A stretch of 35,488 nt of DNA. It comes from Clostridia bacterium. Its GTDB lineage: Bacteria > Bacillota > Clostridia > Oscillospirales > Acutalibacteraceae. The DNA is taken from the NCBI GenBank assembly GCA_017434855.1, contig JAFRUA010000057.1, forward strand, positions 1 to 35,488, in the 5' to 3' direction. Every line of letters begins with the position of its first letter. Positions within the stretch are counted from its first letter, which is position 1. This document shows, piece after piece, positions 1 through 35,488 of this stretch. A model generated the notes under the pieces. That model was not told the DNA's origin and made no database searches. It saw only the letters and a program-made list of their open reading frames with translations. Made by a program: the position numbers and the translations under genes.

Positions 1-40
1 ATGTTTGCTTACCGCCGCCGCACAAAATATGAAGAAAATC

Positions 41-74
41 GCCATGTGCTGTGGGTAAAACACATGGCTTTTTT
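41..74. terminator. Bidirectional intrinsic terminator hairpin
   Basis: An 8-bp perfect stem (GCCATGTG at 41-48 with CACATGGC at 61-68) is followed by six T on the plus strand. On the minus strand the same stem is followed by GATTTTC. It probably ends a plus-strand gene lying left of the window and may back up the SDR terminator from the other side. Confidence 0.65.
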
Positions 75-85
75 CTTGCCCTGAG

Positions 86-123
86 CAAAAAACAACCCTA
101 TGCCTCTTGCAAAACATAGGGTT
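86..123 (-). terminator. Intrinsic terminator, minus strand (downstream of SDR gene)
   Basis: A 9-bp stem (AACCCTATG at 94-102 with CATAGGGTT at 115-123) is followed on the minus strand by GTTTTTTG. The T-run is on the minus side, so it fits the end of the transcript carrying the SDR gene, whose stop lies about 270 bp away. Confidence 0.55.
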
Positions 124-136
124 TGTCAGCAGTCTG

Positions 137-172
137 AAAGCTGTGATCCGACGTATCGGTCACAGCTTTTTT
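137..172 (+). terminator. Intrinsic terminator, plus strand
   Basis: AAAGCTGTGA (137-146) pairs with TCACAGCTTT (160-169). Inside it a second stem, CCGA/TCGG, closes a CGTA loop. Six T follow. No plus-strand gene precedes it within the window, so it is a second stop for a transcript coming from the left. The remaining stretch 173-352 shows nothing I can name apart from a short AAAAAAC/GTTTTTT inverted repeat near 235-254. Confidence 0.6.
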
Positions 173-352
173 ATATAGATGATGCGATTGTATTGAACCC
201 CCGAACTCTTTAACTCTATTCTGCACTGTGTACTGAAAAAACTTCGTTTTTTTCCAAAAGTCGCGCGTTTCCCGCAACAAAACGTCCATTTCGGCTTTAT
301 TATGGAGGAAACTTTTCCGACGTTCCCATTCCGGAAACGCCCCCGCGTACTA

Positions 353-387
353 ACAGCTAACAGCCAACAGCTAACAGCTAACCGCTG
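353..387. repeat. Heptamer tandem array 1 (five units)
   Basis: Five consecutive 7-bp units read ACAGCTA, ACAGCCA, ACAGCTA, ACAGCTA, ACCGCTG. The array ends four bases before the stop codon of the SDR gene. It resembles the array at 1399-1447 on the other side of that gene. Confidence 0.8.
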
Positions 388-390
388 CCC

Positions 391-1311
391 TCATCCCATC
401 CTGTGCCGGCCGGGGATGTGCTGCTTGAACTTTTCACGCACCACGGCGGAGGTGGGGTCGCCCTCGTCCTCTTCGTCAAACACATCAGAGAACATGGCCA
501 GGTGGGCCATCTTGATGACCTTGCTGCTGGCCCAGGGGATCAGCACGCCGAACACCTTGCCGGTGTTGTTCATCAGCCGGGCGTCGATGCCGAAGACCAT
601 GTTGCTGCGGCGTTTCCAGATGCCTTTGATGATGTCGTTGACCATGCGGGCGCAGGAGGTGCTGACCATCTGCAGGGCGCGCTCGCTCAGGTCGGATTCG
701 TTGCCGGTGTTCTGGTTGGCAAAAATGTCGGTCTTGGTAAAGCCCGGGCAGACCAGACCGATGTAGCACTGGCCGCGGCATTCCTCACGGATGGATTCGG
801 TCAGGCTTTTCAGCGCGGCCTTGGACGCGGAATAGATCGACGTTCCCGCCAGCGAGCACAGCGCGGCGGACGAGGCAATGTTGACGATGCCCGGCGTCTG
901 CGACTCCATGATCAGCGGCATCAGCGCGTTCATGGAATACACGCTGGAATAGAAATTGACCTGCATGGCGTGGTTGATATCCTCCAGCGTATAGTTGGTG
1001 AATTTGTCAAACTTGGGCAGAATGCCGGCGTTGTTGATCAAAAGGTCCGGCCGGATCCCCGCGTTTCGCAGGTCCGCCTCAAATTGTACCCAATTCTCTT
1101 TGACAGACACGTCAAACAGGTAGTAGGAAAACCGGCGAGCGTTGTCGCCCAGCTCCGCGACCAGCTTTTGCATCTTGGCTTCGCTGCGGCCGATGCCGAT
1201 GACCGTGCAGCAATGCTCGCCGATCAGCTTTGTGACCAGGCCCTTGCCGATGCCGCTGGACGCGCCCGAAACGATCACGGTTTTGTAATCAAACCAACAA
1301 TACGGTGTCAT
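391..1311 (-). CDS. Short-chain dehydrogenase/reductase (SDR), substrate unknown
   Basis: This 306-residue protein is a classical SDR, a cytoplasmic NAD(P)-dependent oxidoreductase with a Rossmann fold. The cofactor loop is SGASSGIG at residues 15-22, NNAG sits at 93-96, the catalytic Ser is in the IASS stretch near 147, and YSASK at 160-164 gives the Tyr-Lys pair. Beyond the catalytic core there is an extension of about 90 residues with a hydrophobic patch (FGVLIPWASSKVIKMAHLAMF) and an acidic stretch (DEEDEGD), which may associate with membrane; that is inference. The start ATG follows GAGGAGGGGTACTT, a good ribosome-binding site. The gene stands alone, with heptamer repeats on both sides. 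The family fits clearly; nothing in the sequence gives the substrate. Confidence 0.9.
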   Translation of the reverse strand: MTPYCWFDYKTVIVSGASSGIGKGLVTKLIGEHCCTVIGIGRSEAKMQKLVAELGDNARRFSYYLFDVSVKENWVQFEADLRNAGIRPDLLINNAGILPKFDKFTNYTLEDINHAMQVNFYSSVYSMNALMPLIMESQTPGIVNIASSAALCSLAGTSIYSASKAALKSLTESIREECRGQCYIGLVCPGFTKTDIFANQNTGNESDLSERALQMVSTSCARMVNDIIKGIWKRRSNMVFGIDARLMNNTGKVFGVLIPWASSKVIKMAHLAMFSDVFDEEDEGDPTSAVVREKFKQHIPGRHRMG

Positions 1312-1398
1312 AAGTACCCCTCCTCTGTAATGCGTCTATTTTAGCAGGGAAATATCAAAGAAATGCCGTCATATTATGAACAGTCTGTAAACCTTGGG

Positions 1399-1447
1399 AC
1401 AGTCAACAGTTGACAGTTAAGCGTGGAGAGTGGAGAATTGAGAATTG
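1399..1447. repeat. Heptamer tandem array 2 (seven degenerate units)
   Basis: Forty-nine bases divide exactly into seven 7-bp units: ACAGTCA, ACAGTTG, ACAGTTA, AGCGTGG, AGAGTGG, AGAATTG, AGAATTG. The units drift stepwise, as in a diverging minisatellite. The first three match the ACAGYYR pattern of array 1 at 353-387. Confidence 0.75.
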
Positions 1448-1662
1448 TGGTCGCGGGATCTGATTGCACCGCAGGTGCCACATCGCAAGGAGCCCCCGAT
1501 TTCGGGGAAGCTGAGGGGGCAATCTTCGCGACCTTTTTTTGTTTGCGCCGCGAAGGAACGCACAGGTGACAGCGATGTTTCTTTTGAGTATGCGCCGGAT
1601 GCGGGCGGCTCCGTAAGGTTCGCCCCGCCGATTCCACGCGGCGGTGAAGGGGATAGATTTAT

Positions 1663-1684
1663 CCTTCCCCGCCGGCGGGGAAGG
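1663..1684. repeat. Perfect 22-bp GC-rich palindrome
   Basis: CCTTCCCCGCC is followed directly by its reverse complement GGCGGGGAAGG, with no spacer. The 15-bp direct repeat at 1681 starts inside its right arm. No T-run follows, so it is not an obvious terminator. Confidence 0.7.
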
Positions 1685-2147
1685 TGTCACGCGCCCGATA
1701 TTTTCCTGCAAAGCGATAACGTCAAATGCGTGTGACGGATGAGGGTGTGGATCGCCGGTGGCGATCTCTGCAGTCAGGCAGAAGCAACGACCGAGCCGGC
1801 AGGTGAGAACGCGGGAGCCGAGAACGGCAGCCGAGAAACCGACAGGTGAGACCCGGGAGCTGATACAAGGTGTCACGCGCCAGAGCTGTTCCGGTAAAAA
1901 GACAACACTGCAACGCGGCGGATGAGGCGGGATGGCCAATCGGGCACCGCAAAAACGCAAGTCGTTTGAGCGGGATGCGGATTTCTATTGTCAGTTTGCA
2001 CAGCTTTGACGCGGGAATCCGTTCGGCTTTCAAAGAGTATTTGGGCAATCTGGCGGTGAAAGGTGCGCACGATCGAGCGGTGTGCAGCTTTTAGAGGCAC
2101 CCGATCAATGATGGGTATTTGCAATTGAGACATTTTGCAACGATTAT

Positions 2148-2170
2148 GGGCGGACACATCGGTCCGCCCC
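2148..2170. repeat. Hairpin repeat, copy 1 (23-bp core)
   Basis: The 23-bp core has arms GGGCGGAC and GTCCGCCC around a short loop. It is the exact reverse complement of the core at 13267-13289. It lies directly after the stop of the rRNA methyltransferase gene, so it may end or stabilise that transcript, although no T-run follows. Confidence 0.7.
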
Positions 2171-2173
2171 TGT

Positions 2174-3400
2174 TTATTCAATTTGAAACAGATAGAACTT
2201 CAGATACTCCGTTTCCGGTACGTTCCACAAAATGGGGTGGTCGGGGGACTGCTGCCGCGCTTCGATCTGCCGCAGCGTGATGCCGGCGTCGGCAGCCGCG
2301 CTTTTGAGCATTTGCCGGAACAGGTCGTCCGTCATGAAGTGGGAGCACGAGCAGGTTGCGAGGTAGCCGCCCCGGGGCAGCAGACGCATCGCCTTGAGGT
2401 TGATCTCTTTGTAGCCGCGCATGGCGTTTTTGACGGTGGCGCTGCTTTTGGTGAAGGCCGGCGGATCCAGAATGATGTAATCATAGGTGCGGTCGTTCGC
2501 TTCATACAACTCGGTCAGCAGGTCAAACACGTTGGCGCACAGCACGTCCACGTTGGCAAAGCCGTTTTGCGCCGCGTTGGCGGCGGTCAGGTCCACAGCG
2601 TCCTGCGAGATGTCCACGGCGGTGACGCGCTTTGCACCCGCTTTGGCGCAGTTGAGCGCAAAGGCCCCCGTGTGGGTGAAGCAGTCCAGCACCGTTTTGC
2701 CCTTTGCCAGCCGGGCGGCGGCCAGACGATTGTATTTCTGGTCCAGGAAAAAACCGGTCTTTTGCCCGCGCATGTAATCCACCGCGTAGCGGATGCCGTT
2801 TTCAACAAGCGGTGCGGTACCGTCAAGATCGGTGCGCAGCCCCGCGCCGGCAAAATACCCGACACATTGCGCCAGCCCTTCCTTTTCGCGCAGGGCGACG
2901 TCGTTGCGCTCGCACAGCGCCGTGATTGTTTCACCCCGTTCCCGCAGCAGACGCACCAGCGTGTCAAAGACCATGTCCTTGCGCTGCTCCATGCCGAGCG
3001 AAAGCACCTGCGCCACCAGAATGTCGCCGAACCGGTCCACCGTCAGTCCGGGAAAGCCGTCCGCCTCGCCGAAGATCAGGCGGCAACAGCCGAAATCGCC
3101 GCCCATCACGGTTTGGCGATAGTCCAGCGCATAGCCCAGCCGGCGGGCAAAAAACGCGTCGTCATAGCGGTCGTTGGCGTTCTTTGACAGGATGCGCACC
3201 CGGATTTTGGACCGGCTGTTGAAAAAGCCGGAGCCGAGATAGCGCCCCTTGGGCGACACGACGTCAACGATTTCGCCGTCCTGCGGGGACCCGGACACAT
3301 CCGTCACTTCATCTTCATAGACCCAGACGTGGCCGCCGCGCAAAAAGCGTGCGCCCTTATCGGTGACGCTGACGGCGGGATAGCTGCGGTTGCTTTTCAT
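2174..3400 (-). CDS. Class I SAM-dependent rRNA cytosine methyltransferase, RlmI/PUA type
   Basis: This 408-residue protein has the architecture of the RlmI family, which makes 5-methylcytosine in 23S rRNA. Residues 8-75 form a PUA-like RNA-binding domain, followed by a linker domain with GLTVDRF near 118-124. KTGFFLDQ (214-221) and DCFTHTGAFAL (239-249) form the SAM-binding start of the Rossmann domain, and LDPPAF (311-316) is the motif IV DPP(A/R)F signature. Length is usual for the family (about 390-400). The start follows GAGGTCCAAGC and lies 14 bp after the stop of the symporter gene, so both are probably cotranscribed. The exact rRNA position modified cannot be read from sequence. Confidence 0.9.
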   Translation of the reverse strand: MKSNRSYPAVSVTDKGARFLRGGHVWVYEDEVTDVSGSPQDGEIVDVVSPKGRYLGSGFFNSRSKIRVRILSKNANDRYDDAFFARRLGYALDYRQTVMGGDFGCCRLIFGEADGFPGLTVDRFGDILVAQVLSLGMEQRKDMVFDTLVRLLRERGETITALCERNDVALREKEGLAQCVGYFAGAGLRTDLDGTAPLVENGIRYAVDYMRGQKTGFFLDQKYNRLAAARLAKGKTVLDCFTHTGAFALNCAKAGAKRVTAVDISQDAVDLTAANAAQNGFANVDVLCANVFDLLTELYEANDRTYDYIILDPPAFTKSSATVKNAMRGYKEINLKAMRLLPRGGYLATCSCSHFMTDDLFRQMLKSAAADAGITLRQIEARQQSPDHPILWNVPETEYLKFYLFQIE

Positions 3401-3414
3401 GCTTGGACCTCATT

Positions 3415-5739
3415 TCAGTTGACATGCTCGGTCGGTGCGGCTTCGGCCTGTTCGGCCTCGGTCACGTTGGCCTTTGCGGTTTCATACATGGCCGCGATCT
3501 CTTCAAAATGACTGTAGTTCTCTTTTTGCAGCAGCAGACGCTTTGCGTCGTTATACGGCTTTGCGGCGCGGTTGAAGCGGGCGAACGCGTCCATCAGGAC
3601 CTTGGCCTGCTTCTGGACCTGCTTTTTTTCCGCCTGCAGACGGCGGACGGTCTCTTTGCTCATGGCGACCTGCGCAGTCTGCTTGTTCTTGTGCGCTTCG
3701 TTCTGCGACTGCACCGCGTCAAAGATGTCGGCGTCGATGGCGTCCTCTTTGTCAAACAGGTCGGTCAGCGCCTTCATATCCGGCTCGGTGAAGTCTGCCT
3801 TTCCGTCGCTGTAGTACCGATCATAGGCTTTCTTTGCGCTGATGCGCTTTTGCGCAAATTCCAGGTCAAACGCACGCAGGGCTTTTTCTTCGTCGGTCTC
3901 TTTCGGCAGCGCCCTTGCGGCGGCCAGCGCGCGATACGCTTCGTTCAGGTCAATGACGGCGATACCCTCCAGCCCGGCGGCCATGACAGCCTCGCACACC
4001 TCCGCCTGGTGGCGGCCCAGCGGCGTGTCAAACTTGTCCAGTTCCTGACAGACGAACCGCGAGATGTCGATCTCGTCGTTGTAGTCGCGGTCAGCGCGGC
4101 GCTGTTTCCGGTCGGCGTCTTTGTCAATGGTCCGCGGGGCCAGCTCCGCCTTTTTGCGCGCGTCCTCCACCAGCTCGATCGCTTCCACAATCTGGGCGTC
4201 GTGCAGGGCGTGGTTGCCGTAATCTTCAAACAGCGCGCGGATCTTCAGCACGCGCACCACGCTTTTTTGCTTCTTTTCGGTGAAATCATAGAAGAAGTAG
4301 GGGATGAGGTTCAGCGCAGCGCCCAGCGCCGCCATCAGAATCAGCGCGGTCAGCATTTTATAAAACAGACCCGGTTCGCCGGTCGTCACGTCCATGATGT
4401 CGCGCGGCTGCTCATAGCCGTTGCCCTGATAGATGCCGAACCGCGTTTCAACGGCGGGCAGGACCGAAGACGTCAGCAGTGTGACGAGGTTGCCGATGGT
4501 GGCCACGGTGGCGAACATGCCATCGATGCGTTCGCCGCTGCGATATTGCTGATAGTCACGGATGTCCGCCTGGATGGCGGGCGACGTGATCTGCTCAAAC
4601 GCGGACACGACCGAGTTCAGATAGATGCAGCCGAAGATCCACCAGATGTTGTCCATGCGCACAAGCATCAGCAGGATGAACAAAATGTTCATGGCGTTCA
4701 TGCTAATGAGCGTTTTCTTTTTGCCGAGCTTGCGGATGACGAACGGCGCGAGCAGCATGCCCCAGAGCGCCGCGTTGCCGTTGAGCGTGTTGATGATCGA
4801 CAGTGTGCCGCTGTTGCAGGTGTGCCCATAGGTGCAGGACCAGCCGAGGATGTTCTGATAGGCCAGCTCCAGAAAGCCGAGCCAGCCGGCCAGGGCGATG
4901 ATCCAGAAGTATTTGTTTTTTGAGACCTCTTTGAAGGCGTCGACAAAGCCGATCTGAATGGTGTGGGTCTTGGCCTGCACGATCTTTTCTTTGGTATTGG
5001 CAAAGACGATGATGGTCAGCAAGATGCCGATGACGGAAAACACGGGATAGGAGATGCGATAGACGCGGATGTCATAAAGGTTGCTGTCTGCAGCATACTG
5101 CGCGACAAGGGGAATCACGAAGTTCATGATGGAGGGCGCCAGGGAATAGACGACCGACTTGACCGCCAGCACGTCGGTGCGCTCTTGCGTGTTGGGCGAC
5201 AGGACGTGGATCAGATTCGTGTAAGCGTCGTTGAAGAACCAGTAGAAGAACTGCAGCAGCAGGTTGAACACCAGCACCACCGCGCATTTTGCAACATAGC
5301 CGCCGGGCTTTGAAAACGCGGTGTTCGGGAACAGGTCATAGAGCCTGTCATAGGGGAACCAGACATAGGCGATGGAGATGACGGCCGTCGGGATGCCCAT
5401 GCTCAGCAGATACGGGCGGTATTTGCCGCCCTTGCCGCGGGCATTGTCGACCATCTGGGCGCGCAGCGCCGTCAGCGGGATGTTGGCCAGCGTCGCGATC
5501 AGATACAGCACATAGCAGTCTTTCGGCGCAATGCCGATGGCGCCGCTGACGATCATATTCATGGTGCCGACAAGCAGGGTGCTGCCGACGGTGATCAAAA
5601 AGTAGGCCCCGATGCCGCCGAAGGAATAGGCGGCGATCTCTTTGAAGGTCATGTACTTCCCCTTGGGCGGCACGCGCCAGTAGCGGCGGGTGTCACCGGC
5701 CAGCGTGACGGCCTTGGTTTTGAGCGCCGAAACGTTCAT
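3415..5739 (-). CDS. GPH-type (glycoside-pentoside-hexuronide:cation) MFS symporter with long C-terminal cytoplasmic domain
   Basis: This 774-residue protein has two parts. Residues 1 to about 483 hold roughly twelve hydrophobic segments and the GPH/MFS_2 pattern, including NDAYTNLIHVLSPNTQERTD and a DIRDYQQYRSGERIDGMF-type loop typical of sugar:cation symporters. Residues 484-774 are soluble, charged and rich in Ala, Lys and Glu, with long stretches likely to form coiled coil (for example MSKETVRRLQAEKKQVQKQ). Usual GPH members have about 450-500 residues, so the extension is notable. I chose ATG at 5739 because GGGAGG lies six bases upstream; an in-frame ATG at 5745 abuts that site too closely. 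The gene heads an operon with the rRNA methyltransferase. Substrate unknown. Confidence 0.85.
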   Translation of the reverse strand: MNVSALKTKAVTLAGDTRRYWRVPPKGKYMTFKEIAAYSFGGIGAYFLITVGSTLLVGTMNMIVSGAIGIAPKDCYVLYLIATLANIPLTALRAQMVDNARGKGGKYRPYLLSMGIPTAVISIAYVWFPYDRLYDLFPNTAFSKPGGYVAKCAVVLVFNLLLQFFYWFFNDAYTNLIHVLSPNTQERTDVLAVKSVVYSLAPSIMNFVIPLVAQYAADSNLYDIRVYRISYPVFSVIGILLTIIVFANTKEKIVQAKTHTIQIGFVDAFKEVSKNKYFWIIALAGWLGFLELAYQNILGWSCTYGHTCNSGTLSIINTLNGNAALWGMLLAPFVIRKLGKKKTLISMNAMNILFILLMLVRMDNIWWIFGCIYLNSVVSAFEQITSPAIQADIRDYQQYRSGERIDGMFATVATIGNLVTLLTSSVLPAVETRFGIYQGNGYEQPRDIMDVTTGEPGLFYKMLTALILMAALGAALNLIPYFFYDFTEKKQKSVVRVLKIRALFEDYGNHALHDAQIVEAIELVEDARKKAELAPRTIDKDADRKQRRADRDYNDEIDISRFVCQELDKFDTPLGRHQAEVCEAVMAAGLEGIAVIDLNEAYRALAAARALPKETDEEKALRAFDLEFAQKRISAKKAYDRYYSDGKADFTEPDMKALTDLFDKEDAIDADIFDAVQSQNEAHKNKQTAQVAMSKETVRRLQAEKKQVQKQAKVLMDAFARFNRAAKPYNDAKRLLLQKENYSHFEEIAAMYETAKANVTEAEQAEAAPTEHVN

Positions 5740-5800
5740 GGTCATCCTCCCTTTCTTTATATACAATGCAGCGCAGCGCAAATCACGAAGCGCGGCGAGA

Positions 5801-5826
5801 CATCATGGCACAGCCGATTCATGATG
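5801..5826. promoter_or_regulatory. Inverted repeat in symporter leader, possible operator
   Basis: CATCATG (5801-5807) and CATGATG (5820-5826) form an inverted repeat separated by 12 bases, between the predicted minus-strand promoter and the symporter start. Its position fits a regulator site, but no regulator gene is nearby. Confidence 0.25.
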
Positions 5827-5855
5827 GCTAAGCTGCCAAATCACAGGTTTTATTT

Positions 5856-5884
5856 ATGGTACCACAGAAAAATCGTTTTGTAAA
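5856..5884 (-). promoter_or_regulatory. Sigma-A-type promoter for symporter operon
   Basis: On the minus strand TTTACA (5884-5879) and TACCAT (5861-5856) are separated by exactly 17 bp. It is divergent from the cyclophilin promoter, with the two -35 boxes only 10 bp apart. Confidence 0.5.
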
Positions 5885-5894
5885 GCCCGCACGG

Positions 5895-5923
5895 TTGACA
5901 ACGGCGAAAAAAATCTATATAAT
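5895..5923 (+). promoter_or_regulatory. Sigma-A promoter for cyclophilin gene
   Basis: Perfect TTGACA (5895-5900) and TATAAT (5918-5923) boxes with a 17-bp spacer lie 37 bp before the start codon. Confidence 0.85.
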
Positions 5924-5960
5924 ATGGTATCGCATCACATTCAAACAAGGAGGACATGAT

Positions 5961-6446
5961 ATGGAACACACCAAGGTACGCTTCACAATGAAAAACGGCG
6001 GCACATTCACGGCGGAGCTGTATCCCGAAATTGCGCCGGCAACGGTCGAAAACTTCATCGCGCTGGTCGGCAGCGGCTATTACAGCGGCACCACCTTCCA
6101 CCGCATCTATCCCGGCTTTATGGCCCAGGGCGGGGAGGGCGCCGAGACTGCGTCGATCAAAGGGGAGTTCGCGTCCAACGGCTTTGCGCAGAACACACTG
6201 TCGCACACGCGCGGCGTGCTGTCGATGGCGCGCACGGCGGTTCCGGATTCCGCCTCGTCACAGTTCTTTGTCTGCTATGGCGACGCGTCCTTCCTGGACG
6301 GGGACTATGCCGCGTTCGGCAAGGTGATCGAGGGCATGGAAACCGTGGATGCGTTCTGCGATGTTCCGCGCACCTTCAACGGCATGGACCGTGTTCCGAC
6401 GCAGCCGCTGGAAGATATCGTGATCGCTTCGGCAGAGCTCGTCTGA
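5961..6446 (+). CDS. Cyclophilin-type peptidyl-prolyl cis-trans isomerase
   Basis: This 161-residue protein is a single-domain bacterial cyclophilin, which speeds cis-trans isomerisation of X-Pro bonds during protein folding. It has no signal peptide, so it acts in the cytoplasm. Visible family features are ENFIALV, GTTFHRIYPGFMAQGG carrying the catalytic Arg of FHR, RGVLSMAR, SSQFFVCYGDASFLDGDYAAFGKV and the C-terminal PLEDIVI strand. I start at ATG 5961, after AAGGAGG with a seven-base spacer, not at the upstream in-frame ATG at 5856, which would precede the promoter. It is a monocistronic gene, followed at 6487 by a new promoter. Confidence 0.93.
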   Translation: MEHTKVRFTMKNGGTFTAELYPEIAPATVENFIALVGSGYYSGTTFHRIYPGFMAQGGEGAETASIKGEFASNGFAQNTLSHTRGVLSMARTAVPDSASSQFFVCYGDASFLDGDYAAFGKVIEGMETVDAFCDVPRTFNGMDRVPTQPLEDIVIASAELV

Positions 6447-6486
6447 AAACGCTTTGAAAAAAGTTTAAAAAAATTGAAAAAAGTCC

Positions 6487-6515
6487 TTGACGAACGGTGC
6501 GGTTTGTGCTAAAAT
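6487..6515 (+). promoter_or_regulatory. Strong promoter for rpmG-secE-nusG-rplKA
   Basis: TTGACG (6487-6492) and TAAAAT (6510-6515) have a 17-bp spacer. A-rich tracts at about 6448-6483 look like an UP element. The leader of about 105 nt before rpmG holds a few weak stems that I cannot name. Confidence 0.8.
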
Positions 6516-6625
6516 ACCTGTACCTCTGTTTGAGGGCTTTCTTTTTGTGCCCTGATCCAGAGGGAGGCCTTAGGCGTCCGCCATCCGCGGATGCCGCCAA
6601 TATTCCGATAATGGAGGTGCCGTTC

Positions 6626-6775
6626 ATGCGCGTTAAGGTTACGTTATCTTGCACGGAGTGTAAACAAAGAAACTACAACACGATGAAAAACAAAAAGAAC
6701 AACCCCGACCGGCTGGAGATGAACAAGTACTGCAGATTCTGCAGGAAACATACGCTCCACAAGGAAACCAAATAA
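6626..6775 (+). CDS. rpmG: 50S ribosomal protein L33, zinc-binding form
   Basis: This 49-residue protein is bL33, a small component of the large ribosomal subunit near the E site. CTEC at residues 9-12 and CRFC at 36-39 form the four-Cys zinc-binding site of the C+ type. The remainder ([21 protein letters not shown]) matches the family closely. The start ATG at 6626 is preceded by GGAGG with an eight-base spacer; the frame stays open upstream but lies in the leader. It is the first gene of the secE-nusG transcript, the common arrangement in Clostridia. Confidence 0.95.
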
Positions 6776-6793
6776 TCACGGGAGGTAGAATGC

Positions 6794-7408
6794 ATGGCTG
6801 ACAAAGAAAACAAAGCTGCGTCTTCCAAGGTTGAAAAGGCCGCAACCGAAGAAAGCAAAGCAAAAGAAAAAGTTGCCAAAGCTGCAAAGGGCAGCGGCAA
6901 AAAGTCAGATCGCCCTGGATTCTTCGCCCGTTCCGGCAAAGGCATCAAGCGCTTCTTTAAGGATTTCAAAGGCGAAGTCAAAAAGATCGTTTGGCCGGAC
7001 GCGAAAATGGTGCTCAAAAGCACCGGCGTGGTCCTGCTGGTCGTCGCAGTCGTTTCTCTCATCATCTACGGGATCGATTTTGGCCTTTCCGCAGGCGTCG
7101 GCGCACTGAAAAAGGTGGCGTCGGAGCAGTCCACCTCGCTGGACGAGCCGCTGGACGAGCTGACGATCGATGAAGATCTGAACGACGAGGGCGAAGACAA
7201 CGCAGAGGGCGAGGATGCGAACGCCGATGCGACCAAGCCGGCCGAAGACGCCGAAAACGCAGACGCGACCAAGCCGGCCGAAGACGCCGAAAACGCAGAC
7301 GCGACCAAGCCGGCTGACGAAGCCGAGACCACCGAACCCGCAGAAGCGCAGACATCCGAGCCTGAAGCGACGGATGCGCCGAGCGAAGCAGAAACGGACG
7401 CGAACTAA
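6794..7408 (+). CDS. secE: SecE translocase subunit with charged N-terminal and acidic repetitive C-terminal extensions
   Basis: The SecE core lies at residues 51-107: FFKDFKGEVKKIVWPDAKMVLKS is the amphipathic helix with the WP signature, and residues about 78-98 are the single conserved membrane helix. SecE clamps SecY in the Sec translocon. Firmicute SecE usually has about 60-80 residues; this one has 204. Residues 1-50 are Lys/Ala rich. Residues 108-204 are Glu/Asp/Ala/Pro/Thr rich and include a 12-residue unit (ATKPAEDAENAD) present in two full copies and one partial copy. With the usual topology this acidic tail would face outside the membrane. It sits between rpmG and nusG, the classical context, which supports the call. 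Confidence 0.93.
   Translation: MADKENKAASSKVEKAATEESKAKEKVAKAAKGSGKKSDRPGFFARSGKGIKRFFKDFKGEVKKIVWPDAKMVLKSTGVVLLVVAVVSLIIYGIDFGLSAGVGALKKVASEQSTSLDEPLDELTIDEDLNDEGEDNAEGEDANADATKPAEDAENADATKPAEDAENADATKPADEAETTEPAEAQTSEPEATDAPSEAETDAN
7229..7315 (+). repeat. 36-bp tandem repeat inside secE
   Basis: Two perfect 36-bp copies (7229-7264 and 7265-7300) and a 15-bp partial third copy with one end change (7301-7315) encode the ATKPAEDAENAD units of the SecE tail. Perfect DNA identity suggests recent slippage and possible length variation. Confidence 0.85.
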
Positions 7409-7432
7409 GCGATCCGGGCAGGAGGTAGCACA

Positions 7433-8002
7433 ATGGCAGAGTACGCCAGATGGTTTGTGGTTCACACCTATTCGGGCTACGAAAACAAAGTGGCCTCAAA
7501 TATTGAAACGGTCGTTGAGAACCGTAAGATGCAGGATCAGATCTTTGAGGTCCGCATCCCGACCGAAATGGTCACGGAGATCAAAGACGATCAGCGCAAA
7601 GAGGTGGAGCGCAAACTCTTTCCCGGCTATGTGCTGGTGAAGGTCGCCTGTTCCTATCGCAAACGCAGCGAATTTGAAGACGAAGAACTCGCGATGACGG
7701 ACGAAGCATGGTACGTCATCCGCAACACACGGGGCGTGACGGGGTTTGTCGGCCCCGGAAGCAAGCCGGTCCCCCTCACCGATGAGGAGGTCGCAGCCCT
7801 TGGCATCGAAAAGAAATCCGTTGAGGTGACCTATAAGGTCGGCGATTTCGTCAACATCCTCTCGGGTCCGTTCGACGGCTACAGCGGCATTGTGGATTCC
7901 ATCGACCTGACGAAAGAAATCGTGGTCGTGATGATCTCTATGCTGGGGCGCGAAACGCCGGTGGAACTCGATCTGAACCAGGTCGAGGCAGCAATCGACT
8001 GA
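7433..8002 (+). CDS. nusG: Transcription termination/antitermination factor NusG
   Basis: This 189-residue NusG travels with RNA polymerase and modulates pausing, termination and coupling to ribosomes. The NGN domain starts with ARWFVVHTYSGYENKVASNI; RKLFPGYVLVK and MTDEAWYVIRNTRGVTGFVG are its later signatures. The KOW domain follows with VGDFVNILSGPFDGYSGIV. Residues about 72-87 (CSYRKRSEFEDEELA) are a charged insertion in the NGN domain not found in the usual clostridial form, where the conserved strand leads straight to MTDxxWY. It lies 24 bp after secE with an AGGAGG site. Confidence 0.95.
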   Translation: MAEYARWFVVHTYSGYENKVASNIETVVENRKMQDQIFEVRIPTEMVTEIKDDQRKEVERKLFPGYVLVKVACSYRKRSEFEDEELAMTDEAWYVIRNTRGVTGFVGPGSKPVPLTDEEVAALGIEKKSVEVTYKVGDFVNILSGPFDGYSGIVDSIDLTKEIVVVMISMLGRETPVELDLNQVEAAID

Positions 8003-8018
8003 ACAACACGTGATAATC

Positions 8019-8037
8019 ACAGCAAAGCGCTGTTTTT
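8019..8037 (+). terminator. Weak intrinsic terminator or attenuator between nusG and rplK
   Basis: A 5-bp stem ACAGC/GCTGT (8019-8033) is followed by four to five T. The 126-bp gap also holds GGGAG/CTCCC (8044-8058) and GATCCG/CGGATC inverted repeats, so it could be a folded leader controlling rplK-rplA. The stems are short and the call is weak. Confidence 0.35.
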
Positions 8038-8128
8038 ATGACGAGGGAGCACTGCTCCCTGTGGGAGATCCGTCAATTCTTTTCAGGGCGGATCGCCATC
8101 AACCACATCACTTTGGAGGTGCAAAAAA

Positions 8129-8554
8129 ATGGCTCAAAAGGTCGTAGGCTTAATCAAGCTCCAAATTCCCGCAGGAAAGGCAACACCGGCGCCGCCCGTC
8201 GGTCCGGCACTCGGCCAGCACGGCGTCAACATCATGGCTTTCACCAAGGAATTCAACGAGCGCACAAAGAATGACATCGGTCTGATCATCCCGGTCGTCA
8301 TCACTGTTTACGCCGACCACACATTCTCATTCGTAACCAAGACGCCGCCGGCAGCGGTCCTGATCAAAAAGGCATGCGGCATCGACAGCGGCTCCGGTGT
8401 TCCGAACAAAACGAAGGTCGCAACAATTACCACTGAACAGGTCAGAAAGATCGCAGAGCAGAAAATGCCCGATTTGAACGCAGCTACCATCGAGACCGCC
8501 ATGAGCATGGTCGCCGGTACCTGCCGCAGCATGGGCGTTGTTGTCGCTGACTGA
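8129..8554 (+). CDS. rplK: 50S ribosomal protein L11
   Basis: This 141-residue uL11 has the standard bacterial length. The N-terminal domain shows [29 protein letters not shown] and the C-terminal RNA-binding domain includes [12 protein letters not shown] and AGTCRSMGV. uL11 binds 23S rRNA at the GTPase-associated centre and works with L10-L12 in factor binding. The start ATG at 8129 follows GGAGGTG. The gene pairs with rplA as usual. Confidence 0.97.
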
Positions 8555-8609
8555 GTTTTGAGGGTGGGAGGAACAATCCGATTACCACGCTCTATAGGAG
8601 GATGATTTT

Positions 8610-9317
8610 ATGAAACACGGAAAGAAATATATTGAAAATGCAAAGCTTTATGACAAAGCAACTCTGTATGATCCCATCGACGCGCTGGAGCTGTCTGTGA
8701 AGACCGCAACCGCGAAGTTTGATGAAACGATCGAAGCGCACATCCGCCTCGGCGTTGACTCCCGTCACGCTGACCAGCAGGTTCGCGGCGCTGTCGTCCT
8801 TCCCAACGGTACCGGTAAAAATGTCCGCGTGGCCGTGTTTGCAAAGGGTGACGATGCCAAGGCTGCTGAGGCTGCCGGCGCCGACGTTGTGGGCGCGGAA
8901 GACCTCGTCCAGCGTATCCAGGGCGAAGGCTGGATGGAATTTGACGTTGCCGTTGCCACCCCGAACATGATGGGTCTGGTCGGCCGTCTCGGTAAACTGC
9001 TTGGTCCCCGCGGCTCGATGCCGTCGCCGAAGGCCGGTACCGTGACCCCGAACGTGGCGCAGGCTGTCACCGACGCCAAAGCCGGTAAGATCGAATACCG
9101 TCTGGACAAAACCAACATCATTCACTGCCCAATCGGCAAGGCCTCTTTCGGCAAAGAAAAGCTGAACGAGAACTTCACCACGCTGCTGGACGCCATCATC
9201 AAGGCAAAGCCGGCCGCCGCCAAGGGTCAGTACATCCGCTCCTGCGTCGTTGCTTCGACGATGGGCCCGGGTATCCGTATCAACCCGAGCAAAGTCGGCT
9301 CCGCCGCCCAGGGCTAA
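8610..9317 (+). CDS. rplA: 50S ribosomal protein L1
   Basis: This 235-residue uL1 has the usual length. It forms the mobile L1 stalk at the ribosomal E site and in many bacteria represses its own operon. Family stretches include [16 protein letters not shown], the [17 protein letters not shown] region, [28 protein letters not shown] and the C-terminal [26 protein letters not shown] lies eight bases before the start. A stem-loop (9324-9352) follows the stop but lacks a T-run, so some reading into the L10 region is likely. Confidence 0.97.
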
Positions 9318-9323
9318 GTGGGC

Positions 9324-9352
9324 ACCCAATTGGAATTTATATTCCGGTTGGT
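9324..9352 (+). other. Stem-loop after rplA
   Basis: ACC(C)AATTGGAAT pairs with ATTCCGGTTGGT through twelve pairs, two of them G-U, with one bulged C and a four-base loop. A-rich DNA, not a T-run, follows on the plus strand. It may protect the 3' end of the upstream transcript or be an RNA processing site. Confidence 0.4.
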
Positions 9353-9381
9353 ACAATGGTACAAAAAAATTAAAAAAGTAC

Positions 9382-9410
9382 TTGACATCGTGAAAACGAT
9401 GCGGTATAAT
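9382..9410 (+). promoter_or_regulatory. Strong promoter for rplJ-rplL
   Basis: Perfect TTGACA (9382-9387) and TATAAT (9405-9410) boxes with a 17-bp spacer. The A-rich tract at 9361-9379 looks like an UP element and resembles those of the rpmG and tRNA promoters. Confidence 0.9.
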
Positions 9411-9531
9411 ACATGAGCTGTCCGAAGACAGCAGGTGTTTCGACTGAAAGGCATTTGCCGCCTGCCGAGGAATAGCGCACGATTTCAAAAGATCTGTGTG
9501 CCTGTTTTTCGGTGGAAAGACAGGCACTTTT
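9411..9531 (+). ncRNA. Ribosomal protein L10 leader
   Basis: The leader upstream of rplJ carries the pairing segments TCCGAAGACAGCAGGTG and CCTGCCGAGGA that are typical of the L10 leader of Bacillota, which binds the L10(L12) complex for feedback control. It begins at the promoter and ends in a terminator hairpin at 9498-9531, so control by premature termination is likely. The assignment rests on sequence recognition and position; a covariance search for the L10 leader would settle it. Confidence 0.8.
9498..9531 (+). terminator. Attenuator terminator of the L10 leader
   Basis: GTGCCTGT (9498-9505) pairs with ACAGGCAC (9520-9527), then four T. It lies 40 bp before the rplJ start, as expected for leader-controlled termination. 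Confidence 0.75.
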
Positions 9532-9570
9532 CATTGATCCGCCAAAAATTATTTCAGGAGGTGAATTCAT

Positions 9571-10140
9571 TTGCCTAGCGCCAAAGTTTTGGAACAGAAA
9601 AAGCAGGTCGTTGCACAGCTGGTTGATCGACTGAACGCGGCTTGCGCGGGCGTCATCGTCGACTACAAGGGCATCACCGTGACCGACGATACCGCGCTGC
9701 GTAAAGAACTGCGTGAGGCCGGTGTGGAATACACCGTTGTCAAAAACACGCTGCTGCGCCTTGCCATCGCTTCCACCGGGCTGAACGGTCTGGAAACCGT
9801 TCTTGACGGTACCACCGCCATCGCTACCAGTGCAGATGATTACGTCGCTGCGGCTCGCATTCTCAGCAAGTTTGCAGACACACACAAAAACTTCACAATC
9901 AAAAACGGCTTCCTTGACGGCGAAGTGATCGATACCGATAAGATCGCCGGCCTTGCGAAGCTCCCGCCGAGAGACATCCTTCTCGCGCAGGTTCTCGGTG
10001 CATTCCAGGCGCCCATCGCCGCGTTTGCCCGTGCCATCCAGGCCATCATCGATAAGGATGGCGAAGAAGCGCCCGCCGCTGAAGAAGCTCCGGCCGCCGA
10101 AGAAGCTGCTCCCGCTGAAGAAGCGCCTGCCGCTGAATAA
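9571..10140 (+). CDS. rplJ: 50S ribosomal protein L10, TTG start
   Basis: This 189-residue uL10 anchors the L7/L12 dimers on the ribosomal stalk. Residues 1-130 show the family: VLEQKKQVVAQLVDRL, GVIVDYKGITVTDDTALRKELREAGVEYTVVKNTLLRLA and the L12-binding helix near 140-165. The last 25 residues are an Ala/Glu/Pro tail (EEAPAAEE repeats), making it longer than the usual 165-175. The start is TTG at 9571, nine bases after AGGAGG; no ATG gives a better fit. It is cotranscribed with rplL, 39 bp downstream. Confidence 0.95.
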   Translation: MPSAKVLEQKKQVVAQLVDRLNAACAGVIVDYKGITVTDDTALRKELREAGVEYTVVKNTLLRLAIASTGLNGLETVLDGTTAIATSADDYVAAARILSKFADTHKNFTIKNGFLDGEVIDTDKIAGLAKLPPRDILLAQVLGAFQAPIAAFARAIQAIIDKDGEEAPAAEEAPAAEEAAPAEEAPAAE

Positions 10141-10179
10141 TCCCAATTTTTATCAAACTACTTAATGGAGGTAACTACC

Positions 10180-10557
10180 ATGGCATCTGAAAAAATTACT
10201 GCGATCATCGAAGAACTGAAGACGTTGACCGTTCTTGAACTCGCTGACCTCGTTCACGCGGTCGAAGACGAATTCGGCGTTTCCGCCGCTGCTGCCGTCG
10301 TCGCTGCCGGTCCGGTCGAAGCTGCCGGCGCCGCTGTCGAAGAGAAGACGGAGTTTGATCTTGAGCTGACCGAGATCGGCGCCAACAAGATCGCTGTCAT
10401 CAAGGAAGTCCGCGCCCTGACCGGCCTTGGCCTGAAGGAAGCGAAGGAAGCCGTTGACGGCGCGCCGAAGGTCATCAAGGAAGCGATGAGCAAGGACGAC
10501 GCGGAAGCCGCGAAGGAAAAGCTCGAAGCTGCCGGCGCAAAGGTCACCCTGAAATAA
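10180..10557 (+). CDS. rplL: 50S ribosomal protein L7/L12
   Basis: This 125-residue bL12 forms the flexible stalk dimers that recruit translation factors. The N-terminal dimerisation domain ([30 protein letters not shown]), an Ala-rich hinge, and the C-terminal domain with [28 protein letters not shown] are all present. I choose ATG at 10180, seven bases after GGAGGT; an in-frame ATG at 10165 overlaps that site. A strong terminator follows at 10574. Confidence 0.97.
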
Positions 10558-10573
10558 GGTTGATACAGCACAA

Positions 10574-10605
10574 AAAGAAAGCAGTCCGCGAAGGGCTGCT
10601 TTTTT
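10574..10605 (+). terminator. Intrinsic terminator after rplL (twin of 11999-12030)
   Basis: A 9-bp stem AAGCAGTCC/GGGCTGCTT with one G-U pair and a GCGAA loop is followed by T5. The 32-bp segment is identical at 29 positions to 11999-12030. Confidence 0.88.
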
Positions 10606-10657
10606 GTATCTTTCGCCGTGCGTTAACAAAAAAGGTGAAAGACGCGCAAAAAGAGGC

Positions 10658-10686
10658 TTGCAATGCAAAAAAGCAGATGCTATAAT
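10658..10686 (+). promoter_or_regulatory. Sigma-A promoter for metallophosphoesterase gene
   Basis: TTGCAA (10658-10663) and TATAAT (10681-10686) with a 17-bp spacer. The leader to the start codon is about 140 nt and shows no clear structure. Confidence 0.8.
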
Positions 10687-10833
10687 AAAAACGATCATTG
10701 ATGAACTCCGGCACGAAAACCCTGACGGGGATCCCGCTGTTTAAAGTACCTGCGGGCATCCCTTTGCATCTGTCCGTCGGTCTTTGTGCACTGAGTTGGT
10801 CAATGACGACAATCAAAAACAGGAGGCGTTTTT

Positions 10834-11817
10834 ATGAGACTGATTCGTTATTTACCTTTGCGCGTGCTTTCTTTGCTTGTTGCCATTGTTGTTGCGCTTG
10901 TTGCCGGAAAGTTTGGCGGTGAAGAGTATGAGCTTCGGGACCCCGAAAACTGCAAGCTGAACTTTACCATCATTTCCGACGTGCATGTGGAAACGAACAA
11001 CTGGAAACGCTACCCCGCGTTTACACGGGGGCTGCAGAACGTGCCCAAAAGCAAAAGCGGCAACGATGCCATCGTCGTCCTCGGCGACAGCGTCATGTGC
11101 GGCCAGTATCTGGAAAACGTGATTTTCCACGGGCTGATGGAGCTGTTCATGCGGGGTGAGACGGTTTTGCCCGTCCTTGGCAACCACGACGCCGGCAACG
11201 GGGAAGGGGACCCGGCCAAGATCCTGAACCGCTGGTACCGGTTCACGGACGCCTTCTTTGACCTGCAGTTGGAGCATCCCTATTACTATCAGGTCGTCGA
11301 CGGCTATTACTTCATCATTCTCGGCTCGGAAGCCGAAAAGACCGACGAGTGCGTCTATTCCGACACGCAGCTCACATGGCTGGAGGATACGTTGGCTCTG
11401 GCTGCCGAAAGCGGCAAGCCCGCCTTTGTGATTGCGCATTTCCCGCTGCACTGGTCCAAGGATGAGAATCTGCAGCAGACATGGCGGCCGCTGCAGATTT
11501 TGCAAAACTACTACAGCGAGCACGATTTGTTCTTCCTGTGCGGACACCACCACACGCCGCTGCAGCGCGACCAGTCGTTCCGCTTCCAGAACGGGATTCC
11601 GCAGATCTATGCGCCTTCGCTGTCGCAGTTGACCAGCGGGGAGGACTACCACATGGACGAAAAGACCGGCGAGGGCATCGTGGTGGAGCTGTATGAAGAC
11701 AGCATCACCTTCCGCGGCCGGAACTTCGTCAGAAGCGAGTGGGTCGTTGACGACGACGGAACGCCGTGCGAGCGCACCTATGAGCTGAAAAATCCAATTG
11801 GACCTTCGGTCAGCTAA
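10834..11817 (+). CDS. Membrane-anchored calcineurin-like metallophosphoesterase
   Basis: This 327-residue protein begins with an uncleaved signal anchor (hydrophobic residues about 8-25), placing the enzyme on the outer face of the membrane. The metal-binding motifs of the calcineurin-like phosphoesterase fold are in order: SDVH (D49, H51), LGDS (84-85), GNHD (116-119), H202 in AHFP, and GHHH (237-240). It should hydrolyse a phosphomono- or diester, but the substrate cannot be named. AGGAGG precedes the ATG at 10834. The stop codon lies inside the first AGCTAAATT repeat, so the last residues (NPIGPSVS) may have been set by repeat insertion. The gene is a single-gene unit between two matching terminators. 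Confidence 0.88.
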   Translation: MRLIRYLPLRVLSLLVAIVVALVAGKFGGEEYELRDPENCKLNFTIISDVHVETNNWKRYPAFTRGLQNVPKSKSGNDAIVVLGDSVMCGQYLENVIFHGLMELFMRGETVLPVLGNHDAGNGEGDPAKILNRWYRFTDAFFDLQLEHPYYYQVVDGYYFIILGSEAEKTDECVYSDTQLTWLEDTLALAAESGKPAFVIAHFPLHWSKDENLQQTWRPLQILQNYYSEHDLFFLCGHHHTPLQRDQSFRFQNGIPQIYAPSLSQLTSGEDYHMDEKTGEGIVVELYEDSITFRGRNFVRSEWVVDDDGTPCERTYELKNPIGPSVS

Positions 11818-11975
11818 ATTCGTCTTCGGCGAGCTAAATTTGCTTCGCAAGCGAAATTCGCTGCGCGAGCTTGTGCTGCGAGTTTATTATCACTGAAAAC
11901 CGCAGGTTTTCAATTTAGCTGCGAGCGCGAGCGAACAATTTGATTGCGAACGTCGTGAACAATTTCGCTTTCACG
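11812..11975. repeat. Repeat cluster with AGCTAAATT direct and inverted copies
   Basis: AGCTAAATT occurs at 11812-11820 and 11832-11840, and its inverse AATTTAGCT at 11922-11930. Between them lie several TTCGC/GCGAA half-palindromes and a GAAAACC/GGTTTTC hairpin near 11893-11911. It fills the space between the phosphoesterase stop and terminator 11999-12030. It appears non-coding, and looks like an inserted or decayed intergenic repeat element. Confidence 0.55.
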
Positions 11976-11998
11976 CGTTGCCCACATAACACCTTAAC

Positions 11999-12030
11999 AA
12001 AGAAAGCAGCCCGTGAAGGACTGCTTTTTT
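11999..12030. terminator. Intrinsic terminator (twin of 10574-10605)
   Basis: AAGCAGCCC and GGACTGCTT pair around GTGAA with one mismatch (C-A on the plus strand, G-U on the minus strand), followed by T6 on plus. The minus strand also has a run of T after the stem, so it may also end the convergent gene at 12039-12926. Confidence 0.8.
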
Positions 12031-12038
12031 ATGTTCCG

Positions 12039-12926
12039 TTACATTGGTGGTCTCAGCAAGCTCTTTGATTCAATGTACTCGATACGGCTTAAGTAATTCA
12101 GATTTCGATCCACCTTTTCAGCGTGGTATTGCATGATATTGTTTTGATGGTTCATAAGTATTGAAACCGTCTGACCGGCATGTCGCATCGTTTCCGACAA
12201 CGTATACTGATTCTGTTTGATTTCGTCAAGACTTTGAAGAATCGCATCCAGCTTTGAAATAATGCGGTTTGCAAGTACCTCTGAATCAAATTTGTCGTAG
12301 GCGCCCGGCAAGTCGTTACGGGTTCCTGTTGAAAGGTAGTCATAGATCGAACATACGGCAACATAATTTTGATATTTTGGATGAAGTATTTGGAGGTTGT
12401 ATAACTTGGCTTTAATATCTTTACAGTCTTTTCCTAACTGACTGAGTTTATTTATATTCTCTAAGATAGATTCTTTCTCCAATCTTTCAAGTGAGCATCT
12501 TTTTAAGTCGTTTGTTTTTTTTGTGTTATAATCACTAAGTGCTTTTTCGTATATATTTACTTCCCTTTGCTGTATATTAAACATGCTTTTCTCATGTTTG
12601 AAAGTTGCATAGACACCCAATCCTAAAAAGCATGTGAGCGCAATCAAAGATAGTTTTATTAAAATTGCAAAAAAACCATTATGTAATTTATTGAAAGAAA
12701 TGATTGTTATGAAAAGAGAGACTATGGTGGCAATTATGAGCATGAATGGCCTGGGTGAGTAACGATGTTTCCAGGATTGAACTTCAACTGGTTTTATGAT
12801 TTTCTGTGGAACACCCAAGGTCAAAGCCTTTTTTTCCATCCGCTGAATTAAAGAATTTAAAACATAGATTGTCTCTTCCGTGTCGATGATCATTTTCAAA
12901 TACTCAAGCAAATCTTTCTTTTCCAT
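12039..12926 (-). CDS. Unknown membrane protein with coiled coils, AT-rich
   Basis: I do not recognise this 295-residue protein. Residues 1-36 are charged and helical; residues about 61-77 and 85-108 are two membrane helices; residues about 115-180 are Lys/Glu-rich and likely coiled coil; the C-terminal part holds YDYLSTGTRNDLPGAYDKFDSE and a helical segment (LDAILQSLDEIKQNQYTLSETM). Both ends probably face the cytoplasm. I chose ATG at 12926 because AAGAGGTCAAGAA precedes it. The frame stays open for another 89 codons upstream, but that stretch is the folded leader. Base composition is clearly richer in A and T than the neighbours, which suggests horizontal acquisition. It is possibly a signalling or stress protein, but no function is supported. 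Confidence 0.7.
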   Translation of the reverse strand: MEKKDLLEYLKMIIDTEETIYVLNSLIQRMEKKALTLGVPQKIIKPVEVQSWKHRYSPRPFMLIIATIVSLFITIISFNKLHNGFFAILIKLSLIALTCFLGLGVYATFKHEKSMFNIQQREVNIYEKALSDYNTKKTNDLKRCSLERLEKESILENINKLSQLGKDCKDIKAKLYNLQILHPKYQNYVAVCSIYDYLSTGTRNDLPGAYDKFDSEVLANRIISKLDAILQSLDEIKQNQYTLSETMRHAGQTVSILMNHQNNIMQYHAEKVDRNLNYLSRIEYIESKSLLRPPM

Positions 12927-12945
12927 TTCTTGACCTCTTTTCATG

Positions 12946-12979
12946 ATAAAAATAAAAAATGCGCCCATGAAGGACGCAT
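12946..12979 (-). terminator. Attenuator-like terminator upstream of the AT-rich gene
   Basis: On the minus strand ATGCGTCC pairs with GGGCGCAT around TTCAT, followed by T6, A, T5. It lies only 20 bp before the start codon and after the promoter, so the downstream gene can be made only when it is bypassed. Confidence 0.7.
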
Positions 12980-13141
12980 AAAAAGTGTCGTCCATCATGT
13001 CGCCAAACAGATTCTCACCAAAACGTGTTTTTGCAAACAACATCATAGCAAGATAGGACACACTTTTTTCAAAGTGAGTCGATGCTGTTTGCATATTCTG
13101 TTTTGGTGATTGGGACGAGAGTCTCCAAATCCGTTTGGCTC
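12980..13141 (-). ncRNA. Structured leader RNA of unknown class
   Basis: On the minus strand four helices can be read. A first hairpin CCAAA-CGGA-TTTGG lies at 13138-13125. An outer helix pairs TCACCAAAAC (13109-13100) with GTTTTGGTGA (13024-13015), ten perfect pairs. Inside it TGCAAACAGCATC (13093-13081) pairs with GATGTTGTTTGCA (13044-13032), thirteen pairs with one G-U. That pair would be an A-C mismatch on the other strand, so the minus strand is the folded one. Inside this sits CACTTT-GAAA-AAAGTG (13076-13061). The terminator at 12946-12979 follows. Overall order is promoter, folded domain, terminator, ribosome-binding site, gene. I do not recognise it as a known riboswitch class. Confidence 0.55.
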
Positions 13142-13145
13142 TTAT

Positions 13146-13174
13146 ATCGTACCACAAACCAACCGGAAAATCAA
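13146..13174 (-). promoter_or_regulatory. Promoter for structured leader and AT-rich gene
   Basis: On the minus strand TTGATT (13174-13169) and TACGAT (13151-13146) have a 17-bp spacer. The predicted start near 13140 coincides with the beginning of the first leader hairpin. Confidence 0.6.
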
Positions 13175-13196
13175 CCGTTCCGGAAAATTTCACAGA

Positions 13197-13229
13197 AAAT
13201 CCCCGCCACAGCGTGATGCCGCGGCGGGG
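13197..13229 (-). terminator. Terminator after lipase-like gene
   Basis: CCCCGCC and GGCGGGG (13201-13207 and 13223-13229) form a strong stem, followed on the minus strand by ATTTT. It lies about 110 bp after the stop of the lipase-like gene. Confidence 0.65.
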
Positions 13230-13261
13230 TTCCTTTGATTCTGTATGGATGGCTCGATTTC

Positions 13262-13297
13262 GCGTAGGGGCGGACCGATGTGTCCGCCCACCTACGC
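13262..13297. repeat. Hairpin repeat, copy 2 with extended stem
   Basis: The 23-bp core at 13267-13289 is the exact reverse complement of 2148-2170. Here flanking GCGTAGG (13262-13268) and CCTACGC (13291-13297) lengthen the stem. It lies after the lipase-like gene, before the terminator at 13197-13229 in the reading direction. Confidence 0.75.
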
Positions 13298-13338
13298 AAA
13301 AAGGGCTTTTATCTTGAAAAGCTGGAGTGTAGAACGAT

Positions 13339-14994
13339 TTACAGTTTCACTTCGCCGCGCAGCACGCCGCCGATCAGCGCAAAGAACGCTTTGACCCAGT
13401 CGACGAACGCCTGCAGCCTGGTCTGGAACGTCGGTTCCGCCACCGGGCGCGTCATGAATTCCAGGTCCTCGCAGTGGTCCTCTGTCATCGGTTCCACGGT
13501 TTTGGCGGCGTAATCGTTGATGCGAAAACGCGCATAGCCGGAGTTTTCCACCGTGACGCCGGTGCCGTTCAAAAACAGCTCCGCCAAGGGCCAGCACGCC
13601 CGGTCAAAGTCGTCGTGGTGGACGTTCTTGATGACCCACGTTGTTTCGGGATACATGGCGGTGGACAGGTCCACCTGCCTGTCTGCGGAGATATAATCGC
13701 CATAGCCCGCTGCGATCCGCGCGTCAATGTACGTCTGCGGCAGCGTTTCGCCGACCTTTGCGCAGGTTGCGCCCAGCGAAGAATCCTTCAGGCTGGCGAG
13801 GCTGTCAGACAGCTCGTCGCTCCCGGCGAAGATCGGCATGTTGAGCAGACCGTACTTTGCGATGACGCCCATGTGGATGCCGTACTCGTCACGGAACCGC
13901 TGATAAAGCGCGGTGTGCTGCGACGTGACGTGTGCGCGGTAATACCGGATCTTTTCGATCAGGCCGGCATACTGCGCGCGTTTTTCGCCGCCTTCTTCGC
14001 CGAACATGACGTCCAGCGCCCGGTCAAAATCCTCCTCGGCCACAAAGGTCCAATAGATCGGCTGGGTGCCGTAGCCGACGGCGAGGAACAGCGCCGGGAT
14101 CAGCGCCTTATAGAGCCGGGCGGCCAGTGCGTCCATCCGGTTGCAGAAACGGTCCATGCGCCCGTCCTGCACCATCAGGTCCAGCGTGCGCTGCACGATC
14201 TCGTCCGCCAGCTCCGGCACGTCGATGCCGATGCCGAAGCCGATCTCTTTGCAGAAGGTGGCCTGCCCGTAGTACCGCTGGATGCCGGCGGGGTCAAAGT
14301 CGATCTGCCCGCTGAAGCCCTTGCTGATCATGGTGCAGCCGTTGCCCAGCGTTTCGCAGTACAGGGCATTCTTGACCAGCCCTTCGCTGCCGTACTTTTC
14401 AAGATAGGCGTTCATCACGCTGCCGCCGAGGCACCGCGACGTGAGCGATACCTGCTGTTTGCCGGTGGCCTGCAAAACGGTTTTGATGTATTCATGCAGA
14501 CGGTCGACATGCTCGTACGGGTCCAGCCGCCAGTCAAAGTGGAACATATAGGAAAAGTAGCCGTATTTCCCGTTCCTGATCTGATCGGTTTGGGCCTGTT
14601 TTTCGGATTGTGCCAGCACGGCGGGCGACACGCCGGTGCCGTATTTCGGGTCGCCGTTGCCGTCAAGGCTCGCCTTTTCAAACAGGGGAGAAATCTCGTC
14701 ATAGACCGCCTGCCCGTAGCGGTCCCATTTGTTGAACAGCAGCCCTTCAAACAGGAAGGGGCGCAGGATGTTGACGGCGGCTTCAACGATCTTTTCTTTG
14801 TCGGTGTCGCCCAGCTTGAGGTCGCCGACATCGGCATAGACCTCGTTGCCCTCGGCGTCATAGATGGGTTCCCCGTTGCCGCGCAGATAGATGATCGGGG
14901 TCGGCTCATCCGCCGGCGGTTCTTCGGCAAAGGCGGGGACTGCCAGTGTCAGCAGCAGCGCAAAAGCCAGAAGCAGGGAGGTGAGTTTTTTCAT
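13339..14994 (-). CDS. Secreted alpha/beta-hydrolase (lipase/LCAT-like) with Cys at the nucleophile position
   Basis: This 551-residue protein has a signal peptide (residues 1-23, cut after AFA) and is exported. FHFDWRLDP (151-159) followed by a helix and then VSLTSRCLGGSVMNAYLEKYG (182-202) has the layout of LCAT/lipase-type hydrolases, where the DWR stretch precedes the nucleophile elbow GHSxGG. Here the elbow reads SRCLGG, putting Cys188 where Ser is usual. VHHDDF (458-463) is a good candidate for the catalytic His region. The protein ends in an aromatic/hydrophobic helix (VDWVKAFFALIGGVLRGEVKL). The start follows AAGGATGAT. Assignment to the fold is from motif spacing only; the substrate is unknown, and it may be inactive or a thioesterase-like enzyme. 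Confidence 0.7.
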   Translation of the reverse strand: MKKLTSLLLAFALLLTLAVPAFAEEPPADEPTPIIYLRGNGEPIYDAEGNEVYADVGDLKLGDTDKEKIVEAAVNILRPFLFEGLLFNKWDRYGQAVYDEISPLFEKASLDGNGDPKYGTGVSPAVLAQSEKQAQTDQIRNGKYGYFSYMFHFDWRLDPYEHVDRLHEYIKTVLQATGKQQVSLTSRCLGGSVMNAYLEKYGSEGLVKNALYCETLGNGCTMISKGFSGQIDFDPAGIQRYYGQATFCKEIGFGIGIDVPELADEIVQRTLDLMVQDGRMDRFCNRMDALAARLYKALIPALFLAVGYGTQPIYWTFVAEEDFDRALDVMFGEEGGEKRAQYAGLIEKIRYYRAHVTSQHTALYQRFRDEYGIHMGVIAKYGLLNMPIFAGSDELSDSLASLKDSSLGATCAKVGETLPQTYIDARIAAGYGDYISADRQVDLSTAMYPETTWVIKNVHHDDFDRACWPLAELFLNGTGVTVENSGYARFRINDYAAKTVEPMTEDHCEDLEFMTRPVAEPTFQTRLQAFVDWVKAFFALIGGVLRGEVKL

Positions 14995-15028
14995 GGAGGA
15001 TCATCCTTTCTTTGGAATGGTCATTTAT

Positions 15029-15057
15029 AGCTTACCATAAAATCGGGATGAAATCAA
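15029..15057 (-). promoter_or_regulatory. Promoter for lipase-like gene
   Basis: On the minus strand TTGATT (15057-15052) and TAAGCT (15034-15029) have a 17-bp spacer, 35 bp before the start codon and just after the DUF4363 stop. Confidence 0.5.
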
Positions 15058-15061
15058 CCGG

Positions 15062-15439
15062 TCAAAAGACATTTTCCGCATTGACCTGCTGCTGGTCCAT
15101 GATGTTTTGCAGCACCGCGCGGCAGCGCTGGATCTGCTCCGCCGCCAGCATGGGGTACGCCGGCAGAAAGACCGCGATGCTGTGGATCAGGAATTCCAGC
15201 TCGTTGAACATGTTGTGGTCCAGGTACAAAAAAAACGGCAGCCCGCTGTCGTCCCAGGACCGCTCGCAGGATTCCACCTTGGTTTTTGCCCCTGCAAGGT
15301 CGCCGCGCTGCACGGCGTCCAAAGCGTCTGACAAATCATCATAGAGCGTGCCGGCGTTTTTGTTGATCGACACGGTGCTGACGGTGCAGATCGTGAGGAC
15401 CAGCGCGAACAAAATCAGGCAGAGGATGAACCGCCGCAT
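15062..15439 (-). CDS. DUF4363 family protein
   Basis: This 125-residue protein has an N-terminal membrane anchor (residues about 4-23, RRFILCLILFALVLTICTV) and an extracytoplasmic helical domain. The pattern LYDDLSDALDAVQRGDLAGAKTKVESCERSWDDSGLPFFLYLDHNMFNELEFLI matches DUF4363, a clostridial family of unknown role normally encoded next to a DUF421 gene. I start at ATG 15439 after AGGAGG. It overlaps the end of the upstream DUF421 gene by 25 bp, so translation is probably coupled and the two proteins likely act together in the membrane. Confidence 0.85.
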   Translation of the reverse strand: MRRFILCLILFALVLTICTVSTVSINKNAGTLYDDLSDALDAVQRGDLAGAKTKVESCERSWDDSGLPFFLYLDHNMFNELEFLIHSIAVFLPAYPMLAAEQIQRCRAVLQNIMDQQQVNAENVF

Positions 15440-16077
15440 GGCGAACCCTCCTTTTGGACGATGTTGGTGGTCCCATCCGCCGTGCAGGTCATGAGGAACA
15501 CGTCGCGCTCGGAAAGGCCGCGCTTTTGCAGCAGCCGGCGCAGGCTCTCTTTCGTGTGGCCGCAGGCGGCCAGGTCGCGCGTGATGATCCTGCCGTCGCA
15601 AACCACCAGATAGGGCAGGACGGCTTTGCCTTGCTGCGGAGTCTGCAGCACCGAAAGCTCGCCGTTGGTTTCCACATAGGCAAAGGCCACGTCGGAAAGA
15701 TCAAACACATCCTTGAGCCGCAGCGCCTCCATCACGTCGTCCACGCTGTAGCGAAGCTGCCGCAGTGCGTCCTGCTGCAGCTCGCCGTCCTTGACGATCA
15801 GCACGGAGTTGCCCTGCGTCAGCGTGCGGAACGGGCGAAATTTCAGCCCGAGGTGGGTCATCAGCAGCTCCAGCGCGGTGAGCAGAAAGATCAGCATCAG
15901 CGGCTGAAAGAGTGAAATCTGGGCGTTTTGCAGCGGCATGGTCGCAAGGTCCGACATCAGGATCGTGACCACCAGTTCAGCGGGCTGCAGCTCGCCGATC
16001 TGCCGCTTGCCCATCAGCCGCACGCCGACGATCACGACCAGATAAACAATCACGCCCCGGATGAGCAAAATGAACAT
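15415..16077 (-). CDS. DUF421 (YetF-like) membrane protein
   Basis: This 220-residue protein has three N-terminal membrane helices (residues about 1-85) with the family stretch VRLMGKRQIGELQPAELVVTILMSDLATMP, then a cytoplasmic domain with NSVLIVKDGELQQDALRQLRYSVDDVMEALRLKDVFDLSDVAFAYVETNGELSVL. This is the DUF421/YetF layout seen in Bacillota, sometimes linked to sporulation and membrane homeostasis; the molecular role is unknown. I take ATG at 16077 because AAAGGAGGCGGCGCC precedes it; an in-frame ATG at 16098 has no site. It is followed by the overlapping DUF4363 gene. Confidence 0.88.
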   Translation of the reverse strand: MFILLIRGVIVYLVVIVGVRLMGKRQIGELQPAELVVTILMSDLATMPLQNAQISLFQPLMLIFLLTALELLMTHLGLKFRPFRTLTQGNSVLIVKDGELQQDALRQLRYSVDDVMEALRLKDVFDLSDVAFAYVETNGELSVLQTPQQGKAVLPYLVVCDGRIITRDLAACGHTKESLRRLLQKRGLSERDVFLMTCTADGTTNIVQKEGSPCGGSSSA

Positions 16078-16137
16078 GGCGCCGCCTCCTTTATTCACAA
16101 GTATGGCGCGGGGCGGACATGGTTATGCAGCGCGCGC

Positions 16138-16167
16138 GGCACAAAAAAGCCGCCGAAACATGGCGCT
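16138..16167 (-). terminator. Probable terminator after rfbCD
   Basis: On the minus strand AGCGCC and GGC(G)GCT pair with one bulged G around ATGTTTC, followed by T5. It lies 25 bp after the rfbD stop and before the DUF421 gene. Confidence 0.45.
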
Positions 16168-16191
16168 CCGACGGGGTGGGTCATTGATTGT

Positions 16192-17043
16192 TCATTGCGT
16201 GCGTTCCGTCAGCGATCGGACGTATTCGGCAACTGCCTCCCGCCACGGTCGCAGGCGTTGGAATCCCGCATCGTCCAGACTACGTTTTGACAGCCGGGAG
16301 TTCAGCGGACGCTTTGCCTTTGCGCCGTACTGCGCCGTGGTGACCGGCAGCACGCGCACGTTTTTTCCAGCGAGGCGAAAGACTTCGCACGCCAGTTCAT
16401 ACCACGAGCACACGCCCTCGTTCGTCGCGTGATAGACGCCGAACGCGTCTGTGCCGATCATTTCACACAGCAGGGCGGCCAGGTCCCGCGCGTCGGTGGG
16501 GGAGCCGACCTGATCGGCGACGACCGAAAGCGTGTCGTGCGTTTCGCTCAGGCGCAGCATGGTCGCGATAAAATTTGTGTCTTTATTGCCGAAGACCCAG
16601 GACGTGCGCACGATGAAATGCCGGCTGCAGTGCTTGCGCACGGCGTCTTCGCCTTCGCTTTTGGATGCGCCGTAGACGCTCAGCGGGTGCTTTTCGTCGG
16701 TCGTTTCGTGGTACCGGTCGTCGTCGGTGCCGAAGACGTAATCCGTGCTGACATACAGCAGCTTGATGGTGTCGCCGCACCGGCGGGCCAGCGTTTCGGT
16801 TGCGTCGCGGTTGACGGCAAAGCACAGGGCAGGGTCGTCCTCCGCCTTGTCCACGGCGGTGTAGGCCGCGCAGTGAATGACGGCGTCAATGTCGGCGTGT
16901 GCGGCAAAGAACGCGGCAACGGCCTTTGCATCCGTGAGGTCAAGGTCGTCTTTGTCGATGCCGAGGACCGCTTTGTTTGTTTGCTTCAGCCGGGAACAGA
17001 CCTCGCCGCCGAGCTGTCCCTTTGCACCTGTGACCAAAATCAT
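16192..17043 (-). CDS. rfbD: dTDP-4-dehydrorhamnose reductase
   Basis: This 283-residue protein is an extended SDR that reduces dTDP-4-keto-L-rhamnose with NAD(P)H, the last step of dTDP-L-rhamnose synthesis. Visible are the cofactor loop GAKGQLG (6-12), VIHCAAYTAVDKAEDD (55-70), STDYVF (99-104) and YGASK (124-128) with the catalytic Tyr and Lys. The later RTSWVFG and DQVGSPTDARDLA stretches are typical of RfbD/RmlD. The start ATG at 17043 overlaps the stop of rfbC as ATGA, so the two are translationally coupled. Length is normal. Confidence 0.94.
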   Translation of the reverse strand: MILVTGAKGQLGGEVCSRLKQTNKAVLGIDKDDLDLTDAKAVAAFFAAHADIDAVIHCAAYTAVDKAEDDPALCFAVNRDATETLARRCGDTIKLLYVSTDYVFGTDDDRYHETTDEKHPLSVYGASKSEGEDAVRKHCSRHFIVRTSWVFGNKDTNFIATMLRLSETHDTLSVVADQVGSPTDARDLAALLCEMIGTDAFGVYHATNEGVCSWYELACEVFRLAGKNVRVLPVTTAQYGAKAKRPLNSRLSKRSLDDAGFQRLRPWREAVAEYVRSLTERTQ

Positions 17044-17603
17044 AGCTGTTCTCCGTAGACGAAGCGCACGTCGCTGTCCTGAAGCAGCGGGGCGCGGCGG
17101 TCTTTTTCCGAAAGGATGGGGTCGGTGACGCCCCACTGTACGCCGATGGCCGGGTCGTCATAGCGGATGGAACGGTCGCTCGCCGGATCGTAATAGGTGT
17201 CGACTTTATAGAGAACCTCCACATCGTCGGTCAGGGTCAGAAAGCCGTGGGCAAAGCCCTTCGGGATAAAGAGCATGTGCTTGTTTTCCGCACTCAGCTC
17301 GGCGCCGACCCAGTGCAGGTACGTCGGCGACCCCTGCCGCAGGTCGACCGCGACGTCAAGAATTGTGCCGCGCGTGCAGGTCAAAAGCTTGGTCTGTGCC
17401 GCTTTGCCGATCTGCACGTGCAGACCGCGCAGGGTGCCTTTCTTTGCGGAATAGGAACGGTTGTCCTGCACAAAGACGGTGTCGATGCCGAGAGCGGCCA
17501 GCGCCCTTTGGTTATAGCTTTCATAAAACCAGCCGCGCTGATCGCCGTATACGGCCGGCTGAATCAGCTTGACGTCCGCAATGGCGGTGGGCCTGAGTTC
17601 CAT
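17040..17603 (-). CDS. rfbC: dTDP-4-dehydrorhamnose 3,5-epimerase
   Basis: This 187-residue cupin epimerises dTDP-4-keto-6-deoxyglucose at C3 and C5 in the dTDP-L-rhamnose pathway. The active-site stretch RGLHVQ includes His62 and Lys72 lies nearby; IPKGFAHGFLTLTD (113-126) and YKVDTYYDP (132-140), with its catalytic Tyr, are family signatures. The start follows AAAGGAG. It forms a two-gene operon with rfbD; rfbA and rfbB, which supply its substrate, are not in the window. Confidence 0.94.
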   Translation of the reverse strand: MELRPTAIADVKLIQPAVYGDQRGWFYESYNQRALAALGIDTVFVQDNRSYSAKKGTLRGLHVQIGKAAQTKLLTCTRGTILDVAVDLRQGSPTYLHWVGAELSAENKHMLFIPKGFAHGFLTLTDDVEVLYKVDTYYDPASDRSIRYDDPAIGVQWGVTDPILSEKDRRAPLLQDSDVRFVYGEQL

Positions 17604-17637
17604 AGGTGGTCACTCCTTTGGGGTTCATTTCTCTTTT

Positions 17638-17666
17638 ATTATACCGTTCGCCGGCGGCTTCGTCAA
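17638..17666 (-). promoter_or_regulatory. Sigma-A promoter for rfbCD
   Basis: On the minus strand TTGACG (17666-17661) and TATAAT (17643-17638) have a 17-bp spacer, 35 bp before the rfbC start. Confidence 0.85.
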
Positions 17667-17694
17667 GCGCCCGCCGTTCTTTTTTCCGAAACGG

Positions 17695-17723
17695 TTGTTT
17701 TCTTTTTTGAAGTATGGTACAAT
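17695..17723 (+). promoter_or_regulatory. Sigma-A promoter for flavoprotein operon
   Basis: TTGTTT (17695-17700) and TACAAT (17718-17723) have a 17-bp spacer, 34 bp before the first flavoprotein start. It is divergent from the rfbCD promoter. Confidence 0.65.
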
Positions 17724-17757
17724 AAAAGGTAATGAACGAGGAAAGGGCGGTGACGCC

Positions 17758-18978
17758 ATGAAACGCGCTGCAATCATCGGCGGCGGCGCGGCGGGCCTGT
17801 GCTGCGCGGTCGCGCTTGCAAGGGGCGGCTTTGCGGTCACGCTGTTTGAGCAAAACGACCGCGTGGGGAAAAAGCTGCTTTCCACCGGCAACGGCCGCTG
17901 CAACCTGACCAATCTGAACGCTGCCCCGGGTTGTTATACGTCGCCGGACTTTGCTGCACCGGCCTTGACCCGGTACCCGCCGGAAAAGGTGCTTTCCTTT
18001 TTTGAATCGCTGTCACTTTTTACGCACGCCGACGCAGAGGGGCGGGTCTATCCGCTGTCCAACCAGGCATCGTCGGTGCTGGACGCTCTGCGGCTGGAGT
18101 GTACGCGGCTGGGCGTCCGCATCAAAACCGGCGTGACCGTGACCGATGTTTCGCCCGCGGGCGACGGCTGGCGCGTGGAGGGTGAACGGTTTGATTTTGC
18201 GGTGCTGGCCTGCGGCGGCAAGGCAGCGGTGAAAAGCTGCAACGGGCTTGACCTGCTGCGCAGCATCGGCATTCCGGTGACAACAACGGCGCCCGGCCTT
18301 GTAAAGCTGACGACGTCTGACCCGGCGGCAAAGCAGCTCAAGGGCGTGCGTGCCGCGGTTCGCCTGACGCTGCGCGATAAGAACACTGCACTTATGGCAG
18401 AAGAGGGCGAACTGCTTTTCGGCGACGGCGTTTTGAGCGGTATTGCGGCGATGAACCTGTCGTCCGCCGTGAATCGTGAAATGATGCATGGCAGAAAGAC
18501 CTTTTCTGTTGTTGCAGACTTTGTTCCGTCAATGGCAAAAGACGTTCTGCGCGCGCGGCTTGACGCCATCGTAAACAGCGCACAGCGCGAGACGGCGGAG
18601 CATCTGCTGTCGGGCTTTTTGCCCAGGGCGATCGGGCTGGTCCTTTTGAAAAAGGCCGGCGTCGCGGCAAACCGTGCCACGGCGTCGCTGACCGTGCGGG
18701 AGCTGGATGTGCTGACCAATCTGTGCAAGGGCTGCGTCTTTCCCGTCACGGGGACCAGATCGTACCCGGACGCGCAGGTGATGCTGGGCGGCGCGGACTG
18801 CACGGCGTTTGACAATGAAACGATGGAAGCAAACCGGCGCCGGCATTTCTTTTGCATCGGCGAGGTGCTGGACGTGGACGCGCCCTGCGGCGGGTTCAAT
18901 CTGCAGTGGGCGTTCGCGAGCGCGCTGCTTTGCGCCGACGCGATTGTGAAGGAGGTGCGCCATGCTTCGCATCAGTGA
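17758..18978 (+). CDS. HI0933/YhiN-type FAD-dependent oxidoreductase
   Basis: This 406-residue flavoprotein has the dinucleotide-binding loop GGGAAGL (8-14), then EQNDRVGKKLLSTGNGRCNLTN, the hallmark of the HI0933 (YhiN) family. The C-terminal region has VFPVTGTRSYPDAQVMLGG and EVLDVDAPCGGFNLQWAFASA, where the FAD is closed in. The family is widespread, and its reaction is not established. The start at 17758 follows AAAGGGCGG; the frame is open upstream but the promoter lies in it. Its last 17 bp overlap the next flavoprotein gene, so the two are cotranscribed. Confidence 0.9.
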   Translation: MKRAAIIGGGAAGLCCAVALARGGFAVTLFEQNDRVGKKLLSTGNGRCNLTNLNAAPGCYTSPDFAAPALTRYPPEKVLSFFESLSLFTHADAEGRVYPLSNQASSVLDALRLECTRLGVRIKTGVTVTDVSPAGDGWRVEGERFDFAVLACGGKAAVKSCNGLDLLRSIGIPVTTTAPGLVKLTTSDPAAKQLKGVRAAVRLTLRDKNTALMAEEGELLFGDGVLSGIAAMNLSSAVNREMMHGRKTFSVVADFVPSMAKDVLRARLDAIVNSAQRETAEHLLSGFLPRAIGLVLLKKAGVAANRATASLTVRELDVLTNLCKGCVFPVTGTRSYPDAQVMLGGADCTAFDNETMEANRRRHFFCIGEVLDVDAPCGGFNLQWAFASALLCADAIVKEVRHASHQ

Positions 18979-20575
18979 GCTGAAGCTGGGGCTGGACTGC
19001 GGCCGCGACGACCTGCTGCGTGCGGCGGCCGGGGCGCTGCACGTTCCGAAGGAACAGATCAAAACGCTGACGCTTGCCCGCCGGTCCGTTGACAGCCGCA
19101 AAAAAAATGACGTGCATTTCAGTTTTACGGTGGACGTGGAGATCGACGGCGACGAGGCGCAGCTTCTGCGTCGAATCGTATCGCCCAAAGTGACGCAGAC
19201 GCCGGTTGTGACTTATACACTGCCGGAAAACCGGCGTGTTTCATCGCTGCGGCCGGTGGTAATCGGCCTTGGCCCGGCCGGATTGTTTGCGGCCCTGACG
19301 CTGGCACGCAGCGGATTGCGCCCGCTGGTGTTTGAACGCGGGCGGGACGTGGACACCCGCACCGCCGATGTGCGGCGCTTTTTCAAAACGCGCGTGCTGG
19401 ACACGGAATCAAACGTCCAGTTCGGCGAGGGCGGGGCAGGGACGTTTTCGGACGGCAAGCTGACCACCGGCATCAAACACCCGTTCTGCAAACACGTATT
19501 TGCCGAATTTGTAAAGCACGGGGCGCCGGAGGAGATCCTCTGGTCCGGAACGCCGCACATCGGCACCGACAAACTGGTGCATGTGGTCAAGTCCATGCGC
19601 GAAGAGATCATTGTCCTGGGCGGCGAGGTTTCTTTCGGCGCGAAGCTGACGGAGCTGATCATCTATAACGAATCGGTGCAGGGGGTGCGCATCGAGTCAA
19701 ACGGCAGTGTCCGCGACTATGAAACCGACACGGTCATCCTTGCCATCGGGCATTCTGCGCGTGACACGGCGCAGATGCTTAAAAAGCAGGGCGTCATGCT
19801 GCAGCAAAAGCCGTTTTCCGTCGGCGCACGGATCGAGCATCCCCGCGACTTCATTGACAAAGCGCAGTACGGCGGCTTTGCCGGGCACCCGGCGCTGCCT
19901 GCGGCGGTGTATAAGCTGGCCTGCCACGGGGAACACGAACGCGGGGCCTATACCTTTTGCATGTGCCCGGGCGGCACGGTGATCTCTGCGGCCAGCGAGT
20001 CCGGCGGCGTGGTCACCAACGGCATGAGCCGCTTTGCCCGAGACGAAGAGAATTCCAACAGCGCGATTTTGGTCAACGTCTATCCCGAAGACTTTCCGTC
20101 CGCCGATCCGCTGGCGGGCTTTCAGCTGCAAAGGAAGATGGAGCAAACCGCCTTTGCGCTCGGCGGCGGCGACTATACCGCGCCGTGCCAGCTCGTCGGC
20201 GACTTCCTTTCCGGGGTACCGTCAAAGAAGCTCTCATTTGTGCGCCCGTCGTTCACCACGGGCGTCGTGCCGTCTGACATCCGGCTTGTGCTGCCGAAAA
20301 AGGTGACCGACACCATGGCGGCCGCGCTGGTGATGATGGACAAAAAGCTGCACGGCTTCGCGCTGCCGGACGCGGTGCTGACCGCGCCGGAAAGCCGCAG
20401 CTCGTCCCCGGTGCGCATCGTGCGCGACGATATCCTGCAGTCCAACATCCGGGGCCTGTATCCCTGCGGTGAGGGCGCGGGCTACGCCGGCGGCATTGTG
20501 TCGGCCGCCGTGGACGGCATCAAGTGCGCCCACGCGGTGCTGGAGGATGAAAGCGAGCTGAACCACCGCACCTGA
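18962..20575 (+). CDS. FAD-dependent dehydrogenase of the COG2509 type
   Basis: This 537-residue protein has an N-terminal helical/ferredoxin-like domain of about 95 residues (LRISELKLGLDCGRDDLL), then the FAD loop GLGPAGL (102-108), ERGRDVDTRTADVRRFF and NVQFGEGGAGTFSDGKLTT, a typical stretch of this family of uncharacterised FAD dehydrogenases. The C-terminal part ends in GLYPCGEGAGYAGGIVSAAVDGI, which closes the FAD site. The start ATG is preceded by AAGGAGGTGCGCC inside the preceding gene. The overlap with the HI0933-type gene suggests shared use, perhaps in a redox step, but no substrate is supported. Confidence 0.9.
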   Translation: MLRISELKLGLDCGRDDLLRAAAGALHVPKEQIKTLTLARRSVDSRKKNDVHFSFTVDVEIDGDEAQLLRRIVSPKVTQTPVVTYTLPENRRVSSLRPVVIGLGPAGLFAALTLARSGLRPLVFERGRDVDTRTADVRRFFKTRVLDTESNVQFGEGGAGTFSDGKLTTGIKHPFCKHVFAEFVKHGAPEEILWSGTPHIGTDKLVHVVKSMREEIIVLGGEVSFGAKLTELIIYNESVQGVRIESNGSVRDYETDTVILAIGHSARDTAQMLKKQGVMLQQKPFSVGARIEHPRDFIDKAQYGGFAGHPALPAAVYKLACHGEHERGAYTFCMCPGGTVISAASESGGVVTNGMSRFARDEENSNSAILVNVYPEDFPSADPLAGFQLQRKMEQTAFALGGGDYTAPCQLVGDFLSGVPSKKLSFVRPSFTTGVVPSDIRLVLPKKVTDTMAAALVMMDKKLHGFALPDAVLTAPESRSSSPVRIVRDDILQSNIRGLYPCGEGAGYAGGIVSAAVDGIKCAHAVLEDESELNHRT

Positions 20576-20654
20576 CGTCTTGGCAGATTTCACGATAAAT
20601 TTCTCTTCTGTAACAAATTTATGGAAATCCTGACGAAAAAGAATCCGGAAAAGA

Positions 20655-20683
20655 TTGACAAGCAGAAAAAAATGGTTTATTAT
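20655..20683 (+). promoter_or_regulatory. Sigma-A promoter for membrane pyrophosphatase
   Basis: Perfect TTGACA (20655-20660) and TATTAT (20678-20683) have a 17-bp spacer, about 70 bp before the start codon. Confidence 0.85.
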
Positions 20684-20752
20684 ATAAGAACATAGTAAGA
20701 GACTGATTTTGGCAAAACACTATGAAAAATCATTCTAAAGGGGAAATGTACT

Positions 20753-22810
20753 ATGACCTGGTTCATCGACAATCTCAAATTCATCGTTCCCGCAGTCAGC
20801 GTGGTCGGCTTGCTGTTTGCGCTGCTGTTGGCGCTCAAAGTCAAACGGCAGGCGCCGGGCAACGACCGGATGAAAGAGATCGCTGCCGCCATCCACGAGG
20901 GCGCAACGGCGTTCCTGTTTGCGGAATACAAGATCATCGTCATTTTTATTGCCGTGATTTTCCTTGCCATCGGTTTTGGGCTGAAAAACTGGATCGAGGC
21001 GGTCTGCTTCCTGGTGGGCGCGATCTTTTCCATCGCGGCCGGCTTCTTCGGTATGCAGGTGGCGACGCTTGCCAATGTGCGCACTGCGAACGCGGCGAAG
21101 GAAAAGGGCATGTCCAAGGCGCTGTCTGTCGCGTTTTCCGGCGGTGCGGTCATGGGCCTTTGCGTCGCGGGCTTCGGTCTGCTCGGTATCTCCGTGATTT
21201 ATGCGATCACCAAGGACGCGAGCGTGCTCTTCGGTTTCTCGCTCGGCGCGTCCTCCATCGCGCTGTTTGCCCGTGTGGGCGGCGGCATCTATACCAAAGC
21301 GGCTGACGTCGGCGCCGACCTGGTCGGCAAGGTCGAGGCCGGTATCCCCGAAGACGACCCGCGCAACCCCGCCGTGGTTGCCGACAACGTGGGCGACAAT
21401 GTGGGCGATGTGGCCGGCATGGGCGCCGACCTGTTTGAAAGCTACAGCGGCGCGGTGATCTCTGCCATGACGCTGGGTCTGCTGGTGACCCAGGGCACAA
21501 CCAGGGGCATCAACGGCCTGCTGTTCCCGCTGCTGATCGCGGCGGTCGGCCTGCTGGCTTCGATCATCGGCACCTTCTTTGTGCGCGGCGAAAGCAACCC
21601 CTCCGGTGCGCTGAAGATCGGTACATATGTCGCGTCCGGCGCGGTGCTGGTCGGTTCGCTTGTGTTCAGCCAGATGTTGCTTGGCAACATCTATTACGGT
21701 GTGACCATCGTTGCCGGCCTGATCGTCGGCGTGTTGATCGGCTATTTTACCGAGGTCTATACCTCAGACGCCTATCGCTCGGTCAAAAAGATCGCGAAAC
21801 AGTCTGAGACCGGTGCGGCCACCAACATCATCTCCGGTATCGCGACGGGCTTCCAGTCCACGGCGATCACCATCCTGCTGATCTGCGTCGGCATCTTTGT
21901 CGCGTTCTACTTCGGCGTCAAGGCGACCGGCGGCTCGGTTTCCGGCGGTATCTACGGCATCGCGCTTGCTGCGGTCGGCATGTTGTCCACCACGGGCATC
22001 ACCGTGGCGGTGGACGCCTACGGTCCCATCGCGGACAACGCGGGCGGCATTGCCGAAATGAGCGGTCTGAATGAAAATGTGCGCAAAATCACCGATAAGC
22101 TCGACTCGGTCGGCAACACCACCGCCGCCATGGGCAAGGGCTTCGCCAGCGGCTCCGCGGCGCTCACCGCGCTGGCGCTGTTCTTCTCGTTCAAAGAAGC
22201 GGTCAGCCTTGAAAAGATCGACTTGCTCAACAGCAATGTCGTCATCGGTCTGCTGCTTGGCGGCATGCTGCCATTCATCTTCTCTGCATTCACGATGGAA
22301 TCCGTCTCCAAGGCGGCCTATCAGATGATCGAAGAGGTCCGCCGTCAGTTCCGTGAGATCCCCGGCATTCTGAAGGGGACCGGCAAGCCGGACTACAAGA
22401 CCTGCGTGGCCATCTCTACCAAAGCGTCGCTGCGTGAAATGATCGTTCCCGGCCTGCTGGCTGTTGCCGCGCCGCTGCTGGTCGGCTGCCTGCTCGGCAC
22501 CGCCGCGCTGGGCGGTCTGCTGGCCGGTTCGCTGGTGACGGGCGTTTTGCTCGCGGTGTTTATGTCCAACGCCGGCGGCGCATGGGACAACGCCAAAAAG
22601 TACATCGAGGGCGGCCATCACGGCGGCAAGGGCAGCGAAAGCCACAAGGCGGCCGTGGTCGGCGACACCGTGGGCGACCCGTTCAAGGATACGTCCGGCC
22701 CGTCCATCAACATCCTCATCAAGCTGATGACCGTTGTGGCGCTGGTCTTTGCGCCGATCTTCCTCAAGATCAACGCGGGCGCCGGCTGGCTCGGCAACCT
22801 GAAGTTCTGA
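20753..22810 (+). CDS. hppA: K+-dependent membrane-bound pyrophosphatase (ion-pumping)
   Basis: This 685-residue protein has about sixteen membrane helices and couples pyrophosphate hydrolysis to H+ or Na+ pumping across the membrane. The substrate site is visible as [42 protein letters not shown], split over two catalytic loops, and near the end [32 protein letters not shown] (454-463) has Ala rather than Lys after the TT pair, the mark of the K+-dependent class; in Clostridia these are often Na+ pumps, but the ion cannot be read with certainty. The ribosome-binding site is AAGGGGAAA. Terminator at 22828. Confidence 0.95.
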
Positions 22811-22827
22811 TTCAATCTTTCTACCGC

Positions 22828-22860
22828 AAAAGACTGCAGCCGCAAGACTGCGGTCTTTTT
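22828..22860 (+). terminator. Intrinsic terminator after hppA
   Basis: AAAAGACTGCAG (22828-22839) pairs with CTGCGGTCTTTT (22848-22859), one G-U pair, followed by T. Confidence 0.88.
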
Positions 22861-22901
22861 GTGCTTTCATTCCCTTGCAGGACCTTTTCATTCCGAGTGT
22901 A

Positions 22902-22931
22902 TTGACAAAACCGTTTTCTCGGGGGTATACT
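22902..22931 (+). promoter_or_regulatory. Sigma-A promoter for CotH-like gene
   Basis: TTGACA (22902-22907) and TATACT (22926-22931), 18-bp spacer, 44 bp before the start. Confidence 0.75.
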
Positions 22932-22975
22932 CTGAATGAGCAGATCATGCAATTCAAGGGAAAGAAGGCCATCTT

Positions 22976-25006
22976 ATGAAACGAACACTTTCGTTGCTGC
23001 TGGCGCTGCTGCTGGCGCTGTCGGTGTTTTCACTCGGCCTGACTGCGGCTGCCGAAGACGCCGGCATCGAAACGCTGAAAATCAACCCCTATGGCGGGGA
23101 CGCGGACGCGCCCGACACGGTTTCGTGGTACACTGCGGGCGGCGCATCTTTTCTGTTCCTTCCGGCAGAGACCGACCCCGCGGCGGCAAAGGTCTGGTTC
23201 ACCGCGTCCGGCGACGTGACGCTGGACGGCGACGTGCTCACAAACGGCGGGTCTGCCGCCGCCTTTACTGCGGGGACGCACACCCTTGCCTGCGGCGACA
23301 GAACCTATCCGCTGACAGTCTGCGGTGCGTCTGACATTCCGAAGGTGTATCTGACCACCCAATCCGGCAGCCTGTCCTACATCCATCAAAGCAAAAACAA
23401 CAAGGAGCCCGGCACGATCCGCATTTATGAGAATGGTGCGCTGACGCTGGACAAAGACCTCAAGCAGATCAAGGGCCGCGGCAACGCCACGTGGAACTAT
23501 CCCAAAAAGCCATACAACATCAAGTTTGACAAAAAGACCGCCGTGCTCGGCATGCCGAAGGCGAAAAAGTGGACGCTGCTTGCGGGGCACTATCATGACA
23601 ACGCGCTGATGAAAAACCGCTTTGCGCTGGATTTCGGCAGGCTGATCGGCTTGGACGAGACCTCAGAGTGCCGGTCGGTCGACCTGTATGTCAACGGGGA
23701 ATATCTCGGCGTGTATCTGATCTGCGAAAGCGTGGAGGTCGGCGAGAACCGGGTGGACATTACCGACCTTGACAAAGCCTACGAAAATGCGAACCCCGAT
23801 GCGGGCGATCTGGAGGCTTTGCCGCAGTGCGGCGTGCGGTCCGGCTATGTGCCCGGCAGCATGAAGTGGATCGACATCCCGAATTCGCCGGAGGACATCA
23901 GCGGCGGCTATCTGCTGGAGGTGGACTATCTCAATCGCTACCACGCGGAGCCCAGCGGCTTTGTGTCCAACGTGGGCATGCCCATCGTGATCGGCAGTCC
24001 GGAATATGCGTCGCGATCCGAGGTCGAATACATCAGCGCGCTGTGGAACGCGGCGGAGGAAGCGCTGTATTCCCCGACCGGGTACAATGCCGCCGGCAAA
24101 CATTTCACAGAGTGCTTTGACATGGACAGTCTGGTGAAATGTTATCTGGCCGAAGAGTTCACCAAGGACGTGGACAGCGGCATCACGAGCTTTTACTTCT
24201 ATAAAAAAGCGGGTGACGACAAATTCTATGCCGGCCCGCTGTGGGACTTTGACCATGCGCTCGGCAGCGGCACCACCATCGGCAACCGCCTGACGGTCTT
24301 TGAGCCGGACACCTGGTACGCCAATCAGCTGCACCGCAATTCCATCGACACCGCCTGCAGCAATTTTCCCACCTTTTTTGCACAATGTTACAGCTTTCCG
24401 GTCTTCCGTGCTGCGGTCACGGCGCAGTGGCCGCAGGCAGCCGCCGCGTTTGAAGAGACCGCGCTGCCCGCGCTCACGGCCGGGTTGGAGGTGCTGCATG
24501 CTTCGGCTGTGATGAACCACCTGCGCTGGAACACCTATCAAAGCACGGATGTCGCAACGGTATCCGCCAAAAGTGTACAGGACGCAAACGCCCTGGTCGC
24601 CTTCCTGACAAACCGTGCGCCGGCGCTGAGCAAGGGCTTTGCCGCAGACGGGGCGACCGTGGTCTATGACGGCAACGGCGGCAGCGGACAGACACTGTAT
24701 GACGCAAAAATCTATTCCGTCGGGGAAACCGCAGCGGCCCGCGAAAACGTCACCTATACGCGCGACGGCTTCACGTTTGCCGGGTGGAACACCAAAGCCG
24801 ACGGGTCCGGCGCCGCCGTGGCGGCCAACGAAACGTTCACGCTCACAGAGAATTATACGGTGCTGTACGCCCAATGGGAGGCCGTGCCGCCCGAAGAGCC
24901 GCAGGAACCCGACACGCCCGCGCAGCCGGACAGCGGAAAAAAGCTGAACTTTTTCCAGCGGTTCTGGAAATGGCTGAAGAATCTGTTCAAAAAAATCTTT
25001 GGTTGA
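22976..25006 (+). CDS. Secreted CotH-like protein kinase with InlB B-repeat
   Basis: This 676-residue protein has a signal peptide (about 1-26) and is exported. Residues about 120-510 are a CotH kinase domain: KGRGNATWNYPKKPYNIKF (166-184), KKWTLLAGHYHDNALMKN, DLYVNGEYLGVYLICESVEVG (236-256) and the metal-binding WDFD (423-426) in GPLWDFDHALG. CotH enzymes of spore formers phosphorylate Ser in coat proteins; extracellular versions like this have unknown targets. Residues about 560-640 form one InlB B-repeat (YDGNGG ... FAGWNTKADGSG ... YAQWE), a cell-surface module. The tail KKLNFFQRFWKWLKNLFKKIFG (655-676) is basic and aromatic. It is monocistronic, with no coat gene nearby. Confidence 0.88.
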   Translation: MKRTLSLLLALLLALSVFSLGLTAAAEDAGIETLKINPYGGDADAPDTVSWYTAGGASFLFLPAETDPAAAKVWFTASGDVTLDGDVLTNGGSAAAFTAGTHTLACGDRTYPLTVCGASDIPKVYLTTQSGSLSYIHQSKNNKEPGTIRIYENGALTLDKDLKQIKGRGNATWNYPKKPYNIKFDKKTAVLGMPKAKKWTLLAGHYHDNALMKNRFALDFGRLIGLDETSECRSVDLYVNGEYLGVYLICESVEVGENRVDITDLDKAYENANPDAGDLEALPQCGVRSGYVPGSMKWIDIPNSPEDISGGYLLEVDYLNRYHAEPSGFVSNVGMPIVIGSPEYASRSEVEYISALWNAAEEALYSPTGYNAAGKHFTECFDMDSLVKCYLAEEFTKDVDSGITSFYFYKKAGDDKFYAGPLWDFDHALGSGTTIGNRLTVFEPDTWYANQLHRNSIDTACSNFPTFFAQCYSFPVFRAAVTAQWPQAAAAFEETALPALTAGLEVLHASAVMNHLRWNTYQSTDVATVSAKSVQDANALVAFLTNRAPALSKGFAADGATVVYDGNGGSGQTLYDAKIYSVGETAAARENVTYTRDGFTFAGWNTKADGSGAAVAANETFTLTENYTVLYAQWEAVPPEEPQEPDTPAQPDSGKKLNFFQRFWKWLKNLFKKIFG

Positions 25007-25013
25007 TGAAACA

Positions 25014-25047
25014 CCGCCCGTACCCGAAAAGGTATGGGCGGCGCGTT
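25014..25047. terminator. Bidirectional terminator between CotH-like gene and dpaB
   Basis: CCGCCCGTACC (25014-25024) pairs with GGTATGGGCGG (25031-25041) around a short A-rich loop; CGCGTTTT follows on plus. It is placed between two convergent stops. Confidence 0.65.
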
Positions 25048-25614
25048 TTATGCGAGGATCGGAAGCTGCCGGCCCTCCAGTGCAGCTTCGGCGGCCTCCA
25101 CGGTCCGTTCAAACCGGCACACAACGGAGCGCGGCTTTTCCTGTGGAGCGTCGGGCGCCATTGGAATGAAAAAAACATGCCGCGCATTGAGCAGCCGGGC
25201 AATGGCGCCGGCGCTGCCGGCAAGCGCGTCGTTGGTGGAAACGCCCAGCAGCACCGGGCGGGCTGCACGCAGCTGAGATTTGACGGCCAGCGTGACCGCG
25301 GTGTCATAGATGCCGGCGGCCAGCTTGCCGAGCGTGTTGCCGGTGCAGGGCGAAACGATCAGCAGGTCGCACAGCCGCTTCGGCCCGATCGGTTCCGCAT
25401 CGGTCAGCGTGCGCAGGGCGGGGCGGCCGGCAACGGTTTCCATGGTTTTGATGAAATCTGCGGCTTTGCCGAAGCGGGTGTCGATCGTTGCGGCGTGTTC
25501 GGACAGCAGGGGGATCAGGTCATACCCTGCGTCTTTGAGCGAACGCATGGCGGTCATGGCGCGCCCAAGGCAGCAAAAGGAGCCGGTGACGGCGTAACAG
25601 ATGGTGGCGTTGAT
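25048..25614 (-). CDS. dpaB: Dipicolinate synthase subunit B, apparent ATC start
   Basis: Subunit B (SpoVFB) is the flavoprotein-like partner of DpaA in making dipicolinic acid for the spore core in the mother cell. The conserved flavoprotein-fold N-terminus (NATICYAVTGSFCCLG) is encoded upstream of the first ATG (25557) and has no ATG, GTG or TTG; the frame is closed by a stop at 25621-25623. GGAGG at 25628-25624 lies nine bases before ATC at 25614, so ATC is the likely start, giving 188 residues, close to the usual 195-200. Later motifs are DTRFGKAADFIKTME, DAEPIGPKRLCDLLIVSPCTGNTLGKLA and LGVSTNDAL. If only ATG 25557 were used, the product would lack the first strand and loop. A base change at the start codon is the alternative. 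Confidence 0.75.
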   Translation of the reverse strand: MNATICYAVTGSFCCLGRAMTAMRSLKDAGYDLIPLLSEHAATIDTRFGKAADFIKTMETVAGRPALRTLTDAEPIGPKRLCDLLIVSPCTGNTLGKLAAGIYDTAVTLAVKSQLRAARPVLLGVSTNDALAGSAGAIARLLNARHVFFIPMAPDAPQEKPRSVVCRFERTVEAAEAALEGRQLPILA

Positions 25615-26441
25615 AAACCTTCACCTCCGTTCAGGGCGGCGTCGATCAGGGGGAGCCATGCCCGCGCGGCGGCTTTTGGCGTGAAGCGTCCTGGCAGCGC
25701 GGCGCCGTTCAGATACGCGCAGGCAACATCGTTTTTGTCCGTACCGAACGGCGGCGACGCCAGCTCCAGATAGCGTGCGTCCGGGCGAAACCGCTGTGCG
25801 GCGTCTGAAGAAAACAGCCGGTGCGGCACGGTGTTGATGATGACGGAAAAGGCGGATGCGTCCAGGCCGGCAACGTCGATCGCTTTGCAGCCCAGCAGGG
25901 CGGCCTGCGTTCTTTGCTGCGGATCGCGGGCGGCAACGGTGACGCTGCAGCCGATGGCGCACAGCAGTTTTGCCACGGCGCGGGCAACACGGCCGAACCC
26001 CGTGATGAGGTATTGCGCGGCGCAAAGGTCGTCATCGGTGCTGCAAAGCAGCAGCCGCAGTGCGCCCTGTGCCGTGAGCGCGGCGTTGGCCGACAGAAAC
26101 ATTTCGCTGTGGGTGCAGTCCAGCCACCGCACGCCGGCGCGGTCCAATGCGGCGCATTGCGCCGGAGAAAACCCGCCGCCGACCACCCACTGCCCGTTGG
26201 TCAGGGCTGTCAGCACGGCGTCCAGGCGGAACGCACGGTCCGGTGCGCCGGACACAAACACCCCGTCGCGGCTGACCGGATATGGCAAAAGCACGCCCCG
26301 GCAGCGGCAAACGGTTTCGGCAAGGACCGCGTCTTCGCAGGGCAGCGCCGGGCGCAAAACAAGCAGACCGCGGCCGCGCAAAAGCGCCGCAAGGTGTGCC
26401 TGGCGTTCGTCGCCGCCAAGGATCAGGATCGTCTGATGCAT
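25554..26441 (-). CDS. dpaA: Dipicolinate synthase subunit A
   Basis: This 295-residue protein is subunit A (SpoVFA), the Rossmann-fold subunit that makes dipicolinic acid from a lysine-pathway intermediate. The N-terminal LILGGDERQAHLAALL and the central dinucleotide-binding stretch YLITGFGRVARAVAKLLCAIGCSVTVAARD (with TGFGRVA) are clear; VIINTVPHRLF and LELASPPFGTD follow. The family normally ends near the LIDAALNGGEG stretch; the last 20 residues (LSTPPSVTPSPAPFAALGAP) overlap dpaB by 61 bp and look like read-through after loss of an earlier stop. GGGAG precedes the ATG. Confidence 0.85.
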   Translation of the reverse strand: MHQTILILGGDERQAHLAALLRGRGLLVLRPALPCEDAVLAETVCRCRGVLLPYPVSRDGVFVSGAPDRAFRLDAVLTALTNGQWVVGGGFSPAQCAALDRAGVRWLDCTHSEMFLSANAALTAQGALRLLLCSTDDDLCAAQYLITGFGRVARAVAKLLCAIGCSVTVAARDPQQRTQAALLGCKAIDVAGLDASAFSVIINTVPHRLFSSDAAQRFRPDARYLELASPPFGTDKNDVACAYLNGAALPGRFTPKAAARAWLPLIDAALNGGEGLSTPPSVTPSPAPFAALGAP

Positions 26442-26461
26442 GTGATCTCTCCCTTCGCTTC

Positions 26462-26487
26462 ATCGTATGCCGGAAAAAACTTTTGGT
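26462..26487 (-). promoter_or_regulatory. Possible sigma-K promoter of dpaAB
   Basis: On the minus strand AC (26487-26486), 16 bases, then CATACGAT (26469-26462) fits the sigma-K form AC-N16-CATAnnnT. dpaAB is a sigma-K target in Bacillus. The short distance to the start (21 bp) and the weak -35 keep the confidence low. Confidence 0.4.
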
Positions 26488-26504
26488 GAATTTTGAAAAA
26501 AGGG

Positions 26505-26533
26505 TTGCAAGATGTCAAAGATTTGACTATAAT
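26505..26533 (+). promoter_or_regulatory. Sigma-A promoter for murC
   Basis: TTGCAA (26505-26510) and TATAAT (26528-26533) with a 17-bp spacer, 32 bp before the start codon, divergent from dpaA. Confidence 0.8.
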
Positions 26534-26564
26534 AAACCAATACTATGAAACAGAGGTGGAAGAT

Positions 26565-27944
26565 ATGCCAAATATCGACCAGGTTTTAAAAACTGCGCGG
26601 CGTGTTCACTTCATCGGCATCGGCGGGTCCGGCATGTGCCCGCTGGCAGAGATTCTGCAGACCTGGGGCTATGAGATCACCGGGTCAGACAACAACCCGG
26701 GCGACAACATCGATCATCTGCGTGACCTGGGCGTCAAGGTGACGCTGGGCCAAACTGCAGACAACATTGCCGGCGCCGAGCTGATCGTGTATACCGCGGC
26801 AATTTTGCCTGACAACCCGGAGCTGCTGGCAGCCAAAGGCAGCGGCATTCCCTGCTTTGAGCGCGCGGCGCTGTTTGGCGCGCTGACCCGGCGGTTTCGC
26901 AACTGCATCGCCGTTTGCGGCACGCACGGCAAAACAACGGTGACGTCCATGCTGACTCAGGTGCTGCTGATGGCGGGGGAGGACCCGTCTGCCGTGATCG
27001 GCGGCGTGCTGCCGCTCATCGGGTCGCACGGGCGCGCGGGCCAAAGCGAAACGATGGTCTGCGAGGCCTGCGAGTTCAACGACCATTATCTGGAGCTGTC
27101 GCCCGACGTGGCGGTGATCCTGAACGTGGACGAGGACCATCTGGAATATTTCAAGAATTTGGACAACATTATTTCGTCCTTTCGCAAGTTTGCGTCGCTG
27201 ACCGGCAGAACGCTGATCTATAACGGCGACGACGCCAACACCTGCGCCGCCGTTGCCGGTGTGGAAAAAGAAAAGATCACCTTCGGTCTTGCACCCGCAA
27301 ACGATTATTCCGCCGTCAACGTCACTTATGAGCGCGGCTCTTTTGCCGTGTTTGATGTGCTGCACAGCGGTGAGATCATCGCGCACCTGAAGCTCAACAT
27401 TCCGGGCGCCCACAATGTGCTCAACGCGCTGGCCGCCTTTGCTGCGGCGCGGCACGCGGGCGTCAGCATTGCGGACTGTGAAGCGGGGATCGCGGCGTTT
27501 TCCGGCGCGGGGCGGCGGTTTGAAATTCACGGCACCTTCCGCGGCATCACGATTGCAGACGACTATGCCCACCATCCAAACGAGCTGGAGGCGACGCTGA
27601 CGGCCGCGATGCAAATGGGATACCGCACGGTGTGGGCAGTGTTTCAGCCGTTCACTTATTCGCGCACGGCGCTGCTGTTTGACGACTTTGCGCGGGTGCT
27701 GCAGATTCCGGATCGCTGCGTGATGACCGAGATCATGGGCTCGCGCGAGCGCAACACTTATAACATCTATACGGCAGACCTGGCGGCAAAGATTCCTGGG
27801 TCTGTGTGGTTCAACACCTTTGAAGAGGTCGTGGATTATGTGCTGGCGAACGCCGGGGCGGGCGACCTGGTGATCACGCTGGGCTGCGGCGATATCTATA
27901 AGGCCGCCAAAATGATGGTGCAAAAACTGAAAGCAGCCGATTGA
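26565..27944 (+). CDS. murC: UDP-N-acetylmuramate-L-alanine ligase
   Basis: This 459-residue enzyme joins L-alanine to UDP-MurNAc with ATP, the first amino-acid step of peptidoglycan precursor synthesis in the cytoplasm. Domain 1 begins with VHFIGIGGSGMCPLAEIL, the UDP-substrate Rossmann fold. CGTHGKTT (118-125) is the ATP-binding loop; VCEACEFNDHYLELSPDVAVILNVDEDHLEYF is the central signature; FSGAGRRFEIHG and DDYAHHPNELEATL (domain 3 start) complete the family pattern. The start at 26565 follows AGAGGTGG; the frame is open upstream but starts before the promoter boxes. It is the only cell-wall gene here and has its own promoter. Confidence 0.96.
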   Translation: MPNIDQVLKTARRVHFIGIGGSGMCPLAEILQTWGYEITGSDNNPGDNIDHLRDLGVKVTLGQTADNIAGAELIVYTAAILPDNPELLAAKGSGIPCFERAALFGALTRRFRNCIAVCGTHGKTTVTSMLTQVLLMAGEDPSAVIGGVLPLIGSHGRAGQSETMVCEACEFNDHYLELSPDVAVILNVDEDHLEYFKNLDNIISSFRKFASLTGRTLIYNGDDANTCAAVAGVEKEKITFGLAPANDYSAVNVTYERGSFAVFDVLHSGEIIAHLKLNIPGAHNVLNALAAFAAARHAGVSIADCEAGIAAFSGAGRRFEIHGTFRGITIADDYAHHPNELEATLTAAMQMGYRTVWAVFQPFTYSRTALLFDDFARVLQIPDRCVMTEIMGSRERNTYNIYTADLAAKIPGSVWFNTFEEVVDYVLANAGAGDLVITLGCGDIYKAAKMMVQKLKAAD

Positions 27945-28094
27945 GCTGCCTTCGGAACCCGAATATGAAACAGCCGATGACGGATCGGCGCACAAAATGG
28001 CAATTCCGCCCAAAGGAATGTTGGAGAAACGCACAAGTTTCCCGGCTGACTTTTGTTGAAAGTGACGGAAAATGTGTCTTCCCTTGCTGCGCGC

Positions 28095-28123
28095 TTGATT
28101 TCGTCATCGGTTCCTTGTATAAT
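28095..28123 (+). promoter_or_regulatory. Sigma-A promoter for papain-like protease
   Basis: TTGATT (28095-28100) and TATAAT (28118-28123) have a 17-bp spacer; TG precedes the -10 box. The 150 bp between murC and here hold a small GCCGAT/ATCGGC inverted repeat only. Confidence 0.78.
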
Positions 28124-28157
28124 GAAACTGACAAACCATTTGTTTGAGGTGATCGTG

Positions 28158-31100
28158 ATGAAACGAATGCTGTCTTTGCTCCTGACGTTCCTTTTGGTCC
28201 TGACGTATTGCCCCGCGGCGCTTGCCGTGCCGACCGCCGCGCCGGCCGCCGCGGCAGAGGACACCCGTCCGCCGCTGCCGGAGGGATTCCGGTTTTCTGC
28301 CTTTGATTATGAGGATGCGACCGGCGGCCACTGCTATTATATCGAGACCGAACCGAGCGTATACGGCTATATTTACGGCTATTGGATCGATGAGACCGGC
28401 GCCCGGCTGGAACCGGCAAAGCCGGCCCGCGTTCGCGCCGCTGCAGACACGCGGAGCTTTGCGCGGACCTTTGACGCCCGCACGCTGGGCTACATCACCC
28501 CGGTGGAATACCAGACCGGCGGCACCTGCTGGGCGCATGCCGCCGCTGCCGTTATGGAAGCGAACGCCGTCAAAAAAGGCTATGCCGCCGTGGACGATAT
28601 CGACCTGGACGAGTATTATCTGGTCTGGTTCAGCCGCAAGGGCTATGACAGCGCGGCGACCGGCTCGCGCTATGACGGGCTGGTCACGTCAGACGATCTG
28701 CTGAACGACGGCGGCAACGAGGATTATATCGCGAACGCGACCCTGTCGTTCAGCGGCCCGGTGCTGGAATCCCGCTTTTCGGTGCGGACGCTGGCGCCCG
28801 ACGCCAAACGACTGGCGCCGGAGGATGAAAGCACATTGTTGACATCTATGCAGGCGACCTATACCACCGATACCCGGTTCCAGTATGACTATGTGAACAC
28901 CCGGGTGGATAAACTGGGCACCGCCGTTGCCGATATCAAACAGGGCGTGCTGGATTACGGCGCCGTGCAGGTCACGTATTATACGCCCGAATCAGAGCTG
29001 GCAAACAACTATTACACAAAGCAATGGGAGCTCAGCGGCAACGAGGTCTGCGCCTATTATTATCCGGACGCGCACAACCCGAACCATGCGGTGACGATCG
29101 TCGGCTGGGATGACGATTTCAGCGCCGAAAACTTTCAGATCGACTGTCAGCCGCCGGAAGACGGCGCCTGGCTGGTCAAAAACAGTTGGGGTTCCGACTG
29201 GGGCAACGACGGCTATTTCTGGCTGTCATACTGCGACGCGACGATCACCGCCGCCGTGGGTTATGAGGTGGAGCCGGCGCGCGAATTTGAAACGGTCTAT
29301 TCCTATAACGGTGTTCCGGCCTTCGGTTCCGCCGCACGGCCGTCTGCCAGGTCTCAGACGGTGCAGGCTGCCGGCGCGGTCTTTACCGTGGGCGCAGACG
29401 GCGACGCGCCGCAATATCTGCGCAAGGTCGCCTTTGGCTATGCCGGAACGGCGGCGTCTTATCCGTATTCGTTCAAAATCTATGGCAGCCTGACCCAGGC
29501 CAACGTCAGCAACCCCACCAAGGGATCGCTGCTTTATCAGCAGCAGGGGACAGTCTCTGCCGACGCGCCGTTCATCGACGTGACGGGCGACGTGCTTTTT
29601 ACTGCCGGAAAAAAGTACAGCCTGGTGTTTGATATGTATGACGTGTACCGCACCACCTTCCCGGTGTATTATGAGGGCGGCAGCACCACGGGCGCCGTCT
29701 ATTACAAGAGCGCGCGCTATGAGACCATGTTTAAACAAAGCGGCCTTTGGACCGATGCGAGCGTCAGCAATCTGAACGACCTGTATGTGCAGATGTTCAC
29801 GTCCGAGGCGCATGCAGACGCGCCGCGGGTGACCTTTGTCTGCCCGGGCGGCTATCGTTCCACCGCGCAGGCGGCGGACGGCTGCGTGGCGCTGCCGCAG
29901 ACAGACGGCTATACCTGGAGCTTCAGCTATAACGGCGAAGCGTTTGACGGCAGCGGCGTGACCCATGACATGACCGTGCTGGCGCACTGCTGCCCGGCCG
30001 AAGGAACGCCGAAGCCCGGCGAAAGCTGCACGCGGGAATACAAATGCATCTATTGCGGCGAGGTCGTGCGCACAGACCCGGCGGCGCACACCTTCACCGA
30101 CACCGTGATCGCCGCAACGCCGACCACGCCGGGGTACACCAAACGTGTGTGCGCCCTGTGCGGCCTGGAACAGATCACAGACGTCACTTATTATGAAGGT
30201 GCGGTCGGCGGCAGAACCGGCAACGTGTTCTGGCAGTATGCGGACGGCGTGCTGTCCTTTGCAGGGGAGGGCGCGATTCCGGATTTTGAACCCACAGACA
30301 GCAAGCCGTGGAACAACAACGCCGGCAACATCACCCGCGTGGTGGTCAATGACGGCATCACGGCGGTCGGCGACGAGGCATTGGCCTATCTGCCGGCGCT
30401 GACGTCCTTCACTTTTTCGCCCGATGTTGCGGTTCTGGGTGATTCTGTGTTTAAAAACTGCACCGCCCTGACCGAAGCGACTCTGCCCGGCACCGTTACC
30501 GGCTATGGCGCGGACCTGTTTGGCGGCTGCAAAAATCTTGAAACGATCACGATCGGCGAGGGCACGACCGCGCTGCGCCGCGCACTGATTGCAAGCCTTG
30601 ACACGACCTATCACCTGAAAACGCTAGCGCTGCCCGCGTCGCTGACGACGCTTGACGCCAAGGTCTATGAAAACGGGCTGCTGACGCTGGAAGCGGTCAC
30701 CGTGGCAGACGGCAACCCGGCGTTCAGTGCTGTGGACGGCGTGCTGTTTGACAGGGATCAGACCGAACTGATTCTTTATCCGCCTGCCCGCCCGGCGTTC
30801 TGTTATACTGTACCGGGCAGTGTCACTGCCCTGGGCGGCGCCGCGTTTGCATACTGCAGCGGCATTCGTTTCCTTGACCTGCTCGGCTGCGGGGTGACTG
30901 CGCTGCCGCAGGGTGCGCTTTATGACATGACGGGACTGCGGGGGCTGAATCTGCCCGACGCGCTGACGGTGATCGACGATCAGGCGCTCGGCTTTGGCGA
31001 CGGCTGTGATTTGGCGGCGCTCTATATCCCCTCCACAGTGACGCAGGTCGGTGACGGTGCGATTTCCGGCACAGTGCCGACCCTGTATACCGACAGTGCA

Positions 31101-32213
31101 GACGCCGCAATCAAGGCCTATGCCGACGATCACGGGATCACTTGCGTGGTCGAAAGCGGGCACGCGCATGCTTACGCCACGGAAGCGGCGGTTCAGCCGT
31201 CCACCTGCATTGCAAAGGGCACACGCGTGATGGCCTGCGGCTGCGGCAATTTCACCTGTGAATCGCTGCCAGTGTCTTCGGTTCATCAAAAGACAAACGG
31301 CGTTATGACAAAACCGACCTGCCAGACGGAGGGGTACACGACTTATACCTGCAATTTGTGCGGTACAGTATTTGTTGATGATTATATACAAAAGAACGAG
31401 CATATTTTCAGATGGGTCACCGACACCCCGGCTACCTGCGGCGTGGCGGGCGTGCAGCACGAGGAATGCTTCACCTGCGGATTACCGCGCAATGAGAACA
31501 CGCCGATCCCGGCCACGGGCGCGCACAGCTTTGCGTGGGTGATCGACACGCCGGAAACCTGCGGCAAAAACGGCGTCAAGCACGAGGAATGCACCGCCTG
31601 CGGTGCGACGCGCAGCGAAAACACGCCCATCCCGGCCACGGGCGCGCATCATTTTGTATGGGTGATCGATACCAACGCAACCTGCGGCCTGGCCGGCGTG
31701 CAGCATGAGGAATGCACCGTCTGCGGCGCGACGCGCAGCGAAAACACACCCATCCCGGCCACGGGCGCGCATCATTTTGTATGGGTGATCGATACCAACG
31801 CAACCTGCGCGGTGCCCGGTGTGAAACATGAAAAATGCACCGATTGCAATGCCGTGCGCAGTGAAAACACGCCCATCCCGGCCACGGGCGCGCACGCCTT
31901 TACAAAGCAGAATGCGGTGCCGGGTGCGCAGCGGTCGGCGGCAGACTGCGAGCATGCCGCGACGTATTATTACACCTGCGCGGTCTGCGGCGCAGTGGAG
32001 CACAGCGACAGCCACACCTTCCAGAACGGTGCTGCGCTGGGGCATACCGCGCCGAACAGCGACGGAAAATGCACTCGCTGCGGCAAACAGATCGCCGAAC
32101 CGGAGCGCGACCCGAACGCCTGCCCCTATTGCGGCGAGGTCCACGGCGGGCTGTTTGGCTGGCTGATCCGGATCATCCACAACATTCTGTTCCGCATCCG
32201 CGGCGCAAAGTGA
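28158..32213 (+). CDS. Secreted papain-like (C1) protease with lectin-like, leucine-rich and Cys-repeat domains
   Basis: This 1351-residue protein has a signal peptide (about 1-22, ending in ALA). A C1 papain-like domain carries QTGGTCWAH with Cys124 and oxyanion Gln119, His310 in PNHAVTIVGWDDD, and Asn342 in VKNSWGSDWGNDGYFWLSY; its residues are all present, so it is probably active. A lectin-like domain of the clostridial type follows (about 370-560). Then come CxxC elements, a BspA-type leucine-rich region (about 690-980, with FKNCTALTEATLPGTV), four 41-residue Cys repeats, and a tail CPYCGEVHGGLFGWLIRIIHNILFRIRGAK. I start at the ATG at 28158 after GAGGTGATC, which gives a clean signal peptide. 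It is probably surface-held and could act on host or neighbour proteins; that is inference. Confidence 0.88.
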   Translation: MKRMLSLLLTFLLVLTYCPAALAVPTAAPAAAAEDTRPPLPEGFRFSAFDYEDATGGHCYYIETEPSVYGYIYGYWIDETGARLEPAKPARVRAAADTRSFARTFDARTLGYITPVEYQTGGTCWAHAAAAVMEANAVKKGYAAVDDIDLDEYYLVWFSRKGYDSAATGSRYDGLVTSDDLLNDGGNEDYIANATLSFSGPVLESRFSVRTLAPDAKRLAPEDESTLLTSMQATYTTDTRFQYDYVNTRVDKLGTAVADIKQGVLDYGAVQVTYYTPESELANNYYTKQWELSGNEVCAYYYPDAHNPNHAVTIVGWDDDFSAENFQIDCQPPEDGAWLVKNSWGSDWGNDGYFWLSYCDATITAAVGYEVEPAREFETVYSYNGVPAFGSAARPSARSQTVQAAGAVFTVGADGDAPQYLRKVAFGYAGTAASYPYSFKIYGSLTQANVSNPTKGSLLYQQQGTVSADAPFIDVTGDVLFTAGKKYSLVFDMYDVYRTTFPVYYEGGSTTGAVYYKSARYETMFKQSGLWTDASVSNLNDLYVQMFTSEAHADAPRVTFVCPGGYRSTAQAADGCVALPQTDGYTWSFSYNGEAFDGSGVTHDMTVLAHCCPAEGTPKPGESCTREYKCIYCGEVVRTDPAAHTFTDTVIAATPTTPGYTKRVCALCGLEQITDVTYYEGAVGGRTGNVFWQYADGVLSFAGEGAIPDFEPTDSKPWNNNAGNITRVVVNDGITAVGDEALAYLPALTSFTFSPDVAVLGDSVFKNCTALTEATLPGTVTGYGADLFGGCKNLETITIGEGTTALRRALIASLDTTYHLKTLALPASLTTLDAKVYENGLLTLEAVTVADGNPAFSAVDGVLFDRDQTELILYPPARPAFCYTVPGSVTALGGAAFAYCSGIRFLDLLGCGVTALPQGALYDMTGLRGLNLPDALTVIDDQALGFGDGCDLAALYIPSTVTQVGDGAISGTVPTLYTDSADAAIKAYADDHGITCVVESGHAHAYATEAAVQPSTCIAKGTRVMACGCGNFTCESLPVSSVHQKTNGVMTKPTCQTEGYTTYTCNLCGTVFVDDYIQKNEHIFRWVTDTPATCGVAGVQHEECFTCGLPRNENTPIPATGAHSFAWVIDTPETCGKNGVKHEECTACGATRSENTPIPATGAHHFVWVIDTNATCGLAGVQHEECTVCGATRSENTPIPATGAHHFVWVIDTNATCAVPGVKHEKCTDCNAVRSENTPIPATGAHAFTKQNAVPGAQRSAADCEHAATYYYTCAVCGAVEHSDSHTFQNGAALGHTAPNSDGKCTRCGKQIAEPERDPNACPYCGEVHGGLFGWLIRIIHNILFRIRGAK
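31401..31892 (+). repeat. Four 123-bp tandem repeats in the protease gene
   Basis: Units begin at 31401, 31524, 31647 and 31770, each encoding 41 residues with the pattern HxFxWVxDTxxTC ... GVxHEECxxCxxxRxENTPIPATGA. Units 3 and 4 share an unbroken 61-bp identity (31626-31686 and 31749-31809), which suggests recent duplication or gene conversion. Confidence 0.9.
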
Positions 32214-32223
32214 CAAATAAAAT

Positions 32224-32257
32224 CAGGGACCGTCTGGTTGCAGGCGGTCCCTGTTTT
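32224..32257. terminator. Bidirectional terminator between protease and RluA-type gene
   Basis: CAGGGACCG (32224-32232) pairs with CGGTCCCTG (32245-32253), followed by TTTT on plus and by ATTTTATTT on minus. It lies between two convergent genes. Confidence 0.85.
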
Positions 32258-32269
32258 GTGATATTGTAC

Positions 32270-33244
32270 TCATGACAGCGCAGCGGCGAGCGTGTCAAAG
32301 TCGCGGGCAAACCAGACGTCGTCGATGGTGAAAACGCGGCCGTTCAGGTGGTTCAGGATGCCGGCGTCGGTGGAGAATCTGAATTCCAGCCGATAGGAGC
32401 AAAGGCACTGTTTTTTCAGACCGCTCTGTTTGTTAAGCGCATTGGTGCCGTATTTGCCGTCGCCGAGCAGCGGGTGCCCGACAGAGGCCAGATGCGCACG
32501 GATCTGATGGGTGCGCCCGGTCAGCAGCTCAATCTCCAGCAGCGACAGCTTGCCGTTCGTTCTCAGAACACGATACGCGGTCCGGATCTCTTTGGCGGTG
32601 GGGGAGGACTTTGTTTTGTAAATGCGGACCTTGTTTTTGCGTTCGTCCTTTTCCAGCCAGCCCTCCAGCAGCGCGTGCGTCTGCGGCATCACGCCGTGGA
32701 CCACACACAGATAGCGTTTTGATATTTCGCGGTCCTTCAGCTTTTGGTTGAGAATGCGCAGCGCCTCGGCGCTTTTGGCGGCGATGACAATGCCGCCGGT
32801 GTTGCGGTCGATGCGGTTGACCAGCGCCGGGGTAAACGAGCTTTCATCCTGCGGCCGGTATTCGCCCTTGTCATACAGATAGCGCTTGACACGGGTGATG
32901 AGCGTGTCCACATATTCGCGGTCGTCCGGGTGCGACAGCAGACCGACCTTTTTGTTCAGCAGCAGCACGTTCTCATCTTCATACAGAATGTCGAGCTGCT
33001 TTGACGCGGATAAAAAGTCATAGTGCGTGGGCGCCTCTTTCAAAAAGGTGTCGTCAACATAAACGTCTATCACATCGCCGACGTTCAGCCGGGTGGAAAT
33101 GTCGGCACGCTTGCGGTTGACCTTGATGTTTTTGGTCCGGATGGATTTATACATCAGTGACTGCGGCAGATTCGGGAACCGTTTGGTGAGGTATTTATCA
33201 AGCCGTTGCCCGGCGTCGTTTGTTTCGATGACACAGCGCTTCAT
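32270..33244 (-). CDS. RluA-family 23S rRNA pseudouridine synthase
   Basis: This 324-residue enzyme converts uridine to pseudouridine in rRNA. An N-terminal S4 RNA-binding domain (residues about 13-65, RLDKYLTKRFPNLPQSLMYK) precedes the synthase domain. The catalytic Asp is D146 in LVNRIDRNTGGIVI, the family's HRLDxxTSG motif with variant first residue. RYLCVVHG and GRTHQIRAHLASVGHPLLGD are further signatures. This is the RluC/RluD layout; the target uridines cannot be told. The ATG follows GAAGGGAACCCAT. It is divergent from recQ. Confidence 0.93.
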   Translation of the reverse strand: MKRCVIETNDAGQRLDKYLTKRFPNLPQSLMYKSIRTKNIKVNRKRADISTRLNVGDVIDVYVDDTFLKEAPTHYDFLSASKQLDILYEDENVLLLNKKVGLLSHPDDREYVDTLITRVKRYLYDKGEYRPQDESSFTPALVNRIDRNTGGIVIAAKSAEALRILNQKLKDREISKRYLCVVHGVMPQTHALLEGWLEKDERKNKVRIYKTKSSPTAKEIRTAYRVLRTNGKLSLLEIELLTGRTHQIRAHLASVGHPLLGDGKYGTNALNKQSGLKKQCLCSYRLEFRFSTDAGILNHLNGRVFTIDDVWFARDFDTLAAALS

Positions 33245-33278
33245 ATGGGTTCCCTTCTTTCTTTAACGGCATAGCATC

Positions 33279-33307
33279 ATCATACCACAAAACGCCCGCG
33301 CAATCAA
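33279..33307 (-). promoter_or_regulatory. Promoter for RluA-type gene
   Basis: On the minus strand TTGATT (33307-33302) and TATGAT (33284-33279) have a 17-bp spacer, 35 bp before the start. Confidence 0.75.
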
Positions 33308-33336
33308 GGCGTGGGCAAGTTTTTTCGCTGTGCGCC

Positions 33337-33365
33337 TTGCCATTTTTTCACACATCGGGTATAAT
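33337..33365 (+). promoter_or_regulatory. Promoter for recQ
   Basis: TTGCCA (33337-33342) and TATAAT (33360-33365) have a 17-bp spacer, 26 bp before the recQ start. Confidence 0.75.
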
Positions 33366-33390
33366 GGATAGGGAACAGGAGGGATGCGTG

Positions 33391-35211
33391 ATGGAACCGC
33401 TGCAGGCGCTGCGCCGCTATTTCGGCTATTCGTCGTTTCGCCCCGGGCAGGCAGAGATCATCGGCTGCCTGTTAAACGGGGAGGATGTGCTGGCTGTGAT
33501 GCCCACCGGCGGCGGAAAGTCCATCTGCTTCCAGTTGCCGGCGTTGCTGCAGCCGGGCGTCACGCTGGTGATCTCTCCGCTGATCTCATTGATGAAGGAT
33601 CAGGTGACCGCCCTGACAGAAAACGGCATTGCCGCCGCCTATCTCAACGGGCTGCTGACCGAGCGGCAGATCGACACGGTGCTGCGCCGTGCCGCAAGGG
33701 GTGCTTACAAGCTGCTCTATGTTGCGCCGGAACGGCTGGAAACGCCGGCGTTTTTGGATGTGGCAAAGGCGCTGCCCATCGATATGGTTTGTGTGGACGA
33801 GGCGCACTGTGTGTCGCAGTGGGGGCATGATTTCCGTCCGGCCTATCTGCAGATTGCGGCGTTTTTGTCTGCGCTGGAGCGTCGCCCCACGCTGTGCGCG
33901 TTTACGGCGACAGCGACAGAACGGGTGCGCGACGACATTGTGCGTTTGCTCGGCCTGCAGGCGCCGCATCGGTTCGTGACCGGCTTTGACCGTGAAAACC
34001 TGTTCTTTTCGGTGCTGCACCCCTCAGACAAGCTGACGGCGCTGCGCGAATACCTGGACCTGTTCCGCCAAAAAAGCGGCATCGTCTATTGCGCCACACG
34101 AAAGACGGTAGATCAGTTGACGGCGCTGCTGACAAAGGACGGCTACCGTGTCGTGGGGTACCACGCGGGGATGGCGCCGCAGGAGCGCCGTGTGCAGCAG
34201 GACCGCTTTATCCGTGACGAGGTGCGCGTAATGGTTGCCACCAACGCCTTTGGCATGGGGATCGATAAGTCGAACGTTGCGTTTGTCATTCATTATGACA
34301 TGCCCGGCGATCTGGAAAGCTATTATCAGGAGGCGGGACGTGCCGGGCGCGACGGGTCGCCGGCAGACTGCGTGTTGTTTTTCAGCGCCGGGGATGTTGT
34401 GACGCAGCGGTATTTCATCGAGCATATGGAAGAGAATGAAGCGCTGACGCCGCAGGAACGGGCGCGGCAGCAACGGCTGCGGCTGGATCGCCTGGGAACG
34501 ATGATTTCGTATGCAGACGGCGCGCGCTGTTTGCGTGCAAGCATCCTGCGCTATTTCGGCGAAGCGGCAAGCGACCGCTGCGGGCGCTGTTCGGTTTGCT
34601 GCGGTGAAATTCTGAGCGAAGATGTGACAATACAATGTCAAAAGGTTCTGTCCTGCGTTGCACGGGCGGCGGCTGTGCCGAAAACCGTGATTGCGGTTTT
34701 GCGCGGCCGGTGCACGCCGCAGGTCTCCGCGGCCGGTTATGAGACATTGTCAACGTTTGGCATTTTGCGTGAAGCGGACGACGAAGCATTGCAGGAATTG
34801 ATTACGTTTTTGCTTTCGCAGGACCTGTTGGCTGTGGATGACGCGGGGTGCCTGCGGCTGCGTCCGTCCGCCCGCGCGGTTTTGTTTGACGGGGAGCGGC
34901 TGCGCCGCCGGGTGACAGCGCGTGACCTGCGGCATAAGAAGTCCGTGCAGCGCCATGCTGCGCCGGACCCGGTGCTGCTGCAGCGGCTGAGCGTGCTGTG
35001 TGAAACGCTGGCAAAACGAAACGGTGTGCCGCCGTTTGCGGTTTTTACCGCAAAAACGCTGTCTGTAATGGCGGCCGTGCAGCCGCAGACGGCAGAGGAC
35101 CTGGCGGAACTCCCGGGCGTCAGCAAGGCAAAACTGCAAAAATACGGCGCGCTGTTTTTGCGCGAAATTCACCGGTACCGGGCATTGGATATGAAATCAA
35201 AAGAATTTTGA
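33391..35211 (+). CDS. recQ: ATP-dependent DNA helicase RecQ
   Basis: This 606-residue helicase unwinds DNA 3'-5' during recombination repair and fork restart. The helicase core shows PTGGGKS (38-44), DEAHCVSQWGHDFRP (from 136), FTATATERV and the motif VI region QEAGRAGRDG. The zinc site has Cys spacing C-x16-C-x2-C-x2-C (ARCLRASILRYFGEAASDRCGRCSVCC). A winged-helix RQC part and a C-terminal HRDC domain (LSVLCETLAKRNGVPPFAVF ... LAELPGVSKAKLQKYG) complete the full RecQ layout. I start at ATG 33391 after AGGAGG; the frame opens earlier with TTG inside the promoter. No repair genes are adjacent. Confidence 0.96.
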   Translation: MEPLQALRRYFGYSSFRPGQAEIIGCLLNGEDVLAVMPTGGGKSICFQLPALLQPGVTLVISPLISLMKDQVTALTENGIAAAYLNGLLTERQIDTVLRRAARGAYKLLYVAPERLETPAFLDVAKALPIDMVCVDEAHCVSQWGHDFRPAYLQIAAFLSALERRPTLCAFTATATERVRDDIVRLLGLQAPHRFVTGFDRENLFFSVLHPSDKLTALREYLDLFRQKSGIVYCATRKTVDQLTALLTKDGYRVVGYHAGMAPQERRVQQDRFIRDEVRVMVATNAFGMGIDKSNVAFVIHYDMPGDLESYYQEAGRAGRDGSPADCVLFFSAGDVVTQRYFIEHMEENEALTPQERARQQRLRLDRLGTMISYADGARCLRASILRYFGEAASDRCGRCSVCCGEILSEDVTIQCQKVLSCVARAAAVPKTVIAVLRGRCTPQVSAAGYETLSTFGILREADDEALQELITFLLSQDLLAVDDAGCLRLRPSARAVLFDGERLRRRVTARDLRHKKSVQRHAAPDPVLLQRLSVLCETLAKRNGVPPFAVFTAKTLSVMAAVQPQTAEDLAELPGVSKAKLQKYGALFLREIHRYRALDMKSKEF

Positions 35212-35229
35212 AGAAATTGAAGAAATCGC

Positions 35230-35258
35230 TTGACATTTTCCTTTCAGTTTGTTATACT
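35230..35258 (+). promoter_or_regulatory. Sigma-A promoter for tRNA operon
   Basis: TTGACA (35230-35235) and TATACT (35253-35258) have a 17-bp spacer, 20 bp before the first tRNA. A GAAGAAATTGAAGAAATC tract precedes it, like a weak UP element. Confidence 0.85.
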
Positions 35259-35278
35259 CTTTTAAGTCAAACGGGTAT

Positions 35279-35355
35279 GGGCCATTAGCTCAGTTGGTCA
35301 GAGCAGCCGGCTCATAACCGGTCGGTCCGGGGTTCGAGTCCCTGATGGCCCACCA
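35279..35355 (+). tRNA. tRNA-Met (CAT), CCA encoded
   Basis: The acceptor stem GGGCCAT/ATGGCCC is perfect, with discriminator A and an encoded CCA. The anticodon loop CTCATAA has CAT inside a GCCGG/CCGGT stem; the T-loop is GTTCGAGTC. G1-C72 pairing rules out initiator tRNA. CAT also occurs in tRNA-Ile2 that is modified by TilS, so the elongator-Met call is likely rather than certain. Confidence 0.93.
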
Positions 35356-35360
35356 AAGAT

Positions 35361-35436
35361 AGGGGTATAGCTCAGTTGGTAGAGCAGCGGTCTCCAAAAC
35401 CGCGTGCCGAGGGTTCAAGTCCTTCTGCCCCTGCCA
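35361..35436 (+). tRNA. tRNA-Trp (CCA), CCA encoded
   Basis: Acceptor AGGGGTA pairs with TGCCCCT (one G-U), followed by discriminator G and encoded CCA. The anticodon loop CTCCAAA has CCA. It lies five bases after the tRNA-Met and shares its promoter and terminator. Confidence 0.95.
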
Positions 35437-35440
35437 CCCG

Positions 35441-35475
35441 AAAGCCTTGAAACACAACGGTTTCAAGGCTTTTTT
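35441..35475 (+). terminator. Terminator of tRNA operon
   Basis: AAAGCCTTGAAAC (35441-35453) pairs with GTTTCAAGGCTTT (35460-35472), followed by T. A 13-bp perfect stem right after the tRNA-Trp. Confidence 0.92.
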
Positions 35476-35488
35476 CGATGGACTTATA

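Follow-up and report, generated by a model that had tools for sequence, protein, structure and literature searches.

The window examined here, a stretch of 35,488 nucleotides from a Clostridia bacterium (Oscillospirales; Acutalibacteraceae; assembly GCA_017434855.1, contig JAFRUA010000057.1, positions 1-35,488), carries on its minus strand one member of a leader family that, to judge from sequence comparison, probably forms a new class that acts by attenuation of transcription, probably in response to a ligand, and often stands before genes of exported or surface proteins. We consider it likely that the element attenuates transcription in cis and that promoter, structured leader and terminator have been copied through the genome together, as a single unit. 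After removal of 8 duplicates, 191 distinct copies from Clostridia were assembled, which fall into four subtypes: A (16 copies, the window's included), B (136), B2 (9) and C (30). Their elements follow in the order promoter, P1 (the stem closing the whole leader), a long arm with variable stems, an A-rich tip loop, the strand R2, the antiterminator/terminator and a U-tract. The window copy and the gene behind it comprise the following features.

12039-12926, minus strand: open reading frame of a 295-aa orphan protein with a hydrophobic segment and no Pfam family above cut-off (Pfam scan).
13169-13174, minus strand: -35 box TTGATT, read in the sequence; the family-wide pattern is TTG-N16..19-TANNNT.
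13146-13151, minus strand: -10 box TACGAT with an extended -10 TG (TGG, 13154-13152), read in the sequence.
13127-13139, minus strand: P1 5' arm (GCCAAAC...) at the predicted transcription start, a 13-bp run with 13014-13002, with covariation.
13002-13014, minus strand: P1 3' arm (...GUUUGGC), from the same 13-bp run and covariation.
13100-13109, minus strand: outer helix of the long arm, 5' side TCACCAAAAC, read in the sequence and in the fold.
13015-13024, minus strand: outer helix of the long arm, 3' side GTTTTGGTGA, read in the sequence and in the fold.
13081-13093, minus strand: 5' side of P4, the stem adjoining the tip, whose sequence varies freely between copies with its pairing kept (fold; own versus swapped arms).
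13032-13044, minus strand: 3' side of P4 (fold; own versus swapped arms).
13061-13076, minus strand: tip hairpin CACUUU-GAAA-AAAGUG (R0:R1), read in the sequence and in the fold.
13049-13069, minus strand: R1, the A-rich tip loop plus the 3' side of the tip, complementary to R2 (18 pairs; duplex -19.0 kcal/mol).
12980-12999, minus strand: R2, the strand just 3' of P1, with R1 or the terminator 5' arm as partner (complementarity, energies, own-versus-swapped pairing).
12966-12976, minus strand: antiterminator 3' arm, partner of 12999-12989 (pairing; energy).
12954-12979, minus strand: intrinsic terminator (12979-12972/12966-12959) with U-tract (12959-12954), -12.7 kcal/mol; the terminator covaries.

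The original prediction for this locus had described a promoter with 17-bp spacing (TTGATT at 13174-13169, a 17-nt spacer, TACGAT at 13151-13146), a 10-bp outer helix (13109-13100/13024-13015), a 13-bp inner helix with one G-U pair (13093-13081/13044-13032), a CACTTT-GAAA-AAAGTG hairpin (13076-13061) and a terminator (stem 12979-12972/12966-12959, U-tract 12959-12954) ahead of the gene, whose ATG lies at 12926; all of these are present on the minus strand. It had missed three features: P1 (13139-13127/13014-13002), an antiterminator at 12999-12989/12976-12966, and a stem tip (13069-13049) that is complementary to 12999-12980. RNA folding, which it had proposed as a check, gave -80.5 kcal/mol for the minus strand of 12927-13140 against -46.69 +/- 4.35 for shuffled sequences (z -7.77, 0 of 200 shuffles as good); the plus strand of the leader folds with z -5.18. 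Just upstream, a 551-aa reading frame (13339-14994, minus strand) has no Pfam match at E up to 0.1. The idea of a dispersed palindrome at 13260-13300 was rejected, its only matches (4 of 286 loci) being copies of the window locus itself.

A DNA search of the window's genome (2.74 Mb in 77 contigs, 97.9% complete) found five copies of the leader, before five different genes; the four further places have a layout identical to that of the window copy, with different stems. The family was searched for with a 55-nt model built from eight sequences, which spans the 3' part of the leader from the P1 3' arm to the U-tract. It matches 41 of 118 relatives at E <= 0.1, and a single relative has as many as 14 matches when weak ones are counted. 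Among the 91 places indicated by the model, 89 were read (G042:C18 and G025:C233, too near contig ends, were left out); L094, L105 and L107 proved to have no such leader, and L092 and L110 were omitted, the P1 5' arm being absent from the stretch. In a sample of the class, 38 of 391 genomes match at E <= 0.005, and 19 new loci shown from it have a P1 partner of at least 7 bp in 19/19 and a promoter in 15/19. All of these match counts are lower bounds, because the model scored a true leader, at locus L008, only at E 0.11. The phylum sample gave two matches in 398, one being the window's genome and the other (L258) a false match with neither P1 nor promoter, and spread beyond the class Clostridia was therefore rejected.

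A 24-nt pattern for subtype B occurs in at least 120 stretches among genome contigs, the titles of which name Clostridia, Oscillospiraceae, Clostridiales, Ruminococcus and similar metagenome-assembled genomes, mostly from ruminant or rabbit gut; a single named strain, Pumilibacter intestinalis CLA-AA-M10, is also among them. Eight of 123 pattern stretches lack a P1 run of at least 8 bp, six of these being cut at the stretch start. Pattern scans of viral contigs returned three subtype B stretches (L236-L238) with one distinct leader, and none of subtype C or A, on which grounds a phage or viral origin was rejected; the three contigs may be prophage or misfiled host DNA. In genome G030, three complete units of promoter, leader and terminator stand in series before one small gene, and do so twice (L284 in G030:C31, L285 in G030:C53), with stems that differ between the units of one array. 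Two units stand in series in L286 (G286:C50), where each terminator is followed by GTCGCCAAACAC, which is the P1/R2 junction in reverse complement.

The promoter is fused to P1. In 170 of 189 copies a TTG-N16..19-TANNNT promoter stops 4-9 nt short of P1, where 6.1 are expected from shuffles; the gap between the -10 box and P1 is exactly 6 nt in 146 of the 189, and 151 have the extended -10 TG. The same association appears in 120 distinct stretches picked only by the 24 nt around P1/R2: a terminator comes next in 110/116 (shuffled 2/116), a P1 partner of at least 8 bp is found in 111/113 (25/115 in shuffled controls) and a promoter in 95/111. An AATA motif after P1 is enriched in subtypes B (110/136, 57.2 expected) and B2 (8/9, 3.0 expected), and not in A (2/16, 3.1 expected) or C (13/30, 11.0 expected).

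In the compared copies, pairing persists through sequence change in P1, in the long stem, in the terminator and in R1:R2, for the last with weaker support within subtype A. Compensating changes, which the original prediction had proposed looking for in its helices, were thus found. Alignments were made of 42 of 120 non-redundant subtype B copies and of 21 of the 30 subtype C copies. In the former, 99.6% of the cells are paired in P1 and 99.3% in both R1:R2 and the terminator; 0 of 500 shuffles reach any of five whole-structure measures, and slid structures pair only 29.5-46.2% of cells. Both sides have changed in 21 of the 42 copies at each of the P1 column pairs 8/181 and 11/178, with all 42 paired. 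In the 21 C copies the P1 end is 100% paired, by C-G, U-A, G-C and A-U, and R1:R2 in fixed columns is paired in 85.2% of cells, two columns being mostly unpaired.

Pairing of each strand with its own partner was also compared with pairing to partners swapped between copies, in 185 of the 191 copies (six have no AAAA anchor). The own/swapped values for P4 are 36.1/17.9 in A, 29.2/17.0 in B, 35.2/18.5 in B2 and 29.7/14.9 in C, with own above the swapped mean in 133/133 subtype B copies; P1 (e.g. 18.9/11.8 in B) and the terminator behave likewise. For R1:R2 they are 26.3/24.7 in A, 30.2/29.8 in B, 25.7/23.8 in B2, 25.7/22.8 in C and 29.0/24.2 overall; in subtype A the own partner is only slightly better, and one permutation mean (26.7) lies above the observed 26.3. 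For the antiterminator, preference for the own partner is seen in A (22.3/19.0) and C (22.5/20.7) and is absent from B (18.7/18.5), where this pairing is nearly invariant and hence without covariation support. Terminator pairing in A is not clearly own-specific (7/16), and the tip hairpin in B2 is unsupported (own 10.1, swapped 10.4). When copies of the same subtype within a genome are compared, mean identity is 0.65 in R1 and 0.31 in the P4 arms. The concentration of conservation in the tip, the P1 ends and R2 while the stems drift suggests a binding site there.

R2 is the strand on which the putative switch turns. The 24 nt that follow P1 find their best complement at the A-rich tip in 183 of the 191 copies, and shuffled R2 reaches the observed score in 0.4% of shuffles for B, 1.9% for A, 6.2% for C and 5.6% for B2. 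Computed energies in the window copy are -12.7 kcal/mol for the terminator, -14.6 for the antiterminator, -19.0 for R1:R2 and -9.9 for the tip hairpin; R1:R2 is computed to be stronger than the tip hairpin in 185/185 copies, and in subtype B the median antiterminator (-9.6) is weaker than the terminator (-11.7). Antiterminator and terminator compete for one strand. Folds predicted without pseudoknots place the five own-genome copies in the antiterminator, both of two B copies in the terminator and two C copies in one each. R2 thus has two good partners, and a choice between them would decide termination.

We propose that transcription starts at or next to P1 and that the leader folds into the long arm with P1 as its base. 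R2 would emerge just after P1 closes, and would either pair back with R1 at the arm tip or wait for the terminator 5' arm (R3). R2 with R3 would form the antiterminator and allow read-through (ON); back-pairing, a predicted pseudoknot of 14-20 bp across a standing P1, would leave the terminator free, so that the RNA would end before the gene (OFF). A signal, probably a small molecule, would bind to the conserved core, made up of the tip, the P1 base and R2, and stabilise one of the two states; we lean towards a signal that favours OFF by stabilising R1:R2.

The genes behind the leader are diverse. The original prediction had placed the leader before an orphan membrane protein; the leader does precede 12039-12926, but it is not specific to that gene, many unrelated ones being preceded as well. 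Homologues of the window's protein occur in 10 other genomes, and of the 12 homologue loci whose upstream regions were checked, as had been suggested, only one (L008) shows the leader directly before the gene. L008 belongs to another family of the same order, and its leader has a 13-bp P1 (GCCACACAAATCT/AGATTTGTGTGGC). The other own-genome copies stand before genes for a DUF4234 protein (C30), a protein with LRR_5/BspA repeats (C16) and two proteins with signal-peptide-like starts and only weak Pfam matches in the stretch scanned (C69, C19). An open reading frame with a ribosome site lies within 450 nt in 171 of 191 copies, leaving 20 with no qualifying frame; the distance from terminator end to frame start has a median of 38 nt, with 120 copies within 60 nt, raw counts that carry no background terminator-to-ORF rate. 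By a crude measure, 108 of the 171 downstream frames have an N-terminal hydrophobic segment. Pfam matches are scattered, LRR_5 (BspA type) being the commonest (14/53 and 15/118), followed by CHAP (3/53), DUF6273, DUF6809, SHOCT, zinc ribbons, EcoRI methylase and others. DUF6809 was matched in 4/53 and 3/118 downstream proteins, and small proteins behind several leaders (L087, L091, L095, L096, L100 and others) have a LYYGN-like N-terminus in common.

Several other readings of these data were weighed. A rival view already voiced in the original prediction, that the region is a translated N-terminal extension of the downstream protein, draws on the window, where the frame is open from 13193 through the gene; an open frame is found in only 7 of 171 copies, however, and in 1 of 16 in subtype A, and for the family this coding reading is refuted and can hardly be credited at all. 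Control of the attenuator by a translated leader peptide of the trp type seems very improbable. A Shine-Dalgarno-like string, a start codon and at least 6 codons do occur inside the leader in 96/136 B, 8/16 A, 11/30 C and 3/9 B2 copies, counts that have no shuffled control, but the GGAG of R2 in subtype B would by itself supply such a string, and transcription from the first base of P1 would leave no room for a ribosome site before P1. Very improbable, too, is a mobile MITE-like DNA repeat with palindromes that reflect transposition instead of RNA function: it would account for many copies before unrelated genes, yet the stem sequences differ between copies with complementarity kept, and the units have gene-directed orientation, fixed promoter spacing and a terminator.

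A stand-alone small RNA acting in trans, with the gene behind it only read through at low level, would fit the conserved promoter and terminator, the two or three complete units in series with no gene between and the copies that lack a qualifying frame; we regard it as unlikely given the short median terminator-to-frame distance, the competition of antiterminator with terminator in subtypes A and C and the fact that both G030 series end before a gene. A stronger contender, though one that we on balance doubt, keeps the same attenuator and has it switched not by a small molecule but by an RNA-binding protein or other macromolecule that recognises the tip and R1/R2. The held sequence of R1 beside random P4 arms is what a protein site would be expected to give, and the preceded genes are diverse; against this, the antitermination factors looked for are not common to the leader-bearing genomes. 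CAT_RBD has no match in 13 of these genomes (control genomes are positive in 4/14). ANTAR is present in 8/13, the window's included, and missing in 5. NusG has one match in 11/13, with a second, separate one only in G134 and two adjacent pieces in G007. GGDEF has no match in the window's genome (97.9% complete), and is present in 6 and absent in 7 of the 13. These distributions argue against c-di-GMP, LoaP, PTS-type (LicT/SacY) antiterminators and ANTAR proteins as a common factor, and each is unlikely to be the family-wide one; ANTAR control may hold for the window's genome alone.

The original prediction of a structured, undescribed attenuator is borne out by the compensating changes, by the competition between antiterminator and terminator and by Rfam 15, which at gathering score gave no match over the leader in the window or in 20 loci (the matches there being tRNAs and, elsewhere, an L10 leader). 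Permissive searches with the window leader, L002-L005, L117 and L076 returned sub-threshold matches only, and a known Rfam 15 family was thus rejected. The L10_leader of the window lies at 9404-9540 (plus strand; 51.5 bits, gathering 44), before the ribosomal L10 gene. In the open-access papers searched, passages of PMC11109978, PMC8632094 and PMC8040213 among them, no description of the leader was found; one of the thousands of candidates of PMC8040213 could be the leader RNA. As a more speculative extension, we offer tentatively an undescribed class of RNA switch in which promoter, sensor and terminator make up an indivisible cassette that increases in number within genomes, with termination decided by a loop-to-base pseudoknot. 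Several insulated subtypes, each with an R1:R2 code of its own, would share a genome, and a common signal would switch surface and accessory genes in gut Clostridia. If the attenuator reading holds, many uncultured gut Clostridia control exported and surface proteins, such as those with BspA-type repeats or CHAP, by a regulator so far unrecognised, and the family may point the way to a new signal molecule. The family also offers covariation-rich material for studying long-range pairing in transcription termination.

Among known systems, T-box leaders of Bacillota are likewise long and have an antiterminator and a terminator; the present leader, however, has no Rfam T-box match and the genes that it precedes are not those of amino-acid metabolism. 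The c-di-GMP riboswitches (GEMM and c-di-GMP-II) are clostridial, occur in many copies per genome and precede surface-protein genes. They differ in that the leader has no Rfam match and GGDEF is not general in leader-bearing genomes. Trp-type attenuators resemble it in having segments that pair as 0:1 and 2:3, or as 1:2 and 3:4, whereas here P1 forms the 5' end of the transcript and a leader peptide is only a candidate. Similar in plan are transcription-terminating riboswitches, in which a leader before the gene has an outer P1, a strand shared by the antiterminator and another pairing, and an intrinsic terminator with the ribosome-binding site and start codon shortly after; as in these, the present family combines a leader position with an expression platform. 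It departs from them in matching no Rfam class, in the fixed distance of its promoter from P1 and in its tip-to-base R1:R2 pairing. What is new here, as read from the aligned copies, is a putative transcription attenuator that unites a promoter-fused, multi-copy layout with tip-to-base pairing.
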